Shown here one piece after another: positions 1-64,000 of a DNA stretch of 64,000 bases. The translations under genes and the position numbers were made by a program. Under the pieces are notes generated by a model. That model was not told where the DNA came from, did not search any database, and was given only the letters and a program-made list of their open reading frames with translations. The stretch spans positions 188,625-252,624 of the forward strand of contig NZ_QBFD01000029.1 of assembly GCF_003335585.1 (NCBI RefSeq), in the 5' to 3' direction. Position 1 is the stretch's first letter, and the number at the start of each line of letters is the position of its first letter. The stretch comes from Sulfitobacter sp. DFL-14. GTDB lineage: Bacteria; Pseudomonadota; Alphaproteobacteria; Rhodobacterales; Rhodobacteraceae.

Positions 1-93
1 GTGCAGACGCTCAACCAGCGAAAGCGCCTCTAGGTAGCCCATCATGAAGCCCTTTTCCCGCATGGGGATGGCCATTGGTTCCTGAATGCTCAT
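1..93 (-). CDS. MarR-family regulator, N-terminal fragment (gene runs off the left edge)
   Basis: Only the first 31 codons are present; the reading frame is open to the window edge. The peptide begins MSIQEPMAIP and contains GYLEALSLVERLH, which I recognise as the conserved N-terminus of alphaproteobacterial MarR/LdtR-like winged-helix regulators. The start is supported by a purine-rich GGAGAGAGA directly upstream of the ATG at 93. The DNA-binding and effector parts lie outside the window, so its target cannot be inferred. It is divergent from the SDR gene, and the 166-bp spacer probably holds both promoters. Confidence 0.65.
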   Translation of the reverse strand, partial: MSIQEPMAIPMREKGFMMGYLEALSLVERLH

Positions 94-259
94 TTCTCTC
101 TCCGACTCGGTGGGTTGGAGCGAAACTGCGCAAAAAAGCAGAATATTTCGTTAAATCGCCCCGCCTTCAACTTGAAACGCCGATACCGCAGGAAACGGGT
201 CGGTTCGATGTCGCTTGCTTGTTTAAGCATCACCCAATCAACAAAGGATGGAGATGGGA

Positions 260-1012
260 ATGCTTCTGAACGGAAAGACAATTATCGTCACGGGTGCAAG
301 CAGCGGCATCGGTGCTGCCGCCGCAAGGTTGTTCGCCGGGGAAGGCGCGAAACTGGTGCTTGGTGCGCGCCGCGCCGAATTGCTTGAAGAAATTGCGGAA
401 GATATCTCTGCCAAGGGGGGCGAAGCGGCCTTTCTGGCGGGGAATGTCGAAGACAGCGCCTATGCCGAGGCGCTGGTGACGCTGGCGCAGGAGCGCTTTG
501 GCGGGCTTGATGGCGCTTTCAACAATGCCGGGATCACCGGAGACATGGGACCGATACCCGAGATGGCGGAAAGCAACTGGCACAAGGTGGTTGCAGTCAA
601 TCTCGACAGCGGGTTCTACGCAGCCAGGCATCAGATACCGGCCCTGCGCAAACGCGGCGGCGGCTCGATTGTCTTCACCTCCTCTTTCGTCGGACAGGGC
701 ATCGGTTTGCCGGGGATGGCGGCCTATGCCGCGGCAAAAGCGGGGCTTGTCGGCATGACGCAGGTCCTCGCGGCGGAGCACGGGCCGGAGAACATCCGGG
801 TGAACGCGCTGCTGCCGGGGGGCACGATGACGCCCATGGCCGGGGATGATGCCGGTTTTCATGAGGTCGTGCGCGGCTTTCATGCGCTGAAACGCATGGC
901 TGAGCCCTCCGAGATTGCCGGTGCGGCGCTCTTTTTGCTTTCCGATCACGCGTCTTTCGTGACCGGAAGTGCCATGTTCGCCGACGGAGGAAACTCCATT
1001 AACAAGCTTTAG
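260..1012 (+). CDS. SDR-family NAD(P)-dependent oxidoreductase
   Basis: Classical short-chain dehydrogenase of 250 residues. The Rossmann glycine motif TGASSGIG is at residues 11-18, NNAG at 88-91, and the catalytic Ser (about 141), Tyr156 and Lys160 in YAAAK are all present. The C-terminus ends in the usual FVTGSAMFADGG cofactor and subunit segment. An ATG at 260 is preferred because GGAG at 250-253 lies six bases upstream and the family typically begins just before NGKTIIVTG; in-frame ATGs at 248 and 254 are alternatives. The substrate cannot be assigned from sequence. It stands alone, convergent with sdhE. Confidence 0.85.
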   Translation: MLLNGKTIIVTGASSGIGAAAARLFAGEGAKLVLGARRAELLEEIAEDISAKGGEAAFLAGNVEDSAYAEALVTLAQERFGGLDGAFNNAGITGDMGPIPEMAESNWHKVVAVNLDSGFYAARHQIPALRKRGGGSIVFTSSFVGQGIGLPGMAAYAAAKAGLVGMTQVLAAEHGPENIRVNALLPGGTMTPMAGDDAGFHEVVRGFHALKRMAEPSEIAGAALFLLSDHASFVTGSAMFADGGNSINKL

Positions 1013-1050
1013 GCACTGGATTTGAAAGGGCCAGTGTCCGCTTGCCGACC

Positions 1051-1323
1051 TTACGCCGGTCGAACCCCGCCTGCCAGTTGCTCCCGGATCAGGGTGATGA
1101 ACCGTGCGTAGCGGTCGGGGGGCTGGGCCTGTTCGGAGACCCACAGATAGAGATCGTGATCGCTTTCGTTCAGCATCTCTTCGTAAAGGGCCAGATCGGC
1201 ATCATCCATCCCGGCCAGATGCACCTTGGCAAAGGCGGGCAGGATCAGGTCCATTTCCTTGATCCCGCGCCGCATCGACCGCATGTTCAGCCGCTTGATC
1301 CGATGTTCGGCAAGTTCAGACAT
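1051..1323 (-). CDS. sdhE: SdhE, FAD assembly factor for succinate dehydrogenase
   Basis: Small protein of 90 residues of the SdhE/YgfY/Sdh5 family. It contains the hallmark RRGIKEMD segment (RGxxE), which in this family contacts the flavoprotein subunit during covalent flavinylation of SdhA. The size matches the family. The ATG at 1323 overlaps the stop of the upstream XRE gene (ATGTCTGA), suggesting translational coupling. An ATG three codons earlier at 1332 is a less likely start. No sdh structural genes are in the window. Confidence 0.88.
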   Translation of the reverse strand: MSELAEHRIKRLNMRSMRRGIKEMDLILPAFAKVHLAGMDDADLALYEEMLNESDHDLYLWVSEQAQPPDRYARFITLIREQLAGGVRPA

Positions 1324-1714
1324 TTGCGGCATGGGTCATAACACGGCGCAGGCGTTTCTCCAGCCGCCCCATGTCTTCGGCCTTGCGCAGCAGGTCCGCG
1401 CGCATGCTGCGGATTTCCGACACGATCTCTGCCAGGCCCGCGTTGTCGGCGCCCTCCGCATCGGGCGCACCGACGCCTTCGCCTTCACCGTTGATCAGCC
1501 ACATCATCGACACGTTCAGCAATCCTGCCAGCATCGACAGCCGGTTCGCACGCGGCTCTGCATGGTCATCTTCCCAGCCCCGCAGGGTGGGCAGTTGCAC
1601 CCCCAGCCGCTTGGCCAGTTCTCCCTGGCTCATGCCCGCTTGTTCGCGCGCGGCGGCGAGCCTGTCGCCGAAAGTTGCCGCATCAGGTCCGTACCAGTCC
1701 GTTACATCGTTCAT
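1316..1714 (-). CDS. XRE-family helix-turn-helix regulator
   Basis: Protein of 132 residues. Residues about 15-70 form a Cro/C1-type HTH (FGDRLAAAREQAGMSQGELA, then LGVQLPTLRGWE), followed by an acidic linker and a C-terminal amphipathic helix rich in Arg and Glu (RRVMTH near the end) that may oligomerise. It has no sensor domain. It overlaps sdhE by 8 bp and is divergent from the aspartate aminotransferase gene, so it may autoregulate or act on either neighbour; this is inference. Confidence 0.8.
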   Translation of the reverse strand: MNDVTDWYGPDAATFGDRLAAAREQAGMSQGELAKRLGVQLPTLRGWEDDHAEPRANRLSMLAGLLNVSMMWLINGEGEGVGAPDAEGADNAGLAEIVSEIRSMRADLLRKAEDMGRLEKRLRRVMTHAANV

Positions 1715-1754
1715 TCATCATCCCTTTCGTCAGAACAAAGGCGTTCTTTCTTGA

Positions 1755-3014
<1,260 letters not shown>

Positions 3015-3024
3015 CGAGGTATCC

Positions 3025-3426
3025 ATGTCGACTGAACTGCCAGAATACTATTTCCGGGTCCGGGAAAACGGCGCTGCAGTGTTTCGGATCGACACCGAAA
3101 ACCGGCAGCGGCGGATCGAGATGGACCAGATCGCCCTTGCCAATATCCGCAATGGCGAGATCAAGCCGCATGGCGACCGCAGCCTGTCGGAAGCGGATCT
3201 CGACACCATCCGCAAATGGATGGAGGATCGTCGGCAGGTTCTGGCACATCGCGACATCGACGACATCCACCGCGCCGTCGATTATCTGAACCTGACGACG
3301 CACTGGGTGCAGTCCAAGGCCACGGATGAGCAACTGGAGGCGGTCACCGACGCGCTGCTGCTGGCAATGCATGACCTGCGCAGCACGCTGGTGCGCAAGA
3401 AGGCGGACCGGCTGCTGAAGGATTAG
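3025..3426 (+). CDS. Conserved hypothetical protein
   Basis: Protein of 133 residues with no motif I can name. It begins MSTELPEYYFRVRENGAAVF, is strongly charged and appears helical in its second half (ADLDTIRKWMEDRR, then LEAVTDALLLAMHDLRSTL). It has no signal peptide or membrane segment, so it is likely cytosolic. It starts 10 bp after the aminotransferase stop and is probably co-transcribed with it. Codon use resembles the neighbours, supporting a real gene. Confidence 0.75.
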   Translation: MSTELPEYYFRVRENGAAVFRIDTENRQRRIEMDQIALANIRNGEIKPHGDRSLSEADLDTIRKWMEDRRQVLAHRDIDDIHRAVDYLNLTTHWVQSKATDEQLEAVTDALLLAMHDLRSTLVRKKADRLLKD

Positions 3427-3486
3427 AGCGTCATGCGAAGAACCTGCATCACGTAACGTTGCCTGCTCCCTGCTTCCCGCACTTGC

Positions 3487-3524
3487 AGACCTGTCATTTT
3501 TGACATGTCATGTATGACATGTCG
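3487..3524. repeat. Three-unit array of 10-bp palindromes with 14-bp period
   Basis: Three near-identical decamers, AGACCTGTCA (3487), TGACATGTCA (3501) and TGACATGTCG (3515), are spaced exactly 14 bp apart. TGACATGTCA is a perfect palindrome. The same array with a similar flank occurs at 26448-26485, and an extended form at 26256-26335. It lies in a 241-bp spacer between convergent genes, so it is unlikely to be an ordinary promoter operator. The same spacer has a small perfect hairpin (ATGCCTG and CAGGCAT, 3635-3654). Confidence 0.8.
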
Positions 3525-3667
3525 TCCGTTGCGGCATGGCACGCCAAAGCGTTTCGCGTGATGTCTTGAAGCGTTATCCAAATACCTGATACACGTAGCG
3601 CTTCCTGATACCAGAGCGTTCAGCGCGTCACCTGATGCCTGGTGTTTCAGGCATTTCGTCAGATGCT

Positions 3668-4081
3668 CTAGCCGTCCCTGCCCGGTTCATCCGGATTGCT
3701 GGAGAACAGGGCGATCTTGTTGCCCTGCGGGTCGCGCAGGTAGCCCACGTAAAAACGCGGGCCATAGGCCGCGCGAAAGCCCGGCTGCCCCTCGTCCTGA
3801 CCACCGGCGGCAAGGGCGGCGGCGTGAAGTGCGCGCACCTGGGCTTGGTTGCGGGCCTCAAAGGCCACCATGACCCCGTTCCCGGCCGTCGCGGGACGCC
3901 CGTCAAAGGTTGGTTTCACGTAAAAATCCGGCAAGGCCGGCTGGCCCGCTGCCACGGGCAGCACATAGCTCAGCCCCTCGGGGCCTTCCGTGAGCCCGTA
4001 GCCGAGGGCGGGCAGCAGCGCTTCATAGAATTGTTTCGCGCGGGCGATGTCATCGGCACCAACGGTGACATAGGAAATCAT
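3668..4081 (-). CDS. VOC-family (glyoxalase/bleomycin-resistance fold) protein
   Basis: Protein of 137 residues beginning MISYVTVGADDIARAKQFYE, the standard first beta-alpha unit of vicinal-oxygen-chelate proteins. The C-terminal YLRDPQGNKIALFSSN is the matching last strand with its metal-ligand Glu or equivalent position. The substrate is unknown. The ATG at 4081 overlaps the stop of the upstream MATE gene by 4 bp, which fixes the start and implies an operon. Confidence 0.82.
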   Translation of the reverse strand: MISYVTVGADDIARAKQFYEALLPALGYGLTEGPEGLSYVLPVAAGQPALPDFYVKPTFDGRPATAGNGVMVAFEARNQAQVRALHAAALAAGGQDEGQPGFRAAYGPRFYVGYLRDPQGNKIALFSSNPDEPGRDG

Positions 4082-5445
4082 GCGGTCTGATCCTGTCCGA
4101 CGGTCTTTACCGTTACGCCCCAGAAGCGGATGTTCAGCAGGATCGCGGCAATCCCCAGACCGGTCACCAGACCGGACCAGACCCCGATGCCGCCGCCCCC
4201 CAGGACGAACCCCAGCACGTAAGAGCAGGGCATCCCAACACCCCAGTAGCTGAAGGCGGCGATCCACATCGGCACCCGGGTGTCCTGCACGCCGCGCAGC
4301 AGGCCCAGGGTAATCGCCTGCGCCCCGTCGACGAACTGGAACAGTGCCGCCATGGCCAGCAGCCCCACGCCGATGCTCAGGATCTGGGCGCGCGCCGGTT
4401 CACCGTCTTGCATGAAGGCCGACAGCAGCGGCTCGGGCCAGCCGATGAAGACCACGGTGGCAAAGACGGAAAAGATCACCGACATCGCGGTGACCGTGAT
4501 CGCGCCGCGCGACAGGCGTGCCGCGTCGCCCCGGCCATTGGCGTTGCCCGCCCGGATGGTGGCGGCATTGCTGAGCCCGAGGTGCACCATGAAGGTGATC
4601 GAGGCCAGTTGGATTGCGATGCCATGGGCGGCCAGCGGCACGGTGCCCAGCCAGCCCATCATCACCGCAGACCCGGCAAAGAGGCCAACCTCGCTCAATG
4701 CCGTCAGCCCGATCGGCCAGCCCAGCCGGAACACCCGCCCCAGCATCTGCGCATCCGCCCGCCACAGGCGCACGAAGATGCGGTGCTGTGGCACCACGAT
4801 CAGGATGTAGACCACCACGCAGATCAGCGAAACCACATGGGTGCTGACAGAGGCGATGGCCGCCCCCACCACACCCAGCTCCGGCGCGCCCCAGTTGCCG
4901 AAGATCAGCGCGTAATTGGCCAGCGCGTTGATTCCCGCCGAGATCAGCGTGATCCAGAACACGATCTGGGTGCGTTCCAGCGCCGCCAGGTAGCTTTTGA
5001 GTGTCATCACCAGCAGGGCGGGCAGGATGCCAAACCCCATGACCCGCAGATAGCGGCCCGCGTCGCGGGCCAGCTCATCGCTTTGCCCGATCATCCGCAG
5101 GATCGGCTCTGCCCAAAGCATCAGGGGCAGTGACAGCAGCCCGAAGCCAAGTGACAGCCACAGCCCCATGCGGGTGGCGCGGCGGATGCCGGTATCGTCC
5201 TCTTTGGCGTCAAAGGCCGCGACCATGGGCATCACCGCCCAGGCAAAGCCGGAGCCGAATATGAACAGCACGAAAAAGAAGGTGGAGGCCAGCGTCACCG
5301 CCGCCAGTTCCTCGATCCCGTACCAGCCCATCATGACCGTATCGGTCACGCCGATCGCCACCTGCGCCAGGTGTCCGCCGATCAGCGGCAGCCCCAGTGT
5401 CAGGATCGCGCGCATATGGCCGCCGTATGTCAGAACCGGTGTCAT
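4078..5445 (-). CDS. MATE-family multidrug/toxin efflux transporter
   Basis: Integral membrane protein of 455 residues with about twelve hydrophobic segments in two homologous halves. The first helix region (LTLGLPLIGGHLAQVAIGVTDTVMMGWYG) is typical of NorM/DinF-type MATE exporters, which couple export of cationic drugs or metabolites to Na+ or H+ entry. Length matches the family. It is translationally coupled to the downstream VOC gene. The substrate is unknown. Confidence 0.9.
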   Translation of the reverse strand: MTPVLTYGGHMRAILTLGLPLIGGHLAQVAIGVTDTVMMGWYGIEELAAVTLASTFFFVLFIFGSGFAWAVMPMVAAFDAKEDDTGIRRATRMGLWLSLGFGLLSLPLMLWAEPILRMIGQSDELARDAGRYLRVMGFGILPALLVMTLKSYLAALERTQIVFWITLISAGINALANYALIFGNWGAPELGVVGAAIASVSTHVVSLICVVVYILIVVPQHRIFVRLWRADAQMLGRVFRLGWPIGLTALSEVGLFAGSAVMMGWLGTVPLAAHGIAIQLASITFMVHLGLSNAATIRAGNANGRGDAARLSRGAITVTAMSVIFSVFATVVFIGWPEPLLSAFMQDGEPARAQILSIGVGLLAMAALFQFVDGAQAITLGLLRGVQDTRVPMWIAAFSYWGVGMPCSYVLGFVLGGGGIGVWSGLVTGLGIAAILLNIRFWGVTVKTVGQDQTA

Positions 5446-5497
5446 ATCCCTGCCATACGCCGGGTTATGGCGAAGGTGAAGAGGTGAAACGCCCGCC

Positions 5498-5884
5498 TCA
5501 GACCCGGCCCAGATGGGTCGCCTTGAAGCCGGTGCCGTACTTCAGGCCGTAGCCCATCGCGCGGTCCAATCCGATGTGCGCGCCCCAGATCAGCGCAAGC
5601 GACAGGGCAAGGTCACTGCCGGACCAGAACCCTGCCCCGGCCAGTGCCAGCGGCGTCAGGTAGCTGTGCCCGATGTTGTAGACCAGCGCCCCGGTCAGCC
5701 TGTCGCGCAGGTATCCCAGCATGAAGAGATCGGGGGCCAGGATCAGCAGCGCGAAAAGCCCCCAACCGCCACCCTGCCGGGCATAGATCAGGATGCAAAC
5801 CCCGGCCAGTGCCAGCCCTTCCAGCCGAAGGGTGACGGCCAGCGGCGCCGAGGCGGTTGAACGGAGGGTCGAGGATTTTGTCAT
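5498..5884 (-). CDS. DUF4260-family membrane protein
   Basis: Protein of 128 residues with several hydrophobic segments; LILAPDLFMLGYL, YNIGHSYLTPLAL and HIGLDRAMGYGLKY are the conserved DUF4260 blocks. No biochemical function is established for the family. The ATG at 5884 gives the family length, with AAAAGG upstream. It is divergent from a LysR gene across an 88-bp spacer, the classic arrangement for a LysR target. Confidence 0.85.
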   Translation of the reverse strand: MTKSSTLRSTASAPLAVTLRLEGLALAGVCILIYARQGGGWGLFALLILAPDLFMLGYLRDRLTGALVYNIGHSYLTPLALAGAGFWSGSDLALSLALIWGAHIGLDRAMGYGLKYGTGFKATHLGRV

Positions 5885-5972
5885 GGGATCGCCTTTTGTT
5901 GGGATGGCCTTACTCTGGCGCAGTCGTACCTTGAAAGAAATTGACCAAAAAGGAATAGCCACCTATCAAAAT

Positions 5973-6836
5973 ATGATGAGCAGACCCTCACTTGACCTGA
6001 TCCCCGCCTTTCATGCGGTGATGACCCACGGCAGCCTTTCGGCTGCGGCGCGGGTTTTGCGGCTGGCCCAGCCCACGGTGCGCCGCCAGATCGAGGCGCT
6101 GGAGGCGGAGCTTGGCACCCAGTTGTTCACCCGTGCGTCGAACGGGCTGACCCCGACGGGGATGGCGCAGACGCTGATGCCGCTGGCCGCCGCCGTCATT
6201 GCCGAGGCCGCCGCATTGGGCCGCGTGGCCAGCGCCGAGGCGCAGGCGCTGGAGGGTGTGGTCAGGATCACCACAAGCCGGGTGGTGGCGGGGCATGTGC
6301 TGCCCATGCTGATCCGGCAGATGCAGGCGGAGGCAGAGGGCTTGCGTTTCGAGGTGGCGGCGACCGACCGGGCGGAAGACCTGACCCGGCGCGCGGCGGA
6401 CATCGCCATCCGCTTTACCGCACCGCGTCAGCAGACGCTGGTGGCCAGCCGTCTGCCCGATTGCGAGGTCGGCCTGTTCGCCGCCCCGGATTTTGCCCCG
6501 CCTGATCCGGATCGGCCCTGGCAGGAGCAGCCCTTTGTCGCGGACGATCGCGAAGATCTGATCCTGCCCGCACTGACGGCCTCTGGCCTGCCCGCCCCGA
6601 CCAACGTGGTGCTGCGCTGTGACGATCCGCTGGCGCAGATCGCGGCCATCCAGTGTGGTGTGGGGCTGGGCTTCTGTCAGGTGAAGCTGGCCGCACGTCT
6701 GGGGCTGCGCCGGGTTGCGCCCGGGGTCATGCATCCGATGCCGGTCTGGCTGGTGGTGCATGAGGATCAGGCGCGGATCGCGCGGATCGCATTTGTCTTT
6801 GACAGGCTCAAAAGCGCGCTGCGTCACCTTTTGTGA
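5973..6836 (+). CDS. LysR-family transcriptional regulator
   Basis: LysR regulator of 287 residues. The N-terminal winged HTH reads LIPAFHAVMTHGSLSAAARV and QPTVRRQIEALE, and is followed by a substrate-binding-like effector domain. The start is one of two adjacent ATGs at 5973 and 5976; the AAAAAGGAA at 5947-5954 is rather far upstream, so translation initiation may be weak. It is divergent from the DUF4260 gene, which it may control, as LysR proteins often act on their divergent neighbour. Confidence 0.88.
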   Translation: MMSRPSLDLIPAFHAVMTHGSLSAAARVLRLAQPTVRRQIEALEAELGTQLFTRASNGLTPTGMAQTLMPLAAAVIAEAAALGRVASAEAQALEGVVRITTSRVVAGHVLPMLIRQMQAEAEGLRFEVAATDRAEDLTRRAADIAIRFTAPRQQTLVASRLPDCEVGLFAAPDFAPPDPDRPWQEQPFVADDREDLILPALTASGLPAPTNVVLRCDDPLAQIAAIQCGVGLGFCQVKLAARLGLRRVAPGVMHPMPVWLVVHEDQARIARIAFVFDRLKSALRHLL

Positions 6837-6978
6837 CCCATTGCCTTGATGGACCCCAGGGGTCAGACTTTGCCCCGGAGGAAGCGCCGGTTTGACCGGA
6901 GCGGGCCGGACGCCCCCGGCGCAGGCCCGTCGGGGTGCGGAGAATCGCGACGGGCCGGACAGCAAAAGGATACGAGAC

Positions 6979-7857
6979 ATGACCGAGCCGCGCACCGAAA
7001 CCGTGACGCTCAATGGCAGGCCTTTCTTTCTGCGCCATTGGGGCAGTGAACGCCTGCCCAAGCTCCTGCTGTTGCACGGATTTCCCGAATTCGGCGGGGC
7101 CTGGGCCGATCTGGCCCCGCTTCTGGCCCACAGGTTTCACTGCATCGCGCCGGACCAGCGCGGCTATGGGCAGAGCTGGGCACCGGAAGCGGTATCCGAC
7201 TATGCGACCCCGAAACTGGTGAGTGATATGGCGGCCCTGATCGGCGATGCGCCCATCGCCGTGCTGGGGCATGACTGGGGCGCGGCGGTGGCCTATGGCC
7301 TGGCGATTTCGCGGCCCGATCTGGTGTCGAGGCTGATCATCATGAACGGGGTGCATCCGGTTCCCTTTCAGCGCGCCCTGGCGGCGGGCGGGGCGCAGGC
7401 CGAGGCCTCGCAATATATCCACTATCTTCGGGCGGAGGGTTCCGAACAAAAACTGGCGCGGGATGGATTTGCCAAATTGCTGGCGATGTTCTCGGCAAAC
7501 ATGGATACGGGCTGGCTCAGCGGTGCGACGCGCGACGCCTATGTTGCGGCCTGGTCCGGCCAGGGGCGGCTGCGCGGCATGGTAAACTGGTATCGCGCCT
7601 CACCGCTGGTGGTGCCGAGGGCTGGGGGCAGTATCGTGATGCCCGATCTGCCGCTGGAGAAATTGCAGGTCCGTTGCCCGCATCTGCTGATCTGGGGCGC
7701 TGACGACCGTGCCCTGCTGCCCGAGGCGACCGCGGGTCTGGAGGAATTCGCCGCCGATCTGACACGGGTCGACATCCCCGGCACCGACCATTGGCTGCAT
7801 CACCAGAAGCCGCAGGAGGTGGCGCAGGCGATTCTGGACTGGTTCCCCGACCGGTAA
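6979..7857 (+). CDS. Alpha/beta hydrolase, epoxide-hydrolase-like
   Basis: Protein of 292 residues. HGFPEF at 33-38 forms the oxyanion region, GHDWGAA carries a nucleophilic Asp99, and GTDHWLHH near residue 271 supplies the catalytic His. Asp rather than Ser as nucleophile and the HGFPE motif point to the epoxide hydrolase/haloalkane dehalogenase branch. Lid-domain tyrosines such as NWYRAS are compatible with epoxide ring activation. The ATG at 6979 has AAAAGGA eight bases upstream. Substrate not inferred. Confidence 0.87.
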   Translation: MTEPRTETVTLNGRPFFLRHWGSERLPKLLLLHGFPEFGGAWADLAPLLAHRFHCIAPDQRGYGQSWAPEAVSDYATPKLVSDMAALIGDAPIAVLGHDWGAAVAYGLAISRPDLVSRLIIMNGVHPVPFQRALAAGGAQAEASQYIHYLRAEGSEQKLARDGFAKLLAMFSANMDTGWLSGATRDAYVAAWSGQGRLRGMVNWYRASPLVVPRAGGSIVMPDLPLEKLQVRCPHLLIWGADDRALLPEATAGLEEFAADLTRVDIPGTDHWLHHQKPQEVAQAILDWFPDR

Positions 7858-7864
7858 GGTCACA

Positions 7865-7896
7865 CCCTGCGGCAGGTGAGGCGCAGGGATATTTTA
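7865..7896 (+). terminator. Probable rho-independent terminator after the hydrolase gene
   Basis: The 7-bp inverted repeat CCCTGCG (7865-7871) and CGCAGGG (7882-7888) encloses a 10-nt loop and is followed by ATATTTTA. It begins 8 bp after the hydrolase stop. The T tract is interrupted, so efficiency is uncertain. Confidence 0.5.
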
Positions 7897-8015
7897 GGGC
7901 CAAAAAGAATGGGGGGGAGACCTTCAGCCGCAAGACCGGTGGTCGGGAATACCTGACTTGCCCGGATGCGCGGTTTTGCGCAGGCTGATGGCATTTGAAA
8001 GAAGGGGATTTTACC

Positions 8016-8147
8016 ATGCTGCTTCGCATCGTGCCATTGCTTGCCGTCGCCATCATCCTGATCGCTCTGATCTTTTCGACCTTCTGGCGGCCCTATGACC
8101 GGAACGGGCTGAATGCGCCCGCGCATCAATATTCCGGATTGTTCTGA
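8016..8147 (+). CDS. Small single-pass membrane protein (43 aa)
   Basis: Short gene with a strong ribosome site, GAAGGGGA at 8001-8008, seven bases before the ATG. The protein begins MLLRIVPLLAVAIILIALIF, one hydrophobic helix with a positively charged start, followed by a polar tail rich in Pro, Asn and Tyr ending HQYSGLF. Topology is probably N-in, C-out. I do not recognise a family. It lies between the hydrolase and parE. Codon use and ribosome site support reality; function unknown. Confidence 0.6.
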   Translation: MLLRIVPLLAVAIILIALIFSTFWRPYDRNGLNAPAHQYSGLF

Positions 8148-8305
8148 ACCGGGGACAAGGGGCGCAGGCCCGGTTCCGCCGCGCAGATCCCGAACACCGG
8201 GCAGCTTCGGGAAATGCACGACAAGGCGGCCTTGGCCCTTCCCCCGCGCGGCGGGCTCTGGCATACTCGGTGACCAACAAAAATGAACAAAAACAGGCCT
8301 GCCTC

Positions 8306-10267
8306 ATGTCCGATCTCCTCTCCGGTGCCCAGCCCAGCGGCAAGAACTATGATGCCTCCTCCATCCAGGTGCTGGAGGATATGGAACACGTGCGCCTGCG
8401 CCCCGGCATGTACATCGGCGGCAAGGACGACCGCGCGCTGCATCACATGGTGGCGGAGATCATGGACAACTCCATGGACGAGGCGGTTGCGGGCCATGCC
8501 ACCTGGATCGAGCTGGAGCTGCATGCAAACGGCCATGTGACCGTGCGCGACAACGGGCGCGGCATTCCCATCGGGATGCACCCCAAGGACCCGACCAAAT
8601 CGGCGCTGGAGATCATCTTTTGCACCCTGAACGCGGGCGGCAAATTCTCGGGCGACAGCTATGAGACATCGGGCGGTCTGCATGGGGTCGGTTCCTCGGT
8701 GGTGAATGCGCTGTCGGATCACCTGCGGGTCGAAGTTGCGCAGAACCGCGAACTTTACGCGATGGAGTTTTCGCGCGGGTTGCCGCAGGGCAAGCTGGAA
8801 AAGATCGGCGCCGCCCCCAACCGGCGCGGCACAGCGGTGACATTCCACCCCGATGCGGAAATCTTTGGCGCGCTGAAACTGCGTCCTGCCCGGCTGTTCG
8901 CCATGGCGCGGTCCAAGGCCTATCTGTTCTCGGGGGTCGAGATCCGCTGGAAATCCGCCCTGCCCGATGGCGACACGCCGATGGAGGCGAACTTTCACTT
9001 TCCCGGCGGGCTGTCGGACTATCTGAACGAGACGCTGGGCGGCTCCACCACCTATGCCGAGGCCCCCTTTGGCGGGATGGTCGATTTCAAGGAGAAATTC
9101 GGCACCCCCGGCAAGGTGGAATGGGCGATCAACTGGACGCCCTCGCGCGATGGCTTCATCCAGTCATACTGCAACACGATCCCGACGCCCGAAGGCGGCA
9201 CCCATGAGGCCGGGTTCTGGGCCGCGATCCTGAAGGGGATCAAGGCCTATGGCGAGCTGGTGGGCAACCGCAAGGCGGGCACGATCACCCGTGAGGACCT
9301 GATCACCGGCGGCTGCGCGCTGGTCAGCTGTTTCATCCGCGAACCGGAATTCGTGGGCCAGACCAAGGACCGGCTGGCCACCACCGAGGCGCAGCGCATG
9401 GTGGAGAACGCGGTGCGCGACCATTTCGACAACTGGCTGGCGGCGGATACCAAATCCGCCGGCGCGATCCTGGATTTCCTTGTGCTGCGGGCCGAGGAAC
9501 GCCTGCGCCGCCGTCAGGAAAAGGAAACCGCGCGCAAGACGGCGACGAAAAAGCTGCGCCTGCCCGGCAAGCTGACCGATTGCACCAGCAAAACCCGCGA
9601 GGGCACGGAGCTGTTCATTGTCGAGGGCGACTCGGCCGGCGGGTCCGGCAAGGGCGCGCGCAACCGCAACACCCAGGCGCTGCTGCCGCTCAAGGGCAAG
9701 ATCCTGAACGTGCTGGGGGCGGCCTCGGGCAAGCTGACGACCAATGCGGAAATCTCAGACCTCTGCGAGGCGCTGGGGGTCGGCATGGGGACGAAGTTCA
9801 ACCTGGACGATCTGCGCTATGACAAGATCATCATCATGACCGATGCGGATGTGGACGGCGCGCATATCGCGTCGCTGCTGATGACCTTCTTCTTTACCCA
9901 GATGCGGCCACTGATCGACAACGGGCATCTCTACCTCGCCTGCCCGCCGCTGTACCGGCTGACGCAGGGGGCCAAGCGGCTGTATGTGGCGGATGATATC
10001 GAGAAGAACCACTGGCTGGAGAAGGGTCTGGGCGGCAAGGGCAAGATCGACCTGCAACGCTTCAAGGGTCTGGGCGAGATGGACGCGAAGGATCTTAAAG
10101 AGACCACGATGGACCCGGCAACGCGGAAACTGATCCGGGTGACGGTGGACGAGGATATCCCGGGGGAGACCGGGGACCTGGTGGAGCGGCTGATGGGCAA
10201 GAAGCCGGAGCTGCGGTTCCAGTATATCCAGGAAAACGCGCGGTTTGTAGAGGAGTTGGATGTTTGA
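8306..10267 (+). CDS. parE: DNA topoisomerase IV subunit B
   Basis: ATPase subunit of topoisomerase IV, which decatenates daughter chromosomes with ParC. The 653 residues show the GHKL ATPase motifs (EIMDNSMDEA, DNGRGIPIGMHP, GGLHGVGSSVVNALS), a transducer domain, and the TOPRIM domain with EGDSAGG at about 441-447, PLKGKILNV and the acidic metal site TDADVDGAHI. It is too short for most GyrB proteins, and its features fit alphaproteobacterial ParE. The ATG at 8306 is preferred over an upstream GTG at 8270. parC is not in the window. Confidence 0.93.
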   Translation: MSDLLSGAQPSGKNYDASSIQVLEDMEHVRLRPGMYIGGKDDRALHHMVAEIMDNSMDEAVAGHATWIELELHANGHVTVRDNGRGIPIGMHPKDPTKSALEIIFCTLNAGGKFSGDSYETSGGLHGVGSSVVNALSDHLRVEVAQNRELYAMEFSRGLPQGKLEKIGAAPNRRGTAVTFHPDAEIFGALKLRPARLFAMARSKAYLFSGVEIRWKSALPDGDTPMEANFHFPGGLSDYLNETLGGSTTYAEAPFGGMVDFKEKFGTPGKVEWAINWTPSRDGFIQSYCNTIPTPEGGTHEAGFWAAILKGIKAYGELVGNRKAGTITREDLITGGCALVSCFIREPEFVGQTKDRLATTEAQRMVENAVRDHFDNWLAADTKSAGAILDFLVLRAEERLRRRQEKETARKTATKKLRLPGKLTDCTSKTREGTELFIVEGDSAGGSGKGARNRNTQALLPLKGKILNVLGAASGKLTTNAEISDLCEALGVGMGTKFNLDDLRYDKIIIMTDADVDGAHIASLLMTFFFTQMRPLIDNGHLYLACPPLYRLTQGAKRLYVADDIEKNHWLEKGLGGKGKIDLQRFKGLGEMDAKDLKETTMDPATRKLIRVTVDEDIPGETGDLVERLMGKKPELRFQYIQENARFVEELDV

Positions 10268-10983
10268 GGCTCGGAAGATTGCGCGTTACGAGTTCACCAT
10301 TACCTTTCTTCCTGAAAATTTTCGGTGTGATGTTCTCCCTTGCTCCGATGCTGTGGCGATCAGCTAAGAATATTCTGTCACTCGACAAAATTGCCCGATC
10401 TGAAGATGGCCTAGAGTTTTTTGCGCAGTTGTTTGCATGGGCCCTGTTGTTCGGGTATTTTGCCCAGAATTCGAGTTCCGCAGTTTTGCTTGAACAGATA
10501 TCAAGCTCTGAAGGTAAGCTCTCCAATTCGGTAGAATTCTTCGAGGCTGCGCAGAATCCGTTCTGGAGCGAGGTGCTCGTGCTCGTTCAGACGATTGTTG
10601 TGATGACGATCTGCTGGCCTGCAATTGAGCTATGGAAAAGAAAGGGTTCTCAGGACACAGACGCGAATCTCTACTGGTGTATACTCATCGGTCTAACTGC
10701 ACTCGGATATATTTTTTCGGCCACTTTATCTCTGGTCACGCTGGCATTTTGGCCCGATAGTTTTTCCGAAAGCATGGATACCTTACTGTCGATCTTGATC
10801 GCAATTGTTGCATTGGTCATCCTGTGGGTTAACTTGCGACGGATTGATCCGTTGCTACCTAAACCTTGGCTGGCCGCAGGATTGTTGATCATGCTTACTG
10901 CGCAAGTAGCAACTAGCTTTATTAAGGCATTTCTTCCGCTCCTTTTCCCCGACCTGTATGTGCTCCTGCTGTTGGAACCCTAA
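10264..10983 (+). CDS. Hypothetical multi-pass membrane protein, AT-rich
   Basis: Reading frame of up to 239 residues whose TTG start overlaps the parE stop; an ATG at 10330 (MFSLAPMLWRS) is an alternative giving 217 residues. Four to five hydrophobic segments are visible (for example LFAWALLFGYFAQ, IALVAL-type and MLTAQVATSFIKAFLPLLF). No family is recognised. The DNA is clearly AT-richer than its neighbours, with TTA, ATA and AAT codons common, suggesting recent acquisition or weak selection. No good ribosome site is seen for either start, so expression would rely on coupling to parE. Confidence 0.55.
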   Translation: MRLGRLRVTSSPLPFFLKIFGVMFSLAPMLWRSAKNILSLDKIARSEDGLEFFAQLFAWALLFGYFAQNSSSAVLLEQISSSEGKLSNSVEFFEAAQNPFWSEVLVLVQTIVVMTICWPAIELWKRKGSQDTDANLYWCILIGLTALGYIFSATLSLVTLAFWPDSFSESMDTLLSILIAIVALVILWVNLRRIDPLLPKPWLAAGLLIMLTAQVATSFIKAFLPLLFPDLYVLLLLEP

Positions 10984-11225
10984 AATCTGCAGGACATGCG
11001 CGGGCCAAAGCATGTAAAAGTTACCCTCAGCCATAGCGAGGCCGCTTGGTGCAATAGCACGGAACTTCAGCAAGAAACCGTAAGTGCTATCATCTCTGGG
11101 ATCGCACCACCGTCCTAGACGCACCCCACAAATAAGACCCCCACGCGCGCGCAGGGGGTCCACTCATCTCACGTCAACCGGCTTCTCGCAGCTTTCACTG
11201 CACCCCGATGCTGCCGCATCCCTGC
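10984..11225. other. Gene-free spacer before the 148-bp repeat array
   Basis: No supported gene. The segment keeps the lower GC of the preceding gene and then returns to high GC. A hairpin with GACCCCC and GGGGGTC arms around a GC-rich loop (about 11137-11160) could be a transcription stop but lacks a clear T tract. Together with the following array and the stretch to 11982 it makes almost 1 kb without genes. Confidence 0.6.
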
Positions 11226-11788
11226 GGCCTACGGACCGAGGTCGGGCGCGGGTCTCATACTGGGGTCTGCCGTAGGGTGCGTGCTCTGCACGCACCGCAG
11301 CCTCACCGACCGTATCGGTGCGTGCAAAGCACGCACCCTACAAGGTTTCTGTCCCCTTGACCTTTCGCGAGACGGCCTTCGGCCCGAGGTCGGGCGCGGG
11401 TTTCATGTTGGGGTCTGCCGTAGGGTGCGTGCTCTGCGCGCACCGCAGCCTCGCCGACCGTACCGGTGCGTGCAGAGCACGCACCCTACAAGGTTTCTGT
11501 CCCCTTGACCTTTCGCGAGACGGCCTTCAGCCCGAGGTCGGGCGCGGGTTTCATGTTGGGGTCTGCCGTAGGGTGCGTGCTCTGCACGCACCGCAGCCTC
11601 CCCGACCGTATCGGTGCGTGCAAAGCACGCACCCTACAAGGTTTCTGTCCCCTTGACCTTTCGCGAGACGGCCTTCGGCCCGAGGTCGGGCGCGGGTCTC
11701 ATATTGGGGACTGCCGTAGGGTGCGTGCTCTGCACGCACCGCAGCCTCACCGACATCATCGGTGCGCGCCGAGCGCGCACCCTGCGGG
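11226..11788. repeat. Tandem array of four 148-bp units, each with a 26-bp-stem hairpin
   Basis: The string GTAGGGTGCGTGCTCTGC begins at 11272, 11420, 11568 and (slightly diverged after it) 11716, exactly 148 bp apart. Each unit has an inverted repeat with 26-nt arms beginning GTAGGGT and ending ACCCTAC, an 18-nt loop (first copy 11272-11341), and a 78-nt spacer containing CTTGACCTTTCGCGAGACGG. The first three copies are nearly identical; the fourth has a decayed right arm. Short open frames across the array are by-products of the repeat. The palindrome ends match a separate hairpin at 39451-39504, so this is a REP-like family. Confidence 0.9.
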
Positions 11789-11982
11789 CTGATCATTCAT
11801 CGGTTGGCCCGGCAAACCACTTGCCAAATGGCCCTTGCACCCCCACCTTGTCCCTACAGGCCCGCGCAATCCGCGCTGCCTGTTGCCTCACCGGAAAAGC
11901 CGCGCGCGCGCCGCGCCCCTGCCCCCTGAGCATCGACCCGATGGGCTTTGCCGTTCGGGAACCCGATCAGAGGAATACCGCC
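11789..11982. other. Gene-free segment between the repeat array and the small basic gene
   Basis: No supported gene. It is Pro/Ala-coding-like in several frames but without a ribosome site. It contains the upstream region and AGAGGAA ribosome site (11969-11975) of the following small gene; no clear promoter is seen. Confidence 0.5.
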
Positions 11983-12111
11983 ATGTCCAAGGAAAAGAAC
12001 AAGGGCAACAAGGAAGCCAAGAAACCCAAGAAGGAAAAGGTCAAGGTGCTGGCCACCGCCAACAGCGGCATGAAGGACGGCACCGTGATCGCGGGCAAGA
12101 AGGTCAAGTAA
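11983..12111 (+). CDS. Lysine-rich small protein (42 aa), conserved in Rhodobacterales
   Basis: The ATG is seven bases after AGAGGAA. The protein begins MSKEKNKGNKEAKKPKKEK and ends AGKKVK; about one residue in three is lysine, and there is no hydrophobic segment. From memory, very similar short KGNKEAKKPKK proteins are common in alphaproteobacteria with no assigned function. The charge suggests nucleic-acid or ribosome association, which is inference. It is monocistronic as far as can be seen. Confidence 0.7.
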   Translation: MSKEKNKGNKEAKKPKKEKVKVLATANSGMKDGTVIAGKKVK

Positions 12112-12196
12112 CCCCGTCGCGGCGCGGGCCCCTGCCGGGGCTTGCGCCCACGCGCAGCACGCCTAGGATCGGGGCACAATATGCCCCGGAGGCCCC

Positions 12197-12598
12197 ATGA
12201 CACCGCAAGCCGCGCAAGACATCCTTGAAAACGCCTTTGCCCCCTGGGTGCGCGCGTTGCAGCCGACCATTACCGAAATCGGGGTGGAGCGTACCATCCT
12301 GACCATGCCGATCAGCACGGAGATCATCCGCGTCGGCGGCATCGTCTCGGGCCAGGCGTTGGCGGCGCTGGCGGATACAGCCATGGTCTTTGCCTGTTTC
12401 GGCCATCTGGATGCGCCCGAACCGGTGGGCACCGTGACGCTGGATACGCAATTCCTGCGCCCCGCCAGCGGCGACAGCATCCGCGCCGAGGCGGAGGTGA
12501 CCCGCGCGGGCAAATCCATGCTTTTCGCCCGCTGCACCCTGATCGCGGAACCCTCGGGCAAGCCGGTGGCGCTGGCCACCGCGACATTCGCGCGCTGA
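12197..12598 (+). CDS. PaaI-family hotdog thioesterase
   Basis: Protein of 133 residues with the single-hotdog pattern of PaaI-type acyl-CoA thioesterases: IVSGQALAALADTAMVFAC forms the central helix with the catalytic acidic residue, followed by TVTLDTQFLRPASGD. These enzymes hydrolyse acyl- or arylacyl-CoA to recycle CoA. The ATG follows CCGGAGG. It lies in a run of independent short genes, and the substrate is not inferable. Confidence 0.85.
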   Translation: MTPQAAQDILENAFAPWVRALQPTITEIGVERTILTMPISTEIIRVGGIVSGQALAALADTAMVFACFGHLDAPEPVGTVTLDTQFLRPASGDSIRAEAEVTRAGKSMLFARCTLIAEPSGKPVALATATFAR

Positions 12599-12647
12599 GG
12601 CGCATTCTCCGCTTGATCCCGGCCCCGCGCCACGCCTTACTGCGCCC

Positions 12648-13325
12648 ATGATCCGCGTCTTTCTCATCCTGTTGCTACTGGCCTCCTGCGGGCGACCGCT
12701 GACGGTGAACGAACGGGCCTTCCTCGACGGTATCCACGGCGACACGCTGGACATGAACGCGGTGCGCCTGCACAACGGATCGCCCACGCGCGCGGTGACC
12801 TTTCGCCGCAAGCCGCGCCCGCGCACCACCTGCCGCGAGCTGATCCTGCCCCCCGCAAGGGATGAGATCGTGACGACAAAGCCCGCCGCCGTCGCCCTTT
12901 TCAACACGATCCTGTTCGACAAGGACTGGTATCTTGAGGATTACCTGCCCGAATACCCCGATGCTATCGGGCTGGTGGCGGGGATGCTGCTGGCGCATGA
13001 GCTGACCCATATCTGGCAGTGGCAGAACCGGGCAAGCACCGGCTATTCGCCGCTGCGCGCCGCGTCGGAACATACGGTCAGCGACGATCCCTATCTGTTC
13101 GAGATCGACACGCCCCGCAAGTTCGGCGAATTCGGCTATGAACAGCAGGGCTCCATCGTGGAGGAATTTGTCTGCTGCCGTGCGCTGGCCCCGCAGGCGC
13201 CGCGCACCAAGCGGCTGCATGCGCTGATCTCGCAGGTGATGCCGGTGGCCCCGCTGCCCGCGCGGCCGCAATCGGACGTGCGCCTGCCCTGGGACGGGGT
13301 CCAGATCAAGGGCATCTGCGGTTAG
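12648..13325 (+). CDS. Putative lipoprotein with HELTH metallopeptidase-like motif
   Basis: Protein of 225 residues. The N-terminus MIRVFLILLLLASCGR is a lipoprotein signal with Cys14. Residues 117-121 read HELTH within LLAHELTHIWQWQN, the HExxH zinc-binding form, and Glu172/Glu173 in SIVEEFVCC could be the third ligand as in gluzincins. The motif resembles DUF4157-type HELTHVVQQ, but the rest is unlike any family I recognise. It is expected to be anchored in the outer membrane facing the periplasm. It is convergent with the cytochrome gene, stops overlapping by 4 bp. Activity is unproven. Confidence 0.75.
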   Translation: MIRVFLILLLLASCGRPLTVNERAFLDGIHGDTLDMNAVRLHNGSPTRAVTFRRKPRPRTTCRELILPPARDEIVTTKPAAVALFNTILFDKDWYLEDYLPEYPDAIGLVAGMLLAHELTHIWQWQNRASTGYSPLRAASEHTVSDDPYLFEIDTPRKFGEFGYEQQGSIVEEFVCCRALAPQAPRTKRLHALISQVMPVAPLPARPQSDVRLPWDGVQIKGICG

Positions 13326-13732
13326 CGCTGGATGCTTTCCAGATAGGCCAGAAGTGCCGCAAGCGCGCGGGGTGTCGGGGTCATCACGCCGTCCACCTCC
13401 ACCGGCACCAGATCATCCGCCATGGCCCCGCCGAACTGCGGCATGACCCGGGCGAGATGGCCCTGTTCGGGATCGCCATAGATATAGCTGAGCGCCCGCG
13501 CCCGGGGAAAGCTGCCGCCGCTTGTCCGCGTCAGCATCGTCAGGTCGGCTGGTTGCGGGTTCAGGCCCGCCGCCAGCGGCCCGTCACCCCGCCCCGTCGC
13601 ACCGTGGCAAGAGGTGCAATTGGCCGCATAGAAGGCCGCACCGTCACCGGCGGTGGGCATCTCCTGCGGGGTGCAGGCCGCAGCGGTGCAGAGCAGGCCA
13701 AGCAGGGACAGGGTTTTGATCGGGCTGGGCAT
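13322..13732 (-). CDS. Monohaem cytochrome c, predicted lipoprotein
   Basis: Protein of 136 residues. A lipoprotein signal ends at Cys20 (LCTAAAC), followed by one class I cytochrome c domain with the haem site CTSCH at 39-43 and a plausible distal Met in ARVMPQFGG. It is therefore a membrane-tethered periplasmic electron carrier. The second of two adjacent ATGs (13732) is chosen because GGAGA then has a normal spacing. Partner oxidase or dehydrogenase unknown; the next gene upstream is a soluble dehydrogenase with no obvious link. Confidence 0.87.
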   Translation of the reverse strand: MPSPIKTLSLLGLLCTAAACTPQEMPTAGDGAAFYAANCTSCHGATGRGDGPLAAGLNPQPADLTMLTRTSGGSFPRARALSYIYGDPEQGHLARVMPQFGGAMADDLVPVEVDGVMTPTPRALAALLAYLESIQR

Positions 13733-13820
13733 CATTGTTCTCCGGTTGGATTGAAGGTCATCTTGCGCCACCCATAGCGCGCCGCCATGATGCAGATCAA
13801 ACTGCAGCGGCGGAATGGCC

Positions 13821-14804
13821 TCAGGGCATATCCGCAAGCGCCTGAATGCGCGACCAGACCGCATCCTCGACCGCGACCGGATCGGCGGGCTTTTTGCCCT
13901 GTCCGGGCATCCGTGCGCCTTCATCCGCCGATGCCGCCTGCGCCAGGGCGGCCAGCCGCGCCCCGAATTCGGGCGATGCCGACGGGTCGATCACGATGTA
14001 ATACTGGCCCAGGTCATGTGGCGGCCCCTCGGGTGCCTTGAGCGGCTTCACATCCTGCGACAGCGCGCCGCCGGTCATGCCCGCCGCCAGAATCTCTGCC
14101 ATCAGGCCAAAGCCCCAGCCCTTGTAGCCGCCCAGGGAGATCAGCGACCCCTCCAGCGCTTCCTCCGGGTCGGTGGTGGGGTTGCCCCTGGCATCCACCG
14201 CCCAGCCTTCGGGAATGGTCTCGCCCGCCGCCCTGGCCATGGTGATCTTGCCCAGGGCGACCGTGGTGGTGGATTGGTCGAACTGCATGGCGATCCCGCC
14301 CTGCCCGTCGGGCACCGAAAAGGCAATCGGGTTGGTCCCGATCACCCGCGTCCTGCCCCCCGGTGCGGCCACGATGGGCGAGGCATTGGTAAAGCCCAGA
14401 CCGATCAGCCCTGCCCGCGCGATCTGTTCCGTGAAATATCCCAGCGATGTGCAGGTATGCGCATGGGCAACCGCCAGCGTGGCGATGCCGTATTGGCGCG
14501 CCGCGTCCAACGCCACGGTCAGCCCATAGGCAAAGGCCGGCTGGGCAAAGCCGAAGCGTGCGTCCACATGCACCACGGCAGCGCGGGCCATGGTCACGCC
14601 GGGGGTCACATCCCCCTTGACCCGGCCCGTCATCAGCTGCTGGCAGTAGCTTTCCACATAGTAGAGACCGCAGATCCTGTTGCCCACCGATTCCGCCGCC
14701 GCGACCGCACGGGCCACCTCGGCGGCGGCAAAGGAATCGGCACCGTGACCCATCAGGGCGGCCTGAACCGTCTCGGCGATGTCTCTCAGGGCCACCTCGG
14801 GCAT
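13821..14804 (-). CDS. Ldh/MDH-family NAD(P)-dependent 2-hydroxyacid dehydrogenase
   Basis: Protein of 327 residues of the malate/L-lactate dehydrogenase family (YlbC, YiaK, ComC-like), which has its own fold unrelated to classical LDH. Conserved blocks are NPIAFSVPDG, the Gly-rich GGYKGWGFGLMAEIL, and the N-terminal helix. Members act on malate, ureidoglycolate, sulfolactate, 2,3-diketogulonate or delta-1-piperideine-2-carboxylate. The context does not say which. The start at 14804 has GAGGA seven bases upstream. Confidence 0.85.
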   Translation of the reverse strand: MPEVALRDIAETVQAALMGHGADSFAAAEVARAVAAAESVGNRICGLYYVESYCQQLMTGRVKGDVTPGVTMARAAVVHVDARFGFAQPAFAYGLTVALDAARQYGIATLAVAHAHTCTSLGYFTEQIARAGLIGLGFTNASPIVAAPGGRTRVIGTNPIAFSVPDGQGGIAMQFDQSTTTVALGKITMARAAGETIPEGWAVDARGNPTTDPEEALEGSLISLGGYKGWGFGLMAEILAAGMTGGALSQDVKPLKAPEGPPHDLGQYYIVIDPSASPEFGARLAALAQAASADEGARMPGQGKKPADPVAVEDAVWSRIQALADMP

Positions 14805-14895
14805 CTGTCGTTCCTCTGGTTCGGAACCACCACTGTGTCCCCGGCACCAAAGGAGCGTCAAGCGCGATGATCCCGGGTGGCGGGTTGGCGCGGGT

Positions 14896-15579
14896 TCAGA
14901 CCGGAACCAGACGGCCCGCGTCCAGCCGGATCTGGCGATCCATCCGCCCGGCAAGTTCGAGGTTATGGGTGGCAATCAGCGCCGCCAGACCGGTGCTGCG
15001 CACCAGCGCCATCAGCGTGCCGAAGACCTGATCCGAGGTCGCGGGATCAAGGTTGCCGGTGGGTTCATCCGCCAGCAGCAGGCGCGGCGCATTGGCCAGC
15101 GCACGGCAAAAGGCCACGCGCTGCTGTTCGCCCCCGGACAGCGCTGCCGGGCGATGGTCTGCGCGCCCCTCGATGCCCACCTGCAGCAGCAATTCGCGCG
15201 CCCGCGCCTCGGCCGCTGAGCGGCCCGTGCCCCCGGCAAGCTGCGGCAGCACGATGTTTTCCAGCGCGGTGAATTCCGGCAACAGATGGTGGAACTGATA
15301 GATGAAGCCCACGTCCGCGCGGCGCACCGCGGTGCGGCGGCGATCGCCCAGACCGGTCATGTCCTCGCCCCCGATGCCGACCTTGCCGGCATCGGGCGTG
15401 TCCAGCAGCCCCGCGATATGCAGCAACGTGGATTTGCCCGCCCCGGACGGGGCAACCAGCGCCACCACCTCGCCCGGGGCAACCTGCAGGTCGATGCCAC
15501 GCAACACCTTGACTTCATTGGGCGCACCGGGGTTGTAGGATTTGGTGATGCCTTGCAGATCGAGGGCCGGATCATTCAT
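14896..15579 (-). CDS. lolD: LolD, ATPase of the lipoprotein-releasing ABC transporter
   Basis: ABC ATPase of 227 residues in the MacB/LolD/FtsE branch: Walker [11 protein letters not shown]-loop [11 protein letters not shown] (a LolD-typical sequence), signature [15 protein letters not shown], Walker [13 protein letters not shown] and the H-loop THN. With LolC/E it extracts outer-membrane lipoproteins from the inner membrane to LolA. Its start overlaps the permease gene by 8 bp, confirming the operon. Several predicted lipoproteins in this window would be its clients. Confidence 0.92.
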
Positions 15580-16861
15580 AGCGCAATGCCTCTACCGGGT
15601 TCATCCGCGCGGCACGGCGCGCGGGAAAGATCGTGACGATAAAGGACAGGCCCAGCGACAGCCCCACCGCGGAAAGCACATCGCCCATCTGCAGCTTGGC
15701 CGGCAGGAAATAGATCCCCCGGATCGAAGGATCCCAGGCGGTGCCGCCGGACAGATAGTTCACCGCCGCAAAGATCTGATCGACATAAAGCGCAAAGAGG
15801 CACCCCAGGATCACCCCCATGGCGGTGCCGATGATTCCGGTGAAGGCCCCGCAGATGAAGAAGACCCGCAGCACCGACCCCTCGGTCAGGCCCATGGTGC
15901 GCAGGATGCCGATGTCGCGGCCCTTGTTCTTGACCAGCATGATCAGGCCGGAGACGATGTTCATTGCCGCGATCAACACCAGCACGCTGAGGATCACGAA
16001 CATCACCCGGTCCTCGATGTCCAGCGCGTTCAGGAAAGAGCCCGAGGCATCGCGCCAGGTCCAGACCTGGGCCCGGTCTCCCGCCGCCTCCAGCAACGGA
16101 ATGGCCATCTTGTCCACCGCTTCGGGGTCTTCAACCATCACTTCAAGTTCGTCTGCCAACCCCTCGCGATTAAAGAAGGATTGCGCCTCTGCCAGGGGCA
16201 GGTAAGCACGGGTGCGGTCGATGTCGTACCGCCCCGCTTCGAAAACATAGACAACCTCATAGGCGTTGACGCGCGGGCTGGTGCCAAAGGCCGTCTTGAC
16301 CCCGTTGGGTGAGATCAGCTTGATCGTGTCGCCCACATCCACACCCAGCGTGCGGGCCACGCCGACGCCGATGGCGATGCCTTCGTCGAAGCGATCAATG
16401 TCCCCCCGCGCATGTTCCGAATGGGCGATGCGCGGGATCGTCTTGAGATCCTCTGCCGCAATGCCAAAGACTTCGACGCCCGCGTTGGACTGCCCCTTGT
16501 TGGCCATCACCTGCTGGCGCACCAGCGGCGCGGCGCGGGTCACGCCGGGCACTTTGGCCACTGCCGCAGCCATTTCGGCGTAATTTGATATGCTGCGGTC
16601 GATCTGCCCGTTCTGGGCCACTTCACCCAGCTGGTAGATGGTCACATGGGCATTCGCCCCCAGGATCGTATCCACGAATTCCGCCCGAAAACCGGAGCGC
16701 ACGGACAGTGTGGCGATCAGGGCAAAGACCGCCAGGGTGATGCCGATCAGGCTGATCCATGTCATCACGCTGACGCCGCCTTCGGCGCGGCGCGCGCGCA
16801 GATAACGCCAGGCGATCATCCATTCGAACGGGGCAAAGGGGGCGGTGCTGTTTTGCGCCAT
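15572..16861 (-). CDS. lolC: LolC/LolE-type lipoprotein-releasing permease
   Basis: Protein of 429 residues with one N-terminal membrane helix, a large periplasmic domain (about 60-280) and three C-terminal helices, ending [17 protein letters not shown] as in all LolC/E and FtsX-like permeases. ATG at 16861 has AGGAG upstream. Alphaproteobacteria often encode a single LolC/E-type permease (homodimer) rather than separate LolC and LolE; only one copy is seen here. Cytoplasmic membrane. Confidence 0.92.
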
Positions 16862-16908
16862 GGGGGCTCCTGAGATTTGGCGCAAACTGGGCTTTCGGAC
16901 CGGCAGGG

Positions 16909-17403
16909 TCAAGCGCCCATTCTGCGGCGAAACGGCCAGGCCAGAAGGCGCAGCACGGCCCCCAGCGCAACACTGCCGATCAGGAAACCGATCAGGGCAA
17001 AGCTGAGGCCCGCGAAATGGATCGGCACGGCCGGTTGATAGGCGGCCCAGGCCGCCCGGGCGATCTGGCGATCGGTCAGCCGGGCCGCATGATAGGCCCG
17101 CATGAAGGGCCCCTGCCCCTCGACTTCCGCCAGATCCGCGCGCAACCTGTCATAGCGCTGAAAGGTCGCCGTCATATCCGCGCGCCTGCGCTCCAGGAAC
17201 GCGGTGCCCTGCATCTGCGCCAGCGCCTGATCCCGCGAAAGGCCAACGGCGCGCGCGGATGCGTCGAAATCCGCAACCACTTCGGCCAGCGCATCCACCG
17301 CACCGCCCAGACGCTGGGCATATTGCTGGGAAAACTCGGGGAACTGCGAAGTGACCACCGCCCCGGCAAGCCCGCCCGCAAGCGTCAACGCCCGCAGTAT
17401 CAT
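16909..17403 (-). CDS. DUF2937-family protein
   Basis: Protein of 164 residues with an N-terminal hydrophobic segment (LTLAGGLAGAVVTSQFPEF), a central coiled helical region (AEVVADFDASARAVGL, then RYDRLRADLAEVEG) and a C-terminal membrane helix before RRRMGA. The pattern matches DUF2937, of unknown function. The ATG at 17403 is preferred over a GTG at 17433; neither has a strong ribosome site. It lies 47 bp upstream of lolC and may be in the same transcript. Confidence 0.8.
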   Translation of the reverse strand: MILRALTLAGGLAGAVVTSQFPEFSQQYAQRLGGAVDALAEVVADFDASARAVGLSRDQALAQMQGTAFLERRRADMTATFQRYDRLRADLAEVEGQGPFMRAYHAARLTDRQIARAAWAAYQPAVPIHFAGLSFALIGFLIGSVALGAVLRLLAWPFRRRMGA

Positions 17404-17529
17404 GGCAAAACCGGCACGGCGGGCACCGGGCACCGCTGCACCATGCCCGTCATTCTGACACCGATGAACATCCGGCCTGCTCCCTTTTTTCGAGCAACCC
17501 TACATCCCGGCCAATCGCCCGTCCAATGC

Positions 17530-18870
17530 TCAGAGTATACCGGCGTAAACCTGCGCAATCCGCTCAACCGCCTGTTCCGGCGGCATTTCCTCGCTCTCGC
17601 CCGTCCGGCGCGAGGTCAGTTCCACCACCCCGTTCTTGAGGCCGCGCGGCCCCACGGTGATGCGCCAGGGCAGACCGATCAGATCCATGGTGGCAAATTT
17701 CGCCCCCGCCCCGCCCTTGGTATCGTCATAAAGCGGATCCAGCCCAAGCCCTTTGAGCGCGGCATAAAGCGCTTCGCAGGCCGCATCGGCTTCGGCATCG
17801 CCCTGCTTGAGGTTCACGATCCCGGCATGGAAAGGTGTCACCCCCTCGGGCCAGATGATGCCGCGCTCGTCATGGCTCGCCTCGATGATCGCGCCCAGCA
17901 GGCGGCTGACCCCGATGCCATGGCTGCCCATATGGACCGGCACCGGCTTGCCGTCAGGGCCCTGCACCCTGGCCCCCATCGGTTCGGAATACTTGGTCCC
18001 GAAGTAGAAGATCTGCCCCACTTCGATCCCGCGCGCGCTGCGGCGGCGCGCTTCGGGCACCTCGCTGAAGAGCGCCTCGTCATGGGTCTCGTCGGTGCGC
18101 GCATAGCGCGAGGTGAATTCCTCCAGCACCGCGGCACAGGCGGCATGATCGTCATGGTCGATCTCACGGTCGCCGAATTTCAGGTCGGTGATCTGGCTGT
18201 CATAGAAAACTTCCGATTCGCCGGTTTCCGCCAGCACCAGGAACTCATGGGTGTCATCGCCCCCGATGGGGCCGGAATCGGCGCGCATCGGGATCGCCTG
18301 CAACCCCATCCGCTCATAGGTGCGCAGATAGCTCACCAGATGGCGGTTATAGGCATGCAGCGCATCTTCCTTGGTCAGATCGAAGTTGTAGCCGTCCTTC
18401 ATCAGGAACTCGCGCCCCCGCATCACGCCGAAACGCGGGCGGATCTCGTCGCGGAACTTCCACTGGATGTGATAGAGCGTCAGCGGCAGGTCCTTGTAGC
18501 TGCCCACATGGGAGCGGAAGATGTCGGTGATCAGCTCCTCATTGGTGGGCCCGTAAAGCATGTCACGGTCCTGCCGGTCGCGGATGCGCAGCATCTCGGG
18601 ACCATAGGCGTCATAGCGGCCCGATTCCTTCCACAGATCCGCCGATTGCAGCGTCGGCATCAGCATCGGGATATGTCCCACCCGCTGCTGCTCCTCATGC
18701 ACGATCTGTTCGATCCGGCGCAGGACCTTGAACCCCAGCGGCAGCCAGGAATAGATCCCCGCGCTGGCCTGCTTGATCATCCCCGCCCGCAGCATCAGCC
18801 GGTGGCTGACGATCTGCGCCTCGCTCGGGGTCTCCTTCAGCACGGGCAGGAAATATCGGCTCAGACGCAT
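17530..18870 (-). CDS. proS: Prolyl-tRNA synthetase (short form without editing insertion)
   Basis: Class II aminoacyl-tRNA synthetase of 446 residues. It has motif-2 elements ([13 protein letters not shown] and [11 protein letters not shown]), motif 3 ([16 protein letters not shown]) and a C-terminal anticodon-binding domain ([16 protein letters not shown]). The usual INS editing domain of about 180 residues is missing, as in other alphaproteobacterial ProS proteins. The start at 18870 follows AGGAG. It charges tRNA-Pro in the cytoplasm. Confidence 0.95.
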
Positions 18871-18991
18871 GGCGGGCTCCTCTTTGGGCGATTGCTGCGG
18901 CCTGACTAAGCCATGTCCGCGCCGCCCGCAATCGCGATGCACGCCTCAGACCCGCCCTGCCCCATTCATTGTTCCAAAAATATACCAGAGC

Positions 18992-19032
18992 GCGAGACAG
19001 CGTCTCGCAAACCGATTTGGCAGCGCCAAATC
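18992..19032 (-). terminator. Twin triloop hairpins downstream of pepT
   Basis: Two perfect hairpins are in series: GCGAGAC-AGC-GTCTCGC (18992-19008) and GATTTGGC-AGC-GCCAAATC (19014-19032), five bases apart and sharing the triloop AGC (plus strand). They lie just past the pepT stop on its strand and upstream of proS. No long T tract follows, so they may act as an RNA-processing block or a weak terminator. Confidence 0.45.
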
Positions 19033-19066
19033 AATAAAATCGCATGTGGGCCATGGGCCCGCACCT

Positions 19067-20302
19067 TCAGGTCACGGCCCGCCGCGCCAGGGCGATGGCC
19101 ACCCCGGTCGCCAGCGCCATGTCCTGCACCGAAATCCATTCCAGCGGGCCATGAATCTCCTGCATCCCGGTAAAGATGTTCGGGCAAGGCACGCCCATCT
19201 CGGTCAGCCGCGACCCGTCGGTGCCGCCCCGGATCGGCACCGAAACCGGCGTCAGCCCCACATCCGCCACCGCGGCCCGCACCAGTTCCACCGGCGTCAT
19301 GTCCTTTTCCAGCCAATAGCGCATGTTGCGGTATTGCGGCGTGATCTCGCAGCTGATCTGCGCACGCGGCTCACCCCTGCCCACCACCTCGCAGACCTGA
19401 CGCAGCAGCGCACCCTTTTCCGCCAGCCCTTCCAGCTCGAAATCACGGATGATCAGGGTGATCTCCGCCTCCGATGACCCGCCCTTCACCTCGCTGACAT
19501 GAATGAACCCTTCGGGGCCTTCGGTGGTATCGGGGGTCATGCGCTGTTGCGGCAGGCACTGGATGATCCGCGCGACCAGATGCAGCGCATTGACCATCTT
19601 GTCCTTGGCAAATCCGGGATGGGCAGAGACCCCCACCACCTTCACCACCGCGCCATCCGCCGAAAAGGTCTCGAACTCGATCTCGCCCGGTTTGCCGCCG
19701 TCAAAGGTATAGGCGAAATCAGCGCCCAGATCGGCGGGCAGCCGGGGGTCGACGCCGCGCCCGATTTCCTCGTCCGGGGTAAAGGCCAGGCGGATCGGCC
19801 CATGCGGAATGTCAGGGTTTTCAAGCAGATGTCTTGCGGCGGTCATGGCAATCGCCACCCCCGCCTTGTCATCCCCGCCCAGCAAGGTGGTGCCGGAGGC
19901 GGTCACGATGTCCTCGCCCTGCTTGCCCGTAAGATGCGGCGAAACTTCCGGGTTCAGCTTCAGCTCAGGGGCATCGGCAAAGGTGATGTCGCCACCGTTA
20001 TAGCCGCGATGGACCACCGGTTTCACCCCGGTGGCATTGAACTGCGGCGCGGTGTCCACATGGGCACACCAGCCCATTGTGGGGCCCGGGGCGGTGCCCG
20101 GCACTGTTGCCAGCACCACGCCGTAATCGGTCAGTGTGACATCCTGCGCGCCGATCTGCTGCAGTTCACTTACCAGCAGGCGCGACATTTGCAGCTGGAT
20201 CGCCGTGCTGGGCTGACTGGGCGAAGCCGCATCGCTCTGGCTGTCGATGGCCGCATAGCGGATCAGCCGCTGTTCCAGTTCCGCGTCGAATTCGGTCCGC
20301 AT
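19067..20302 (-). CDS. pepT: Peptidase T (tripeptide aminopeptidase)
   Basis: M20-family zinc aminopeptidase of 411 residues. Visible metal-site segments are GWCAHVDTAP, LLGGDDKAG and FTPDEEIGRG, plus the C-terminal RGGTDGSRLTEMGVPCPNIFTG that completes the site. It removes N-terminal residues from tripeptides in the cytoplasm. The ATG at 20302 is preceded by AGGAGG. It is divergent from the AI-2E transporter gene. Confidence 0.92.
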   Translation of the reverse strand: MRTEFDAELEQRLIRYAAIDSQSDAASPSQPSTAIQLQMSRLLVSELQQIGAQDVTLTDYGVVLATVPGTAPGPTMGWCAHVDTAPQFNATGVKPVVHRGYNGGDITFADAPELKLNPEVSPHLTGKQGEDIVTASGTTLLGGDDKAGVAIAMTAARHLLENPDIPHGPIRLAFTPDEEIGRGVDPRLPADLGADFAYTFDGGKPGEIEFETFSADGAVVKVVGVSAHPGFAKDKMVNALHLVARIIQCLPQQRMTPDTTEGPEGFIHVSEVKGGSSEAEITLIIRDFELEGLAEKGALLRQVCEVVGRGEPRAQISCEITPQYRNMRYWLEKDMTPVELVRAAVADVGLTPVSVPIRGGTDGSRLTEMGVPCPNIFTGMQEIHGPLEWISVQDMALATGVAIALARRAVT

Positions 20303-20481
20303 ATGGCCTCCTGCCGGTCTGTTCATGCCTGTTGCGCCAACCCTATGTCCGGCGCGCGGGGGGCTCAACACCCCGCGTGCGGGTCAGGCGGCGCGGATCA
20401 AATCGCGCCGTCATCCCCCGTGACCCTTGAAATAACCGCCTGCATGGGCGAAGTGATAGGTTGTCCTTTGCGGAGAACCCC

Positions 20482-21552
20482 ATGGCCCTTCCGATCCGAG
20501 ATCAACTGAAATACTGGGGCATCGCCGCCGTGGTCTTCATGGTGGCCCTGTGGTTCCTGGGTCAGGTGCTGGTGCCGTTCCTGCTTGGCGGGGCCATCGC
20601 CTATTTCCTTGATCCCGTCGCCGACCGGCTGGAGCGGCTGGGGCTGAGCCGGGCCTTGTCCACGGCGCTGATCACCATTGTCGCCATCCTCATCTTTGTG
20701 GTGATGGCCTTGCTGGTGGTCCCGACCCTGGTCAGCCAGACCGCATCGCTGATCGAGACCGCGCCCAGGCTGACACAGGATTTCACCAATTTCGTGACCA
20801 CGCGCTTTCCCTCGTTGCTGGATGCGGATTCGACGCTGCGCAATTCGCTGACCTCGATCGGCGCGACGATACAGGAAAGCGGCGGTCAACTGCTGGAGAC
20901 CGCGCTGGCCTCTTTCGCCTCCATCATCAACGTGATCCTGCTGTTCGTGATCGTGCCGGTCGTGTCGGTCTATCTGCTGCTGGACTGGGACCGCATGGTT
21001 GCCGCCATCGACCGGCTGCTGCCGCGCGACCATGCGCCGGTGATCCGGCAGCTGGCCCGCGACGTGGACAAAACGCTTGCCTCTTTCATCCGGGGCATGG
21101 GCACCGTCTGTCTGATCCTTGGCACCTATTATGCCTTTGCGCTGATGCTGGTGGGCCTGCAATTCGGGCTGGTCGTGGGCTTCATCGCCGGTCTGGTCAC
21201 CTTCATCCCCTATCTGGGTGCCCTGCTGGGCGGGGCGCTGGCCATCGGGCTGGCGCTGTTCCAGTTCTGGGGCGACTGGGTGTCCATCGGCCTGGTCGCG
21301 GGCATCTTTGCCATCGGCCAGGTGATCGAGGGCAATGTGCTGACACCCAAGCTGGTGGGCAATTCCGTGGGGCTGCATCCGGTCTGGCTGCTGCTGGCCC
21401 TGTCGGTCTTTGGCACGCTGTTCGGCTTTGTCGGGATGCTGATCGCCGTGCCGCTGGCAGCGGCGCTGGGGGTGCTGGCGCGCTTTGCCATCGACCGGTA
21501 CAAGCACAGCCTGCTCTATCTCGGCACCGACCCAACGACGATGGACGACTGA
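20482..21552 (+). CDS. AI-2E/PerM-family membrane transporter
   Basis: Protein of 356 residues with about eight membrane helices and the family's conserved C-terminal block (GLVTFIPYLGALLGG, then QVIEGNVLTPKLVG). Despite the family name, most members have no proven role in autoinducer-2; some are Na+/H+ antiporters or PerM-like permeases. The ATG at 20482 follows CGGAGA. It is separated by one base from the hdaA start, so the two are an operon. This pairing is frequent in alphaproteobacteria. Confidence 0.9.
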   Translation: MALPIRDQLKYWGIAAVVFMVALWFLGQVLVPFLLGGAIAYFLDPVADRLERLGLSRALSTALITIVAILIFVVMALLVVPTLVSQTASLIETAPRLTQDFTNFVTTRFPSLLDADSTLRNSLTSIGATIQESGGQLLETALASFASIINVILLFVIVPVVSVYLLLDWDRMVAAIDRLLPRDHAPVIRQLARDVDKTLASFIRGMGTVCLILGTYYAFALMLVGLQFGLVVGFIAGLVTFIPYLGALLGGALAIGLALFQFWGDWVSIGLVAGIFAIGQVIEGNVLTPKLVGNSVGLHPVWLLLALSVFGTLFGFVGMLIAVPLAAALGVLARFAIDRYKHSLLYLGTDPTTMDD

Positions 21553-21553
21553 C

Positions 21554-22234
21554 ATGGCCCGACAATTGGGGTTCGACCTGCCCAGCCGCACCGCACTGGG
21601 GCGTGATGCCTTTTTCGCGGCACCGTCCAATGCCATGGCCCTGTCGATGATCGACCAATGGCCCGGCTGGCCCGGCGGCAAGCTGGCCCTCACCGGCCCC
21701 GAGGGGGCGGGCAAGACCCATCTGACCCATGTCTGGGCCGATCAGGCGCAGGCCCGGATCATCCCGGCGCGCAGCCTTGTGGATGTGGAGGTGCCCGCGC
21801 TGGCCACGGGGCCGCTTGCCGTAGAGGATGTGCCGGATATCGCCGGGAATGACGCGGCGCAGACCGCGCTTTTCCACCTGCACAACCTGATCCTGGCCGA
21901 GGGCCATACGCTGCTGCTGACCGGCACGCCCCCGGTTGCGCAATGGGGGCTGACCCTGCCCGACCTCGTCAGCCGGATGCGCGGTGCCACGGCCGTGGCG
22001 CTGGAGGCGCCGGATGACATGCTGCTGACCGCCGTGCTGGTCAAACTGCTGGCCGACCGGCAATTGACCCCCAAGCCCGATCTGGTCCCCTACCTGTTGT
22101 CCCGCATGGACCGGTCCTTTGCCGCAGCAATCGCCCTGGTGCAGCGCCTTGATGCCGCCAGCCTGGCGCAAAAACGCCCGCTTACCCGGCAGTTGGCGGC
22201 GCAGGTGCTGGACAAGCCCCCCGCAGCGGGCTGA
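21554..22234 (+). CDS. hdaA: HdaA-type DnaA-related regulator
   Basis: Protein of 226 residues similar to the AAA+ domain of DnaA, with QLGFDLPSRTALGRDAFF as the family-specific N-terminus (including the beta-clamp-binding-like QLGFDLP), Walker A GPEGAGKTHL, and sensor 2-like DRSFAAAIALVQRLD. It has no DnaA domain IV for DNA binding. Known homologues stimulate ATP hydrolysis by DnaA at the sliding clamp after initiation. Translation is probably coupled to the AI-2E gene. Confidence 0.88.
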   Translation: MARQLGFDLPSRTALGRDAFFAAPSNAMALSMIDQWPGWPGGKLALTGPEGAGKTHLTHVWADQAQARIIPARSLVDVEVPALATGPLAVEDVPDIAGNDAAQTALFHLHNLILAEGHTLLLTGTPPVAQWGLTLPDLVSRMRGATAVALEAPDDMLLTAVLVKLLADRQLTPKPDLVPYLLSRMDRSFAAAIALVQRLDAASLAQKRPLTRQLAAQVLDKPPAAG

Positions 22235-22285
22235 TACTGCCCGCATTGTCGCAACATCGTTACACACCAGCGCCATAAGGCCGCC

Positions 22286-24460
22286 ATGACTCACGCAGAT
22301 TTCCTAGAAGGGCCTTTCGCGCCCGCCATCGAACTGGCCGACCTCGACATCACGGGGCCGGGCCGTTTTTTCAACCGCGAACTCAGCTGGCTGGGGTTCA
22401 ACTGGCGTGTGCTGGAAGAGGCGGAAAACCCGCGTGTGCCGCTGTTGGAGCGGCTGCGGTTCCTGTCGATTTCCGCGGGCAACCTCGATGAATTCTATAC
22501 CGTGCGCGTGGCGGGCCTGCGCGAGCTGGCCCAGGCGGGCAATACGACGCCTGCCGCCGACGGCCTGTCCCCCGCCGAACAACTGGTCCTGATCAACGAG
22601 GACGCGCGCAACTTGATGATGAACCAGCAGCGGGTGCTGGTCGAACTGATGGCGGAAATGGACGCGCAGAACATCTTTCTGGAACATCAGTCGGACCTGA
22701 CAGAGGCCGATCACGAATACCTCAAGGAGATGTTCCTGACGCAGGTCTTTGCGGTGCTGTCGCCGCTGGCCATCGACCCTGCGCATCCCTTTCCCTTCAT
22801 CCCCAACACCGGCTATGCGCTGGCGCTGCAACTGGAACGGACCCGCGACAAGCGCCCGCTGCAGGCGCTGCTGCCGATCCCGGCGCAGATCGACCGGTTT
22901 GTGCCGCTGCCCGCCCCCGAAGGCACCCTGCGTTACCTGCCGCTTGAGGACCTTCTGGTGCTCAAGATCCCCGATCTGTTTCCGGGCTACAAGCTGAAAA
23001 GCCACTTTGAATTCAGGGTTCTGCGGGACAGCGACCTGGAAGTCGAGGACGAGGCCGAGGACCTGGTGCGCGAATTCGAGGTGGCGCTGAAACGCCGCCG
23101 CCGGGGTGAGGTTGTCCGCCTGACCCATTCGGCCGGCGCGCCGGAAAAGCTGAAAGCCGTGGTGATGGCCGAGCTTGGCGTCCATGAGCGCGACGTGATC
23201 GAGATCGACGGCATGATCGGGCTCGATGACCTGAGCAAGCTGGTCACCGACGCAAGGCCCGACCTGCTCTGGCCCTCCTTTACCCCGCGGGTGCCGGAAC
23301 GGGTCAGCGACCATGACGGCGACATGTTCGAGGCGATCCGCCAGAAGGACATGCTGCTGCACCACCCCTATGAGACCTTCGACATGGTGATCCGGTTCCT
23401 CGCGCAGGCGGCGCGTGATCCGAATGTCGTGGCGATCAAGCAGACGCTCTACCGGACTTCGCGCGACAGCCCGATTGTCGAGGCGCTTTGCGAGGCGGCG
23501 GAAGACGGGAAATCCGTGACCGCGCTGGTCGAACTGAAGGCGCGGTTTGACGAGGCCGCCAACATCCGCCAGTCCCGGCGGCTGGAACGCGCGGGCGCGC
23601 ATGTGGTCTATGGCTTCCTTGACCTCAAGACACATGCGAAGATTTCCACCGTGGTGCGGCGCGAGGGCAACCAGCTGGTGACCTATACCCATTACGGCAC
23701 CGGCAATTATCACCCCATCACCGCGCGCATCTATACCGATCTGTCGCTGTTCACCTGCGACCAGAAACTTGGGCGCGACGCCACCAAGGTTTTCAACTTC
23801 CTGTCGGGCTACGCACAACCGGAGAAGCTGGACAATCTGGCGATCTCTCCCACCACGCTGAAGCCCCGTCTGCTGGAACTGATTGCGGCGGAGGCGGCCC
23901 ATGCCGAGGCGGGCAAGCCTGCAGCGATCTGGGCCAAGATGAACTCCATCATTGATGCGGAAGTGATTGACGCGCTTTATGCCGCCAGCCAGGCCGGGGT
24001 GAAGATCAGCCTGGTGATCAGGGGCATTTGCGGATTGCGCCCGGGGATCAAGGGGCTGTCCGAGAACATCCGCGTCAAATCCATCGTCGGACGGTTCCTG
24101 GAGCATTCGCGCATCGTCTGCTTTGGCAATGGTCACGGCCTGCCCCACAAGAGGGCGCGGGTCTTTATCTCCTCCGCCGACTGGATGGGGCGCAACCTGA
24201 ACCGCCGGGTCGAAACCCTGGTGGAGATCGAGAACCCGACGGTCAAGGCACAGATCACCAGCCAGATCCTGGCCGCGAACCTGGCCGATGTGGCGCAAAG
24301 CTGGGTGATGGCACCCGATGGCAAGTTTACCCGCCCGCCAATTGTGGAGGGGCAGTTCAGCTTCAACTGCCACCGGTTCTTCATGGAAAATCCGTCGCTT
24401 TCGGGGCGCGGCTCTGCGGGGGCTTCGGACGTGCCAAAGTTGACACATACGGAAGACTGA
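22286..24460 (+). CDS. ppk1: Polyphosphate kinase 1
   Basis: PPK1 of 724 residues with the four-domain layout. [19 protein letters not shown] opens the N domain. The autophosphorylated histidine is His450 in DLKTHAKIS, and [10 protein letters not shown] follows with the second conserved histidine. The C-terminal phospholipase-D-like core includes [15 protein letters not shown]. It reversibly makes polyphosphate from ATP. The exopolyphosphatase gene follows by 107 bp, the usual pairing. Confidence 0.95.
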
Positions 24461-24567
24461 GGGCGGATGCCGGCCCGCCCGCCCCGATGTTCGGCGGGAT
24501 CGGACATTGACCCCCGGTGCCACCTGCACCATCTTACGGACAGTTGAGCCGACCGCCAGGAGACCTC

Positions 24568-26136
24568 ATGGCTAACCTTACGGAGACCAACACGCCGGTG
24601 CCGGAAACCGGCGTTGCTGATCTGGGCCTGTTTGCAAAACCTCTGTTCGAAGACCCCAGCGCGCGCAAGCTGTCGCGGGTGGGGGTTGTCGATGTGGGGT
24701 CAAACTCCGTCCGGCTGGTGGTTTTTGACGGCGCGGCGCGATCGCCCGCCTATTTCTACAACGAAAAGATCATGTGCGCCCTGGGTGCAGGCATGGCCGA
24801 GACCGGGCATCTGTCGCCGGAGGGCCGGGTGCGCGCCCTGTCGGCCATGCGCCGTTTCCGCAAGCTGGCAGACAGCATGGGCCTGAGCGAACTGACGGTT
24901 GTGGCCACGGCAGCGGTGCGCGATGCCAGCGACGGCGCGGCATTCTGCGAAGAGGTGCTGCGCGACACGGGCTTGCGGATCTGGGTCATCGACGGCGAGG
25001 AAGAAGCGCGGCTTTCGGCGCAGGGGGTTCTGCTGGGCTGGCCCGGTGCCTATGGCCTGGTCTGCGACATCGGCGGCTCCTCCATGGAACTGGCCGAAAT
25101 TTCCGGGGGCCGCGTGGGCCGGCGGGTTTCCTCGCAACTGGGGCCGTTGAAGCTGCGCGATATCAAGGGCGGCGCAAAGGCGCGGAATGCGCAGATCAAG
25201 GAGGTGATGGAGGGCCTGCAGGAACGTATGGGCGTCCAGCGGGACCGGTTGTTCCTGGTGGGCGGGTCCTGGCGGGCCATCGCGCGCATCGACATGGTGC
25301 GCCGGGGCTATCCCCTGCATGTGCTGCACGAATACCGCATGACGCCGCGCGCCGTCAGCGCCACGGTCAAATTCATCAAGCAATCGAACCTGGACGACCT
25401 GCGCAACGAGGCGGGCGTTTCATCGACCCGGATGGCGCTGGTGCCCTATGCGGCAGAGGTGCTGAGCCGCCTGGTCAAGACCTTCAAGCCCAAGGATATC
25501 GCGATTTCCAGCTATGGGATCCGCGAGGGGATGCTCTACGAACAGATGCCGCAGCGCCTGCGCGACCGGGATCCGCTGATCGAGGCCTGCCGCTTTGCCG
25601 AGGCCAAGGATGCCCGCACACCGGGTTTCGGCAAGGTCCTCTTCAACTTCATTCTGCCGCTCTACAAATCCAGTTCGCCGCAGCGCAGGCGGCTGGTGAA
25701 GGCCGCCTGCCTGTTGCATGACGTCAGCTGGCGCGCGCATCCCGATTACCGTGCCGAGGTCTGTTTTGACAATGCGACGCGGGCCAACCTGGGGGGCCTG
25801 AAGCACTCCGAACGGGTGTTTCTGGGCCTTGCCCTGCTGCACCGCTATTCCAACAAGCGCGAGAACACCCGTTTTGAAGATCTCTACCAGATGATCGACG
25901 AGCGGGCGCGCAAAGAGGCCGAGATTTTGGGCAAGGCCATGCGGTTCGGGGCGATGTTGTGGATGAACAAGGATGAAGATCGCGGCGAACTGCGTTGGTT
26001 TCCCAAGAAAAAGCTGCTGCAACTCTGGATCACCGAAGACATGATGCCGCTGTTCGGCGAAGTGGCCGAAGCGCGTCTGAATTCGCTTGCCGGATCGTTG
26101 GAGGCCTCGGTGGAGTTGAAGACGGCCAAGGGTTAG
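24568..26136 (+). CDS. ppx: Exopolyphosphatase / Ppx-GppA phosphatase
   Basis: Protein of 522 residues. The actin-like ATPase-fold domain carries GVVDVGSNSVRLVVFD (phosphate 1 loop) and CDIGGSSMELAEI (phosphate 2 loop), and the C-terminal half is an HD-like helical domain typical of long Ppx (CLLHDVSWRAHPDYR). It degrades polyphosphate processively and possibly pppGpp. The start at 24568 has CAGGAG at five to seven bases. It likely shares a transcript with ppk1. Confidence 0.92.
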   Translation: MANLTETNTPVPETGVADLGLFAKPLFEDPSARKLSRVGVVDVGSNSVRLVVFDGAARSPAYFYNEKIMCALGAGMAETGHLSPEGRVRALSAMRRFRKLADSMGLSELTVVATAAVRDASDGAAFCEEVLRDTGLRIWVIDGEEEARLSAQGVLLGWPGAYGLVCDIGGSSMELAEISGGRVGRRVSSQLGPLKLRDIKGGAKARNAQIKEVMEGLQERMGVQRDRLFLVGGSWRAIARIDMVRRGYPLHVLHEYRMTPRAVSATVKFIKQSNLDDLRNEAGVSSTRMALVPYAAEVLSRLVKTFKPKDIAISSYGIREGMLYEQMPQRLRDRDPLIEACRFAEAKDARTPGFGKVLFNFILPLYKSSSPQRRRLVKAACLLHDVSWRAHPDYRAEVCFDNATRANLGGLKHSERVFLGLALLHRYSNKRENTRFEDLYQMIDERARKEAEILGKAMRFGAMLWMNKDEDRGELRWFPKKKLLQLWITEDMMPLFGEVAEARLNSLAGSLEASVELKTAKG

Positions 26137-26255
26137 CACGGGTCGCCCAGGCTTGCCGCTGCGCCTTGCATCCGGTTTTCGCGCCTGTCCAGGCTTTGCG
26201 TTTTACGCTTTGCGCTTTGCGCCGCCAGCCGTTGCCATCTGCGCCCTGCAGCTGC

Positions 26256-26335
26256 AGACATGTCATGCATGACATGTCATTTTAGACAGGTCTTGTATGA
26301 CATGTCATTTTAGACAGGTCTTGTATGACATGTCC
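26256..26335. repeat. Six-unit palindrome array with exact 14-bp period
   Basis: Decamers start at 26256 (AGACATGTCA), 26270 (TGACATGTCA), 26284 (AGACAGGTCT), 26298 (TGACATGTCA), 26312 (AGACAGGTCT) and 26326 (TGACATGTCC), every one 14 bp from the last. The four-base linkers are TGCA, TTTT or TGTA. Alternation of the two palindrome types makes a 28-bp higher-order repeat. All full-consensus units are perfect dyads. The array sits in a convergent spacer with no adjacent promoter. Confidence 0.88.
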
Positions 26336-26447
26336 TGTGTGATCCGCTGCTTCGACCGGTCGGGCGCGCATCCCGCGAATCCCGGTGGGCGAAGGGGCGG
26401 CACCTCCCCATGTCCCAAACTGTCGCGAAAGAGGGCAGCCTAAATCA

Positions 26448-26485
26448 AGACATGTCATTTTTGACATGTCATGCATGACATGTCG
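26448..26485. repeat. Three-unit palindrome array with 14-bp period (second copy)
   Basis: Decamers at 26448 (AGACATGTCA), 26462 (TGACATGTCA) and 26476 (TGACATGTCG). Order, linkers (TTTT then TGCA) and the following GTCGTCC plus about 20 partially matching bases correspond to the array at 3487-3524, so these are two copies of one dispersed element. Confidence 0.82.
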
Positions 26486-26577
26486 TCCTTTATGGAATGT
26501 CGCGCTGAAATCGTCAGGCATCGTTCAGGTTTGCGCCCGCCTGACCAGGCGCATTGCCATGGCGCAAAACCCCCGCC

Positions 26578-26979
26578 TCAAAGATCGATCTGCGGTGCGG
26601 GCCCGGTCGGCGCCTCCGGCTCTTCCAGCGGCGGCTCTGGCTTGCGCCGGATGATGATGTCCCCGTTCGGCAGGATCTCCGGCGCCTCATAGACGCTCCA
26701 GTCCTCAACCTCGTCCAGAATCTCGCCCAGTTTCGGCCCCATCTCCTTTGCGAAGCTGCGCAAGGCGGGTCCCATCTGGTCAGCCAGGTCTTCCAGCCCG
26801 TCGATTGCGGGGGCCATTTCCTTCATGATGCCTTCCATGAACATCTGCGCGCCCCGTTCCATCAGGGACAGGCCACGCTCGTCTTCCTCCTGCGCCTGTG
26901 CGGACAGGGGAAGGCAGATCAACAGGGCAAGACCGGCAAGATGTTTCATAGGGGACAATTTAGCACGAATGCGCGCCAT
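26578..26979 (-). CDS. Secreted acidic protein of unknown function
   Basis: Protein of 133 residues. A signal peptide is apparent (MKHLAGLALLICLPLSAQA before QEEDE), followed by a mostly helical Met- and Glu-rich region (MERGAQMFMEGIMKEMAP) and a proline-rich tail after the conserved LPNGDIIIRRKPEPP. An ATG at 26979 overlaps the stop of the upstream gene (TAATG) and has AGGGGG before it, which supports this longer start over the ATG at 26949. Close relatives are sometimes labelled AAA+ ATPase, but no P-loop exists. Periplasmic; role unknown. Confidence 0.72.
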   Translation of the reverse strand: MARIRAKLSPMKHLAGLALLICLPLSAQAQEEDERGLSLMERGAQMFMEGIMKEMAPAIDGLEDLADQMGPALRSFAKEMGPKLGEILDEVEDWSVYEAPEILPNGDIIIRRKPEPPLEEPEAPTGPAPQIDL

Positions 26980-28022
26980 TACACCCCCTGCGGCCCATCC
27001 TCGAAATCCAGCGTCACGGGAAAATGATCGGAGGCGGTCACAAGGGCGTCGCGCAGCGCATGATCGCGCCAGCATTCCGGGTCGTCCAGCGGATGCCAGA
27101 TGCGCCAGCTTGCCCCCCGCGCCCGAAACTCCGGCGTGACCATCACGTAATCAAGCAGGGCCTGCAGGAACCGCTTTTCCTGCCTGATCCAGAACCGCGC
27201 CGTGGTCGGGGCCACGCCAAGCTTGCGCTGCAATGCCTGCCGCGCATGAGGGTCAAAAAGCGCGCCTGCCGCCCCTTCCTCCCCCATCACGATTTCGACC
27301 GAGGACCTGCCAAAGAGGTTTTCAAAGGAATCCAGCCCCGGCCCGTCATTGAGATCGCCCAGCAGCATCAGCGGGGTGCCTTCGGCCAGATGCATGTCGA
27401 TCCGCCGCCGCAGCCAGACCGCCTGTGCCAATTGCTTGCGCCGGTTGGCCACGCCAAGGCTCAACACCTGCTGTTCGGTCTTTGCCCCATGCGGCGCTTT
27501 CGATTTCAGATGGGCCCCGATCATCTGGAAGGAGAAACCGCCGCGCGTCTCTATCGCCAGTTCCAGCGGCGGCTTGGAAAAGACCACCAGGTCCTCATTC
27601 GCATCGATATCCAGATCGATCCGCAGGGCGGTGTCAAACCGCGGTGCCCCGCCCGCCCCTTCCGGCCCGGCGAATTCGCCCCTGGGATCGTGCCGGGGGG
27701 TCAGCATCTCAGGGTCGTAAAGCAGCGCGATTTCCTGTTGGGTGTCGTTGGAGAACCCCATGATCGCATGGGTCGTGCGCAATCCGAACCGGTCGGCAAA
27801 ATGCTCCAGCGCGGCAATGGTCGAATGCGATTTGCCCTGATCGGGTGCTTCGATGACCATGACCGCATCCGCATCCATCGCACGGAACACCCGGCCCAGC
27901 GCCGCCGTCTGATCGGCGCGGGTGACGTCATGGCGCGCGGACCAGCCGTGATCGTCGTAGAGCCGGTCTGATGGATCAAAAAGCGCCGAAAACCATTCGA
28001 CGTTATAAGTCGCGATCCGCAT
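26979..28022 (-). CDS. Endonuclease/exonuclease/phosphatase-fold protein
   Basis: Protein of 347 residues. The N-terminal IATYNVEWF, the metal Glu in VMVIEAPD, GAHLKSK, GDLNDGPG and the C-terminal ASDHFPV form the complete EEP active site (DNase I/phosphodiesterase fold). No signal peptide, so cytosolic. The substrate (nucleic acid or a phosphodiester) cannot be told from sequence. Both ends are coupled by one-base stop/start overlaps to the flanking genes (TGATG and TAATG). Confidence 0.87.
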   Translation of the reverse strand: MRIATYNVEWFSALFDPSDRLYDDHGWSARHDVTRADQTAALGRVFRAMDADAVMVIEAPDQGKSHSTIAALEHFADRFGLRTTHAIMGFSNDTQQEIALLYDPEMLTPRHDPRGEFAGPEGAGGAPRFDTALRIDLDIDANEDLVVFSKPPLELAIETRGGFSFQMIGAHLKSKAPHGAKTEQQVLSLGVANRRKQLAQAVWLRRRIDMHLAEGTPLMLLGDLNDGPGLDSFENLFGRSSVEIVMGEEGAAGALFDPHARQALQRKLGVAPTTARFWIRQEKRFLQALLDYVMVTPEFRARGASWRIWHPLDDPECWRDHALRDALVTASDHFPVTLDFEDGPQGV

Positions 28023-28702
28023 CAGGCGGCGCGGCGCGACAGGGTTTCCCAGGCGCGATTGATGTCGATCAGCCGCTTCTCGGCCATGCGCACCGCCTCT
28101 TCGGGCAGGCCCCGTGCAACCAGCGCATCGGGGTGATTCTCGCGCACCAGCCTGCGCCAGGCCGCCCGGGCCTCTTGCTGCGTGGCATTGGGCGAAATGC
28201 CCAGCACCGTATGCGGCAGCGGCGATGTATCGGGCACGAACCGCGCCTTCAGCGCCGCGAAATCGTCTTCCGACAGGCCAAAGATCCGGGCCACCTCGTC
28301 CAGGAAGGCATCCTCATTGGGGTGATAGGTGCCATCCGCCATGGCAATGTGAAACAACCCCTCCATGAGGTCGCGCAGCATGTCCGGCTGGTCGCTGAAC
28401 ATGTCGGCAATGCGTCGGGCGTAATCGTCAAATCCCGCCACGTCCTGCCGCGCCAGGTTAAAGACCCTGGCCGCGCCCGCGGTATCCCCTTCGGCGATCT
28501 GGAAGACCTCGCGAAAGGCCATGACCTCTTCACGCGTGACCAGCCCGTCGGCCTTGGCCATCTTGGCCCCCAGCGCGATCACCGCGATGGTAAAGGCCAC
28601 AGAGCGCTCCGGCGGGCTGCGCAGGCGGTCAAATACCGCCGCCAGCCCCTCGCCGGAGGTCAGGGCAGACAATGCTTCGGTGATGCGGGTCCAGATCGAC
28701 AT
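28022..28702 (-). CDS. TerB-like plus DnaJ-domain (DjlA-like) co-chaperone
   Basis: Protein of 226 residues. Residues about 30-150 match the TerB/DjlA central helical domain (ALGAKMAKADGLVTREEV, then IAMADGTYHPNEDAFL), and the C-terminal J domain has the HPD motif (ENHPDALV) needed to stimulate Hsp70. Unlike E. coli DjlA it has no clear N-terminal membrane helix. It starts the coupled three-gene set with the EEP protein and the secreted acidic protein. Confidence 0.87.
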   Translation of the reverse strand: MSIWTRITEALSALTSGEGLAAVFDRLRSPPERSVAFTIAVIALGAKMAKADGLVTREEVMAFREVFQIAEGDTAGAARVFNLARQDVAGFDDYARRIADMFSDQPDMLRDLMEGLFHIAMADGTYHPNEDAFLDEVARIFGLSEDDFAALKARFVPDTSPLPHTVLGISPNATQQEARAAWRRLVRENHPDALVARGLPEEAVRMAEKRLIDINRAWETLSRRAA

Positions 28703-28733
28703 GGCCCCATCATAGGGCTGCCAAAGGGGGAAG

Positions 28734-29222
28734 TCAGGATGCGGAAACGGATTTCTGCATCAAAATGAGGTCAAGCCATTGCCCGGCCTTGAAGCCCACC
28801 TGCGGCATGTGTCCGGTCTGGCGGAACCCCCGCCGCGCATGAAAGGCGATTGCGCGCGGATTGGCACCGCTGATCGCGGCCACCATCACGTGATGGCCCA
28901 GTGCTGCGGCCCCGGCCTCTGCCCTGTCCATCAGCCTGTCGGCAATGTCCCTGCCCTGGGCAGAGGTCCGCAGGATCACGCTGTGCTCGACTGTCATCAC
29001 ATAGCCCGGCCCGGGCCGGAACGGGCCGAAGGTCACCACCCCTGCGAGCCCCTGCGCATCCTCGGCCAGCCAGAAAGCGCCCTGACGCTGCGCGATCCGC
29101 GCGGTCATGGCGGCTTCGCTCCATTCCTGCGTGGTGAAAGTGGCCAGCGTATCGCGGATCATGCCGTTCCACAGCTCTGCCACCTGTGCCGCATCCGCCT
29201 CCACCGCCGCCCGGATGATCAC
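28734..29222 (-). CDS. GNAT-family N-acetyltransferase
   Basis: Protein of 162 residues close to the phosphinothricin/L-amino-acid acetyltransferase group (Pat, MnaT): IIRAAVEADAAQVAELWN at the start, then the acetyl-CoA site around SAQGRDIADRLMDRAEAGA and the C-terminal ANPRAIAFHARRGF. The GTG start overlaps the stop of the upstream VOC gene (GTGA). The acceptor is probably a small amine or amino-acid analogue (family-based inference). Confidence 0.85.
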   Translation of the reverse strand: MIIRAAVEADAAQVAELWNGMIRDTLATFTTQEWSEAAMTARIAQRQGAFWLAEDAQGLAGVVTFGPFRPGPGYVMTVEHSVILRTSAQGRDIADRLMDRAEAGAAALGHHVMVAAISGANPRAIAFHARRGFRQTGHMPQVGFKAGQWLDLILMQKSVSAS

Positions 29223-29830
29223 GCCAGTATTCTCGCGCCCGAAGCGGTATCAAAGGCGGCCTTCAAACCGGCAGGACCGGCGGCAAAGACAATGCGCGTA
29301 TCGGTCAGCACGGGCGCCAGCATGTCGGCCAGGGCGGCGGCGTCGGGATGGGTGACGGTCAGCCTTTCCAACCGGCACCCAGAGGGGGCCAGGCGCGCCG
29401 CCGGATGGTTGCCCCCTTCCCATTGCATGAGCGCGGGCGCGCAATTGTCGAAGGGCAGGATGCCGGAGGCCGGAACCGCCATGCGCCAGCGCAGATCGCC
29501 CCGTTGCAGACTGACGGGCGCGCCAAACCCCGCTGGCAGCGCGGCAAGGGTCGCCTCCAGATCGTCGCAACGGCAAATCCAGTTGGTCAGCCTGGGCTGC
29601 CCGGCGAAACGGTCAAGATCGAACCAGCGCGGCCGGTCCGGCACCGGGGCGTCGGGATTGACCGCAATCGCCTCAAGGTAAAGCCCGTCTTCAAGGCCGA
29701 GAAGCGTGTTATGCGTATGAAAAACAGCATGTTCACCCCCCGGTTGCGGGGTCTGCCCCAGGCTGCGGGTGACATGGTCTGTCGCCTGATGCAGCAATGC
29801 ACCGGCAACCGCGATGTGATCCAGTTCCAT
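29219..29830 (-). CDS. VOC-family glyoxalase-like protein
   Basis: Protein of 203 residues beginning MELDHIAVAGALLHQATDHV, with the Glyoxalase_3-like layout (HTHNTLLGLEDGLYLEAIAV, then GGNHPAARL). Enzymatic role unknown. The ATG at 29830 gives the family-typical N-terminus. It is translationally coupled to the acetyltransferase and divergent from the tail-collar gene across a spacer with an inverted repeat. Confidence 0.8.
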   Translation of the reverse strand: MELDHIAVAGALLHQATDHVTRSLGQTPQPGGEHAVFHTHNTLLGLEDGLYLEAIAVNPDAPVPDRPRWFDLDRFAGQPRLTNWICRCDDLEATLAALPAGFGAPVSLQRGDLRWRMAVPASGILPFDNCAPALMQWEGGNHPAARLAPSGCRLERLTVTHPDAAALADMLAPVLTDTRIVFAAGPAGLKAAFDTASGARILA

Positions 29831-29871
29831 GCGATGTCCGCCTGCTGATGCCAGTGTTAAATACGAATGAT

Positions 29872-29889
29872 CGTCAATTGAATTTGACG
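29872..29889. promoter_or_regulatory. Inverted repeat in a divergent promoter region
   Basis: CGTCAA-N6-TTGACG is a perfect 6-6-6 dyad between the divergent VOC and tail-collar genes, about 42 bp upstream of the VOC ATG and 100 bp upstream of the collar ATG. It may be an operator. TTGACG could also serve as a -35 element. No regulator gene is adjacent. Confidence 0.35.
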
Positions 29890-29988
29890 TAAGACGCAGC
29901 ACAGGTCAAACTGAGGCCGCGAGAATTATCATTTTAGAACTTCATTATTCAAGCTCGCTGATTAAACCCGATTCGGAGGACCCTAGAC

Positions 29989-30621
29989 ATGTTCACTTGC
30001 AAACGTATGATTTCGGCGCTGGCACCTGTTGCCCTTGCTGCCGGTATAAGCGCCCCGGCTTTGCCCGCTGCGGCCCAGGAATTCTGGATCGGCCAGATCG
30101 TCATGGGCGGCTGGAATTTTTGCCCGCGGACCACAACCGAGGCAGATGGCCAACTGCTGCCGATCAGCCAGAATACCGCCCTCTTTTCGCTTTACGGCAC
30201 GATGTACGGCGGTGACGGACGCACGACATTCGCCCTGCCCGATCTGCGTGGTCGGGTGCCGATGCACGCCGGGAGCGGCCCTGGCCTGACCCCGCGCCTG
30301 CAAGGGCAGAAATTCGGTACGGAAACGGTGGCCCTGACACAGTCACAAATGCCGTCGCACAATCATTTGATGTCGGTCAACAACAACGGCGGTGACAAAC
30401 GGCGGCCCGCCAATGACTTTCTGTCCTACTCCACCCTGACAGAGGGCCTGCCACCGGATCAGGTCGAAAAGATGTATGCTACGGACTCGACGCCGGGCGA
30501 TACACTGGATTCCAATGCGATCACAAACGCGGGCGGAAACCAGTCCCATCCGAACGTTCAGCCGGTGCAGGTCATCCGGTATTGTATCGTGCTTCAGGGC
30601 CTCTTTCCGTCCCGGAACTGA
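29989..30621 (+). CDS. Secreted tail-collar-domain (MdpB-like) protein
   Basis: Protein of 210 residues. An N-terminal signal peptide (positively charged MFTCKRM, hydrophobic core, cleavage expected after Ala29 in PAAAQ) precedes a phage tail-collar domain: GQIVMGGWNFCPR, ADGQLLPISQNTALFSLYGT, YGGDGRTTFALPDLRGRVPMH. The C-terminus ends QVIRYCIVLQG. Collar domains occur in phage fibres and microcystin-dependent proteins, but there is no phage gene nearby and the signal peptide implies export by Sec. Upstream GGAGGA supports the start. Confidence 0.83.
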   Translation: MFTCKRMISALAPVALAAGISAPALPAAAQEFWIGQIVMGGWNFCPRTTTEADGQLLPISQNTALFSLYGTMYGGDGRTTFALPDLRGRVPMHAGSGPGLTPRLQGQKFGTETVALTQSQMPSHNHLMSVNNNGGDKRRPANDFLSYSTLTEGLPPDQVEKMYATDSTPGDTLDSNAITNAGGNQSHPNVQPVQVIRYCIVLQGLFPSRN

Positions 30622-30645
30622 TCTGACCGCAATCCAGGGTTTTAT

Positions 30646-30680
30646 GGGGCCGTCCGCATCCGCGGGCGGCCCTTTGCGTT
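30646..30680 (+). terminator. Rho-independent terminator after the tail-collar gene
   Basis: An 11-bp stem, GGGCCGTCCGC (30647-30657) with GCGGGCGGCCC (30662-30672), has one G-U pair and a four-base loop, followed by TTTGCGTTT. It begins 26 bp after the stop codon and ends at the mutase gene's 3' end on the other strand, so it separates the two convergent units. Confidence 0.75.
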
Positions 30681-32804
30681 TCAGCTGCGCGCTGCCTGGA
30701 TGAGCTTCAGGATGTCCTGCGCCGCTGCGGGGATATTGGTGCCGGGACCAAAGATCGCCTTGACCCCGGCGTCATAGAGAAACTGGTAATCCTGCTGCGG
30801 GATCACGCCGCCGCAGATCACCAGAATATCCTCCGCCCCGGCCTCCTTCAGCGCCTTGACCAGCTGCGGGGCCAATGTCTTGTGACCGGCGGCTTGGCTG
30901 CTGATGCCGATCACATGGACGTCGTTGTCCACGGCATCCTGCGCCGCCTCTGCCGGGGTCTGGAACAAGGGGCCTACATCCACGTCGAAACCGATGTCGG
31001 CAAAGGCCGTGGCAATCACCTTGGCCCCCCGGTCGTGGCCGTCCTGGCCCATCTTGACCACCAGCATGCGCGGGCGGCGGCCTTCGGCCTGGGCGAAATC
31101 CTCGACCGATTTCTGGATGGCGGCAAAGCCTTCGTCGCCCTCATAGGCGGCACCGTAGACACCGGCCAGGGTCTTGACCTCGGCGCGGTGTCGGCCGAAT
31201 TGTTTTTCCATCGCCATGCTGATTTCCCCCACCGTGGCACGTGCGCGCGCGGCCTCGACCGCGCCCTCCAACAGATTGCCGCCCTCTGCCGCGCGGCGGC
31301 TCAATTCATCCAATGCGGCGTCGCAGGCGGCCTCGTCACGGCTGGCCCGGATGCTTTCCAGACGCCTGATCTGACTGTCCCGCACGGCGACATTGTCCAC
31401 ATCCAGAATGTCGATCGGATCTTCCTTGTCGCGGCGGTATTTGTTGACGCCGACAATCACCTCGTCGCCCCGGTCGATATTGGCCTGCCGCTGGGCGGCG
31501 GCCTCTTCGATCCTGAGCTTGGGCATGCCGGAGGCGACAGCCTTGGTCATGCCGCCCATTTCCTCGACCTCTTCGATCAGCTTCCAGGCGGCTTCCGCCA
31601 GATCGGCGGTCAGTTTTTCAACATAGTAGGAGCCCGCCAGCGGGTCCACGACATTGGTCACCCCGGTTTCTTCCTGCAGGATCAGCTGGGTGTTGCGCGC
31701 AATGCGGGCGGAATGGTCGGTGGGCAGGCCAATCGCCTCGTCCAGCGAGTTGGTGTGCAGCGACTGGGTGCCACCCAGCACCGCCGACATCGCCTCATAG
31801 GCGGTGCGCACCACGTTGTTGTAGGGGTCCTGTTCGGCCAGGCTGACACCGCTGGTCTGGCAATGGGTGCGCAGCATGGAGGATTTGGCATCCTTGGGCG
31901 AGAATTCCGCCATGATCCGGCTCCACAACAGCCGCGCCGCGCGCAGTTTGGCGGCCTCCATGAAGAAGTTCATGCCGATGGCAAAGAAGAACGACAGGCG
32001 CGGCGCAAAACGGTCCACGTCCATACCGGCGGCGATGGCGGTGCGCACATATTCGCGCCCGTCGGCGAGGGTAAAGGCCAGCTCCTGAACCAGGTTCGCA
32101 CCCGCCTCCTGCATGTGGTAGCCGGAAATCGAGATGGAGTTGAATTTCGGCATCTCATTGGCGGTGTATTCGATGATATCCGCGATGATCCGCATCGAGG
32201 GTTCAGGCGGGTAGATATAGGTGTTGCGGACCATGAACTCCTTGAGGATGTCATTCTGGATGGTCCCGGAAAGTGCCGCGCGGTCCACGCCCTGTTCCTC
32301 GCCCGCGACAATGAAACTGGCCAGGATCGGGATCACCGCACCGTTCATCGTCATGCTGACGCTGACCTTGTCCAGCGGGATGCCGTCAAACAGGATCTTC
32401 ATGTCCTCGACGCTGTCGATGGCCACACCGGCCTTGCCCACATCGCCCTCAACACGGGGATGGTCGCTGTCATAGCCCCGGTGCGTCGCCAGATCGAAGG
32501 CCACGGAAACACCCTGCTGCCCCGCTGCCAGGTTGCGCCGGTAGAAGGCGTTGGATTCCTCCGCAGTGGAGAACCCGGCGTATTGGCGGATGGTCCAGGG
32601 ACGGCCCACATACATCGTGGCCTTTACCCCGCGCGTGAAAGGCGCTTCACCGGGGACGGAGCCCAGGTGCGCCAGCCCTTTGGTATCTTCCGCCGTATAA
32701 AGCGGCTGTACGTCGATCCCTTCCAGCGTGCGCCATGTCAGGTCTTCCAGGCTGCGCCCACGCAGTTCCTTTTCAGCTAAAGCGCGCCACTTGTCTTTGC
32801 TCAT
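30681..32804 (-). CDS. mcmA: Methylmalonyl-CoA mutase (single-chain)
   Basis: Protein of 707-708 residues combining the (beta/alpha)8 CoA-binding barrel ([21 protein letters not shown] region, [12 protein letters not shown]) and the C-terminal adenosylcobalamin domain with the DxHxxG motif [10 protein letters not shown], His590 being the lower cobalt ligand. It converts (R)-methylmalonyl-CoA to succinyl-CoA, the last step of propionyl-CoA assimilation. ATG 32804 is chosen because AAAAGGA is then correctly spaced. pccA and pccB in the same orientation supply its substrate. Confidence 0.94.
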
Positions 32805-33696
32805 GTCCATGTCCTTTTGTCTCTTGTGCCGGCGGCAGGCTTGGGCCCGCTCTTTTCCGGATTTCATCCTCTGTCAGTGTCGCCAGACCATCAGCACCGG
32901 CGGTCAGCCAGTGCAGGTCGTCCGAATAATGTTCGCGCAGGACCGCCGCCTGCGCCGTTGTGAAGGGCTGCCAGCGCCCCTGCCCGCGCGGCAGAAGCGT
33001 GGGATCACTGCCCTGATCGGCCAGCACGCCGCGCAGATCGTTCAGCGGCAGCGACCGGTTCAGCCAGAGCATCTGCGGCTTGCCGGGCAGGCGCAGATCG
33101 ACCGCTTCCTGCAGCATCCGTTCCGGGCGGCCCGCGAAATTCTCGAACGGCATGATCCTGATATCCGCCCCCGGCACCGCGCGGGCCAGATCGGTGATCA
33201 CGTCGCGCCAGCTGCGGGTGCTTTGCGCGATCCGGGCATATTTCGCCGCATCGTGGATCTTGTGCCCCCGCGCCGCCGTCAGAGCCGAGGCGGAGGCCCA
33301 CCACAGGTCCTGCGCGCGGATCGACAGGACCACCCGCGACACCCGCCCGCCAAAGGCCGCGGCAATCCGCGCCATCCGCTCTCCGACAGCGGGGTAAAGC
33401 GTGGCATGGCGAAATCCATAGGTGCAGGTGCCCAGCATGTTCTCGTCGCTGACCAGCAGCTTGGAGATGCCCCGCGCCTCGGCCCTGGCGGTCAGCAGGC
33501 GGACCCTGCCATCGGCCCGCTGCGGCGCACGGGGCGGAATGTTGTGGAACATGCCCGGAAACACCGATTTCCGGGTCCGTCCCGGCCCCCAGAAGCCGAT
33601 GCCGTTCTCTTCCAGCGTCCGGGCGTGTCCGCGCACGAAATGCTGGAAAGTGGTGGTGCCGGTACGGTGCGCGCCGAGGTGCAGGATGACATCCAT
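32773..33696 (-). CDS. Sulfotransferase-like P-loop protein
   Basis: Protein of 307 residues. Its N-terminus [18 protein letters not shown] is the 5'-phosphosulfate-binding loop of PAPS-dependent sulfotransferases, and [17 protein letters not shown] resembles the 3'-phosphate-binding strand with Arg and Ser. The acceptor is unknown. The gene overlaps the mutase start by 32 bp in another frame, which is unusual for an unrelated function and may help couple the two. The start at 33696 has no obvious ribosome site; an in-frame ATG at 33744 is possible. Confidence 0.72.
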
Positions 33697-33864
33697 GATG
33701 CTCTGGCCTATCTTTTGCAAAAAGGCCGCCCGGTCCGGCCACATCACGGGTATACCCCCGGTCATGACCTCAAAACCCTTGCAGTGTACTTAATGCGCGC
33801 AGTCCCAAGAATGTGCATCGCATTTGCCCGCCCAATCCCTATATACAGGGTCAGGGGAGAACTT

Positions 33865-34326
33865 ATGAAACGACTGTTGACGCTTGTTTTTGCTGGAATT
33901 TTCGCGACTTCAGCGGCCGCGCAATCGCCTGCTGTCGATGATGACAGCCTGTTGTTTGCACCCGCCGACATGGCGGATTTAAGTGAATTTAGATGGAAAA
34001 AGCGCCCGGTGGTGGTCTTTGCCGACAGTGCGGACGACCCTGCTTTCATCGAACAGATGGAATTGCTGCGCGCCCAGCCCGAAGAACTGGCGGTGCGCGA
34101 CGTCATGGTTCTGACCGACACCGACCCGGAGGCGCGCGCGCCTTTGCGGCTGAAAATGCGGCCACGCGGCTTCATGCTGGTGCTGGTGGGCAAGGATGGC
34201 GGGATCAAGCTGCGCAAACCCTTTCCCTGGGACGTGCGCGAGATCACCCGCAGCATCGACAAGATGCCGATGCGCCAGCGCGAAATCCGCGAGCACAAGG
34301 AATCCGAGGGCCTCATCCTGCGGTGA
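33865..34326 (+). CDS. DUF4174-family secreted protein
   Basis: Protein of 153 residues. A signal peptide (MKRLLTLVFAGIFATSAAAQ, cut near residue 19) is followed by a thioredoxin-like DUF4174 domain: FRWKKRPVVVFADSADDPAF, then GFMLVLVGKDGGIKLRKPFPW. The catalytic Cys pair of thioredoxins is absent. The ATG follows GGGGAGA. It is the only plus-strand gene in the propionate region; role unknown. Confidence 0.85.
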   Translation: MKRLLTLVFAGIFATSAAAQSPAVDDDSLLFAPADMADLSEFRWKKRPVVVFADSADDPAFIEQMELLRAQPEELAVRDVMVLTDTDPEARAPLRLKMRPRGFMLVLVGKDGGIKLRKPFPWDVREITRSIDKMPMRQREIREHKESEGLILR

Positions 34327-34386
34327 ACCTTGTGGAATGCGCCCCTCTGCCCTATATTGAGGGGGCAAGAGGAAGGGAGCACGTTT

Positions 34387-34461
34387 ATGGAAAAAGACCC
34401 AGACATCCCGTTCACACCGATCCCCGTGACTTGGCGGACCGGCCCGCGTCCGGGCTATTGA
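34387..34461 (+). CDS. Possible 24-residue peptide gene
   Basis: A short frame, MEKDPDIPFTPIPVT then WRTGPRPGY, starts eight bases after AAGGGAG, 60 bp past the DUF4174 stop, and overlaps the 3' end of the opposite membrane-protein gene by 50 bp. The ribosome site is good, but length and overlap make chance likely. No family recognised. Confidence 0.22.
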   Translation: MEKDPDIPFTPIPVTWRTGPRPGY

Positions 34462-35188
34462 TCACACGATCGGCGGCAGCACTGCCGCCCTCCGAATAGG
34501 CCAGTATCAGTTTGAGGGCATATTTGCCGAAAACGAAGGCCTGTTTCCGCATGCCCACATAATCCGAATAGATCGCGATCCGCCGTTCCGCATCCAGCGT
34601 GCGGAAGGTATCGCCGCGCATGTCCTCGGCCAGGCCCGAGAGTGATTTGATCAGGCTGTAATAGGCCACGATGGCGTCGATGGTCTGGCGCGGCAGCACG
34701 TCGATTTCCGCGATAACGGCGTCATAGACATGATCGTGCTGTTCGCGTGGCAGGAAGGGGATATACCCCTCGTCCTTGCGCATCCGGTCGATCAGGGCGG
34801 TCACATATTGCTCTGAACTATCGGCCTCCCAGAGCGATTCCAGCGTATTGCCGATCTCTGCATAAAGCGCCTTGTGATAGTCGCGCGTCTTTTCGGCCCG
34901 CGCGCGGGCCTTGCCGCCCTCGGCAAAGATCGCCGTGGTCAGCCAGCCGGTGGCGATCACCAGACCGGCAATCATCGCCTGCCCCACACGCGGGTCGATC
35001 TGCCCCATCAGCGGCAGGGCCAGCCAGATCAGCGCCCCCAGGACCAGCACCACCGGCAGGCCGATGGTCAGAAAGAACTGTGCAATGATCCGCCCGGCCA
35101 CCCGTGCTTCTTTCCACACCGCCAGCAGCACCGCGCAAAGCGCGACACCGGCAAGCAGGATCAGGGGAAGGGTCGGGGCAGCCAGCAT
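34412..35188 (-). CDS. Hypothetical membrane protein in the pccA operon
   Basis: Protein of 258 residues with two membrane segments in the first 85 residues (LPLILLAGVALCAVLLAVW, then FFLTIGLPVVLVLGALIWL and a following hydrophobic helix), then a soluble helical domain (EQYVTALIDRMRKDEGY, then YYSLIKSLSGLAEDMRGDTF). No enzyme motif. It starts 6 bp after the pccA stop, so it is certainly co-transcribed with pccA. A role in propionate metabolism would be inference from position only. Confidence 0.75.
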   Translation of the reverse strand: MLAAPTLPLILLAGVALCAVLLAVWKEARVAGRIIAQFFLTIGLPVVLVLGALIWLALPLMGQIDPRVGQAMIAGLVIATGWLTTAIFAEGGKARARAEKTRDYHKALYAEIGNTLESLWEADSSEQYVTALIDRMRKDEGYIPFLPREQHDHVYDAVIAEIDVLPRQTIDAIVAYYSLIKSLSGLAEDMRGDTFRTLDAERRIAIYSDYVGMRKQAFVFGKYALKLILAYSEGGSAAADRVINSPDAGRSAKSRGSV

Positions 35189-35194
35189 GGGGAG

Positions 35195-37195
<2,001 letters not shown>

Positions 37196-37306
37196 GCACT
37201 GTCCTTCTTGGTCTTGGTGAAAACGCGGAAACCCCGCTGCAGCGGGTGCTGCGCGGGGTCGGTTAAGCGGGTTTCAGCGCCGCCAGGGCGCTGATAGCGT
37301 GTCAGA

Positions 37307-37546
37307 TCAGTAGGATTTGCACTTGCCGGGGTTGAGCTGGCAATAGGCCAGGTTCGCGCCTGCGCCGATGGCAGCGCCCTGCAACAGGCTGCCGCTGGTG
37401 ATGGCCGCGGCACCGGCACCGACGGCACCGCCAGCAAGCGCCTGCTCGCCGATGTTGTCGCCGCAGGCCGCAAGCGCACCGCAGGCGGCAAACGCCAGCA
37501 CGACCTTGCGGGCCGAATTTGAAGTAATGTGAATTTGCTCGAACAC
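37307..37546 (-). CDS. Small lipoprotein with glycine-zipper-like segment
   Basis: Protein of 79 residues from a GTG start with AAGGAA upstream. The lipobox LAAC gives a lipidated Cys at about residue 28; it is followed by an Ala/Gly-rich stretch (AGGAVGAGAAAITSGSLLQG) able to pack into membranes, and a short Cys-containing tail (YCQLNPGKCKSY). Similar YMGG-like lipoproteins of unknown role sit next to pccA in Rhodobacterales, as far as I recall. GC-rich hairpins lie between it and pccA (about 37231-37292). Confidence 0.75.
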   Translation of the reverse strand: MFEQIHITSNSARKVVLAFAACGALAACGDNIGEQALAGGAVGAGAAAITSGSLLQGAAIGAGANLAYCQLNPGKCKSY

Positions 37547-37663
37547 TTGCCCGTTCCTTCTTTTCTTGTTTCCGAAGCGTCAACGCGGCAATTGCCTGCC
37601 GGTTCCCGCCGAGCTTCGATTATTGTCGCCCCTCGCCCCCCGTCTGGTAGAAACCCGTGTTTG

Positions 37664-37701
37664 GAAAAAACGGGCAGCAGGGATGTGACCCGCTGCTGCC
37701 C
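37664..37701 (-). terminator. Strong rho-independent terminator
   Basis: Read on the minus strand, GGGCAGCAG and CTGCTGCCC form a perfect 9-bp stem around a 12-nt loop and are followed by GTTTTTT (the A run at 37665-37670). It ends the transcript of the hypothetical gene at 37875-38234. It isolates the lipoprotein and pccA part from the pccB part, so pccA must have its own promoter downstream of it. The rest of the 328-bp spacer 37547-37874 shows no gene. Confidence 0.85.
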
Positions 37702-37874
37702 AGAGGGGGAAGGGGTATGGTCTAGATGCGAGGCGGGCCAGCTGGTTTGATCTGCGCCATCCTCAGGCCGGACGTTGGCCCAAGCGCGCGGCGCCGAAAA
37801 GCCCATACCGCCTGTTGCCGCAACATCGGCCAAGCCCCGCTGAAATTCGCATAGCACTGGCAAATTCACGCCGA

Positions 37875-38234
37875 TCACCCGTCGAAGGCTTCGGGAAAGG
37901 AAGCACGGGCGATTCTCTCGTCAATGACCAGCATCGCCTCGTAATCCGCCGGATCGAAAGGGTCGGTGGCGGGCAGCACTTCGCGCCCGAAGAGCCAGGC
38001 AAGCCGCCCCGCATCCAGATTGCCCCGCTCAAAAGGCTCCGGGCCAAAACACTCCCACAGCGCTTTCATGAAAGCGGCATCGGCGCGCCGGTCAGGCGCC
38101 TTGCGGTCCGGCCGCCGTTCCCGGCGGGTCAGCGGTGTGACCCCTTTCGGATTCGGGCGGCGGATTGTGAATTGGAAATCGGTGCCGGGCAAACGGCCCG
38201 GAAACCCGCGATGTTTCAACATATATGCGGGCAT
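37875..38234 (-). CDS. Hypothetical protein in the pccB-pccA interval
   Basis: Protein of 119 residues. It is rich in Arg and Pro in its first half (RRPNPKGVTPLTRRERRPDR) and acidic in the second (DPFDPADYEAMLVIDERIA). No signal peptide or known domain. The ATG is preceded by GGGAGG at good spacing and the gene is followed by a clear terminator, both of which support it being real. Cytosolic; function unknown. Confidence 0.65.
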   Translation of the reverse strand: MPAYMLKHRGFPGRLPGTDFQFTIRRPNPKGVTPLTRRERRPDRKAPDRRADAAFMKALWECFGPEPFERGNLDAGRLAWLFGREVLPATDPFDPADYEAMLVIDERIARASFPEAFDG

Positions 38235-38300
38235 TACACATCCCTCCCGATGACGAGGGCTGTGTTCAGGGCAGGCGCAAACGCCTGCCCTGAGGAAGTC

Positions 38301-38447
38301 TTACTTATATTTGCCGGTGTATGTCGGCTCAACCGAGATGGGCTCGGGCTCGACGACAACGTATTCTTCGTCTGTCTGGCCGCTTGTGCAGGCAGAAATT
38401 GCGGCGATGAAGCCGAAGGCTGCGATGAGTTTGATGCTCTTGGACAT
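38301..38447 (-). CDS. Very small lipoprotein (48 aa)
   Basis: The ATG is six bases after AGGAG. The signal sequence MSKSIKLIAAFGFIAAISAC ends in a lipobox (ISAC, Cys20). The mature part is only 28 residues: acidic EEYVVVEPEPI, then SVEPTYTGKYK. Similar short lipoproteins ending EPVYTGKYK are, from memory, conserved in Rhodobacterales. It would be sorted by the Lol system. It lies 66 bp upstream of the hypothetical gene that ends at the terminator. Function unknown. Confidence 0.72.
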   Translation of the reverse strand: MSKSIKLIAAFGFIAAISACTSGQTDEEYVVVEPEPISVEPTYTGKYK

Positions 38448-38661
38448 CTAAGTCTCCTGTCATTGTTGATGGGGCGCGGCACTGCTACATGCCTCGCACG
38501 CCCCGGTTCAGAGGTAAGGGATACCTGGGTATTCCTTGGCCGCAGATTACGGCAAAGGAATGTCCAATGATACGGGGGCCGCGTCAATCGGCAGGTATGT
38601 GACTCCAAAGCATCAGAATGAGGCAAGCGCCCGCCCTGAGCCGCTAGATATGGTGGCTGCA

Positions 38662-39042
38662 TCACAAACTCTCCCAAATGCAGAGGTCGTTCTCTATGTG
38701 AAATGCCTCGAAAAACTGGGTCACTTCGGGGTCGGCAACGCCGAATTCAGTCTCGCGGTCGGCCAGTGAGATGACGATGACATCGCCGGTAAGATCGTGT
38801 TCGCCGATGTAGGGCAGCGCCAGTTCCTGGCACAGGTGCATCATGTCCCCGGCGGCGGTCTGATAGTCGATTTCACCGGTTTCACGGGCAATCGCAGGCG
38901 CGATCAGGCGAAAGCGCAGCCAGGTCTGCGGCCCGACCGAATCGACCAGCACCTCCTGCAGGCTCACCGGCTGGCCCGAGGGCACGTCGAGCGCCAGCGC
39001 AGGCGTGGCGGCCAGCAACAGGGCCAGAGCAGTGGTTCTCAT
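38662..39042 (-). CDS. DUF6497-family secreted protein
   Basis: Protein of 126 residues with a cleavable signal peptide (MRTTALALLLAATPALA) and a compact domain containing LRFRLIAPAIARETGEIDY and LCQELALPYIGEH. Function unknown for the family. Its ATG at 39042 overlaps the cupin stop by 4 bp and has GGAGG upstream. Probably periplasmic. Confidence 0.82.
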   Translation of the reverse strand: MRTTALALLLAATPALALDVPSGQPVSLQEVLVDSVGPQTWLRFRLIAPAIARETGEIDYQTAAGDMMHLCQELALPYIGEHDLTGDVIVISLADRETEFGVADPEVTQFFEAFHIENDLCIWESL

Positions 39043-39437
39043 GGTGCCGCCTCCTCCGCTGTGCCGAAATCGGCGGGCGAGATGATTTCGATCAGCTCCA
39101 TGTCGTCGGAATGGCGTACTTCCCGGTGGATGATGCCCGGCGGTTGCAGCACGCAAGACCCCGCGCGCAGGATCTGCTCCCCCTGCCCTTCGTATTCGAA
39201 GACAACCCAGCCTTTGGTGACATAGACCATCTGGAAATCGAGGTCGTGGGAATGCCAGGTGCCGGGGGATTCCATGCCCGGCACGGCGCGGATGACGTGG
39301 GCGCCGTATGCGCCTTTGGTCGCCCCCTTGATGCCAAGGTCGCGGTACTCGAAGAACGGGCGCAGGCCCGCCCCCTCGAAAGCGCCGCTATCGGCGTGGG
39401 CGATGGTGAAGGATTGGTTTTTGAAGGAAGAGGTCAT
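39039..39437 (-). CDS. Cupin-domain protein
   Basis: Protein of 132 residues with a single conserved beta-barrel. The first cupin motif is visible as GTWHSHDLDFQMVYVTKG (two histidines and following acidic residue) and the second as LQPPGIIHREVRHS. It may bind a metal and act as a dioxygenase, isomerase or small-molecule sensor; substrate unknown. Coupled to the DUF6497 gene downstream. Confidence 0.85.
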   Translation of the reverse strand: MTSSFKNQSFTIAHADSGAFEGAGLRPFFEYRDLGIKGATKGAYGAHVIRAVPGMESPGTWHSHDLDFQMVYVTKGWVVFEYEGQGEQILRAGSCVLQPPGIIHREVRHSDDMELIEIISPADFGTAEEAAP

Positions 39438-39450
39438 TTGCGGTCTTTCC

Positions 39451-39504
39451 GTAGGGTTGGTGACAACCCACGTTGCGCCGATCGTGGGTTGTCACCCACC
39501 CTAC
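39451..39504. repeat. Long hairpin with GTAGGGT...ACCCTAC ends
   Basis: Arms of 22 nt (39451-39472 and 39483-39504) pair with one mismatch around a 10-nt loop. They start GTAGGGTTGGTGACAACCC and end CACCCACCCTAC, followed by AAGG exactly as in the 148-bp array units. It sits between two minus-strand genes. It belongs to the same REP-like class as the array at 11226-11788 but with a different inner sequence. Confidence 0.82.
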
Positions 39505-39561
39505 AAGGAATATTGTCGTTCGATTTCAATGCCATCTCCGGTCTTCTCAAAAACGCTCAAT

Positions 39562-39909
39562 CTACCTGCGCCAGTCATAATTCCAGTGCCCCGTCTTCCA
39601 GCCATGTTCCGGCACCAGCCGTAGCATCAGCAGGCCAATCCCGGCCATGATCGCGATGCCGCAAAGCCAGTTGGCCAGCGGGATGCGGTCGGGATTTGTC
39701 TCCGGGTTCTGGCGCACCTGTCTGGCGAAGTGAAGCGAGGCCCACATCACGAGGATCGTGATCCCGATGTCGATCCAGACCGTCGAAGTCCGCGCATACT
39801 CGCTGGCGGTGACGGTCAGCCGGTAGACGAGCTTGACGCAAAGGTAGATAGTGACGGCCCATAGCCAGGGCCATCCGTTCGGCATGTCGGCTTTTCGTCG
39901 CGTCACCAT
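39562..39909 (-). CDS. Hypothetical three-helix membrane protein
   Basis: Protein of 115 residues with three hydrophobic segments (WPWLWAVTIYLCVKLVY; VWIDIGITILVMWASLHF; WLCGIAIMAGIGLLMLRL) and a Trp-rich C-terminus. No family recognised. The ATG at 39909 follows GGAGAG. It begins 20 bp after the pccB stop, so it is probably co-transcribed. Confidence 0.72.
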   Translation of the reverse strand: MVTRRKADMPNGWPWLWAVTIYLCVKLVYRLTVTASEYARTSTVWIDIGITILVMWASLHFARQVRQNPETNPDRIPLANWLCGIAIMAGIGLLMLRLVPEHGWKTGHWNYDWRR

Positions 39910-39929
39910 CTGATGCTCTCCTTCCAGAC

Positions 39930-41462
39930 TTACAACGGAATGTTGTCGTGCTTCTTCCAGGGCGTCACGACCTTCTTGTTGCGCAGTGACGCAAAGGCGC
40001 GTGCCACCCGTTTGCGGGTGGAATGGGGCATGATCACCTCGTCGATGAAGCCCCGTTCGGCAGCGACAAAGGGATTGGCAAAGCGGTCTTCGTAATCCTT
40101 CGTGTGCTGGGCGATCTTCTCGGGATCCTTCAGGTCGGCGCGGTGGATGATCTCGGTGGCGCCTTTCGCCCCCATCACCGCAACCTCGGCCGTGGGCCAG
40201 GCATAGTTGAAATCGGACCGCAGGTGTTTCGACGCCATCACGTCATAGGCCCCGCCATAGGCCTTGCGGGTGATCACCGTGACCATCGGCACCGTGGCCT
40301 GCCCATAGGCAAAGAGCAGCTTGGCCCCGTGTTTGATCACCCCGCCGAATTCCTGTGAGGTGCCGGGCAGGAAGCCGGGCACATCCACCAGCGTCAGGAT
40401 CGGAATTTCAAAGCAGTCGCAGAAGCGCACAAAGCGCGCAGCCTTGCGCGAGCTGTCGATATCGAGACACCCCGCCAGCACCATCGGCTGATTGGCGACA
40501 ACGCCCACCGTGCGCCCCTCGATGCGCATGAAGCCGGTGATGATGTTCTTGGCGAAATCTTCCTGAATCTCATAGAAATCGCCCTCGTCCCCCAGCTTGT
40601 GGATCAATTCCTTCATGTCATAGGGGGTGTTGGCATTGGCTGGCACCAGCGTATCAAGCGATGCCTCGATCCGGTTCGGATCGTCAAAGAACGGACGGAC
40701 GGGCGGTTTCTCGCGGTTGTTGGCGGGCAGGAAATCCACCAGGCGGCGCACCTCTGCCAGCGCCTCCACATCATTGTCGAATGCCGCATCGGCGACGGAG
40801 GATTTGCGCGTATGGGTGACGGCACCGCCCAGCTCCTCTGCCGTGACCTGTTCGTTGGTCACCGTCTTCACCACGTCGGGGCCGGTCACGAACATATAGG
40901 AGGTGTCCTTGACCATGAAGATGAAGTCGGTCATCGCCGGGGAATAGACCGCCCCGCCCGCGCAGGGGCCCATGATGACGCTGATCTGCGGGATCACGCC
41001 CGAGGCCTCGATGTTGCGCTGGAACACTTCGGCATAACCGGCAAGGCTGGCGACACCTTCCTGGATCCGCGCGCCGCCGGAATCGTTGATGCCGATGACC
41101 GGCGCGCCGTTCTGCACCGCCATGTCCATGATCTTGCAGATCTTCTGCGCATGGGTCTCGGACAGCGAGCCGCCGAAGACGGTGAAATCCTGACTGAAGA
41201 CATAGACCAGACGGCCGTTGATCGTGCCCCAGCCGGTGACCACGCCGTCGCCTGCCGGGCGCTGTTTCTCCATCCCGAAATCGGTGCAGCGGTGCGCGAC
41301 AAACATGTCGAATTCTTCAAAAGACCCCTCGTCCAGAAGCAGATCAATCCGCTCGCGCGCGGTCAGCTTGCCGCGTCCGTGCTGGGCGTCGATCCGGGCC
41401 TGACCGCCACCCAGACGGGCATCGGCGCGGCGTTCTTCGAGCTGTTCGAGAATATCTTTCAT
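39930..41462 (-). CDS. pccB: Propionyl-CoA carboxylase beta subunit (carboxyltransferase)
   Basis: Protein of 510 residues beginning [20 protein letters not shown] as in characterised homologues; an ATG ten codons upstream is rejected because GGGAGA fits the inner start. Crotonase-fold carboxyltransferase halves carry the oxyanion Gly pairs in [21 protein letters not shown]-type and [10 protein letters not shown] regions. It transfers the carboxyl group from PccA-bound biotin to propionyl-CoA. The promoter region contains clustered PccR-type boxes shared with the divergent MFS gene. Confidence 0.95.
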
Positions 41463-41535
41463 GGAAGGTCTCCCAATGCTTGTTTGCGCCATAGTATTCT
41501 TGTGGCAGGGGAAGAGGAAAGCATCTTTCTGAATA

Positions 41536-41589
41536 TTTGCAAAGTCTATGCATTACGTTGGTTGCAAATTGCAAATCTGCAAACCAACG
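41536..41589. promoter_or_regulatory. PccR-type operator cluster between pccB and the MFS gene
   Basis: TTTGCAAA at 41536-41543 is followed by three further boxes: GTTGCAAA (41561), ATTGCAAA (41568) and TCTGCAAA (41576). The tandem boxes lie inside a larger dyad, CGTTGGTT (41556-41563) and AACCAACG (41582-41589). The published PccR motif of Rhodobacter sphaeroides, as I recall it, is a pair of TTTGCAAA boxes; spacing here differs. The same layout, one box then a tandem set about 23 bp on, is upstream of pccR. It likely controls pccB and possibly the exporter. Confidence 0.75.
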
Positions 41590-41633
41590 ATGAGGCAGAT
41601 CGGATTTACCGCACCCGGACTAATTGCATTTGC

Positions 41634-42869
41634 ATGAAAGACGCTCAGCCCGCTACACCCACGATCCGATTTCTGGACCGTAGCACACCACCAAATGTCC
41701 TGACCCTGATCGTGCTGTCCGGCCTGTCCGCGCTGGCCATGAATATTTTCCTGCCCAGCCTGCCCCAGATGGCCGAGCATTTCGGCACCACCTATGCGGT
41801 GATGCAGCTTTCGGTGCCGCTCTACCTGTTGTTTTCGGCGGTCTTGCAGCTGTTCATCGGCCCGATTTCGGACAACCTGGGCCGCAGACGGGTGATGATC
41901 TGGGGCCTGGTGCTGTTCATGCTGGCCACCCTTGGCTGCATCTTCGCCCCCAACGCCCTGATTTTCCTTCTGTTTCGCATCGCACAGGCGGTGATCGCAA
42001 CAGCCATGGTCCTGAGCCGGGCGGTGATCCGTGACCTTTATACGCAGGACCAATCGGCGTCGATGATCGGCTATGTGACCATGGGCATGGCGCTGGTCCC
42101 GATGGTTGCCCCCGCCGTCGGCGGCGCGATCCAGCAGTATTTCGACTGGCACATGACCTTCTGGGTGATGTTCGCCATCGGTGGCGCGTCGCTTGCACTG
42201 GTGATTGCCGACATGGGCGAAACCGTGCAGGCCTCCGGCAAGTCCATGCTGGCACAGTTCCGCGAATACCCTGAATTGCTCCGCTCTCCGCGTTTCTGGG
42301 GCTATGCGCTGGCGGCCGGATTCTGTTCGGGTGCCTTCTTTGCCTACCTTGGCGGCGCGCCCTTTGTCGGCTCCACCGTCTTCGGGCTGGACCCGTTCTG
42401 GCTGGGGATCTATTTCGGCTCTCCGGCTGTCGGCTATTTCCTGGGCAACTTCCTGACCGGCCTTTTTGCCACCCGTTTCGGGGTGAATGCGATGGTGCTC
42501 TGGGGATGTATGGCCAATGCCATCGGCGGTTCCGTCTCGCTGCTGATCTTCCTGTCGGGCAATGGCAGCGCGCTGACCTTTTTCGGGATGATGACCTTGG
42601 TCGGCCTTGGCAACGGGCTGTGCATCCCAAATGCCACCGCTGGCATGCTGTCGGTCCGGCCCCATCTGGCCGGCACCGCATCAGGCCTTGGCGGCGCAAT
42701 CATGATTGGTGGCGGATCGGCGCTTGCGGTGCTGGCGGGTGTCTTGCTGACACCTGAAACCGGCGCCTACCCGCTGCTGCTGCTGATGCTGGGAACGGCC
42801 ATCGCGGGCCTTCTGGCGATCATGGTCGTCATCCGCCGCGAAAAGGCCCTGGGCATAAAACCACGCTGA
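41634..42869 (+). CDS. Bcr/CflA-type MFS drug/metabolite exporter
   Basis: Protein of 411 residues with twelve membrane helices, starting after a short polar leader. PNVLTLIVLSGLSALAMNIFLPSLPQMA is the family's first helix, and DNLGRRRVMIWGL carries the MFS motif between helices 2 and 3. Members export chloramphenicol, sulfonamides or dipeptides. The ATG at 41634 has no ribosome site and lies in ATTTGCATG, so the mRNA may be leaderless. It shares its promoter region with pccB and could export a propionate-linked metabolite; this is inference. Confidence 0.87.
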   Translation: MKDAQPATPTIRFLDRSTPPNVLTLIVLSGLSALAMNIFLPSLPQMAEHFGTTYAVMQLSVPLYLLFSAVLQLFIGPISDNLGRRRVMIWGLVLFMLATLGCIFAPNALIFLLFRIAQAVIATAMVLSRAVIRDLYTQDQSASMIGYVTMGMALVPMVAPAVGGAIQQYFDWHMTFWVMFAIGGASLALVIADMGETVQASGKSMLAQFREYPELLRSPRFWGYALAAGFCSGAFFAYLGGAPFVGSTVFGLDPFWLGIYFGSPAVGYFLGNFLTGLFATRFGVNAMVLWGCMANAIGGSVSLLIFLSGNGSALTFFGMMTLVGLGNGLCIPNATAGMLSVRPHLAGTASGLGGAIMIGGGSALAVLAGVLLTPETGAYPLLLLMLGTAIAGLLAIMVVIRREKALGIKPR

Positions 42870-43178
42870 CAACGCACCCGAGCTGTTTCCCGGTTCGGGC
42901 CTTGCCGTGCCGCTGACCCGCGAAAATCGGCACATTTCCCCTTTGATATCCAGACTTGCAGGGCACGCCTGCCACGGCGCCCTGCGCGCCGAAATGATCG
43001 CCCCTGTGGGATTTATTTCAGTACGTGGGAAAAATTTGATACCATGTTGACCGGCGGCAGATTCGCCCTGATGTTCGGAGGCGCACAAAAAACCATTGCG
43101 TGAAATTTCTGTCAGTCCGGTTGTGATCATGGAGGATAGCAGTCGGAGGGCCACGCGATAGAGCTAGGGAGGATGCTC
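42870..43178 (+). promoter_or_regulatory. Upstream region of the ten-gene carbohydrate operon
   Basis: No gene in 309 bp. It should hold the operon promoter and a SorC-regulator site. Visible elements are an inverted repeat GCAGGGC-N14-GCCCTGC (42958-42985), an AT-richer stretch GGGAAAAATTTGATACC (about 43028-43044) followed by TTGACC, and the ribosome site AGGGAGG at 43166-43172. None can be assigned to the regulator with certainty. Confidence 0.45.
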
Positions 43179-44195
43179 ATGAAAATTACGACTCTAAGAG
43201 GGTTAATCGCCTCAACCGTGATGGCGACCAGCATTGCGGGCGCGACCACGGCCACCGCCGAAGGGATCATGTGTGAGCCCGGGGAAACATACATCATGAA
43301 TGTCATGGTTTCGGGCCACCCCTATTGGGTGCCGGTCTATCAGGGCTTCAAACAAGCGGCTGCGGCCTTTGGATGTGACACCGTGTTTTCGGGCACGCCC
43401 GATTACGACATCACCAAGCAGATCGCCTCATTCGAACAGGACCTGATCAAATCGCCTGCCGGTATCCTGCTGCACCCGATGCAGTCCGATCCCTTCATCG
43501 AGCCGATCAACCGGGCGATCTCCGATGGCACCGAGGTCGTGACCTTTGCCGCGGATTCGCCGAATTCGAACCGCACGGCCTACATCACCTCGGACAACCT
43601 GGCCGAAGCCAAATTTGCCGCCGATGAGATCGTGGCACAGGTCGGTGACAATGCCGAATATGCCGTGCTGGAAAATCCGGGGCAGTCCAACCACGACCTG
43701 CGTGTCACCGCGCTGATCGACTATATGGAAGCCAATTATCCCAACATGAAGCTGGTCGGGCGTCAGGCCACCAACCAGGACAGCAACGCGGCCTATCGTG
43801 CAACGGCCTCGATCATCCAGGCAAACCCGAACATCGCGGCGATCTGGATACCTGAGGCCGGATCGGCAGAAGGCGCTGTTGCGGCGAAACTGGAAGCCAA
43901 ATCCGACATCCTGATCATGCATGCGGATGTGACACCGACAACGCTGGAACACATCCGCGCCGGCAACATCCATATGGCGCTGAACCCGAACCAGGGTGTG
44001 CAGGGTTTCATGGGTTTCATGGCGGTGCATCTGGCCAACCGGGCGGAGCTTTTTGATCCGTTCAACGACTGGAAGACCTCGGGCTTCAACCCGGTGCAAA
44101 TCCCCTTCATGGACAATGGCTTTGCCGTGATCACGCAGGAGAACGCCGACAGCTTTGATCTGAACGTCTATATGGAAGGGCGCGACCCCTCCTGA
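43179..44195 (+). CDS. Sugar-type ABC transporter periplasmic binding protein
   Basis: Protein of 338 residues. A Sec signal peptide (ending near ATTATAEG) precedes a RbsB/LsrB-like fold: [38 protein letters not shown], and the hinge region ending [15 protein letters not shown]. Asp and Asn residues in DSPNSNR and NPNQGVQG would line a polar ligand pocket. The ATG at 43179 is six bases from AGGGAGG. It leads the operon and is followed by a strong hairpin. Ligand: a carbohydrate or polyol, not identified. Confidence 0.88.
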
Positions 44196-44217
44196 TCTGG
44201 CCGGACCAGGCGCTTAC

Positions 44218-44251
44218 GCGCAGCCCGGCAACAAGGCCAGCCGGGCTGCGC
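44218..44251 (+). promoter_or_regulatory. Stable intercistronic hairpin after the binding-protein gene
   Basis: A perfect 11-bp stem, GCGCAGCCCGG (44218-44228) with CCGGGCTGCGC (44241-44251), has a 12-nt loop, 23 bp past the stop. There is no T tract. Such hairpins commonly protect binding-protein mRNA from 3' decay and lower downstream expression, giving excess binding protein. Confidence 0.6.
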
Positions 44252-44286
44252 AGTTTCAAACATCTTTCGGTCAACCGAGAACTGCC

Positions 44287-45807
44287 ATGCAAGACGATGT
44301 GATCCTCAAAATCTCGAACCTCAGCAAGTCCTTTGGCGCTGTCAAAGCCCTGCGCGGTGTCGATTTTGACCTCCGCAAGGGCGAGATCCACGCGGTGGCG
44401 GGCGAAAATGGTGCTGGAAAATCCACCTTGATGAACGTGATTGACGGGATCTTGCAACCTGACAGCGGCGAGATCCTTTTGGATGGTGTGCCGGTCACCA
44501 TCGCGTCCCCGACCGAAGCGCAACGGCTGGGCATCGGTTTTGTCCATCAGGAAATTGCGCTCTGCCCCGATGTCTCCGTGGCTGAGAACATCTTCATGTC
44601 GCGGACCAATGTCAGCAGGTCCTGGTTGATGAATTATGAAAAGCTGGAGCAGGAGGCCGCCGAAGTGTTCCGTCAGCTCAGCGATATCGACGCATCGGTG
44701 CTGCTGCGAGACTTGTCGATCTCGAACCAGCAATTGGTGGAGATCGCCAAGGCCCTGACGCTGGATTGCCGCATTCTGATCCTTGACGAACCCACTGCCG
44801 CCCTGACCGAGAACGAGGCGCAGACGCTGTTCCGGATCATGCGCCAACTGGCGGATCAGGGGATTTCGATCATCTATATCTCGCACCGCATGGTCGAGAT
44901 TTTCGACAATTGCGACCGCGTGACAGTGTTCCGGGACGGCAAGCATATCGTGACCAACGATGTGGCCGACATTACGCCGGGCGATGTGGTCAATGCCATG
45001 GTGGGGCGGGTTGTCGACAAGCTCTACCCGGAAAAACAATCCGCCGGAGAGGTGTCGGACGAGATCATTCTAGAGGTGAAGAACCTCAATGAAGCGCCCC
45101 GGATCCGGGATGTCTCCTTTGCCCTGAAGCGCGGAGAAATCCTTGGCATCGCCGGGCTGATCGGGGCCGGACGCAGCGAAATCGCCAGGGGCATCTGCCG
45201 CCTCGAAGGGGCGGCGACCGGGGAGGTCCGGCTGCTGGGTGAAACACTCGCACTGCGCAATTATCAGGACAGCATCGCCAAAGGCATGGTCTATCTGTCC
45301 GAAGACAGAAAAGGCGATGGTGTCTTCCTCGAACTGCCCATCTCCGAAAACATCTCGGCGCTGAACCTCGATCAGGTCGCCAACCCCATTGGCCTGATCA
45401 AGGCGTCATCCGAAATCAGGCAGGCCGGCGATCTGGGGCGCAAGCTGAACCTGAAATGCGGCTCCCTCACCGATCCGGTCTCGTCGCTCTCTGGCGGCAA
45501 CCAGCAAAAGGTGGCGCTGGCAAAGATGCTGTCGGTCAATCCGCGCCTGATCTTTCTGGACGAACCGACCCGCGGGGTCGACGTGGGCGCGAAATCAGAA
45601 ATTCACCGCATCCTGCGCAATCTGGCGCGCAACGGTGTCGGGATCATCGTGATCTCGTCCGAATTGCCCGAGCTGATCGGCCTGTGTGACCGCGTCATGG
45701 TCGTGCGTGAAGGCCGGATCAGCGGCGAGGTCGCGGGCCATGAAATGACAGAAGAGAACATCATGCGCCTGGCTTCGGTCATGGATGCACAGGCGGCAGC
45801 GTTTTGA
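44287..45807 (+). CDS. Double-domain sugar ABC transporter ATPase (RbsA/LsrA type)
   Basis: Protein of 506 residues with two ABC modules. The first has Walker [10 protein letters not shown] (about 40-48), signature-like [15 protein letters not shown] and Walker [12 protein letters not shown]. The second has a degenerate A loop ([10 protein letters not shown]) as usual in this family, with [15 protein letters not shown] and [12 protein letters not shown]. It powers sugar uptake with the permease encoded next. The ATG lacks a strong ribosome site. Stop and the next gene's start region are within 15 bp. Confidence 0.92.
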
Positions 45808-45821
45808 CAGGTGAGAATGAA

Positions 45822-46823
45822 ATGGAAAGTGCCGTGACCTTGGCTGAACCGAATATGAACAATCCGCAGGGGGTGCCGTTCTGGCGCAAGCTGTTGAAGA
45901 TGCGCGAGACCGGGTTGATCGTGATCATCCTTGGCCTCTTTGTCGTCATGTCATTTGCATCGCCCTACTTTTTGAGCTGGGCCAATATGCGGGCCATGTC
46001 GATGGCCTTTGCGGTTGATGGCATTCTGGTCATCGGCATGACCATTCTGTTGATCTCCGGCGGTATCGACCTGTCGGTCGGCTCCGTGACCGCCTTTGCC
46101 ATGGTGATCGCGGGGTGGTTGTTCCTGAACGGTATCAACCCCTGGCTTGCCTCGGGGATCGCCATCGCCCTCTGTGCCGGGATAGGCGCCTTTCAGGGCT
46201 TTTTCGTCACCAGGATTGGGCTGCACCATTTCATCGTGTCACTTGCCGTCATGGTGATTGCACGCGGCGCCTGCCTGCTGTTCACCGGCGGGCGTCCCAT
46301 CGGGCTGTTCACCCTGCCGCCGGAGTTCAAGTTCATCGGTCAGGGTTCCATCGGCCCGATCCCCATCGTGATCATCATCTTCCTGGTGTTTGTGATCGCC
46401 TTCGATTTCCTGCTGCGGCGCACGACGATGTTCAGGAAGGTCTTTTATACCGGCAGCAACGAAAAGGCGGCAGCCTACTCCGGCATCCGCACCAAGAAGG
46501 TCATCTTTCTGACGACAACCCTGTGTTCGACCCTTTGCGGGGTTGCCGGGATCATCTACATGGCCCGGTTCGGGTCGGCGCAACCCACCTTCGGGATCGG
46601 CCTTGAACTGACGGTCATCGCGGCGGCGGTGATCGGCGGGGCCAGCCTGAACGGCGGCTCTGGGTCGATCCTGGGGGCCATTCTCGGGGTTATCCTGCTG
46701 TCGCTGGTGTCCAGCTCCCTGGCCCTGCTCGATGTGTCGGTCTACTGGCAGGACATCATCCGCGGCTCGATCCTGCTCAGCGCGGTGACGATTGACCATT
46801 ATCTCAACAAGCGCCGGAGGTAG
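45822..46823 (+). CDS. Sugar ABC transporter permease (RbsC/EryF type)
   Basis: Protein of 333 residues with eight to ten membrane helices. ISGGIDLSVGSVTAFAMVIAG is the signature of CUT2-class permeases, and GGASLNGGSGSILGAILGV is the conserved C-terminal loop. Only one permease gene is present, so it presumably forms a homodimer, unlike LsrC/LsrD. The ATG at 45822 is chosen over a TTG at 45804 that overlaps the ATPase stop. Confidence 0.9.
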   Translation: MESAVTLAEPNMNNPQGVPFWRKLLKMRETGLIVIILGLFVVMSFASPYFLSWANMRAMSMAFAVDGILVIGMTILLISGGIDLSVGSVTAFAMVIAGWLFLNGINPWLASGIAIALCAGIGAFQGFFVTRIGLHHFIVSLAVMVIARGACLLFTGGRPIGLFTLPPEFKFIGQGSIGPIPIVIIIFLVFVIAFDFLLRRTTMFRKVFYTGSNEKAAAYSGIRTKKVIFLTTTLCSTLCGVAGIIYMARFGSAQPTFGIGLELTVIAAAVIGGASLNGGSGSILGAILGVILLSLVSSSLALLDVSVYWQDIIRGSILLSAVTIDHYLNKRRR

Positions 46824-46826
46824 GTC

Positions 46827-47807
46827 ATGACGGACAAATCAAATGACTTCGAACATGTGCGACAGATCCACACGGTCCTGACCCTGCATTTCCTCGAAGG
46901 GCAGAAACAGGCCGAGATCGCGGCGGCGCTCAACCTGTCCACCTCCAAGGTGAACCGGCTGATCACCCAGGGCCGCCAGATGGGGATGGTCAAGATCGAC
47001 ATCGAAAGCCCGTTTCAGGCGCTCATGGATATCGAACGCGCGCTGACCGATGCCACCAGCCTGGATGATGCCATGGTCGCCCCTTTCGTGCAGGGCAGCC
47101 CGAAGGCCACGTTGCAGCAGGTTGGCCGCGCCGCCGCCAGCCAGGTGCTCGAAACGCTGCGCGACGGCGATGTCATCGCAATTACCGGCGGCAAGGCGGT
47201 CAGCGCGGTTGTCGAAAACCTTGCCCCCGATCACCGGGTCGATGTCATAGTGGTGCCGCTGACGGGCGGTGTGCAGGGCAAGTATTACACCGATGTGAAC
47301 CATCTCGCGACACGCATGGCCGAACGTCTTGGCGGCAAGACGATGCTGCTGCATGCGCCGCTGTTCGCCGAAAGCCGGGAACAGCGGGACATGCTGATGG
47401 AGGTCGCGTCGATCCGCGAGGTCTTTGACCTCGCCCGGCGGGCCAATGTGGCGCTTGTCGGCGTGGGCTCGATCCAGGCGGAAGGGTCAAGCTATTACGA
47501 CCTCCACCCGGTGCCGGACGCGGACCGCAAGATGCTGGTCGGCATGGGGGTCGTGGGCGAGTTTCTGGCCCATCTCATCCACAGCGACGGGGCGGTGTCG
47601 AACTATGCGCTGAACTCGCGTCTCGTCGCACTTGCACCCAAGGAACTGCCCAAATGCGCCCGCGTCATCGGGGTGGCCTCCGGCCATGAAAAGGCCCAGC
47701 CGATCACAGCCGCGCTGAACGGCAATTTTTTGAACTCACTGATCCTTGACGAAGAAACCGCCGGATCGGTCCTGAAGGAACTTGAAGGGAAACAGAATGT
47801 CGCATGA
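46827..47807 (+). CDS. SorC/DeoR-type sugar-responsive regulator
   Basis: Protein of 326 residues. The N-terminal HTH (QKQAEIAAALNLSTSKVNRL) is followed by a SorC sugar-binding domain with GDVIAITGGKAVSAVVE, LTGGVQGKYYTDVNHLATRMA and the C-terminal RVIGVASGHEKA. The family includes LsrR, EryD and DeoR of Bacillus, which usually bind a phosphorylated pathway intermediate. Being inside the operon, it probably autoregulates it. It starts 3 bp after the permease stop and overlaps the next gene by 11 bp. Confidence 0.9.
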   Translation: MTDKSNDFEHVRQIHTVLTLHFLEGQKQAEIAAALNLSTSKVNRLITQGRQMGMVKIDIESPFQALMDIERALTDATSLDDAMVAPFVQGSPKATLQQVGRAAASQVLETLRDGDVIAITGGKAVSAVVENLAPDHRVDVIVVPLTGGVQGKYYTDVNHLATRMAERLGGKTMLLHAPLFAESREQRDMLMEVASIREVFDLARRANVALVGVGSIQAEGSSYYDLHPVPDADRKMLVGMGVVGEFLAHLIHSDGAVSNYALNSRLVALAPKELPKCARVIGVASGHEKAQPITAALNGNFLNSLILDEETAGSVLKELEGKQNVA

Positions 47808-48792
47808 GATGCTAACGCGAGAGATAGGAGCCTCCGGAATTTCGGCATCCGCCGTTGGACTGGGGACCTGGGCGATTGGCGGCTGGATGTGGGGCGGGAC
47901 CGACGTTGACCGCTCCATCGCGGCAATTCACGCCTCAATCGACGAAGGCATTTCGCTGATCGACACCGCCCCGGCCTATGGGCAGGGCGTGGCCGAAGAG
48001 ATCGTTGGCAAGGCGCTGAAAGGCCGCCGGGACAAGGTGGTGCTGGCCACCAAATGCGGCCTTGTCTGGCACAGCCAGCAGGGCAACCATTTCTTCGATT
48101 ACGAGGGGAAGCCGGTTCACCGCTACCTTGGCAAAGACGCGATTATCTACGAGGTCGAGCAAAGCCTGAAACGCCTGCAGGTGGATTGCATTGATCACTA
48201 CATCACCCATTGGCAGGATCCGACCACCCCCATCGAAGAGACGATGGAGGCGCTGGAGGCGCTCAAGACCCAGGGCAAGATCCGCTCGATCGGGGCCAGC
48301 AATACCACGGTCGCGGATGTCGAGGCCTATATCGCGGCGGGTCAGCTGGATGCGATCCAGGAGGAATATTCGATGGTCAGGCGCGACATCGAAAACACCC
48401 TCTTGCCTGTTTGCCAAAAGGCTGGCGTGGCGGCGCTCAGCTATTCCTCGCTGGCGCTTGGTCTGCTTTCGGGAAAAATGACGCCGGAGCGGGTTTTCTC
48501 CGGCGATGACCAGCGCAAGGACAACCCCCGCTTTTCCATGGCCAACCGCAAGAAGGTCGCCGCCTTGATGGAAACCATCAAGCCCATCGGCGCGGCGCAT
48601 GGGGCGACACCGGCGCAGATCGTGATCGCCTGGACCTTGCAGCAACCCGGGATCACCTTTTCGCTGTGCGGCGCGCGCGATGCGCAACAGGCGTCAGAGA
48701 ATGCCAAAGCCGGTCGCATTCGGCTCTCGGCAGAGGAGGTATCCCTGATTGATCGAAACGCAAAAACCCACCTGAGCGGTCTGGACGCATAG
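47797..48792 (+). CDS. Aldo/keto reductase
   Basis: Protein of 331 residues. The catalytic tetrad is visible as Asp and Tyr in LIDTAPAYGQG, Lys in VVLATKCG and His in HYITHWQDP, and the NADPH-binding end reads SLCGARDAQQASENA. Closest in character to the AKR11/YajO-like group that acts on sugars or dihydroxyketones. The start overlaps the regulator gene, so it is part of the operon. It could reduce an aldose or oxidise a polyol in the pathway. Confidence 0.9.
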   Translation: MSHEMLTREIGASGISASAVGLGTWAIGGWMWGGTDVDRSIAAIHASIDEGISLIDTAPAYGQGVAEEIVGKALKGRRDKVVLATKCGLVWHSQQGNHFFDYEGKPVHRYLGKDAIIYEVEQSLKRLQVDCIDHYITHWQDPTTPIEETMEALEALKTQGKIRSIGASNTTVADVEAYIAAGQLDAIQEEYSMVRRDIENTLLPVCQKAGVAALSYSSLALGLLSGKMTPERVFSGDDQRKDNPRFSMANRKKVAALMETIKPIGAAHGATPAQIVIAWTLQQPGITFSLCGARDAQQASENAKAGRIRLSAEEVSLIDRNAKTHLSGLDA

Positions 48793-48854
48793 GCCGGCCT
48801 TCAAACCAGAACCACTGCACCGCAGGAACGTCGATTTCGGCGAACGGAGAGATA

Positions 48855-50567
48855 ATGTCCGAGCAACGGAAGCAAAACCTGGCACAGCTGACGCGCAACG
48901 CGGCCTTTGACGCGGTTGTCGTCGGCGGCGGTGTGAACGGGATTGGCGTCTACCGGGATTTGTCCTTGCAGGGGCTGCGGGTTCTGTTGATCGAACGGAA
49001 CGATTTCTGCTCTGGCTGCAGCGCGGCACCGTCCCGGATGATCCACGGCGGCCTGAGGTATCTGGAGAACGGCGAATTCGACCTCGTGCGGGAGTCGCTT
49101 TTTGAGCGCGATGCCTTGCTGCGCAATGCGCCGCATATGGTGCGCCCCCTGCCCACGGTCATTCCCATCGCCTCGTGGTTTTCGGGGACCTTGAACGCGG
49201 CCGCCCAGTTCCTGGGCCGTGGCGGAAAACCGGCGGCGCGCGGGGCGGTGCCGATCAAACTGGGCCTGGCGCTTTATGACTGGGTCACGCGCAAACGGCG
49301 GGTGCTGCCGAAACACAGGTTCTATTCCGGGGCGCAGACACGGCGGTTGTGGCCTGCGCTGACGGACAAATCGCGACGCTCCGCCGTCTATTACGACGCC
49401 TGGATCAGCCATCCCGAACGTCTTTGCGTCGAATTGCTGCGCGACGTCGCAGAGGCCGCCCCCGGTTCGGTCGCCCTGAATTATGCCGAGATCGAACTGA
49501 ACGGGAATATCTTTCGCCTGCGCGACAGCCTGACCGGCGCAACTTTCGAGATTTCGCCCAAAGTGGTGGTCAATGCCACGGGTGCCTGGCTGGATGACAC
49601 CATCGCCGCACTTGTGCAGGGCAAGACCGAGCGCTTGGTATCAGGCACCAAGGGCTCTCATCTGATCATCGACAATGCCAAACTTTACGACGCCCTAAAC
49701 GGCCACATGGCCTATTTCGAAAACACCGATGGCCGTGTTTGCATCGTGTTCCCCTATCAGGGCAAGGTTCTGGCCGGATCGACCGACATCAGGGTGGAAA
49801 AAGCCCGGCGCGTGCGCTGCGAAGATGATGAGCGCGACTATATCCTCGGCGCGCTGCGGCTGGTGTTTCCGCAGGTGGCGATATCGGTGGATGAGGTGGT
49901 GTTCAGCTACAGCGGCATTCGCCCCCTGCCCCACAGCGATCAGGATTTCACCGGACGGATTTCGCGCGGGCACGACATCCGGCGGCTGTCCGGGGCGGTG
50001 CCGCAATTCTGCATGGTGGGCGGCAAGTGGACAACCTTCCGGGCTTTCGCCGAGCAGACCGCCGATGCCGTCCTGTCGTCTCTTGTCCGCAACCGGCGCG
50101 TCTCCACGCGTGACATGGCCATCGGCGGCGGCAGGCAGTTCCCGGATGATCCCTCCGATCTGTGCAGACAACTGCGGGCGCAATATGCCCTGCCCCCGAA
50201 CCGGGCCGAACAATTGATCGACCGCTACGGGACCCGGGCCGAAGAGCTGGCCGGCTTCTGCCAGGCAGAGCAGGACAGGCCGCTTGTCGCCGGATGCACC
50301 TATGGCACGGCAGAGATCCTCTGGATCTGCCGGAACGAATTTGTCGAAACCCTGTCAGACATCGTGCTGCGGCGGACGGCACTGGCCGTCACCGGGCAGA
50401 TTTCGATGGAGATCATTGCAGCGCTTGCCGTGCTTTTCGGGCGCGAGCGGGTGTTGCCGGAGCGTGAAATTAAACGGCAAAGCGACGCGCTGATTGCCGA
50501 GCTGGACACCTATCACGGCGTGAACAGCGCCATGTTGGTTGCAAGAAATGAAAGCAGGAGAATGTAA
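48855..50567 (+). CDS. GlpD/EryB-like FAD-dependent polyol-phosphate dehydrogenase
   Basis: Protein of 570 residues. VVVGGGVNGIGVYRDLSLQG is the FAD-binding loop, CSGCSAAPSRMIHGGLRYLENGEF-type residues follow the GlpD pattern, and GSHLIIDNAKLY and SYSGIRPLPHSD are conserved in glycerol-3-phosphate dehydrogenases. A C-terminal DAO_C helical domain is present. In context it more likely oxidises a tetritol or pentitol phosphate, as EryB does, feeding electrons to quinone at the membrane. Its stop overlaps the aldolase start (TAATG). Confidence 0.85.
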   Translation: MSEQRKQNLAQLTRNAAFDAVVVGGGVNGIGVYRDLSLQGLRVLLIERNDFCSGCSAAPSRMIHGGLRYLENGEFDLVRESLFERDALLRNAPHMVRPLPTVIPIASWFSGTLNAAAQFLGRGGKPAARGAVPIKLGLALYDWVTRKRRVLPKHRFYSGAQTRRLWPALTDKSRRSAVYYDAWISHPERLCVELLRDVAEAAPGSVALNYAEIELNGNIFRLRDSLTGATFEISPKVVVNATGAWLDDTIAALVQGKTERLVSGTKGSHLIIDNAKLYDALNGHMAYFENTDGRVCIVFPYQGKVLAGSTDIRVEKARRVRCEDDERDYILGALRLVFPQVAISVDEVVFSYSGIRPLPHSDQDFTGRISRGHDIRRLSGAVPQFCMVGGKWTTFRAFAEQTADAVLSSLVRNRRVSTRDMAIGGGRQFPDDPSDLCRQLRAQYALPPNRAEQLIDRYGTRAEELAGFCQAEQDRPLVAGCTYGTAEILWICRNEFVETLSDIVLRRTALAVTGQISMEIIAALAVLFGRERVLPEREIKRQSDALIAELDTYHGVNSAMLVARNESRRM

Positions 50568-51409
50568 TGCGCATAAGCACCAAAGCCCGAATGAACCGGA
50601 TGTTTACCAATGGGGGATGTCTTGATGTCGCCGTGGATCACGGCGTGTGTAACGAGCCGAGCTTCCTGGACGGTCTGGAAGATATGGCAAGCGTGATGAA
50701 CACGCTGATCGCGGCGCGGCCCGATGCGATTCAATGCGCCTATGGTCAGGCCGACCTGCTGCAGTCGCGCCCCGAAAAGGACAAGCCGGCGCTGGTGATG
50801 CGGATCGACATGGGCAACCCCTATAACGATCAGCGCCACCGGGTGATGTGGTCGATCCTGCAAAACGCCGATGAGCCGATCCTCGGCGCGCTGGAAATGG
50901 ATGCCGCGGCGGTTGTCGTGAACCTGTTCATGTTGCCGGACGAGCCGGAACTCTTCCGCCAATGCGTCGCCAATATCGCGCGGGTGCGCGATGCCTGCCA
51001 GCGCTACGGCATGCCGCTGATGATCGAACCGCTGGTGATGCTGCCCAACGACCAGCGCGGTGGCTATCAGGTCGATGGCGATGCGGAAAAGATCGTGACA
51101 CTGGTGCGGCTGGCCTCTGAAATGGGGGCCGATATCATCAAGGCGGACCCGACCGCCAACCCGCAGGATTTCCATCGGGTGATCGAAGCGGCGCGCGTCC
51201 CCGTGCTGGTGCGTGGCGGTGGCAAGGAAGACCTCAAGACCGTCCTGACAAAATCAGCCGCCTTGATGGCGCAGGGCGCGCAGGGCATGGTCTATGGGCG
51301 CAACATCTATCAGCATGACAATCCAAAGGCCGTGGTCTCGGCACTGAAGGCGATGATCCACAACAAGGCCGGCGGCGAAGAAGCTTGGGATATCTACAAC
51401 CGTGGCTGA
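50567..51409 (+). CDS. LsrF/DeoC-like class I aldolase
   Basis: Protein of 280 residues with a TIM-barrel class I aldolase pattern: LDVAVDHGVCNEPSF at strand 1, the Schiff-base lysine in GADIIKADPT, and the phosphate-binding loops PVLVRGGGKED and MVYGRNIYQ. These last segments closely parallel LsrF, the 3-hydroxy-2,4-pentadione-5-phosphate thiolase, and archaeal-type FbaB. It would cleave or transfer a ketose-phosphate product made by the kinase. AGGAGA precedes the ATG. Confidence 0.85.
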   Translation: MRISTKARMNRMFTNGGCLDVAVDHGVCNEPSFLDGLEDMASVMNTLIAARPDAIQCAYGQADLLQSRPEKDKPALVMRIDMGNPYNDQRHRVMWSILQNADEPILGALEMDAAAVVVNLFMLPDEPELFRQCVANIARVRDACQRYGMPLMIEPLVMLPNDQRGGYQVDGDAEKIVTLVRLASEMGADIIKADPTANPQDFHRVIEAARVPVLVRGGGKEDLKTVLTKSAALMAQGAQGMVYGRNIYQHDNPKAVVSALKAMIHNKAGGEEAWDIYNRG

Positions 51410-52919
51410 TACTGAAAGATATCTTTTGGGTCTGGATGCGGGCAACACGGTGATCAAAGCCGTGTTGTTCGACCTTGACGGGCGGCAGCTGGCGCACTGT
51501 GCATTGGATGGCAGATCCGCAACCCCGGAACCGGGGCATGTCGAGCGTGACCTGACCGAGCTTTGGGCAAACGCGCGGCAGGCGATTGCAGGCTGCCTGC
51601 AAAAGGCGGGTGTCGATGCGCGTCAGGTGCTGGCCGTCGGCTGTGCCGGGCATGGCAACGGGCTTTACATGCTTGACCGCGCGGGCGCGCCGCTTGTCGG
51701 CATCCAGTCGCTGGATACGCGGGCCGCCGGGCTGGCCGCCGAACTGGATGCAGAAAACGGCGATGCGCTGCACGCGCTTTGCCTGCAAAAGCCATGGCCG
51801 TCACAAACCCCCACCCTGCTGGCCTGGATCAAACGCCACCGACCGGCGCTTTACGATGCATGCGATACGGTGCTTCTGTGCAAGGATTTCATCACCTACA
51901 AACTGACAGGTGAGCGGGTCAGCGAGGTGTCGGACATGTCCGGATGCGGCCTGACCGCCATGCCGGGGTGCACCTATGATGACAGGCTGTTGCAGCTTTA
52001 CGGTCTGGCAGATGCCCGCGCGAAACTGCCCCGGCTGATCGACCCGGCACAGATCGCGGGGCACATCACCCCCGAGGCGGCTGCGGCAACCGGGCTTGTG
52101 CCCGGCACCCCGGTGATCGGCGGCTATTTCGACGTGATCTCCAGCGCCATGGGATCGGGCGTGGTGGGCGCGGGGCAGGCCTCGATCATTGCCGGGACAT
52201 GGGGCATCAACCAGGTCTTCTCTGACGCGCCGGTCAACGACCCGAACGTCTTCATGGTCTCCGGCTTTGGCAAGGGGCGTTTTGCCAATATCGAATCCAG
52301 TGCCACCTCGGCGGCCAACCTGGAATGGTACGTGCGCGAATTCGTCGAGCGTGGCAAACATCACGACGATCCGTTCGGCTTTTGCAATGACCGGATGGGC
52401 CAGGTGCAGCCCCGCGCCGATGATCCGTTTTTCCACCCGTTTCTTTATGGTTCCGCGCAGGGCGCCACCTGCCGCGCCGGGTTCTACGGGCTGGCCGGGT
52501 GGCATGGCGAGGGGCACATGCTGCGCGCCCTGTTCGAGGGGATCATGTTCGAGCATCGCCGACACATATCGGTGTTGAAGATGGCCGGGGTCTCCTTTGA
52601 CAGTGCCGTCCTCTCCGGCGGCGGGTCGCGCAGCCCTCATTGGCCGCAGATGTTCGCCGATTGCCTGGGCGTGCCGATCACGGTGGCAGAAACCCAGGAG
52701 ACCGGCGCGCTGGGAGCGGCGATCGGGGCGGCCCTCGCCCTGGGCGAAGTAGGGTCCTACGAAGAGGGTCTGGCCCGCATGGTACGCGCCCGGACCACCT
52801 TTGAGCCGGATGCGGATATGCATGATCACTACGGCCAGAGATATGCGCGCTACCTGTCTTTGATCGACGCGATGCGCGGTTTCTGGGAGAGCGTGCCATT
52901 TGGCGAACCTCAAGTATAA
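51402..52919 (+). CDS. FGGY-family carbohydrate kinase, LyxK-like
   Basis: Protein of 505 residues from a GTG start overlapping the aldolase stop. LLGLDAGNTVIKAVLFDLDG is the phosphate 1 loop, GTWGINQVF and AVLSGGGSRSPHWPQMFAD are the FGGY domain II motifs, and FLYGSAQGATCRAGFYG matches the L-xylulose kinase (LyxK) pattern. It phosphorylates a ketose or polyol at its terminal hydroxyl. Together with the GlpD-like gene this parallels EryA/EryB; together with the aldolase it parallels LsrK/LsrF. Confidence 0.88.
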   Translation: MADTERYLLGLDAGNTVIKAVLFDLDGRQLAHCALDGRSATPEPGHVERDLTELWANARQAIAGCLQKAGVDARQVLAVGCAGHGNGLYMLDRAGAPLVGIQSLDTRAAGLAAELDAENGDALHALCLQKPWPSQTPTLLAWIKRHRPALYDACDTVLLCKDFITYKLTGERVSEVSDMSGCGLTAMPGCTYDDRLLQLYGLADARAKLPRLIDPAQIAGHITPEAAAATGLVPGTPVIGGYFDVISSAMGSGVVGAGQASIIAGTWGINQVFSDAPVNDPNVFMVSGFGKGRFANIESSATSAANLEWYVREFVERGKHHDDPFGFCNDRMGQVQPRADDPFFHPFLYGSAQGATCRAGFYGLAGWHGEGHMLRALFEGIMFEHRRHISVLKMAGVSFDSAVLSGGGSRSPHWPQMFADCLGVPITVAETQETGALGAAIGAALALGEVGSYEEGLARMVRARTTFEPDADMHDHYGQRYARYLSLIDAMRGFWESVPFGEPQV

Positions 52920-53038
52920 GCTGACAGCAACCGGCGGTTCTTTTTGAGCGCGATTGTCCCGGGCAGCCGCCTGACATTGCGACGGGCTGAACGATCAACA
53001 CGCCGGGAACCGAACACAGACAGGAAAGGTCCACCCCC

Positions 53039-54658
53039 ATGCGCAAATCCGAAACCCTCGATGGTGACTATGATTATATCATTGTCGGTGCAGGCACGGC
53101 GGGTTGTGTGCTGGCCAACCGCCTGAGCGCGAACCCGAAGGTAAGGGTGCTCTTGCTGGAAGCGGGTGGATCGGACCTGTATCATTGGGTGCAGATACCG
53201 GTTGGTTACCTCTATTGCATCGGCAACCCGCGCACCGACTGGATGATGAAGACAGCCCCCGAACCGGGCCTGAACGGCCGCGCGCTGGTCTATCCGCGCG
53301 GCAAGGTCCTGGGCGGCTGCACCTCGATCAACGGCATGATCTACATGCGGGGCCAGGCGGCCGATTACGACCACTGGCGGCAGTTGGGTAATACCGGCTG
53401 GGGCTGGGACGATGTCCTGCCCTATTTCCTGAAATCCGAGGACCATCACGGCGGCAAGACAGCCCTGCATGGCGCGGGCGGCGAATGGAAGGTCTCACGG
53501 CAGCGGCTGAAATGGGATATCCTGAAGGCCGTGCAGACCGGCGCGCAGGAATTCGGGATCATGCCCCGCGATGATTTCAACGACGGCAACAACGAGGGCA
53601 GCGGTTTCTTCGAGGTGAACCAGAAAAACGGACGGCGCTGGAACACCGCGCGCGGCTTTCTGCGCCCGGCGATGAAACGCCCCAACCTGCGGGTGTTGAC
53701 GCAGGCAGAAACCGAACGGTTGGTCCTGAACGGAAAACAGGTTACAGGCGTGCGGTTCCGCCACAAGGGCGCGGTTTTCGAGGCGAATGCCAGGGCCGAA
53801 GTCCTGCTGACCGCGGGCGCCATCAATTCGCCAAAGATCCTTGAGCTGTCGGGGATCGGGCGCGGCACGCTGCTGGCGGACCTCGGCATCGAGGTGCGGC
53901 ATGAAAGCAAGGGGGTGGGTGAAAACCTGCAGGACCACCTTCAGATCCGGACGGTCTTTGGCGTCGAGAATGCCAGTACGCTCAACACGATGGCAAACAA
54001 TGTATTTGGCAAGATCAGGATGGCGGCGCAATATGCGGCGCTCCGGTCTGGCCCGATGTCGATGGCACCCAGCCAGTTCGGCATGTTCACCAAATCGGAC
54101 CCGTCGCTCGAAACGCCGGATCTGGAATACCATGTCCAGCCCCTGTCCACCGACAGGCTGGGCGACCCGCTGCATCCGTTTCCGGCCATCACGGTTTCGG
54201 TGTGCAACCTGCGCCCGGAAAGCACGGGTTCCTGCCATGTCACGGCGGGCGGTGCGGGCGTGCAGCCGGACATCCGGCTCAACTATCTGTCCGCCGAGAA
54301 GGACAGGCAGATCGCGGTAAAATCCGTGAAACAGGTGCGCCAGCTGATGACCGCCAAGGCATTGGCCCCCTTTCACCCCAATGAGATCCTGCCCGGCCCC
54401 GGCGTGCGGTCCGACGACGATCTGATCAAGGGCGCGGGCGAAATTGCGACCACCATCTTCCACCCTGTTGGCACCTGTAAGATGGGATCGGACGAAAGGG
54501 CTGTCGTGGATTGCGAGCTGAAGGTCCGTGGCCTGAGCGGGCTGCGTGTGGTGGATGCGTCGATCATGCCGAAAATCACCTCGGGCAACACCGCATCACC
54601 GGTCGTCATGATCGCGGAGAAAGCCGCCGACATGATACAAAAGGAGGCCAGGCGTTGA
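53039..54658 (+). CDS. GMC-family flavin oxidoreductase
   Basis: Protein of 539 residues. YIIVGAGTAGCVLANRLS is the FAD-binding motif, GGCTSINGMIYMRGQA the GMC signature 1, and the C-terminal FHPVGTCKMGSDERAVVD with the later NTASP carry the catalytic His/Asn pair. It is a paralogue of betA in this window but lies in the sugar operon, so an alcohol or polyol substrate is more likely than choline. AGGAAAGG is upstream. A 119-bp gap before it leaves room for an internal promoter. Confidence 0.88.
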   Translation: MRKSETLDGDYDYIIVGAGTAGCVLANRLSANPKVRVLLLEAGGSDLYHWVQIPVGYLYCIGNPRTDWMMKTAPEPGLNGRALVYPRGKVLGGCTSINGMIYMRGQAADYDHWRQLGNTGWGWDDVLPYFLKSEDHHGGKTALHGAGGEWKVSRQRLKWDILKAVQTGAQEFGIMPRDDFNDGNNEGSGFFEVNQKNGRRWNTARGFLRPAMKRPNLRVLTQAETERLVLNGKQVTGVRFRHKGAVFEANARAEVLLTAGAINSPKILELSGIGRGTLLADLGIEVRHESKGVGENLQDHLQIRTVFGVENASTLNTMANNVFGKIRMAAQYAALRSGPMSMAPSQFGMFTKSDPSLETPDLEYHVQPLSTDRLGDPLHPFPAITVSVCNLRPESTGSCHVTAGGAGVQPDIRLNYLSAEKDRQIAVKSVKQVRQLMTAKALAPFHPNEILPGPGVRSDDDLIKGAGEIATTIFHPVGTCKMGSDERAVVDCELKVRGLSGLRVVDASIMPKITSGNTASPVVMIAEKAADMIQKEARR

Positions 54659-54948
54659 CCGCCATTGTCGTCATTGCCCGCGCTCTGCCGCGACATGGCC
54701 AGTTCGACCGCGTCCTTGCCGCGGTCGGAAAGCTGGCCGAAGAAAGCCGCCGCGAAACCGGGTGTGACCGGTACGAAGTCTACCTGCCCGCCGCCTCGGG
54801 GCAGGATATTCTGATCCATGAAATCTGGCGGTCCGCGGCCGATCTGAAGGCCCATGGCCAGACGCCGCATGTGGCGCTGTTCAAATCTGCGATCAGCAGC
54901 CGCGCCAAGGTCGAAGTTGATAAGTTCCCTCAGGCTCAGCGCCTCTGA
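54655..54948 (+). CDS. ABM-fold (LsrG-like) small protein
   Basis: Protein of 97 residues starting at TTG within the GMC stop (TTGA), seven bases after AGGAGG. The sequence TAIVVIARALPRHGQFDRVL, ETGCDRYEVYLPA and LIHEIWRSAADLKAHGQTPH follows the antibiotic-biosynthesis-monooxygenase fold; E. coli LsrG, which isomerises phospho-AI-2, has 96 residues and the same layout with TPH. Last gene of the operon. The fold is confident; LsrG function is inference. Confidence 0.8.
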   Translation: MTAIVVIARALPRHGQFDRVLAAVGKLAEESRRETGCDRYEVYLPAASGQDILIHEIWRSAADLKAHGQTPHVALFKSAISSRAKVEVDKFPQAQRL

Positions 54949-54999
54949 GAACCCTCTTGGGGTGCCATAACGCTCAGCCTCCGTTCTTGCGAAAATAGA

Positions 55000-55038
55000 T
55001 TTGCAAAGCTACCCTGGACGGAATTGCAAATTTGCAAA
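55000..55038 (+). promoter_or_regulatory. PccR-type boxes upstream of pccR (autoregulation)
   Basis: TTTGCAAA lies at 55000-55007, then ATTGCAAA (55023-55030) directly abutting TTTGCAAA (55031-55038), ending ten bases before the ATG. A possible promoter, TTGCGA (54987-54992), 17 bp, TACCCT (55010-55015), has the first box between its elements and the tandem boxes in the transcribed leader, a geometry that suits repression. The layout mirrors the pccB region. Confidence 0.72.
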
Positions 55039-55047
55039 GGGCGGATG

Positions 55048-56448
55048 ATGGCGGTCAAGAAACTCTATGCCGGGGCCAAGCTGCGCGAGCTGCGCACCAA
55101 GATGGGTCTGACGCAGAAGGATTTTTCCGCACGGCTGGGCATTTCGCTGCCCTATCTCAACCAGATGGAAAACAACAACCGCCCGCTGAGCACGACGGTT
55201 GTCCTGGCGTTGGCGGCGGAATTCGGACTTGATGTGACCGAACTCAGCGCAGGCGATGGCGAAAGGCTGGTCACCGACATGCGCGAGGCGCTGAGCGATC
55301 CTGTCTTTGGCGGCAATACGCCACCGGTGGCAGACCTGCGGCTGACCGCCTCGAACGCCCCGGCCCTGGCGCGCGCCTTTCTGGAACTGCACCAGCATTA
55401 CCGTCAGGCCCATGAAAGGCTCGCCTCGCTGGACGAGGCACTGGGCCGCGAAGATGCCCGCGCCGCGCCTTCGCCCTGGGAGGAAGTGCGCGATTTCTTT
55501 CACTACTGCGACAATTACATCGACGCGGTGGACCGTGCCGCCGAACATTTCGCATCGCAGCCTGGCGGGCCGCGCAACACCCGCGTCGCGGCGGTCTCTG
55601 CCCTGTCCAACGCGGGCGTCAGCGTCATCTTTGCCGACACCGACGCGCTGCGCCACTTTGACCCGGCGGAACGGGTGCTGACCCTGTCAGACCGCAGCGC
55701 GCCCGAAACCCAGACCTTTCAACTGCTGCTGCAGGTCGCCCTGACCCGACAGAACAAGCTGCTGGAAGCCACCCTTGACCTCGCCCGGTTCCAGCCCGGC
55801 GCTGCCCGCGACATCGCCAAGATCGGGCTGGCCAATTATTTTGCCGGTGCGGTGCTGATGCCCTACAACGCCTTTCTGACCAAGGCGCAGGAATGCCGTC
55901 ACGATCTGGAAATCCTGGCCAGCCATTTCGGGGCCTCCATCGAACAGGTCGCTCACCGGCTGTCCACGCTGCAGCGGCCGGGCGCCAAGGGCATTCCCTT
56001 TTTCTTTGTCCGGGTCGATCAGGCCGGCACGATCACCAAACGCCACTCCGCCACGCGGTTGCAATTTGCGCGGTTCGGCGGGGCCTGCCCGCTGTGGAAT
56101 GTGCATCGCGCCTTTGAAACCCCGGGCCGCTTCCTGCGGCAGCTGGCCGAGACCCCCGATGGCGTGCGCTATATCTCCCTTGCGCGGGACATTTCGAAAC
56201 CGGCGGGCCGCTTTGGCGCGCCGGTGCGGCGCTATGCCATCGCGCTGGGGTGCGAAGTGCGCCATGCGGATGCGCTGGTCTATGCCGACGGGCTGGATGT
56301 CACCCGGCATTCCGCCTTTGAGCCGATCGGCATTTCCTGCCGCATCTGCGAGCGCAAGAATTGCCACCAGCGCGCTGTGCCCCCGCTGGAACGGCATCTT
56401 GTGGTGGACCCTGACCGGCGCGACCTGCTGCCCTACCGGATCGAATGA
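55048..56448 (+). CDS. pccR: PccR, short-chain fatty acyl-CoA-responsive regulator (ScfR family)
   Basis: Protein of 466 residues. An XRE HTH (AKLRELRTKMGLTQKDFSAR, then GISLPYLNQMENNNRPLS) is followed by a degenerate IrrE/ImmA-like domain without HExxH and a C-terminal DUF2083 region with conserved cysteines (ISCRICERKNCHQRAVPP). Homologues sense propionyl-CoA-type esters and control pccB. The ATG at 55048 is chosen because AAAGGG is then 7 bp away; an in-frame TTG at 55024 lies inside the operator. Confidence 0.88.
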   Translation: MAVKKLYAGAKLRELRTKMGLTQKDFSARLGISLPYLNQMENNNRPLSTTVVLALAAEFGLDVTELSAGDGERLVTDMREALSDPVFGGNTPPVADLRLTASNAPALARAFLELHQHYRQAHERLASLDEALGREDARAAPSPWEEVRDFFHYCDNYIDAVDRAAEHFASQPGGPRNTRVAAVSALSNAGVSVIFADTDALRHFDPAERVLTLSDRSAPETQTFQLLLQVALTRQNKLLEATLDLARFQPGAARDIAKIGLANYFAGAVLMPYNAFLTKAQECRHDLEILASHFGASIEQVAHRLSTLQRPGAKGIPFFFVRVDQAGTITKRHSATRLQFARFGGACPLWNVHRAFETPGRFLRQLAETPDGVRYISLARDISKPAGRFGAPVRRYAIALGCEVRHADALVYADGLDVTRHSAFEPIGISCRICERKNCHQRAVPPLERHLVVDPDRRDLLPYRIE

Positions 56449-57108
56449 TCAGCGCCGCGCAGGCCGCCAGCCGGAGGCACGCGCCTGCGCTTCGGAACAG
56501 AACCAGCGCTCGCCCTGCTCCGGCCTGATCCCGGTACGGTCGTAAAACGCCTGTCCCGGCATATGATAGATCCTGTCGCCCGCCGCGTTGATGTTGCCCT
56601 TGATGCGGCAGTCCGGATCGCTGGCCACCCGCCCCTTGATCCGGGTCAGCCGGTAGCGCGCGGGCGAGTTCAGGGCAAAGCCGTGAATCCCCCGCGCTGC
56701 GACAAAAGCCGCCTTCTCGTCCAGATCGTAATCGTATGAGTATCTGCGATAGGCATAGGCCAACCCGGCGCTGACCAGAGTTTTTCCCATATCCTCACCC
56801 GCCACGAAACAGCGCGCCACGATGCGGCCATACCGGTCCCGGTCCAGCGGTGTGCAGCGCGCCGCCTGGCCCTCGAACAGGTCGCGCACCTGCTGCGTGA
56901 CCCAATCGCCGCAGCCCCAGTTCTGGCCCGACAAGGTGGTGCAGGGTTGATCGCGCTCAGGCGCATCAATGCCGAAAATCCGGATGCGCGTGACCCCCAC
57001 ATCAACCGTATCGCCATCAATGACGCGCAGTGTTCCGCTGACCTCTGCGGCCAGCGTCGCTGTCGCCAGCCCCATCACCAGCACAAACCATGAACAAAGT
57101 CTTAGCAT
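56449..57108 (-). CDS. Secreted thermonuclease-family protein
   Basis: Protein of 219 residues. A signal peptide (MLRLCSWFVLVMGLATATLA) precedes an SNase-like OB-fold: VIDGDTVDVGVTRIRIFGIDAPE (Asp and Arg of the active site), DRYGRIVARCF, and a later GLAYAYRRYS. A C-terminal extension has CRIKGNINAAGDRIYHMPG and WFCSEAQARASGWRPARR, a segment found in many secreted SNase-like proteins. It is expected to be a periplasmic or extracellular nuclease. It abuts pccR tail to tail with no gap. Confidence 0.85.
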   Translation of the reverse strand: MLRLCSWFVLVMGLATATLAAEVSGTLRVIDGDTVDVGVTRIRIFGIDAPERDQPCTTLSGQNWGCGDWVTQQVRDLFEGQAARCTPLDRDRYGRIVARCFVAGEDMGKTLVSAGLAYAYRRYSYDYDLDEKAAFVAARGIHGFALNSPARYRLTRIKGRVASDPDCRIKGNINAAGDRIYHMPGQAFYDRTGIRPEQGERWFCSEAQARASGWRPARR

Positions 57109-57162
57109 TTGGTTAACGTGGCAGGATTTCCCCGCCCCGGCAACGGCTGTTGTTAAGAATGA

Positions 57163-58821
57163 TTAACGCTGCGCAGTTTTCCAGTCCGGATGGATCCAGG
57201 GCACATCATTCGCCCGTGCCAGCGGATCCCGGCCCAGCAACAGATCAGAGACCTTTTCCCCCACCATGATCGACGGCCCGTTGAGGTTGCCATTGGTGAT
57301 CCGCGGAAACACCGAACTGTCCGCAACGCGCAGCCCCTCCACCCCGATCACCCGGGCTTGCGGGTCCACCACCGCCAGCGGATCATCGGCGCTTCCCATC
57401 CGGCAGGTGCCGCAGGGGTGATAGGCGCTCTCGGCATGTGCGCGGATGAACCCATCCAGTTCCGCATCCGATTGCAGCGCAGCACCGGGCTGGATCTCAT
57501 GCTTGACGTAAGGCCTGAAGGCCTCCTGCGCAAATATTTCGCGCGTCAGGCGGATACAGGTCCGGAAATCCTCCCAATCCTCGGGATGGGACATGTAGTT
57601 GAACCGGATCACCGGATCAGCCGCCGGATCGGCCGACCGCAGGCTGACCGAGCCGCGCGATTTCGACCGCATCGGGCCGGTATGGGCCTGAAAACCATGC
57701 CCTTCCGCCGCCGCCTGACCGTCATAGCGCACCGCAATGGGCAGGAAATGATACTGGATGTCCGGATAGGGCACACCTGCGCGGGACCGCACAAAAGCCG
57801 CGCTTTCAAACTGGTTCGACGCGCCCATGCCGGTCTTGGTAAACAGCCACTGCGCCCCGATCAGCCCCTTGGAAACCAGATTCCAGTGCTTGTACAAGGT
57901 GATCGGCTGGCTCGACGCCATCTGGATGTAAAGCTCCAGGTGATCCTGCAGGTTCTGCCCCACGCCGGGGCGGTCGGCGACCACCCCGATGCCGTGCCCG
58001 GCCAGATGCGCGGCAGGGCCGATCCCTGACAACATCAGGAGCTTGGGCGAATTCAGCGAGGAAGCGGCCAGCACCACCTCGCGCTCGGCCCCGATCACCT
58101 CCACCCGGCCACGGCGCACAACCTCGACCCCGGTGGCGCGCCCGTCCTCGATCACCACACGCTGCGCCAGGGCGCGGATCAGCTGCACATTCCCGGTCTT
58201 CTGCGCGGGCCGCAGATAGGCATTCGCCGCCGACCAGCGCCGCCCGCCCCAGACGGTCTGTTCCATCGGGCCAAAGCCTTCCTGCTTTTCCCCGTTGTAA
58301 TCATCGGTCACCTCGTAACCGGCCTGCTCGCCGGCCCGCACAAAGGCTTCGAACAGCGGGTTCTTGCGCGGGCCGCGGCTGACATGCAGCGGTCCGTCGG
58401 TGCCGCGCCAGGCGGGATCGCCGCCATGACCATTGTCATGCCAGCTTTCCATGCGCTTGTAATAGGGCAGCACATCCGCATAGGACCAGCCGCGCGCGCC
58501 TGCCTCTTCCCAATGGTCGAAATCCATCGCATGCCCGCGCACATAGACCATGCCGTTGATCGACGATGACCCGCCGATCACCTTGCCCCGCGGGCAGGCC
58601 AACCGCCGCCCGCCCAGATGCGGCTCCGGCTCGGAGGTGTAACCCCAGTCATAGGTCTTCATGTTCATCGGATAGCTCAGCGCCGCAGGCATCTGGATGA
58701 ACGGCCCCGCGTCCGAACCGCCATGTTCGATCACGATCACCTTGCGCCCGGCCTCCGCCAGGCGATAGGCCATCGCGCATCCCGCCGACCCAGCCCCCAC
58801 GATCACAAATTCAGCCCGCAT
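57163..58821 (-). CDS. betA: Choline dehydrogenase
   Basis: GMC flavoenzyme of 552 residues. [20 protein letters not shown] binds [36 protein letters not shown] and [11 protein letters not shown] give the typical BetA pattern, including the C-terminal active-site His/Asn. It oxidises choline to betaine aldehyde at the membrane, passing electrons to quinone. The ATG at 58821 fits AGGTGG; a GTG three codons earlier is less likely. Third structural gene of the bet operon. Confidence 0.94.
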
Positions 58822-58928
58822 TCGTTCCACCTTTCGTGATTCCGCGCAGGGTCAAGGATCGCGGCACGCGACCGGGCTTGCCCGGCTTGTCCTTGACGCT
58901 GCGGGGAATCGCATCGTCAAAATTGTGC

Positions 58929-58965
58929 AGGTGACTTGAGGATCAGATTGATCCCTCAAGCACCT
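58929..58965. promoter_or_regulatory. Hairpin in the betB-betA spacer
   Basis: AGGTG-A-CTTGAGG pairs with CCTCAAG-CACCT around ATCAGATTGATC-like inner bases, giving an interrupted stem of about 14 bp. It lies in the 256-bp spacer between betB and betA. No T tract follows, so partial attenuation or mRNA processing is more likely than full termination. The rest of this spacer shows nothing recognisable. Confidence 0.5.
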
Positions 58966-59077
58966 CTCAGCAGATTTCAAATCCCCCTCGGCGCGCGCAC
59001 GGCTGATCCAATGGGCTCAGCCCGCAACAGGCACCAGGAATGTCATGCGCGTCAGCGCACAATTGGATCACGCCCCC

Positions 59078-60535
59078 TCAAAAAGGCGCTTCCACATCGT
59101 CCATGCGCACAAAGACCGACTTGAGCTGACTGTAGTATTCAATCGCCGCCTTGGAGTTCTCGCGCCCCACACCGGAATTCTTCGACCCGCCAAAGGGCGC
59201 TTCCACCGGCGCATCGTTATAGCTGTTGATGAAACAGGTGCCCGCCTGGAACCCGGCCGCCACCCGGTGCGCACGCGCCAGGTCCCGGGTAAAGACACCG
59301 GCGGCCAGGCCGAACTCCGTGTCATTGGCCCGCGCCATCACGTCGTCTTCATCCTCGAAATCCAGCACCGCCATGACCGGGCCGAAAATCTCCTCGCGGG
59401 CAATGGCCATGTCATCACGCACATCGGCAAAGACCGTGGGCTGCAGATAGAAGCCCTCCCGGTCGATCCGCTTGCCCCCGGTGACAAGGCGCGCGCCCTC
59501 GGCCTGACCTTTCTCGATATAGCCCAGCACGATGTTCATCTGCCGCTCCGACACCATCGGGCCAAAGCTGGTCGCAGGGTCCATCGGATCGCCGATCACG
59601 GCATTGCCCAGCCGCTCGGACAGGCGGGCCAGGAATTTCTCCTTGATCGCGCGGTGCACAAAGACCCTTGTGCCGTTGGAACAGACTTGGCCCGAGCTGT
59701 AGAAATTGCCCAGGATGGCCCCGCCCACAGCGTTCTCGATATCCGCATCCTCGAAGATGATCAGCGGCGACTTGCCGCCCAGCTCCATGGTGACATGTTT
59801 GATCCCCGCCGCCGCAGCCGCATAGACCTTGCGCCCCGTGGGCACCGAACCGGTCAGCGACACCTTGTCGACGCGCGGGTCGGTCACCAGCGCGCCGCCG
59901 ACCTCGCCCATGCCCTGCACCACGTTGTAAAGACCTGCGGGCAGGCCTGCCTCGTGCAGGATCTCGGCCACCTTCAGCGCGCAGAGCGGTGTTGTCTCGG
60001 AGGGTTTGAAGATCATCGCATTGCCGCAGGCCAGCGCCGGCGCACCCTTCCAGCAGGCGATCTGCGTGGGATAGTTCCAGGCGCCGATCCCGACGCAGAG
60101 TCCCAGCGGCTCGCGCCGGGTATAGGCCCAGTTCCCGCCCAGCTGGATATGCTCGCCGGTCAGGGTTGCGGCCATGCCGCCGAAATATTCCAGCGCATCC
60201 GCGCCAGAAGTCGCATCGGCGACCGATGTTTCCTGATAGGGTTTACCGGTGTCCCAGGTTTCCAGCACGCTCAGATCGTGGTTCCGCGCGCGCATCATGT
60301 CGGCGGCGCGGCGCAGAATGCGGCCCCGCTCGGTGCCCGTCATCGCGGCCCAGCCGACCTGCGCTGCGCGCGCGGCCCCGATCGCCTGTTCGATGATCGC
60401 CGGCGTTGCCGCATGAACCGTCGCGATCTTTTTGCCGGTGGCGGGATAGATCACGTCGATGATCGTGCCCGCCGTGTCTTCGACATAGGCGCCATTGATG
60501 AAATGGCTGGCGGGAGGTTGCGTATCATAGGGCAT
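59078..60535 (-). CDS. betB: Betaine aldehyde dehydrogenase
   Basis: ALDH-superfamily enzyme of 485 residues. Catalytic Cys lies in [14 protein letters not shown], the general-base Glu in MELGGKSP, and NAD contacts in [10 protein letters not shown] and [10 protein letters not shown]. It oxidises betaine aldehyde to glycine betaine. The ATG at 60535 gives the family N-terminus [19 protein letters not shown]. It is 59 bp from betC and part of betICBA. Confidence 0.94.
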
Positions 60536-60594
60536 GGCGCGTCTTTCGGAAACGGTGTGCAGGTGTATTTGAGGAACAATGAAACCACTGGCGG

Positions 60595-62106
60595 TCATTC
60601 GCCGCGCGGGAACCGTTTGCTTTCCTCAAGGATGTTCAGGTCCATATGGTTGCGCATGTATTGCTCGGAAGCATTGCGCAGCGGCTGGTAATCCCAGGGG
60701 TAATAGCCGCCCTCGCGCAGCGCCTCGTAGACCACCCAGCGGCGGGCCTGGCTCTTGCGGACATCGGCGTCAAAGGCCTCAAGATCCCAGCGGCCCGCGG
60801 CCTCGATGCGGAAATTCTCCAGCGTTTCGGCATGGGCCGGGTCTTCGGCGAGGTTGGCAAGCTCATTCGGGTCGGCATCCAGATCGAACAGCTGCTCTGG
60901 GTCGATGGCGCAATTGGTGTATTTCCAGCGCCCCTGCCGCAGGGCCACCATGGGCGATTGCGTCGCCTCTGCAGCATATTCCATCGCGACCGGGTCGGTG
61001 CGTGCGACCCCCTGCCCCATCGGCACCAGCGAGGTGCCGGTGGTCCAGGGCATGACCTCTTCCATGCTGACGCCGGCAAGGTCGCAGAGCGTCGGGCAGA
61101 TGTCGATGTTGCTGACCGGCGTGGTCTGCAGGCCGGGCGCCATCTGCGGTGCCGCGATCATCAGGGGCACCCGCGACGAGCCTTCGAAGAAGGACATCTT
61201 GAACCACAATCCGCGTTCGCCCAGCATGTCACCGTGGTCGGAGACAAAGACCACGATGGCCTCTTGCCGGGTGTCTTCCAGCGTTTGCAGGATCTCGCCG
61301 ATCTTGTCGTCAAGATAACTGATATTGGCGAAATAGGCGCGGCGCGAGCGGCGGATGTCTTCTTCGGTGATGTCGAATTCGCGCCAGTTGTTGGCATCGA
61401 AAATGCGCTGCGAATGGGGGTCGTGATCGGCGTAGTCCATTGCCGGGACCTGCGGTTGCAGATGTTCGCAATCCTCGTAGAGGTCCCAGTATTTGCGCCG
61501 CGCCACATAGGGGTCATGCGGGTGGGTGAAACTCGCCGTCAGGCACCAGGGACGGTCATCGCCGCCGCGCGCGTATTCATAGATCTGGCGCACGGCGTTA
61601 TAGGCGACCTCGTCGTCGTATTCCATCTGGTTGGAGGTTTCCGCCACCCCTGCCCCGGTGACCGAGCCCATGTTGTGATACCACCAGTCGATCCGCTCGC
61701 CGGGTTTGCGATAATCCGGTGTCCAGCCGAAATCTGCGGGGTAGATGTCGGTGGTCAGGCGCCGCTCGAACCCGTGCAGCTGGTCGGGCCCGACAAAGTG
61801 CATCTTGCCCGACAGGCAGGTCTGGTAGCCCGCGCGGCGCAGGTGGTGCGCGTAGGTCGGGATCGAGGAGGCGAATTCGGCGGCATTGTCATAGATGCCC
61901 GTGGCGCTTGGCAATTGCCCCGACATGAAGGCCGCCCGCCCCGGCGCACAGAGCGGTGACGCGGTATAGGCATTGCGGAACCGGGTGGAGCGTGCCGCGA
62001 GCCGCTTCAGGTTGGGCGCATGGAGCCAGTCGGCGGGACCGTCGGGAAACAGCGTACCGTTCAGCTGGTCGACCATCAGGATGAGAATATTCGGTCTGGT
62101 CATCAT
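60595..62106 (-). CDS. betC: Choline-sulfatase
   Basis: Type I sulfatase of 503 residues. The formylglycine motif is CAPGR with Cys53, within [14 protein letters not shown]. Metal ligands are in [11 protein letters not shown] and [14 protein letters not shown], and the C-terminal block [21 protein letters not shown] is typical of BetC. It hydrolyses choline-O-sulfate to choline and sulfate. Activity needs a formylglycine-generating or anSME enzyme, not present in the window. ATG overlaps the betI stop by 4 bp. Confidence 0.94.
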
Positions 62107-62675
62107 TGCGCCCCCAAAAGCAGTTCAAGTGTGGAAAGTGCACTGTTGCGTGCGATGTCAGGGTGCCCGCGCTGGGACAGGGCGGCACGCAGGTAGAGCC
62201 CGTCGATCAGCGCCGCGATCGTGTCGGCGTCTGCCTGCGGCTGCGCGCTGATCCCGCGCAGCGCATGGCTCAGGTTCGAGCGCAACCGCCGCTGATAGAT
62301 GCGCAGCAGGCGCCGGGTTTCGGGATGGGTGCGCGATGCGGCGTAAAGGGTCATCCAGGCAGAGACCGTATCGGGGGCAAAGCAGGTCTCGTCGAAGCTG
62401 GCCTCGATGATGGCCACTGCGCGGTCCTTGCCGCTTTGGGCCCTGGACAGCCGCTTGTGCACCTCTGACTTATATTCCGTCAGGATATGGCGCATTGCCG
62501 CGAGGAAAATCTGGTCCTTGCCGCCAAAATAGTGATGCGCCAGCGCCGTGGACATGCCTGCGCGGCGGGCGATCTGGCCCACGGTGACATCCAGCGAATG
62601 CGCAGCACCGATCTCGGCGATGGTGGCCTCGACCAGGGCAGAGCGGCGGATGGGCTCCATTCCGACTTTGGGCAT
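62103..62675 (-). CDS. betI: BetI, TetR-family choline-responsive repressor
   Basis: Protein of 190 residues. MPKVGMEPIRRSALVEATI is the BetI-specific start, and the HTH reads VGQIARRAGMSTALAHHYF. Ligand-binding helices follow. BetI represses bet genes until choline binds. It is the first gene of betICBA and coupled to betC. A matching operator lies about 50 bp upstream. Confidence 0.93.
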   Translation of the reverse strand: MPKVGMEPIRRSALVEATIAEIGAAHSLDVTVGQIARRAGMSTALAHHYFGGKDQIFLAAMRHILTEYKSEVHKRLSRAQSGKDRAVAIIEASFDETCFAPDTVSAWMTLYAASRTHPETRRLLRIYQRRLRSNLSHALRGISAQPQADADTIAALIDGLYLRAALSQRGHPDIARNSALSTLELLLGAQ

Positions 62676-62721
62676 GCGGATTCGACCTTTCGGTTGCTAC
62701 TGCTCCTTCCTAATGAAATGT

Positions 62722-62743
62722 TTATTGATCCGTCAATCAATAA
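62722..62743. promoter_or_regulatory. BetI-type operator
   Basis: The dyad ATTGA-TCCG-TCAAT (62724-62737) lies within TTATTGA...TCAATAA (62722-62743), about 50 bp upstream of betI. It resembles the ATTGA/TCAAT core of characterised bet operators. It also overlaps a TTGACG that could be a -35 element for betI. The only gene it can serve in this direction is betI and its operon. Confidence 0.72.
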
Positions 62744-62760
62744 CCTGCGGCAGGCGGCAA

Positions 62761-63663
62761 TCAGACCTTGGTCTGAAAGTTGGCCGGGGTGACTTGGCGG
62801 TTCAGCATCGCTTCGCGCCAGGTGATGAAAGTGACGGATGCAAGGATGACGAAACCGCCCAGCACGACCCAGATGTCCACCGGCTCGGCAAAGGCTGCGG
62901 CACCAAGTGCCGTGGCCCAGACCAGTTGCAGGAAGGTGACCGGCTGCGTGACCATGACCGGGGCCGCGGCAAAGGCCAGTGTCATCGTGTAATGCCCCGC
63001 GGTCGCGAAGGCCGCGACAGTGGCCAGCAGCATCAGTTCCTTGCCCGTGGGTGCGATCCAGACAGGCAGGGCAAAGGGGGCCAGACCGATGGTCACGAAG
63101 ATCGACATCATCCCGACCACGACGGCCGGACGCACCTCGTCCGCCAGCACCTTGGCCAGCAGATAGGACCCGGCAAAGACCACCGCCGCCGCCAGCATGG
63201 CCAGATGGCCGGGGCTGACCTCGCGAAAGCCGGGGCGCAGGATGATGGCCGCGCCTGCAAGGCCCATCAGGACCGCGATGATTCGTCTCGCGGCCAGCTT
63301 TTCCCCCAGGAAGATGGCCGCGCCGACGGTCACATAGATCGGTGCGAGATAGTTGAGTGCCGTCAGTTCGGCGATGGAGATCCGGGGCATCGCAAAGAAC
63401 CACAGGATCACCCCCAGCGCGTGGCACAGGCCACGCAGGCCGAACAAGGACCACTGCCGTCTGGTCAGGCGCGCGCGCTGCAGCGCCCCGATGGCGGGCA
63501 GCAGGAACACCAGCCCGAAGCCATAGCGGATGAAGGCCGCCTCTGCCGAAGGCAGGCGCGGCCCCATGTATTTGACCAGCGCCGTCACGGCGAGAAAACA
63601 GAAGCCGGTGACAAGCATCCAGAAGATGCCGACCAGCGGGCGATGGGAGGAAGGATCTGTCAT
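62761..63663 (-). CDS. DMT-family (EamA) transporter
   Basis: Protein of 300 residues with ten membrane helices in two EamA repeats (FIRYGFGLVFLLPAIGAL; ALNYLAPIYVTVGAAIFLGEKL; QLVWATALGAAAFAEPVD). EamA members usually export amino acids or related metabolites; some import. It lies upstream of betI on the same strand, with the bet operator between them, so it may be co-transcribed into bet but not controlled from that operator. Substrate unknown. Confidence 0.87.
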   Translation of the reverse strand: MTDPSSHRPLVGIFWMLVTGFCFLAVTALVKYMGPRLPSAEAAFIRYGFGLVFLLPAIGALQRARLTRRQWSLFGLRGLCHALGVILWFFAMPRISIAELTALNYLAPIYVTVGAAIFLGEKLAARRIIAVLMGLAGAAIILRPGFREVSPGHLAMLAAAVVFAGSYLLAKVLADEVRPAVVVGMMSIFVTIGLAPFALPVWIAPTGKELMLLATVAAFATAGHYTMTLAFAAAPVMVTQPVTFLQLVWATALGAAAFAEPVDIWVVLGGFVILASVTFITWREAMLNRQVTPANFQTKV

Positions 63664-63700
63664 GGCGCGACCATGACCGCGCCGCCAGACAAGGGCAAGA

Positions 63701-64000
63701 TCACATCAGCAGCAACTTAGCGGCAATCGCCCACATCGTCACGGCAATCACCGCATCCAGAACCTGCCAGCTGTAGGGGCTGGCAAAAAGCGGGCTCAGC
63801 AGCCGCGCGCCATAGCCCAGGCTGAAGAAAAAACAGAAGCTGGCAACCACCGCGCCGCTGCCAAAGGCCAGCCGGTCGGGATATTGCGCCGAGATCGAGC
63901 CGAGCAGGACCACGGTATCAAGATAGACATGCGGGTTCAGCCAGGTCAGCGCCAGAAGCGTCAGCAGCGTGTTGCGCAGGCTTGCCTGCGCGCCGCCCCC
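63701..64000 (-). CDS. LysE/ArgO-family amino-acid exporter, C-terminal fragment
   Basis: The frame is open to the right edge and codes 99 residues, the last half of the protein. TWLNPHVYLDTVVLLGSIS is the diagnostic LysE/ArgO segment (helix with Asn-Pro-His), followed by three hydrophobic helices ending AIAAKLLLM. An internal GTG at 63913 is not the start, since the conserved motif lies before it. It would export basic amino acids such as arginine or lysine. Confidence 0.87.
   Translation of the reverse strand, partial: GGGAQASLRNTLLTLLALTWLNPHVYLDTVVLLGSISAQYPDRLAFGSGAVVASFCFFFSLGYGARLLSPLFASPYSWQVLDAVIAVTMWAIAAKLLLM

Follow-up and report, generated by a model that had tools for sequence, protein, structure and literature searches.

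In classical REPs, the palindrome has GTAG (or GTGG) or CGTC as an unpaired tag at one of its ends, and the elements adjoin a RAYT gene. Whether extragenic palindromes of this kind are selfish debris or useful gene ends is an old question, for which the repeat described here provides a compact case. In one account of REPs, these elements are located mostly between convergent or codirectional genes, and roles in RNA have been proposed for them (PMC3733652). For the terminator stems of Bacillus cereus, paired changes are known (PMC5381666).

The six-unit array treated here is one copy of a dispersed genome-wide repeat family, which occurs in a few marine bacteria. This family is REP-like but without REP tags, its palindromic apex being fixed and its arms variable. 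The window is the whole stretch of 64 kb that was analyzed (G000:C29:188625-252624) and belongs to a 5.7-Mb genome of the Sulfitobacter group in 47 contigs, termed G000. It was compared with the sister species Sulfitobacter sp. EhC04 (G007), with the relative S. aestuariivivens TSTF-M16 (G010), and with further genomes inside and outside the genus. A survey of part of the open-access literature revealed no description of a repeat made of GACATGTC pairs.

The arrays in the window

The arrays of the window and their neighbors are as follows.

24568-26136, plus strand: left neighbor, Ppx/GppA phosphatase family (Pfam; start from the codon-usage caller)
26256-26335: six-unit array in 14-bp phase (sequence, TRF)
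26257-26306: units 1-4, forming one hairpin with mismatches in the stem in the predicted fold (RNA fold)
26284-26339: 28-bp tandem repeat (units 3-4, then 5-6), which lengthens the array (TRF, comparison with G007)
26449-26484: three-unit array in the same intergenic region as the six-unit array (TRF, sequence)
26578-26949, minus strand: right, convergent neighbor without a Pfam match (codon-usage caller, Pfam)
3488-3523: three-unit array between convergent genes (TRF, sequence)

The first-pass annotation had described six palindromic decamers of two alternating types at 14-bp intervals between convergent genes. The spacing is exactly 14 bp and the units start at 26256, 26270, 26284, 26298, 26312, and 26326 as described, reading AGACATGTCA, TGACATGTCA, AGACAGGTCT, TGACATGTCA, AGACAGGTCT, and TGACATGTCC in order, but perfect palindromy over ten positions is limited to two of the six units (26270 and 26298). 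The perfect 8-bp palindrome GACATGTC is present in four of the six, and AGACAGGTCT (units 3 and 5) is imperfect at its centre and holds GACAGGTC in place of GACATGTC. The two types do appear to alternate, which is due to a 28-bp repeat (TRF period 28, 2.8 copies, 94% matches). The orthologous array of G007 consists of four units, and the array of the window is a four-unit hairpin (26257-26306) with an added 28-bp repeat. The predicted RNA fold of 26236-26360 has a z-score of -4.2, and 0 of 200 shuffles were equally stable. The placement between convergent genes was confirmed, with the Ppx/GppA gene on the plus strand facing an ORF without a Pfam match on the minus strand.

Two further arrays, which were absent from the first-pass annotation, were found on follow-up. 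At the place of the array at 26449-26484, G007 has a single unit and 28 bp less; the fold of this array is weaker (z -2.7, 3 of 200 shuffles equally stable). The syntenic place of the array at 3488-3523 carries a two-unit hairpin in G007 (z of the window copy -2.1, 7 of 200 shuffles equally stable). Within the 64-kb window, GACATGTC recurs at a distance of +14 four times and of +28 three times, and it is the sole perfect 8-bp palindrome which recurs at any spacing of 9-30 bp. An Rfam scan of the window at gathering thresholds gave no match to any RNA family.

A dispersed family of hairpins at gene 3′ ends

A genome-wide search, proposed along with the first description of the array, revealed a scattered family. 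Exact GACATGTC-N6-GACATGTC pairs occur 39 times in G000 and the reversed-pattern control 0 times; at up to 2 mismatches, 74 pairs were found and one in the control. At least 38 arrays were read, some copies with 1-2 mismatches lying outside the set read. Of these 38, 37 are intergenic and spread over 31 regions. The arrays read occupy 11 of the 47 contigs, thinly, and this distribution lends no positive support to the role for a nucleoid or segregation protein that had also been proposed. The duplicates L001, L003, L009, L014, and L015 were excluded from the counts.

One GACATGTC pair is located in-frame inside an open reading frame (L012:1501-1522; L187:8001-8022 in G007). It is kept in G007, apparently also in G010 (L040), and is probably driven by the protein sequence. 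As a coding-sequence copy, which G007 has at the equivalent coding position, L012 was dropped from the counts, and together with its orthologue L187 it was excluded from the arm, T-tract, and region statistics.

The commonest copy has two units and the form arm-GACATGTC-ATTTTT-GACATGTC-arm′, in which arm′ is the reverse complement of arm. The basic stem-loop thus consists of a variable arm, GACATGTC, an AT-rich spacer of 6 nt, a second GACATGTC, and a complementary arm. The arm pair CAAATGAA...TTCATTTG is found at many loci, CCCTCCCGTGTA...TACACGGGAGGG at L005, and ACACATGAA...TTCATGTGT at L010. Given this layout, the 14-bp step corresponds to a 10-bp palindrome and a 4-nt loop. The spiral of binding sites suggested at first gains no positive support, as a two-unit stem-loop with complementary arms is not predicted by a spiral.

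The symmetry of the arms is present in both genomes. In the 19 two-unit copies of G000, the arms pair contiguously over 6.2 bp on average, compared with 2.1 bp for arms combined across loci, and in 22 copies of G007 over 7.7 bp, compared with 2.6 bp; for both genomes, no permutation out of 5000 attained the total observed (0/5000 each), many copies in these comparisons sharing their arm type by descent. For the pair adjoining the core, the counts are 8 A-T and 7 T-A among the 19 copies of G000, and 13 A-T and 6 T-A among the 22 copies of G007. Four of 19 and three of 22 copies, respectively, are without any arm stem. Perfect stems of 22-23 bp are found at L005 and L263, and some arms are GC-rich (L004, L005). 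The outer spacers of four-unit arrays are complementary to each other, as with ATGCAA...TTGCAT at L024, and the array therefore folds as one long hairpin. The fold z-scores of four other arrays are -11.2, -6.6, -6.5, and -9.0, so that a stable stem-loop, as expected of an intrinsic terminator, is present, albeit weaker in the two three-unit arrays of the window (-2.7 and -2.1). Directly beside the arrays at L016, L037, L174, and L177, short tandem repeats with a unit of ~6-14 bp were observed.

The array-bearing regions of G000 were typed by the orientation of the flanking genes. Of the 30 typed regions, 17 are convergent, 12 codirectional, and 1 divergent, and one further region is untyped. 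The background, regions of at least 100 bp in 204 kb of G000 (n = 68), which include the array-bearing regions of the window itself, comprises 8 convergent, 36 codirectional, and 24 divergent regions. The convergent excess (17/30 vs. 8/68, binomial p 4e-9) and the divergent deficit (1/30 vs. 24/68, p 4e-5) are based on a codon-usage gene caller which misses genes with unusual codon use. It missed the cargo genes at L033 (see below), so that of the two arrays at this locus, both scored as convergent, one is codirectional. Of the 18 distinct arrays read in Roseovarius azorensis and a Rhodobacteraceae MAG, 10 are convergent, 7 codirectional, and 1 untyped (20 rows, of which L273 and L275 are the same place). 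With 37 intergenic arrays in 31 regions and this distribution of types, the suggestion of the first-pass annotation that the array belongs to a repeat family rather than being an operator is supported. An operator array as the main reading was rejected on the single divergent region among 30 and on the flanking proteins checked with Pfam (5 + 10 + 6), which have no common theme.

In the 7-8 nt past the core, the T fraction is 0.48 on both strands (82 strands), against a background of 0.19. Past the full stem it is 0.25 vs. 0.19, and because this is barely raised, a canonical intrinsic terminator is not established.

With moderate confidence, the copies are regarded here as a dispersed REP-like family of extragenic hairpins of some Rhodobacteraceae, which most probably acts in RNA at gene 3′ ends. 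The founding unit would be the stem-loop, in which the middle 4 nt of the spacer form the loop. Since GACATGTC is itself palindromic, both DNA strands present an identical apex, and both mRNAs of a convergent gene pair would consequently end in the same structure. Arrays may then have been lengthened by in-register duplications of 14 or 28 bp, which we propose as the cause of the exact 14-bp phase. The copies would have been scattered by some copying process and then kept at gene 3′ ends. Assuming that transcription passes through it, the hairpin in RNA could serve in two-way termination or as a protecting 3′-end stem-loop, with an effect on termination or on RNA stability; it is probably a two-way 3′-end element. 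The fixed 8-mer is not explained by structure alone.

Conservation in the sister species and in other genera

A syntenic array is present in G007 at 20 of the 31 regions of G000, and a 21st (L005) was recognized by position, with one mismatch. This amounts to 21 of the 22 regions for which the corresponding place in G007 was seen. The exception is the L013 region, where the 518 bp of G007 do not contain the motif. The places in G007 were drawn from exact matches only, and the retention of the core at those 20 sites therefore partly reflects discovery, as they were found through the motif itself. Arrays absent elsewhere and not conserved in relatives, an outcome that would have spoken against the first interpretation, were thus not what was found, with 21 regions kept in G007 and one lacking. 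Seven places in G007 have no counterpart among the arrays of G000, and the three of them that were resolved (L170, L171, and L194) belong to islands described below.

In six multi-unit orthologous array pairs, 3 of 88 unit sites and 16 of 102 spacer sites have changed, counting sites not fixed by the search (Fisher p 0.006). If all units are counted, 4 of 184 unit sites have changed (p 4e-5). At L030/L191, all four units are kept and all three spacers changed. The arms were compared at 12 orthologous sites, namely 11 of the 20 intergenic orthologue pairs and L005, and of 144 pair positions, 36 have changed on one side only, 5 on both sides with compensation, and 5 on both sides without it. Strong compensatory evolution of the arms had been expected and was not found between orthologues, so that the claim of pairing rests on the comparison of arms within and between loci. 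Because orthologous arms change mostly on one side, the strict RNA-structure reading is weakened. The stronger conservation of the units than of the spacers leaves room for protein binding as such.

At the deoD-like/DUF1989 locus (L033:1939-3632, L192:7968-9657), two GACATGTC hairpins are located in direct repeats in both species (112 bp, 95%; 119 bp, 89%). The cargo between them is a PhyH-like gene in G000 vs. HxlR and metallo-beta-lactamase genes in G007, and no transposase was found between the two hairpins in the segment of either species. At 13 of 14 other Sulfitobacter loci read, the DUF1989 gene is close by.

Among 35 same-genus relatives, exact pairs occur in two only, G007 (30) and G010 (4, one of which looks like the coding site), and 24 genomes outside the genus contain none. 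Downstream of ppx in other Sulfitobacter, the facing gene is located at -15 to +82 bp in 24 of 28 loci read; the remaining loci have one facing gene at 374 bp, one ORF of 111 bp, and two times no gene call. By eye, the motif was not seen in the sequences downstream of ppx at these 28 loci. Likewise, ten loci which by eye seem to have the same neighbor as the L011 site are without the motif, with distances of -3 to 5 bp in eight of them and 28 and 75 bp in the others. As the same genes nearly abut without it, the hairpin is not needed in other Sulfitobacter species.

At up to 2 mismatches, pairs are found in R. azorensis (35), in the Rhodobacteraceae MAG (72), and in Roseovarius sp. UBA3070 (7), the reversed control being 0 in each. 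The stem TACATGCCCCTGTA...TACAGGGGCATGTA is an example from the MAG. At the three places measured in the two Roseovarius genomes, the arm stems are 2, 0, and 1 bp long; Roseovarius therefore shares the core rather than the long stem, its arms pairing over 0-2 bp only. Outside Rhodobacteraceae, contiguous stems of at least 6 bp were found at 7 of the 119 matches listed, and the 7 Rhodobacteraceae matches listed in the same scan have stems of 12, 11, 8, 7, 2, 1, and 0 bp. Nannocystis (L046-L162) accounts for most of the GACATGTC-N6-GACATGTC matches listed outside Rhodobacteraceae, with mostly unpaired arms; Pseudomonas, Actinomycetes, and others are also among them. These pairs were treated as an unrelated use of the word. 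The sister species share ~20 copies at the same places and each has copies absent from the other, and in other genera the 8-mer pair is combined with different arms; hence constraint can be measured separately for the word, the 14-bp register, and the pairing.

Alternative readings and comparison with known systems

Whole intergenic islands are present in one of the sister species and absent in the other. For three copies of G007 (L170, L171, L194), the surrounding islands measure 383, 578, and 505 bp, and the corresponding places in G000 are 1, 0, and 62 bp long. The copies may be a selfish, non-autonomous mobile repeat (MITE- or REP-like) without host function, whose hairpin would serve some transposase or nuclease, a reading that is tentative and on balance unlikely. 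It would explain the accumulation between convergent genes as the least harmful insertion, and it is consistent with the patchy presence among relatives (2 of 35 within the genus, 0 of 24 outside), with the one-sided decay of the arms, and with paralogous flanks that are alike. The latter extend over ~100-340 bp at 65-89% in G007 (L168, L170, L171, L176, L182, L189, L192, L194), and over 140-264 bp at 70-85% in the four-unit group of G000 (L019, L020, L024, and the window copy at 3488). It also agrees with the content of the islands, which hold other dispersed repeats of ~100 bp. Neutral decay, however, predicts otherwise than that units change less than spacers (3/88 vs. 16/102), and no linked transposase was found, the Y1_Tnp match of G000 having GTAG hairpins of its own. 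Slightly more weight was given to the selfish reading because the search pattern had a part in how the retention in G007 was read and the Roseovarius copies hardly pair.

The islands at L170:7718-8100, L171:7761-8338, and L194:7809-8313 contain several such repeats, one with ends like AGCGTTTCGGGAT...ATCCCGAAACGCT and another with at least 15 blast hits in the G007 stretches read. Among three presence/absence sites read by eye, CTAG was seen at both ends in one only, possibly a target duplication. A terminal inverted repeat at the unit ends was not noticed.

A RAYT-driven REP was considered and rejected. At 22.6 bits, the single Y1_Tnp match of G000 falls marginally short of the Pfam cut-off of 23 bits; it is a gene at L260:1350-2379 (G000:C29 near 180468), 8 kb before the window, which from its sequence appears to be RAYT-like. 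Behind it come nine GTAG-tagged hairpins at intervals of ~55 bp and another in opposite orientation, which are its own and not of the GACATGTC family. Within 1.5 kb of Y1_Tnp matches, GACATGTC was not found in G000, G007, or G014. Within 25 nt outside the core, GTAG was found on 0 of 82 strand-sides, GTGG on 3, and CGTC on 2, with background rates of 0.02, 0.09, and 0.11, respectively, so that CGTC is below background in the family. A 148-bp tandem repeat of 3.8 copies at 11225-11783 of the window carries GTAGGGTGCGTGC...GCACGCACC hairpins resembling classical GTAG-type REPs.

A further explanation, which appears doubtful, is a DNA-binding array, in which a dimeric protein would bind GACATGTC palindromes ~1.3 helical turns apart and form a roadblock or structuring site between converging units. 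Conservation of the 8-mer and of the 14-bp register alongside changing spacers (L030/L191) would fit such a protein, as would the recurrence of the 8-mer pair in R. azorensis (35) and the MAG (72) with a reversed control of 0 each, the R. azorensis copies showing hardly any arm pairing; the complementary arms of G000 and G007 are left unexplained by it. Moreover, lone GACATGTC sites show no enrichment, with one found over 140 kb of other stretches and 1.7 expected, and only 1 of the 30 typed regions is divergent.

Both kinds of explanation can be combined, at a similarly low likelihood: a dimeric protein may read GACATGTC on the duplex or on the hairpin, and the array would be a protein-bound two-way insulator between converging units, derived from a mobile repeat that was domesticated with its own host factor, of which the direct-repeat copies may bound exchangeable cargo (L033/L192). 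Should GACATGTC indeed be recognized by a protein, that protein would represent a new type of 3′-end or insulator factor in Rhodobacteraceae.

Very improbable is an origin of arm symmetry and 14-bp arrays as functionless products of replication slippage or template switching at an inverted repeat, which would suit the perfect 22-23 bp stems at L005 and L263, the differences of 28 bp between the species, and the short tandem repeats beside four arrays (L016, L037, L177, L174), but does not account for the recurrence of a single 8-mer in 31 regions and in further genera, or for the placement at 3′ ends.

Three described systems come closest to the family. With MITEs it has in common that it is non-coding, dispersed, and present or absent between sister species, with a length of ~100 bp in the better-conserved copies. 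It differs in that no terminal inverted repeat was noticed and that the possible CTAG duplication is found at one of three sites.

Like bidirectional intrinsic terminators, the GACATGTC hairpin is located between convergent genes and can be read from both strands, and its copies have an A-rich left and a T-rich right arm adjoining the core. It departs from these terminators in the invariable 8-mer of its stem, in arms that are GC-rich in some copies, and in having no clear T tract past the full stem.

With REPs and BIMEs, the family shares the character of small dispersed extragenic palindromes which fold as hairpins and are located chiefly downstream of genes. In contrast to them, the GTAG tag is absent (0/82) and CGTC is found in 2/82, the copies are fewer, arranged in tandem 14-bp phase and not beside the Y1_Tnp gene, and the apex is a fixed pair of 8-bp palindromes flanked by variable arms.
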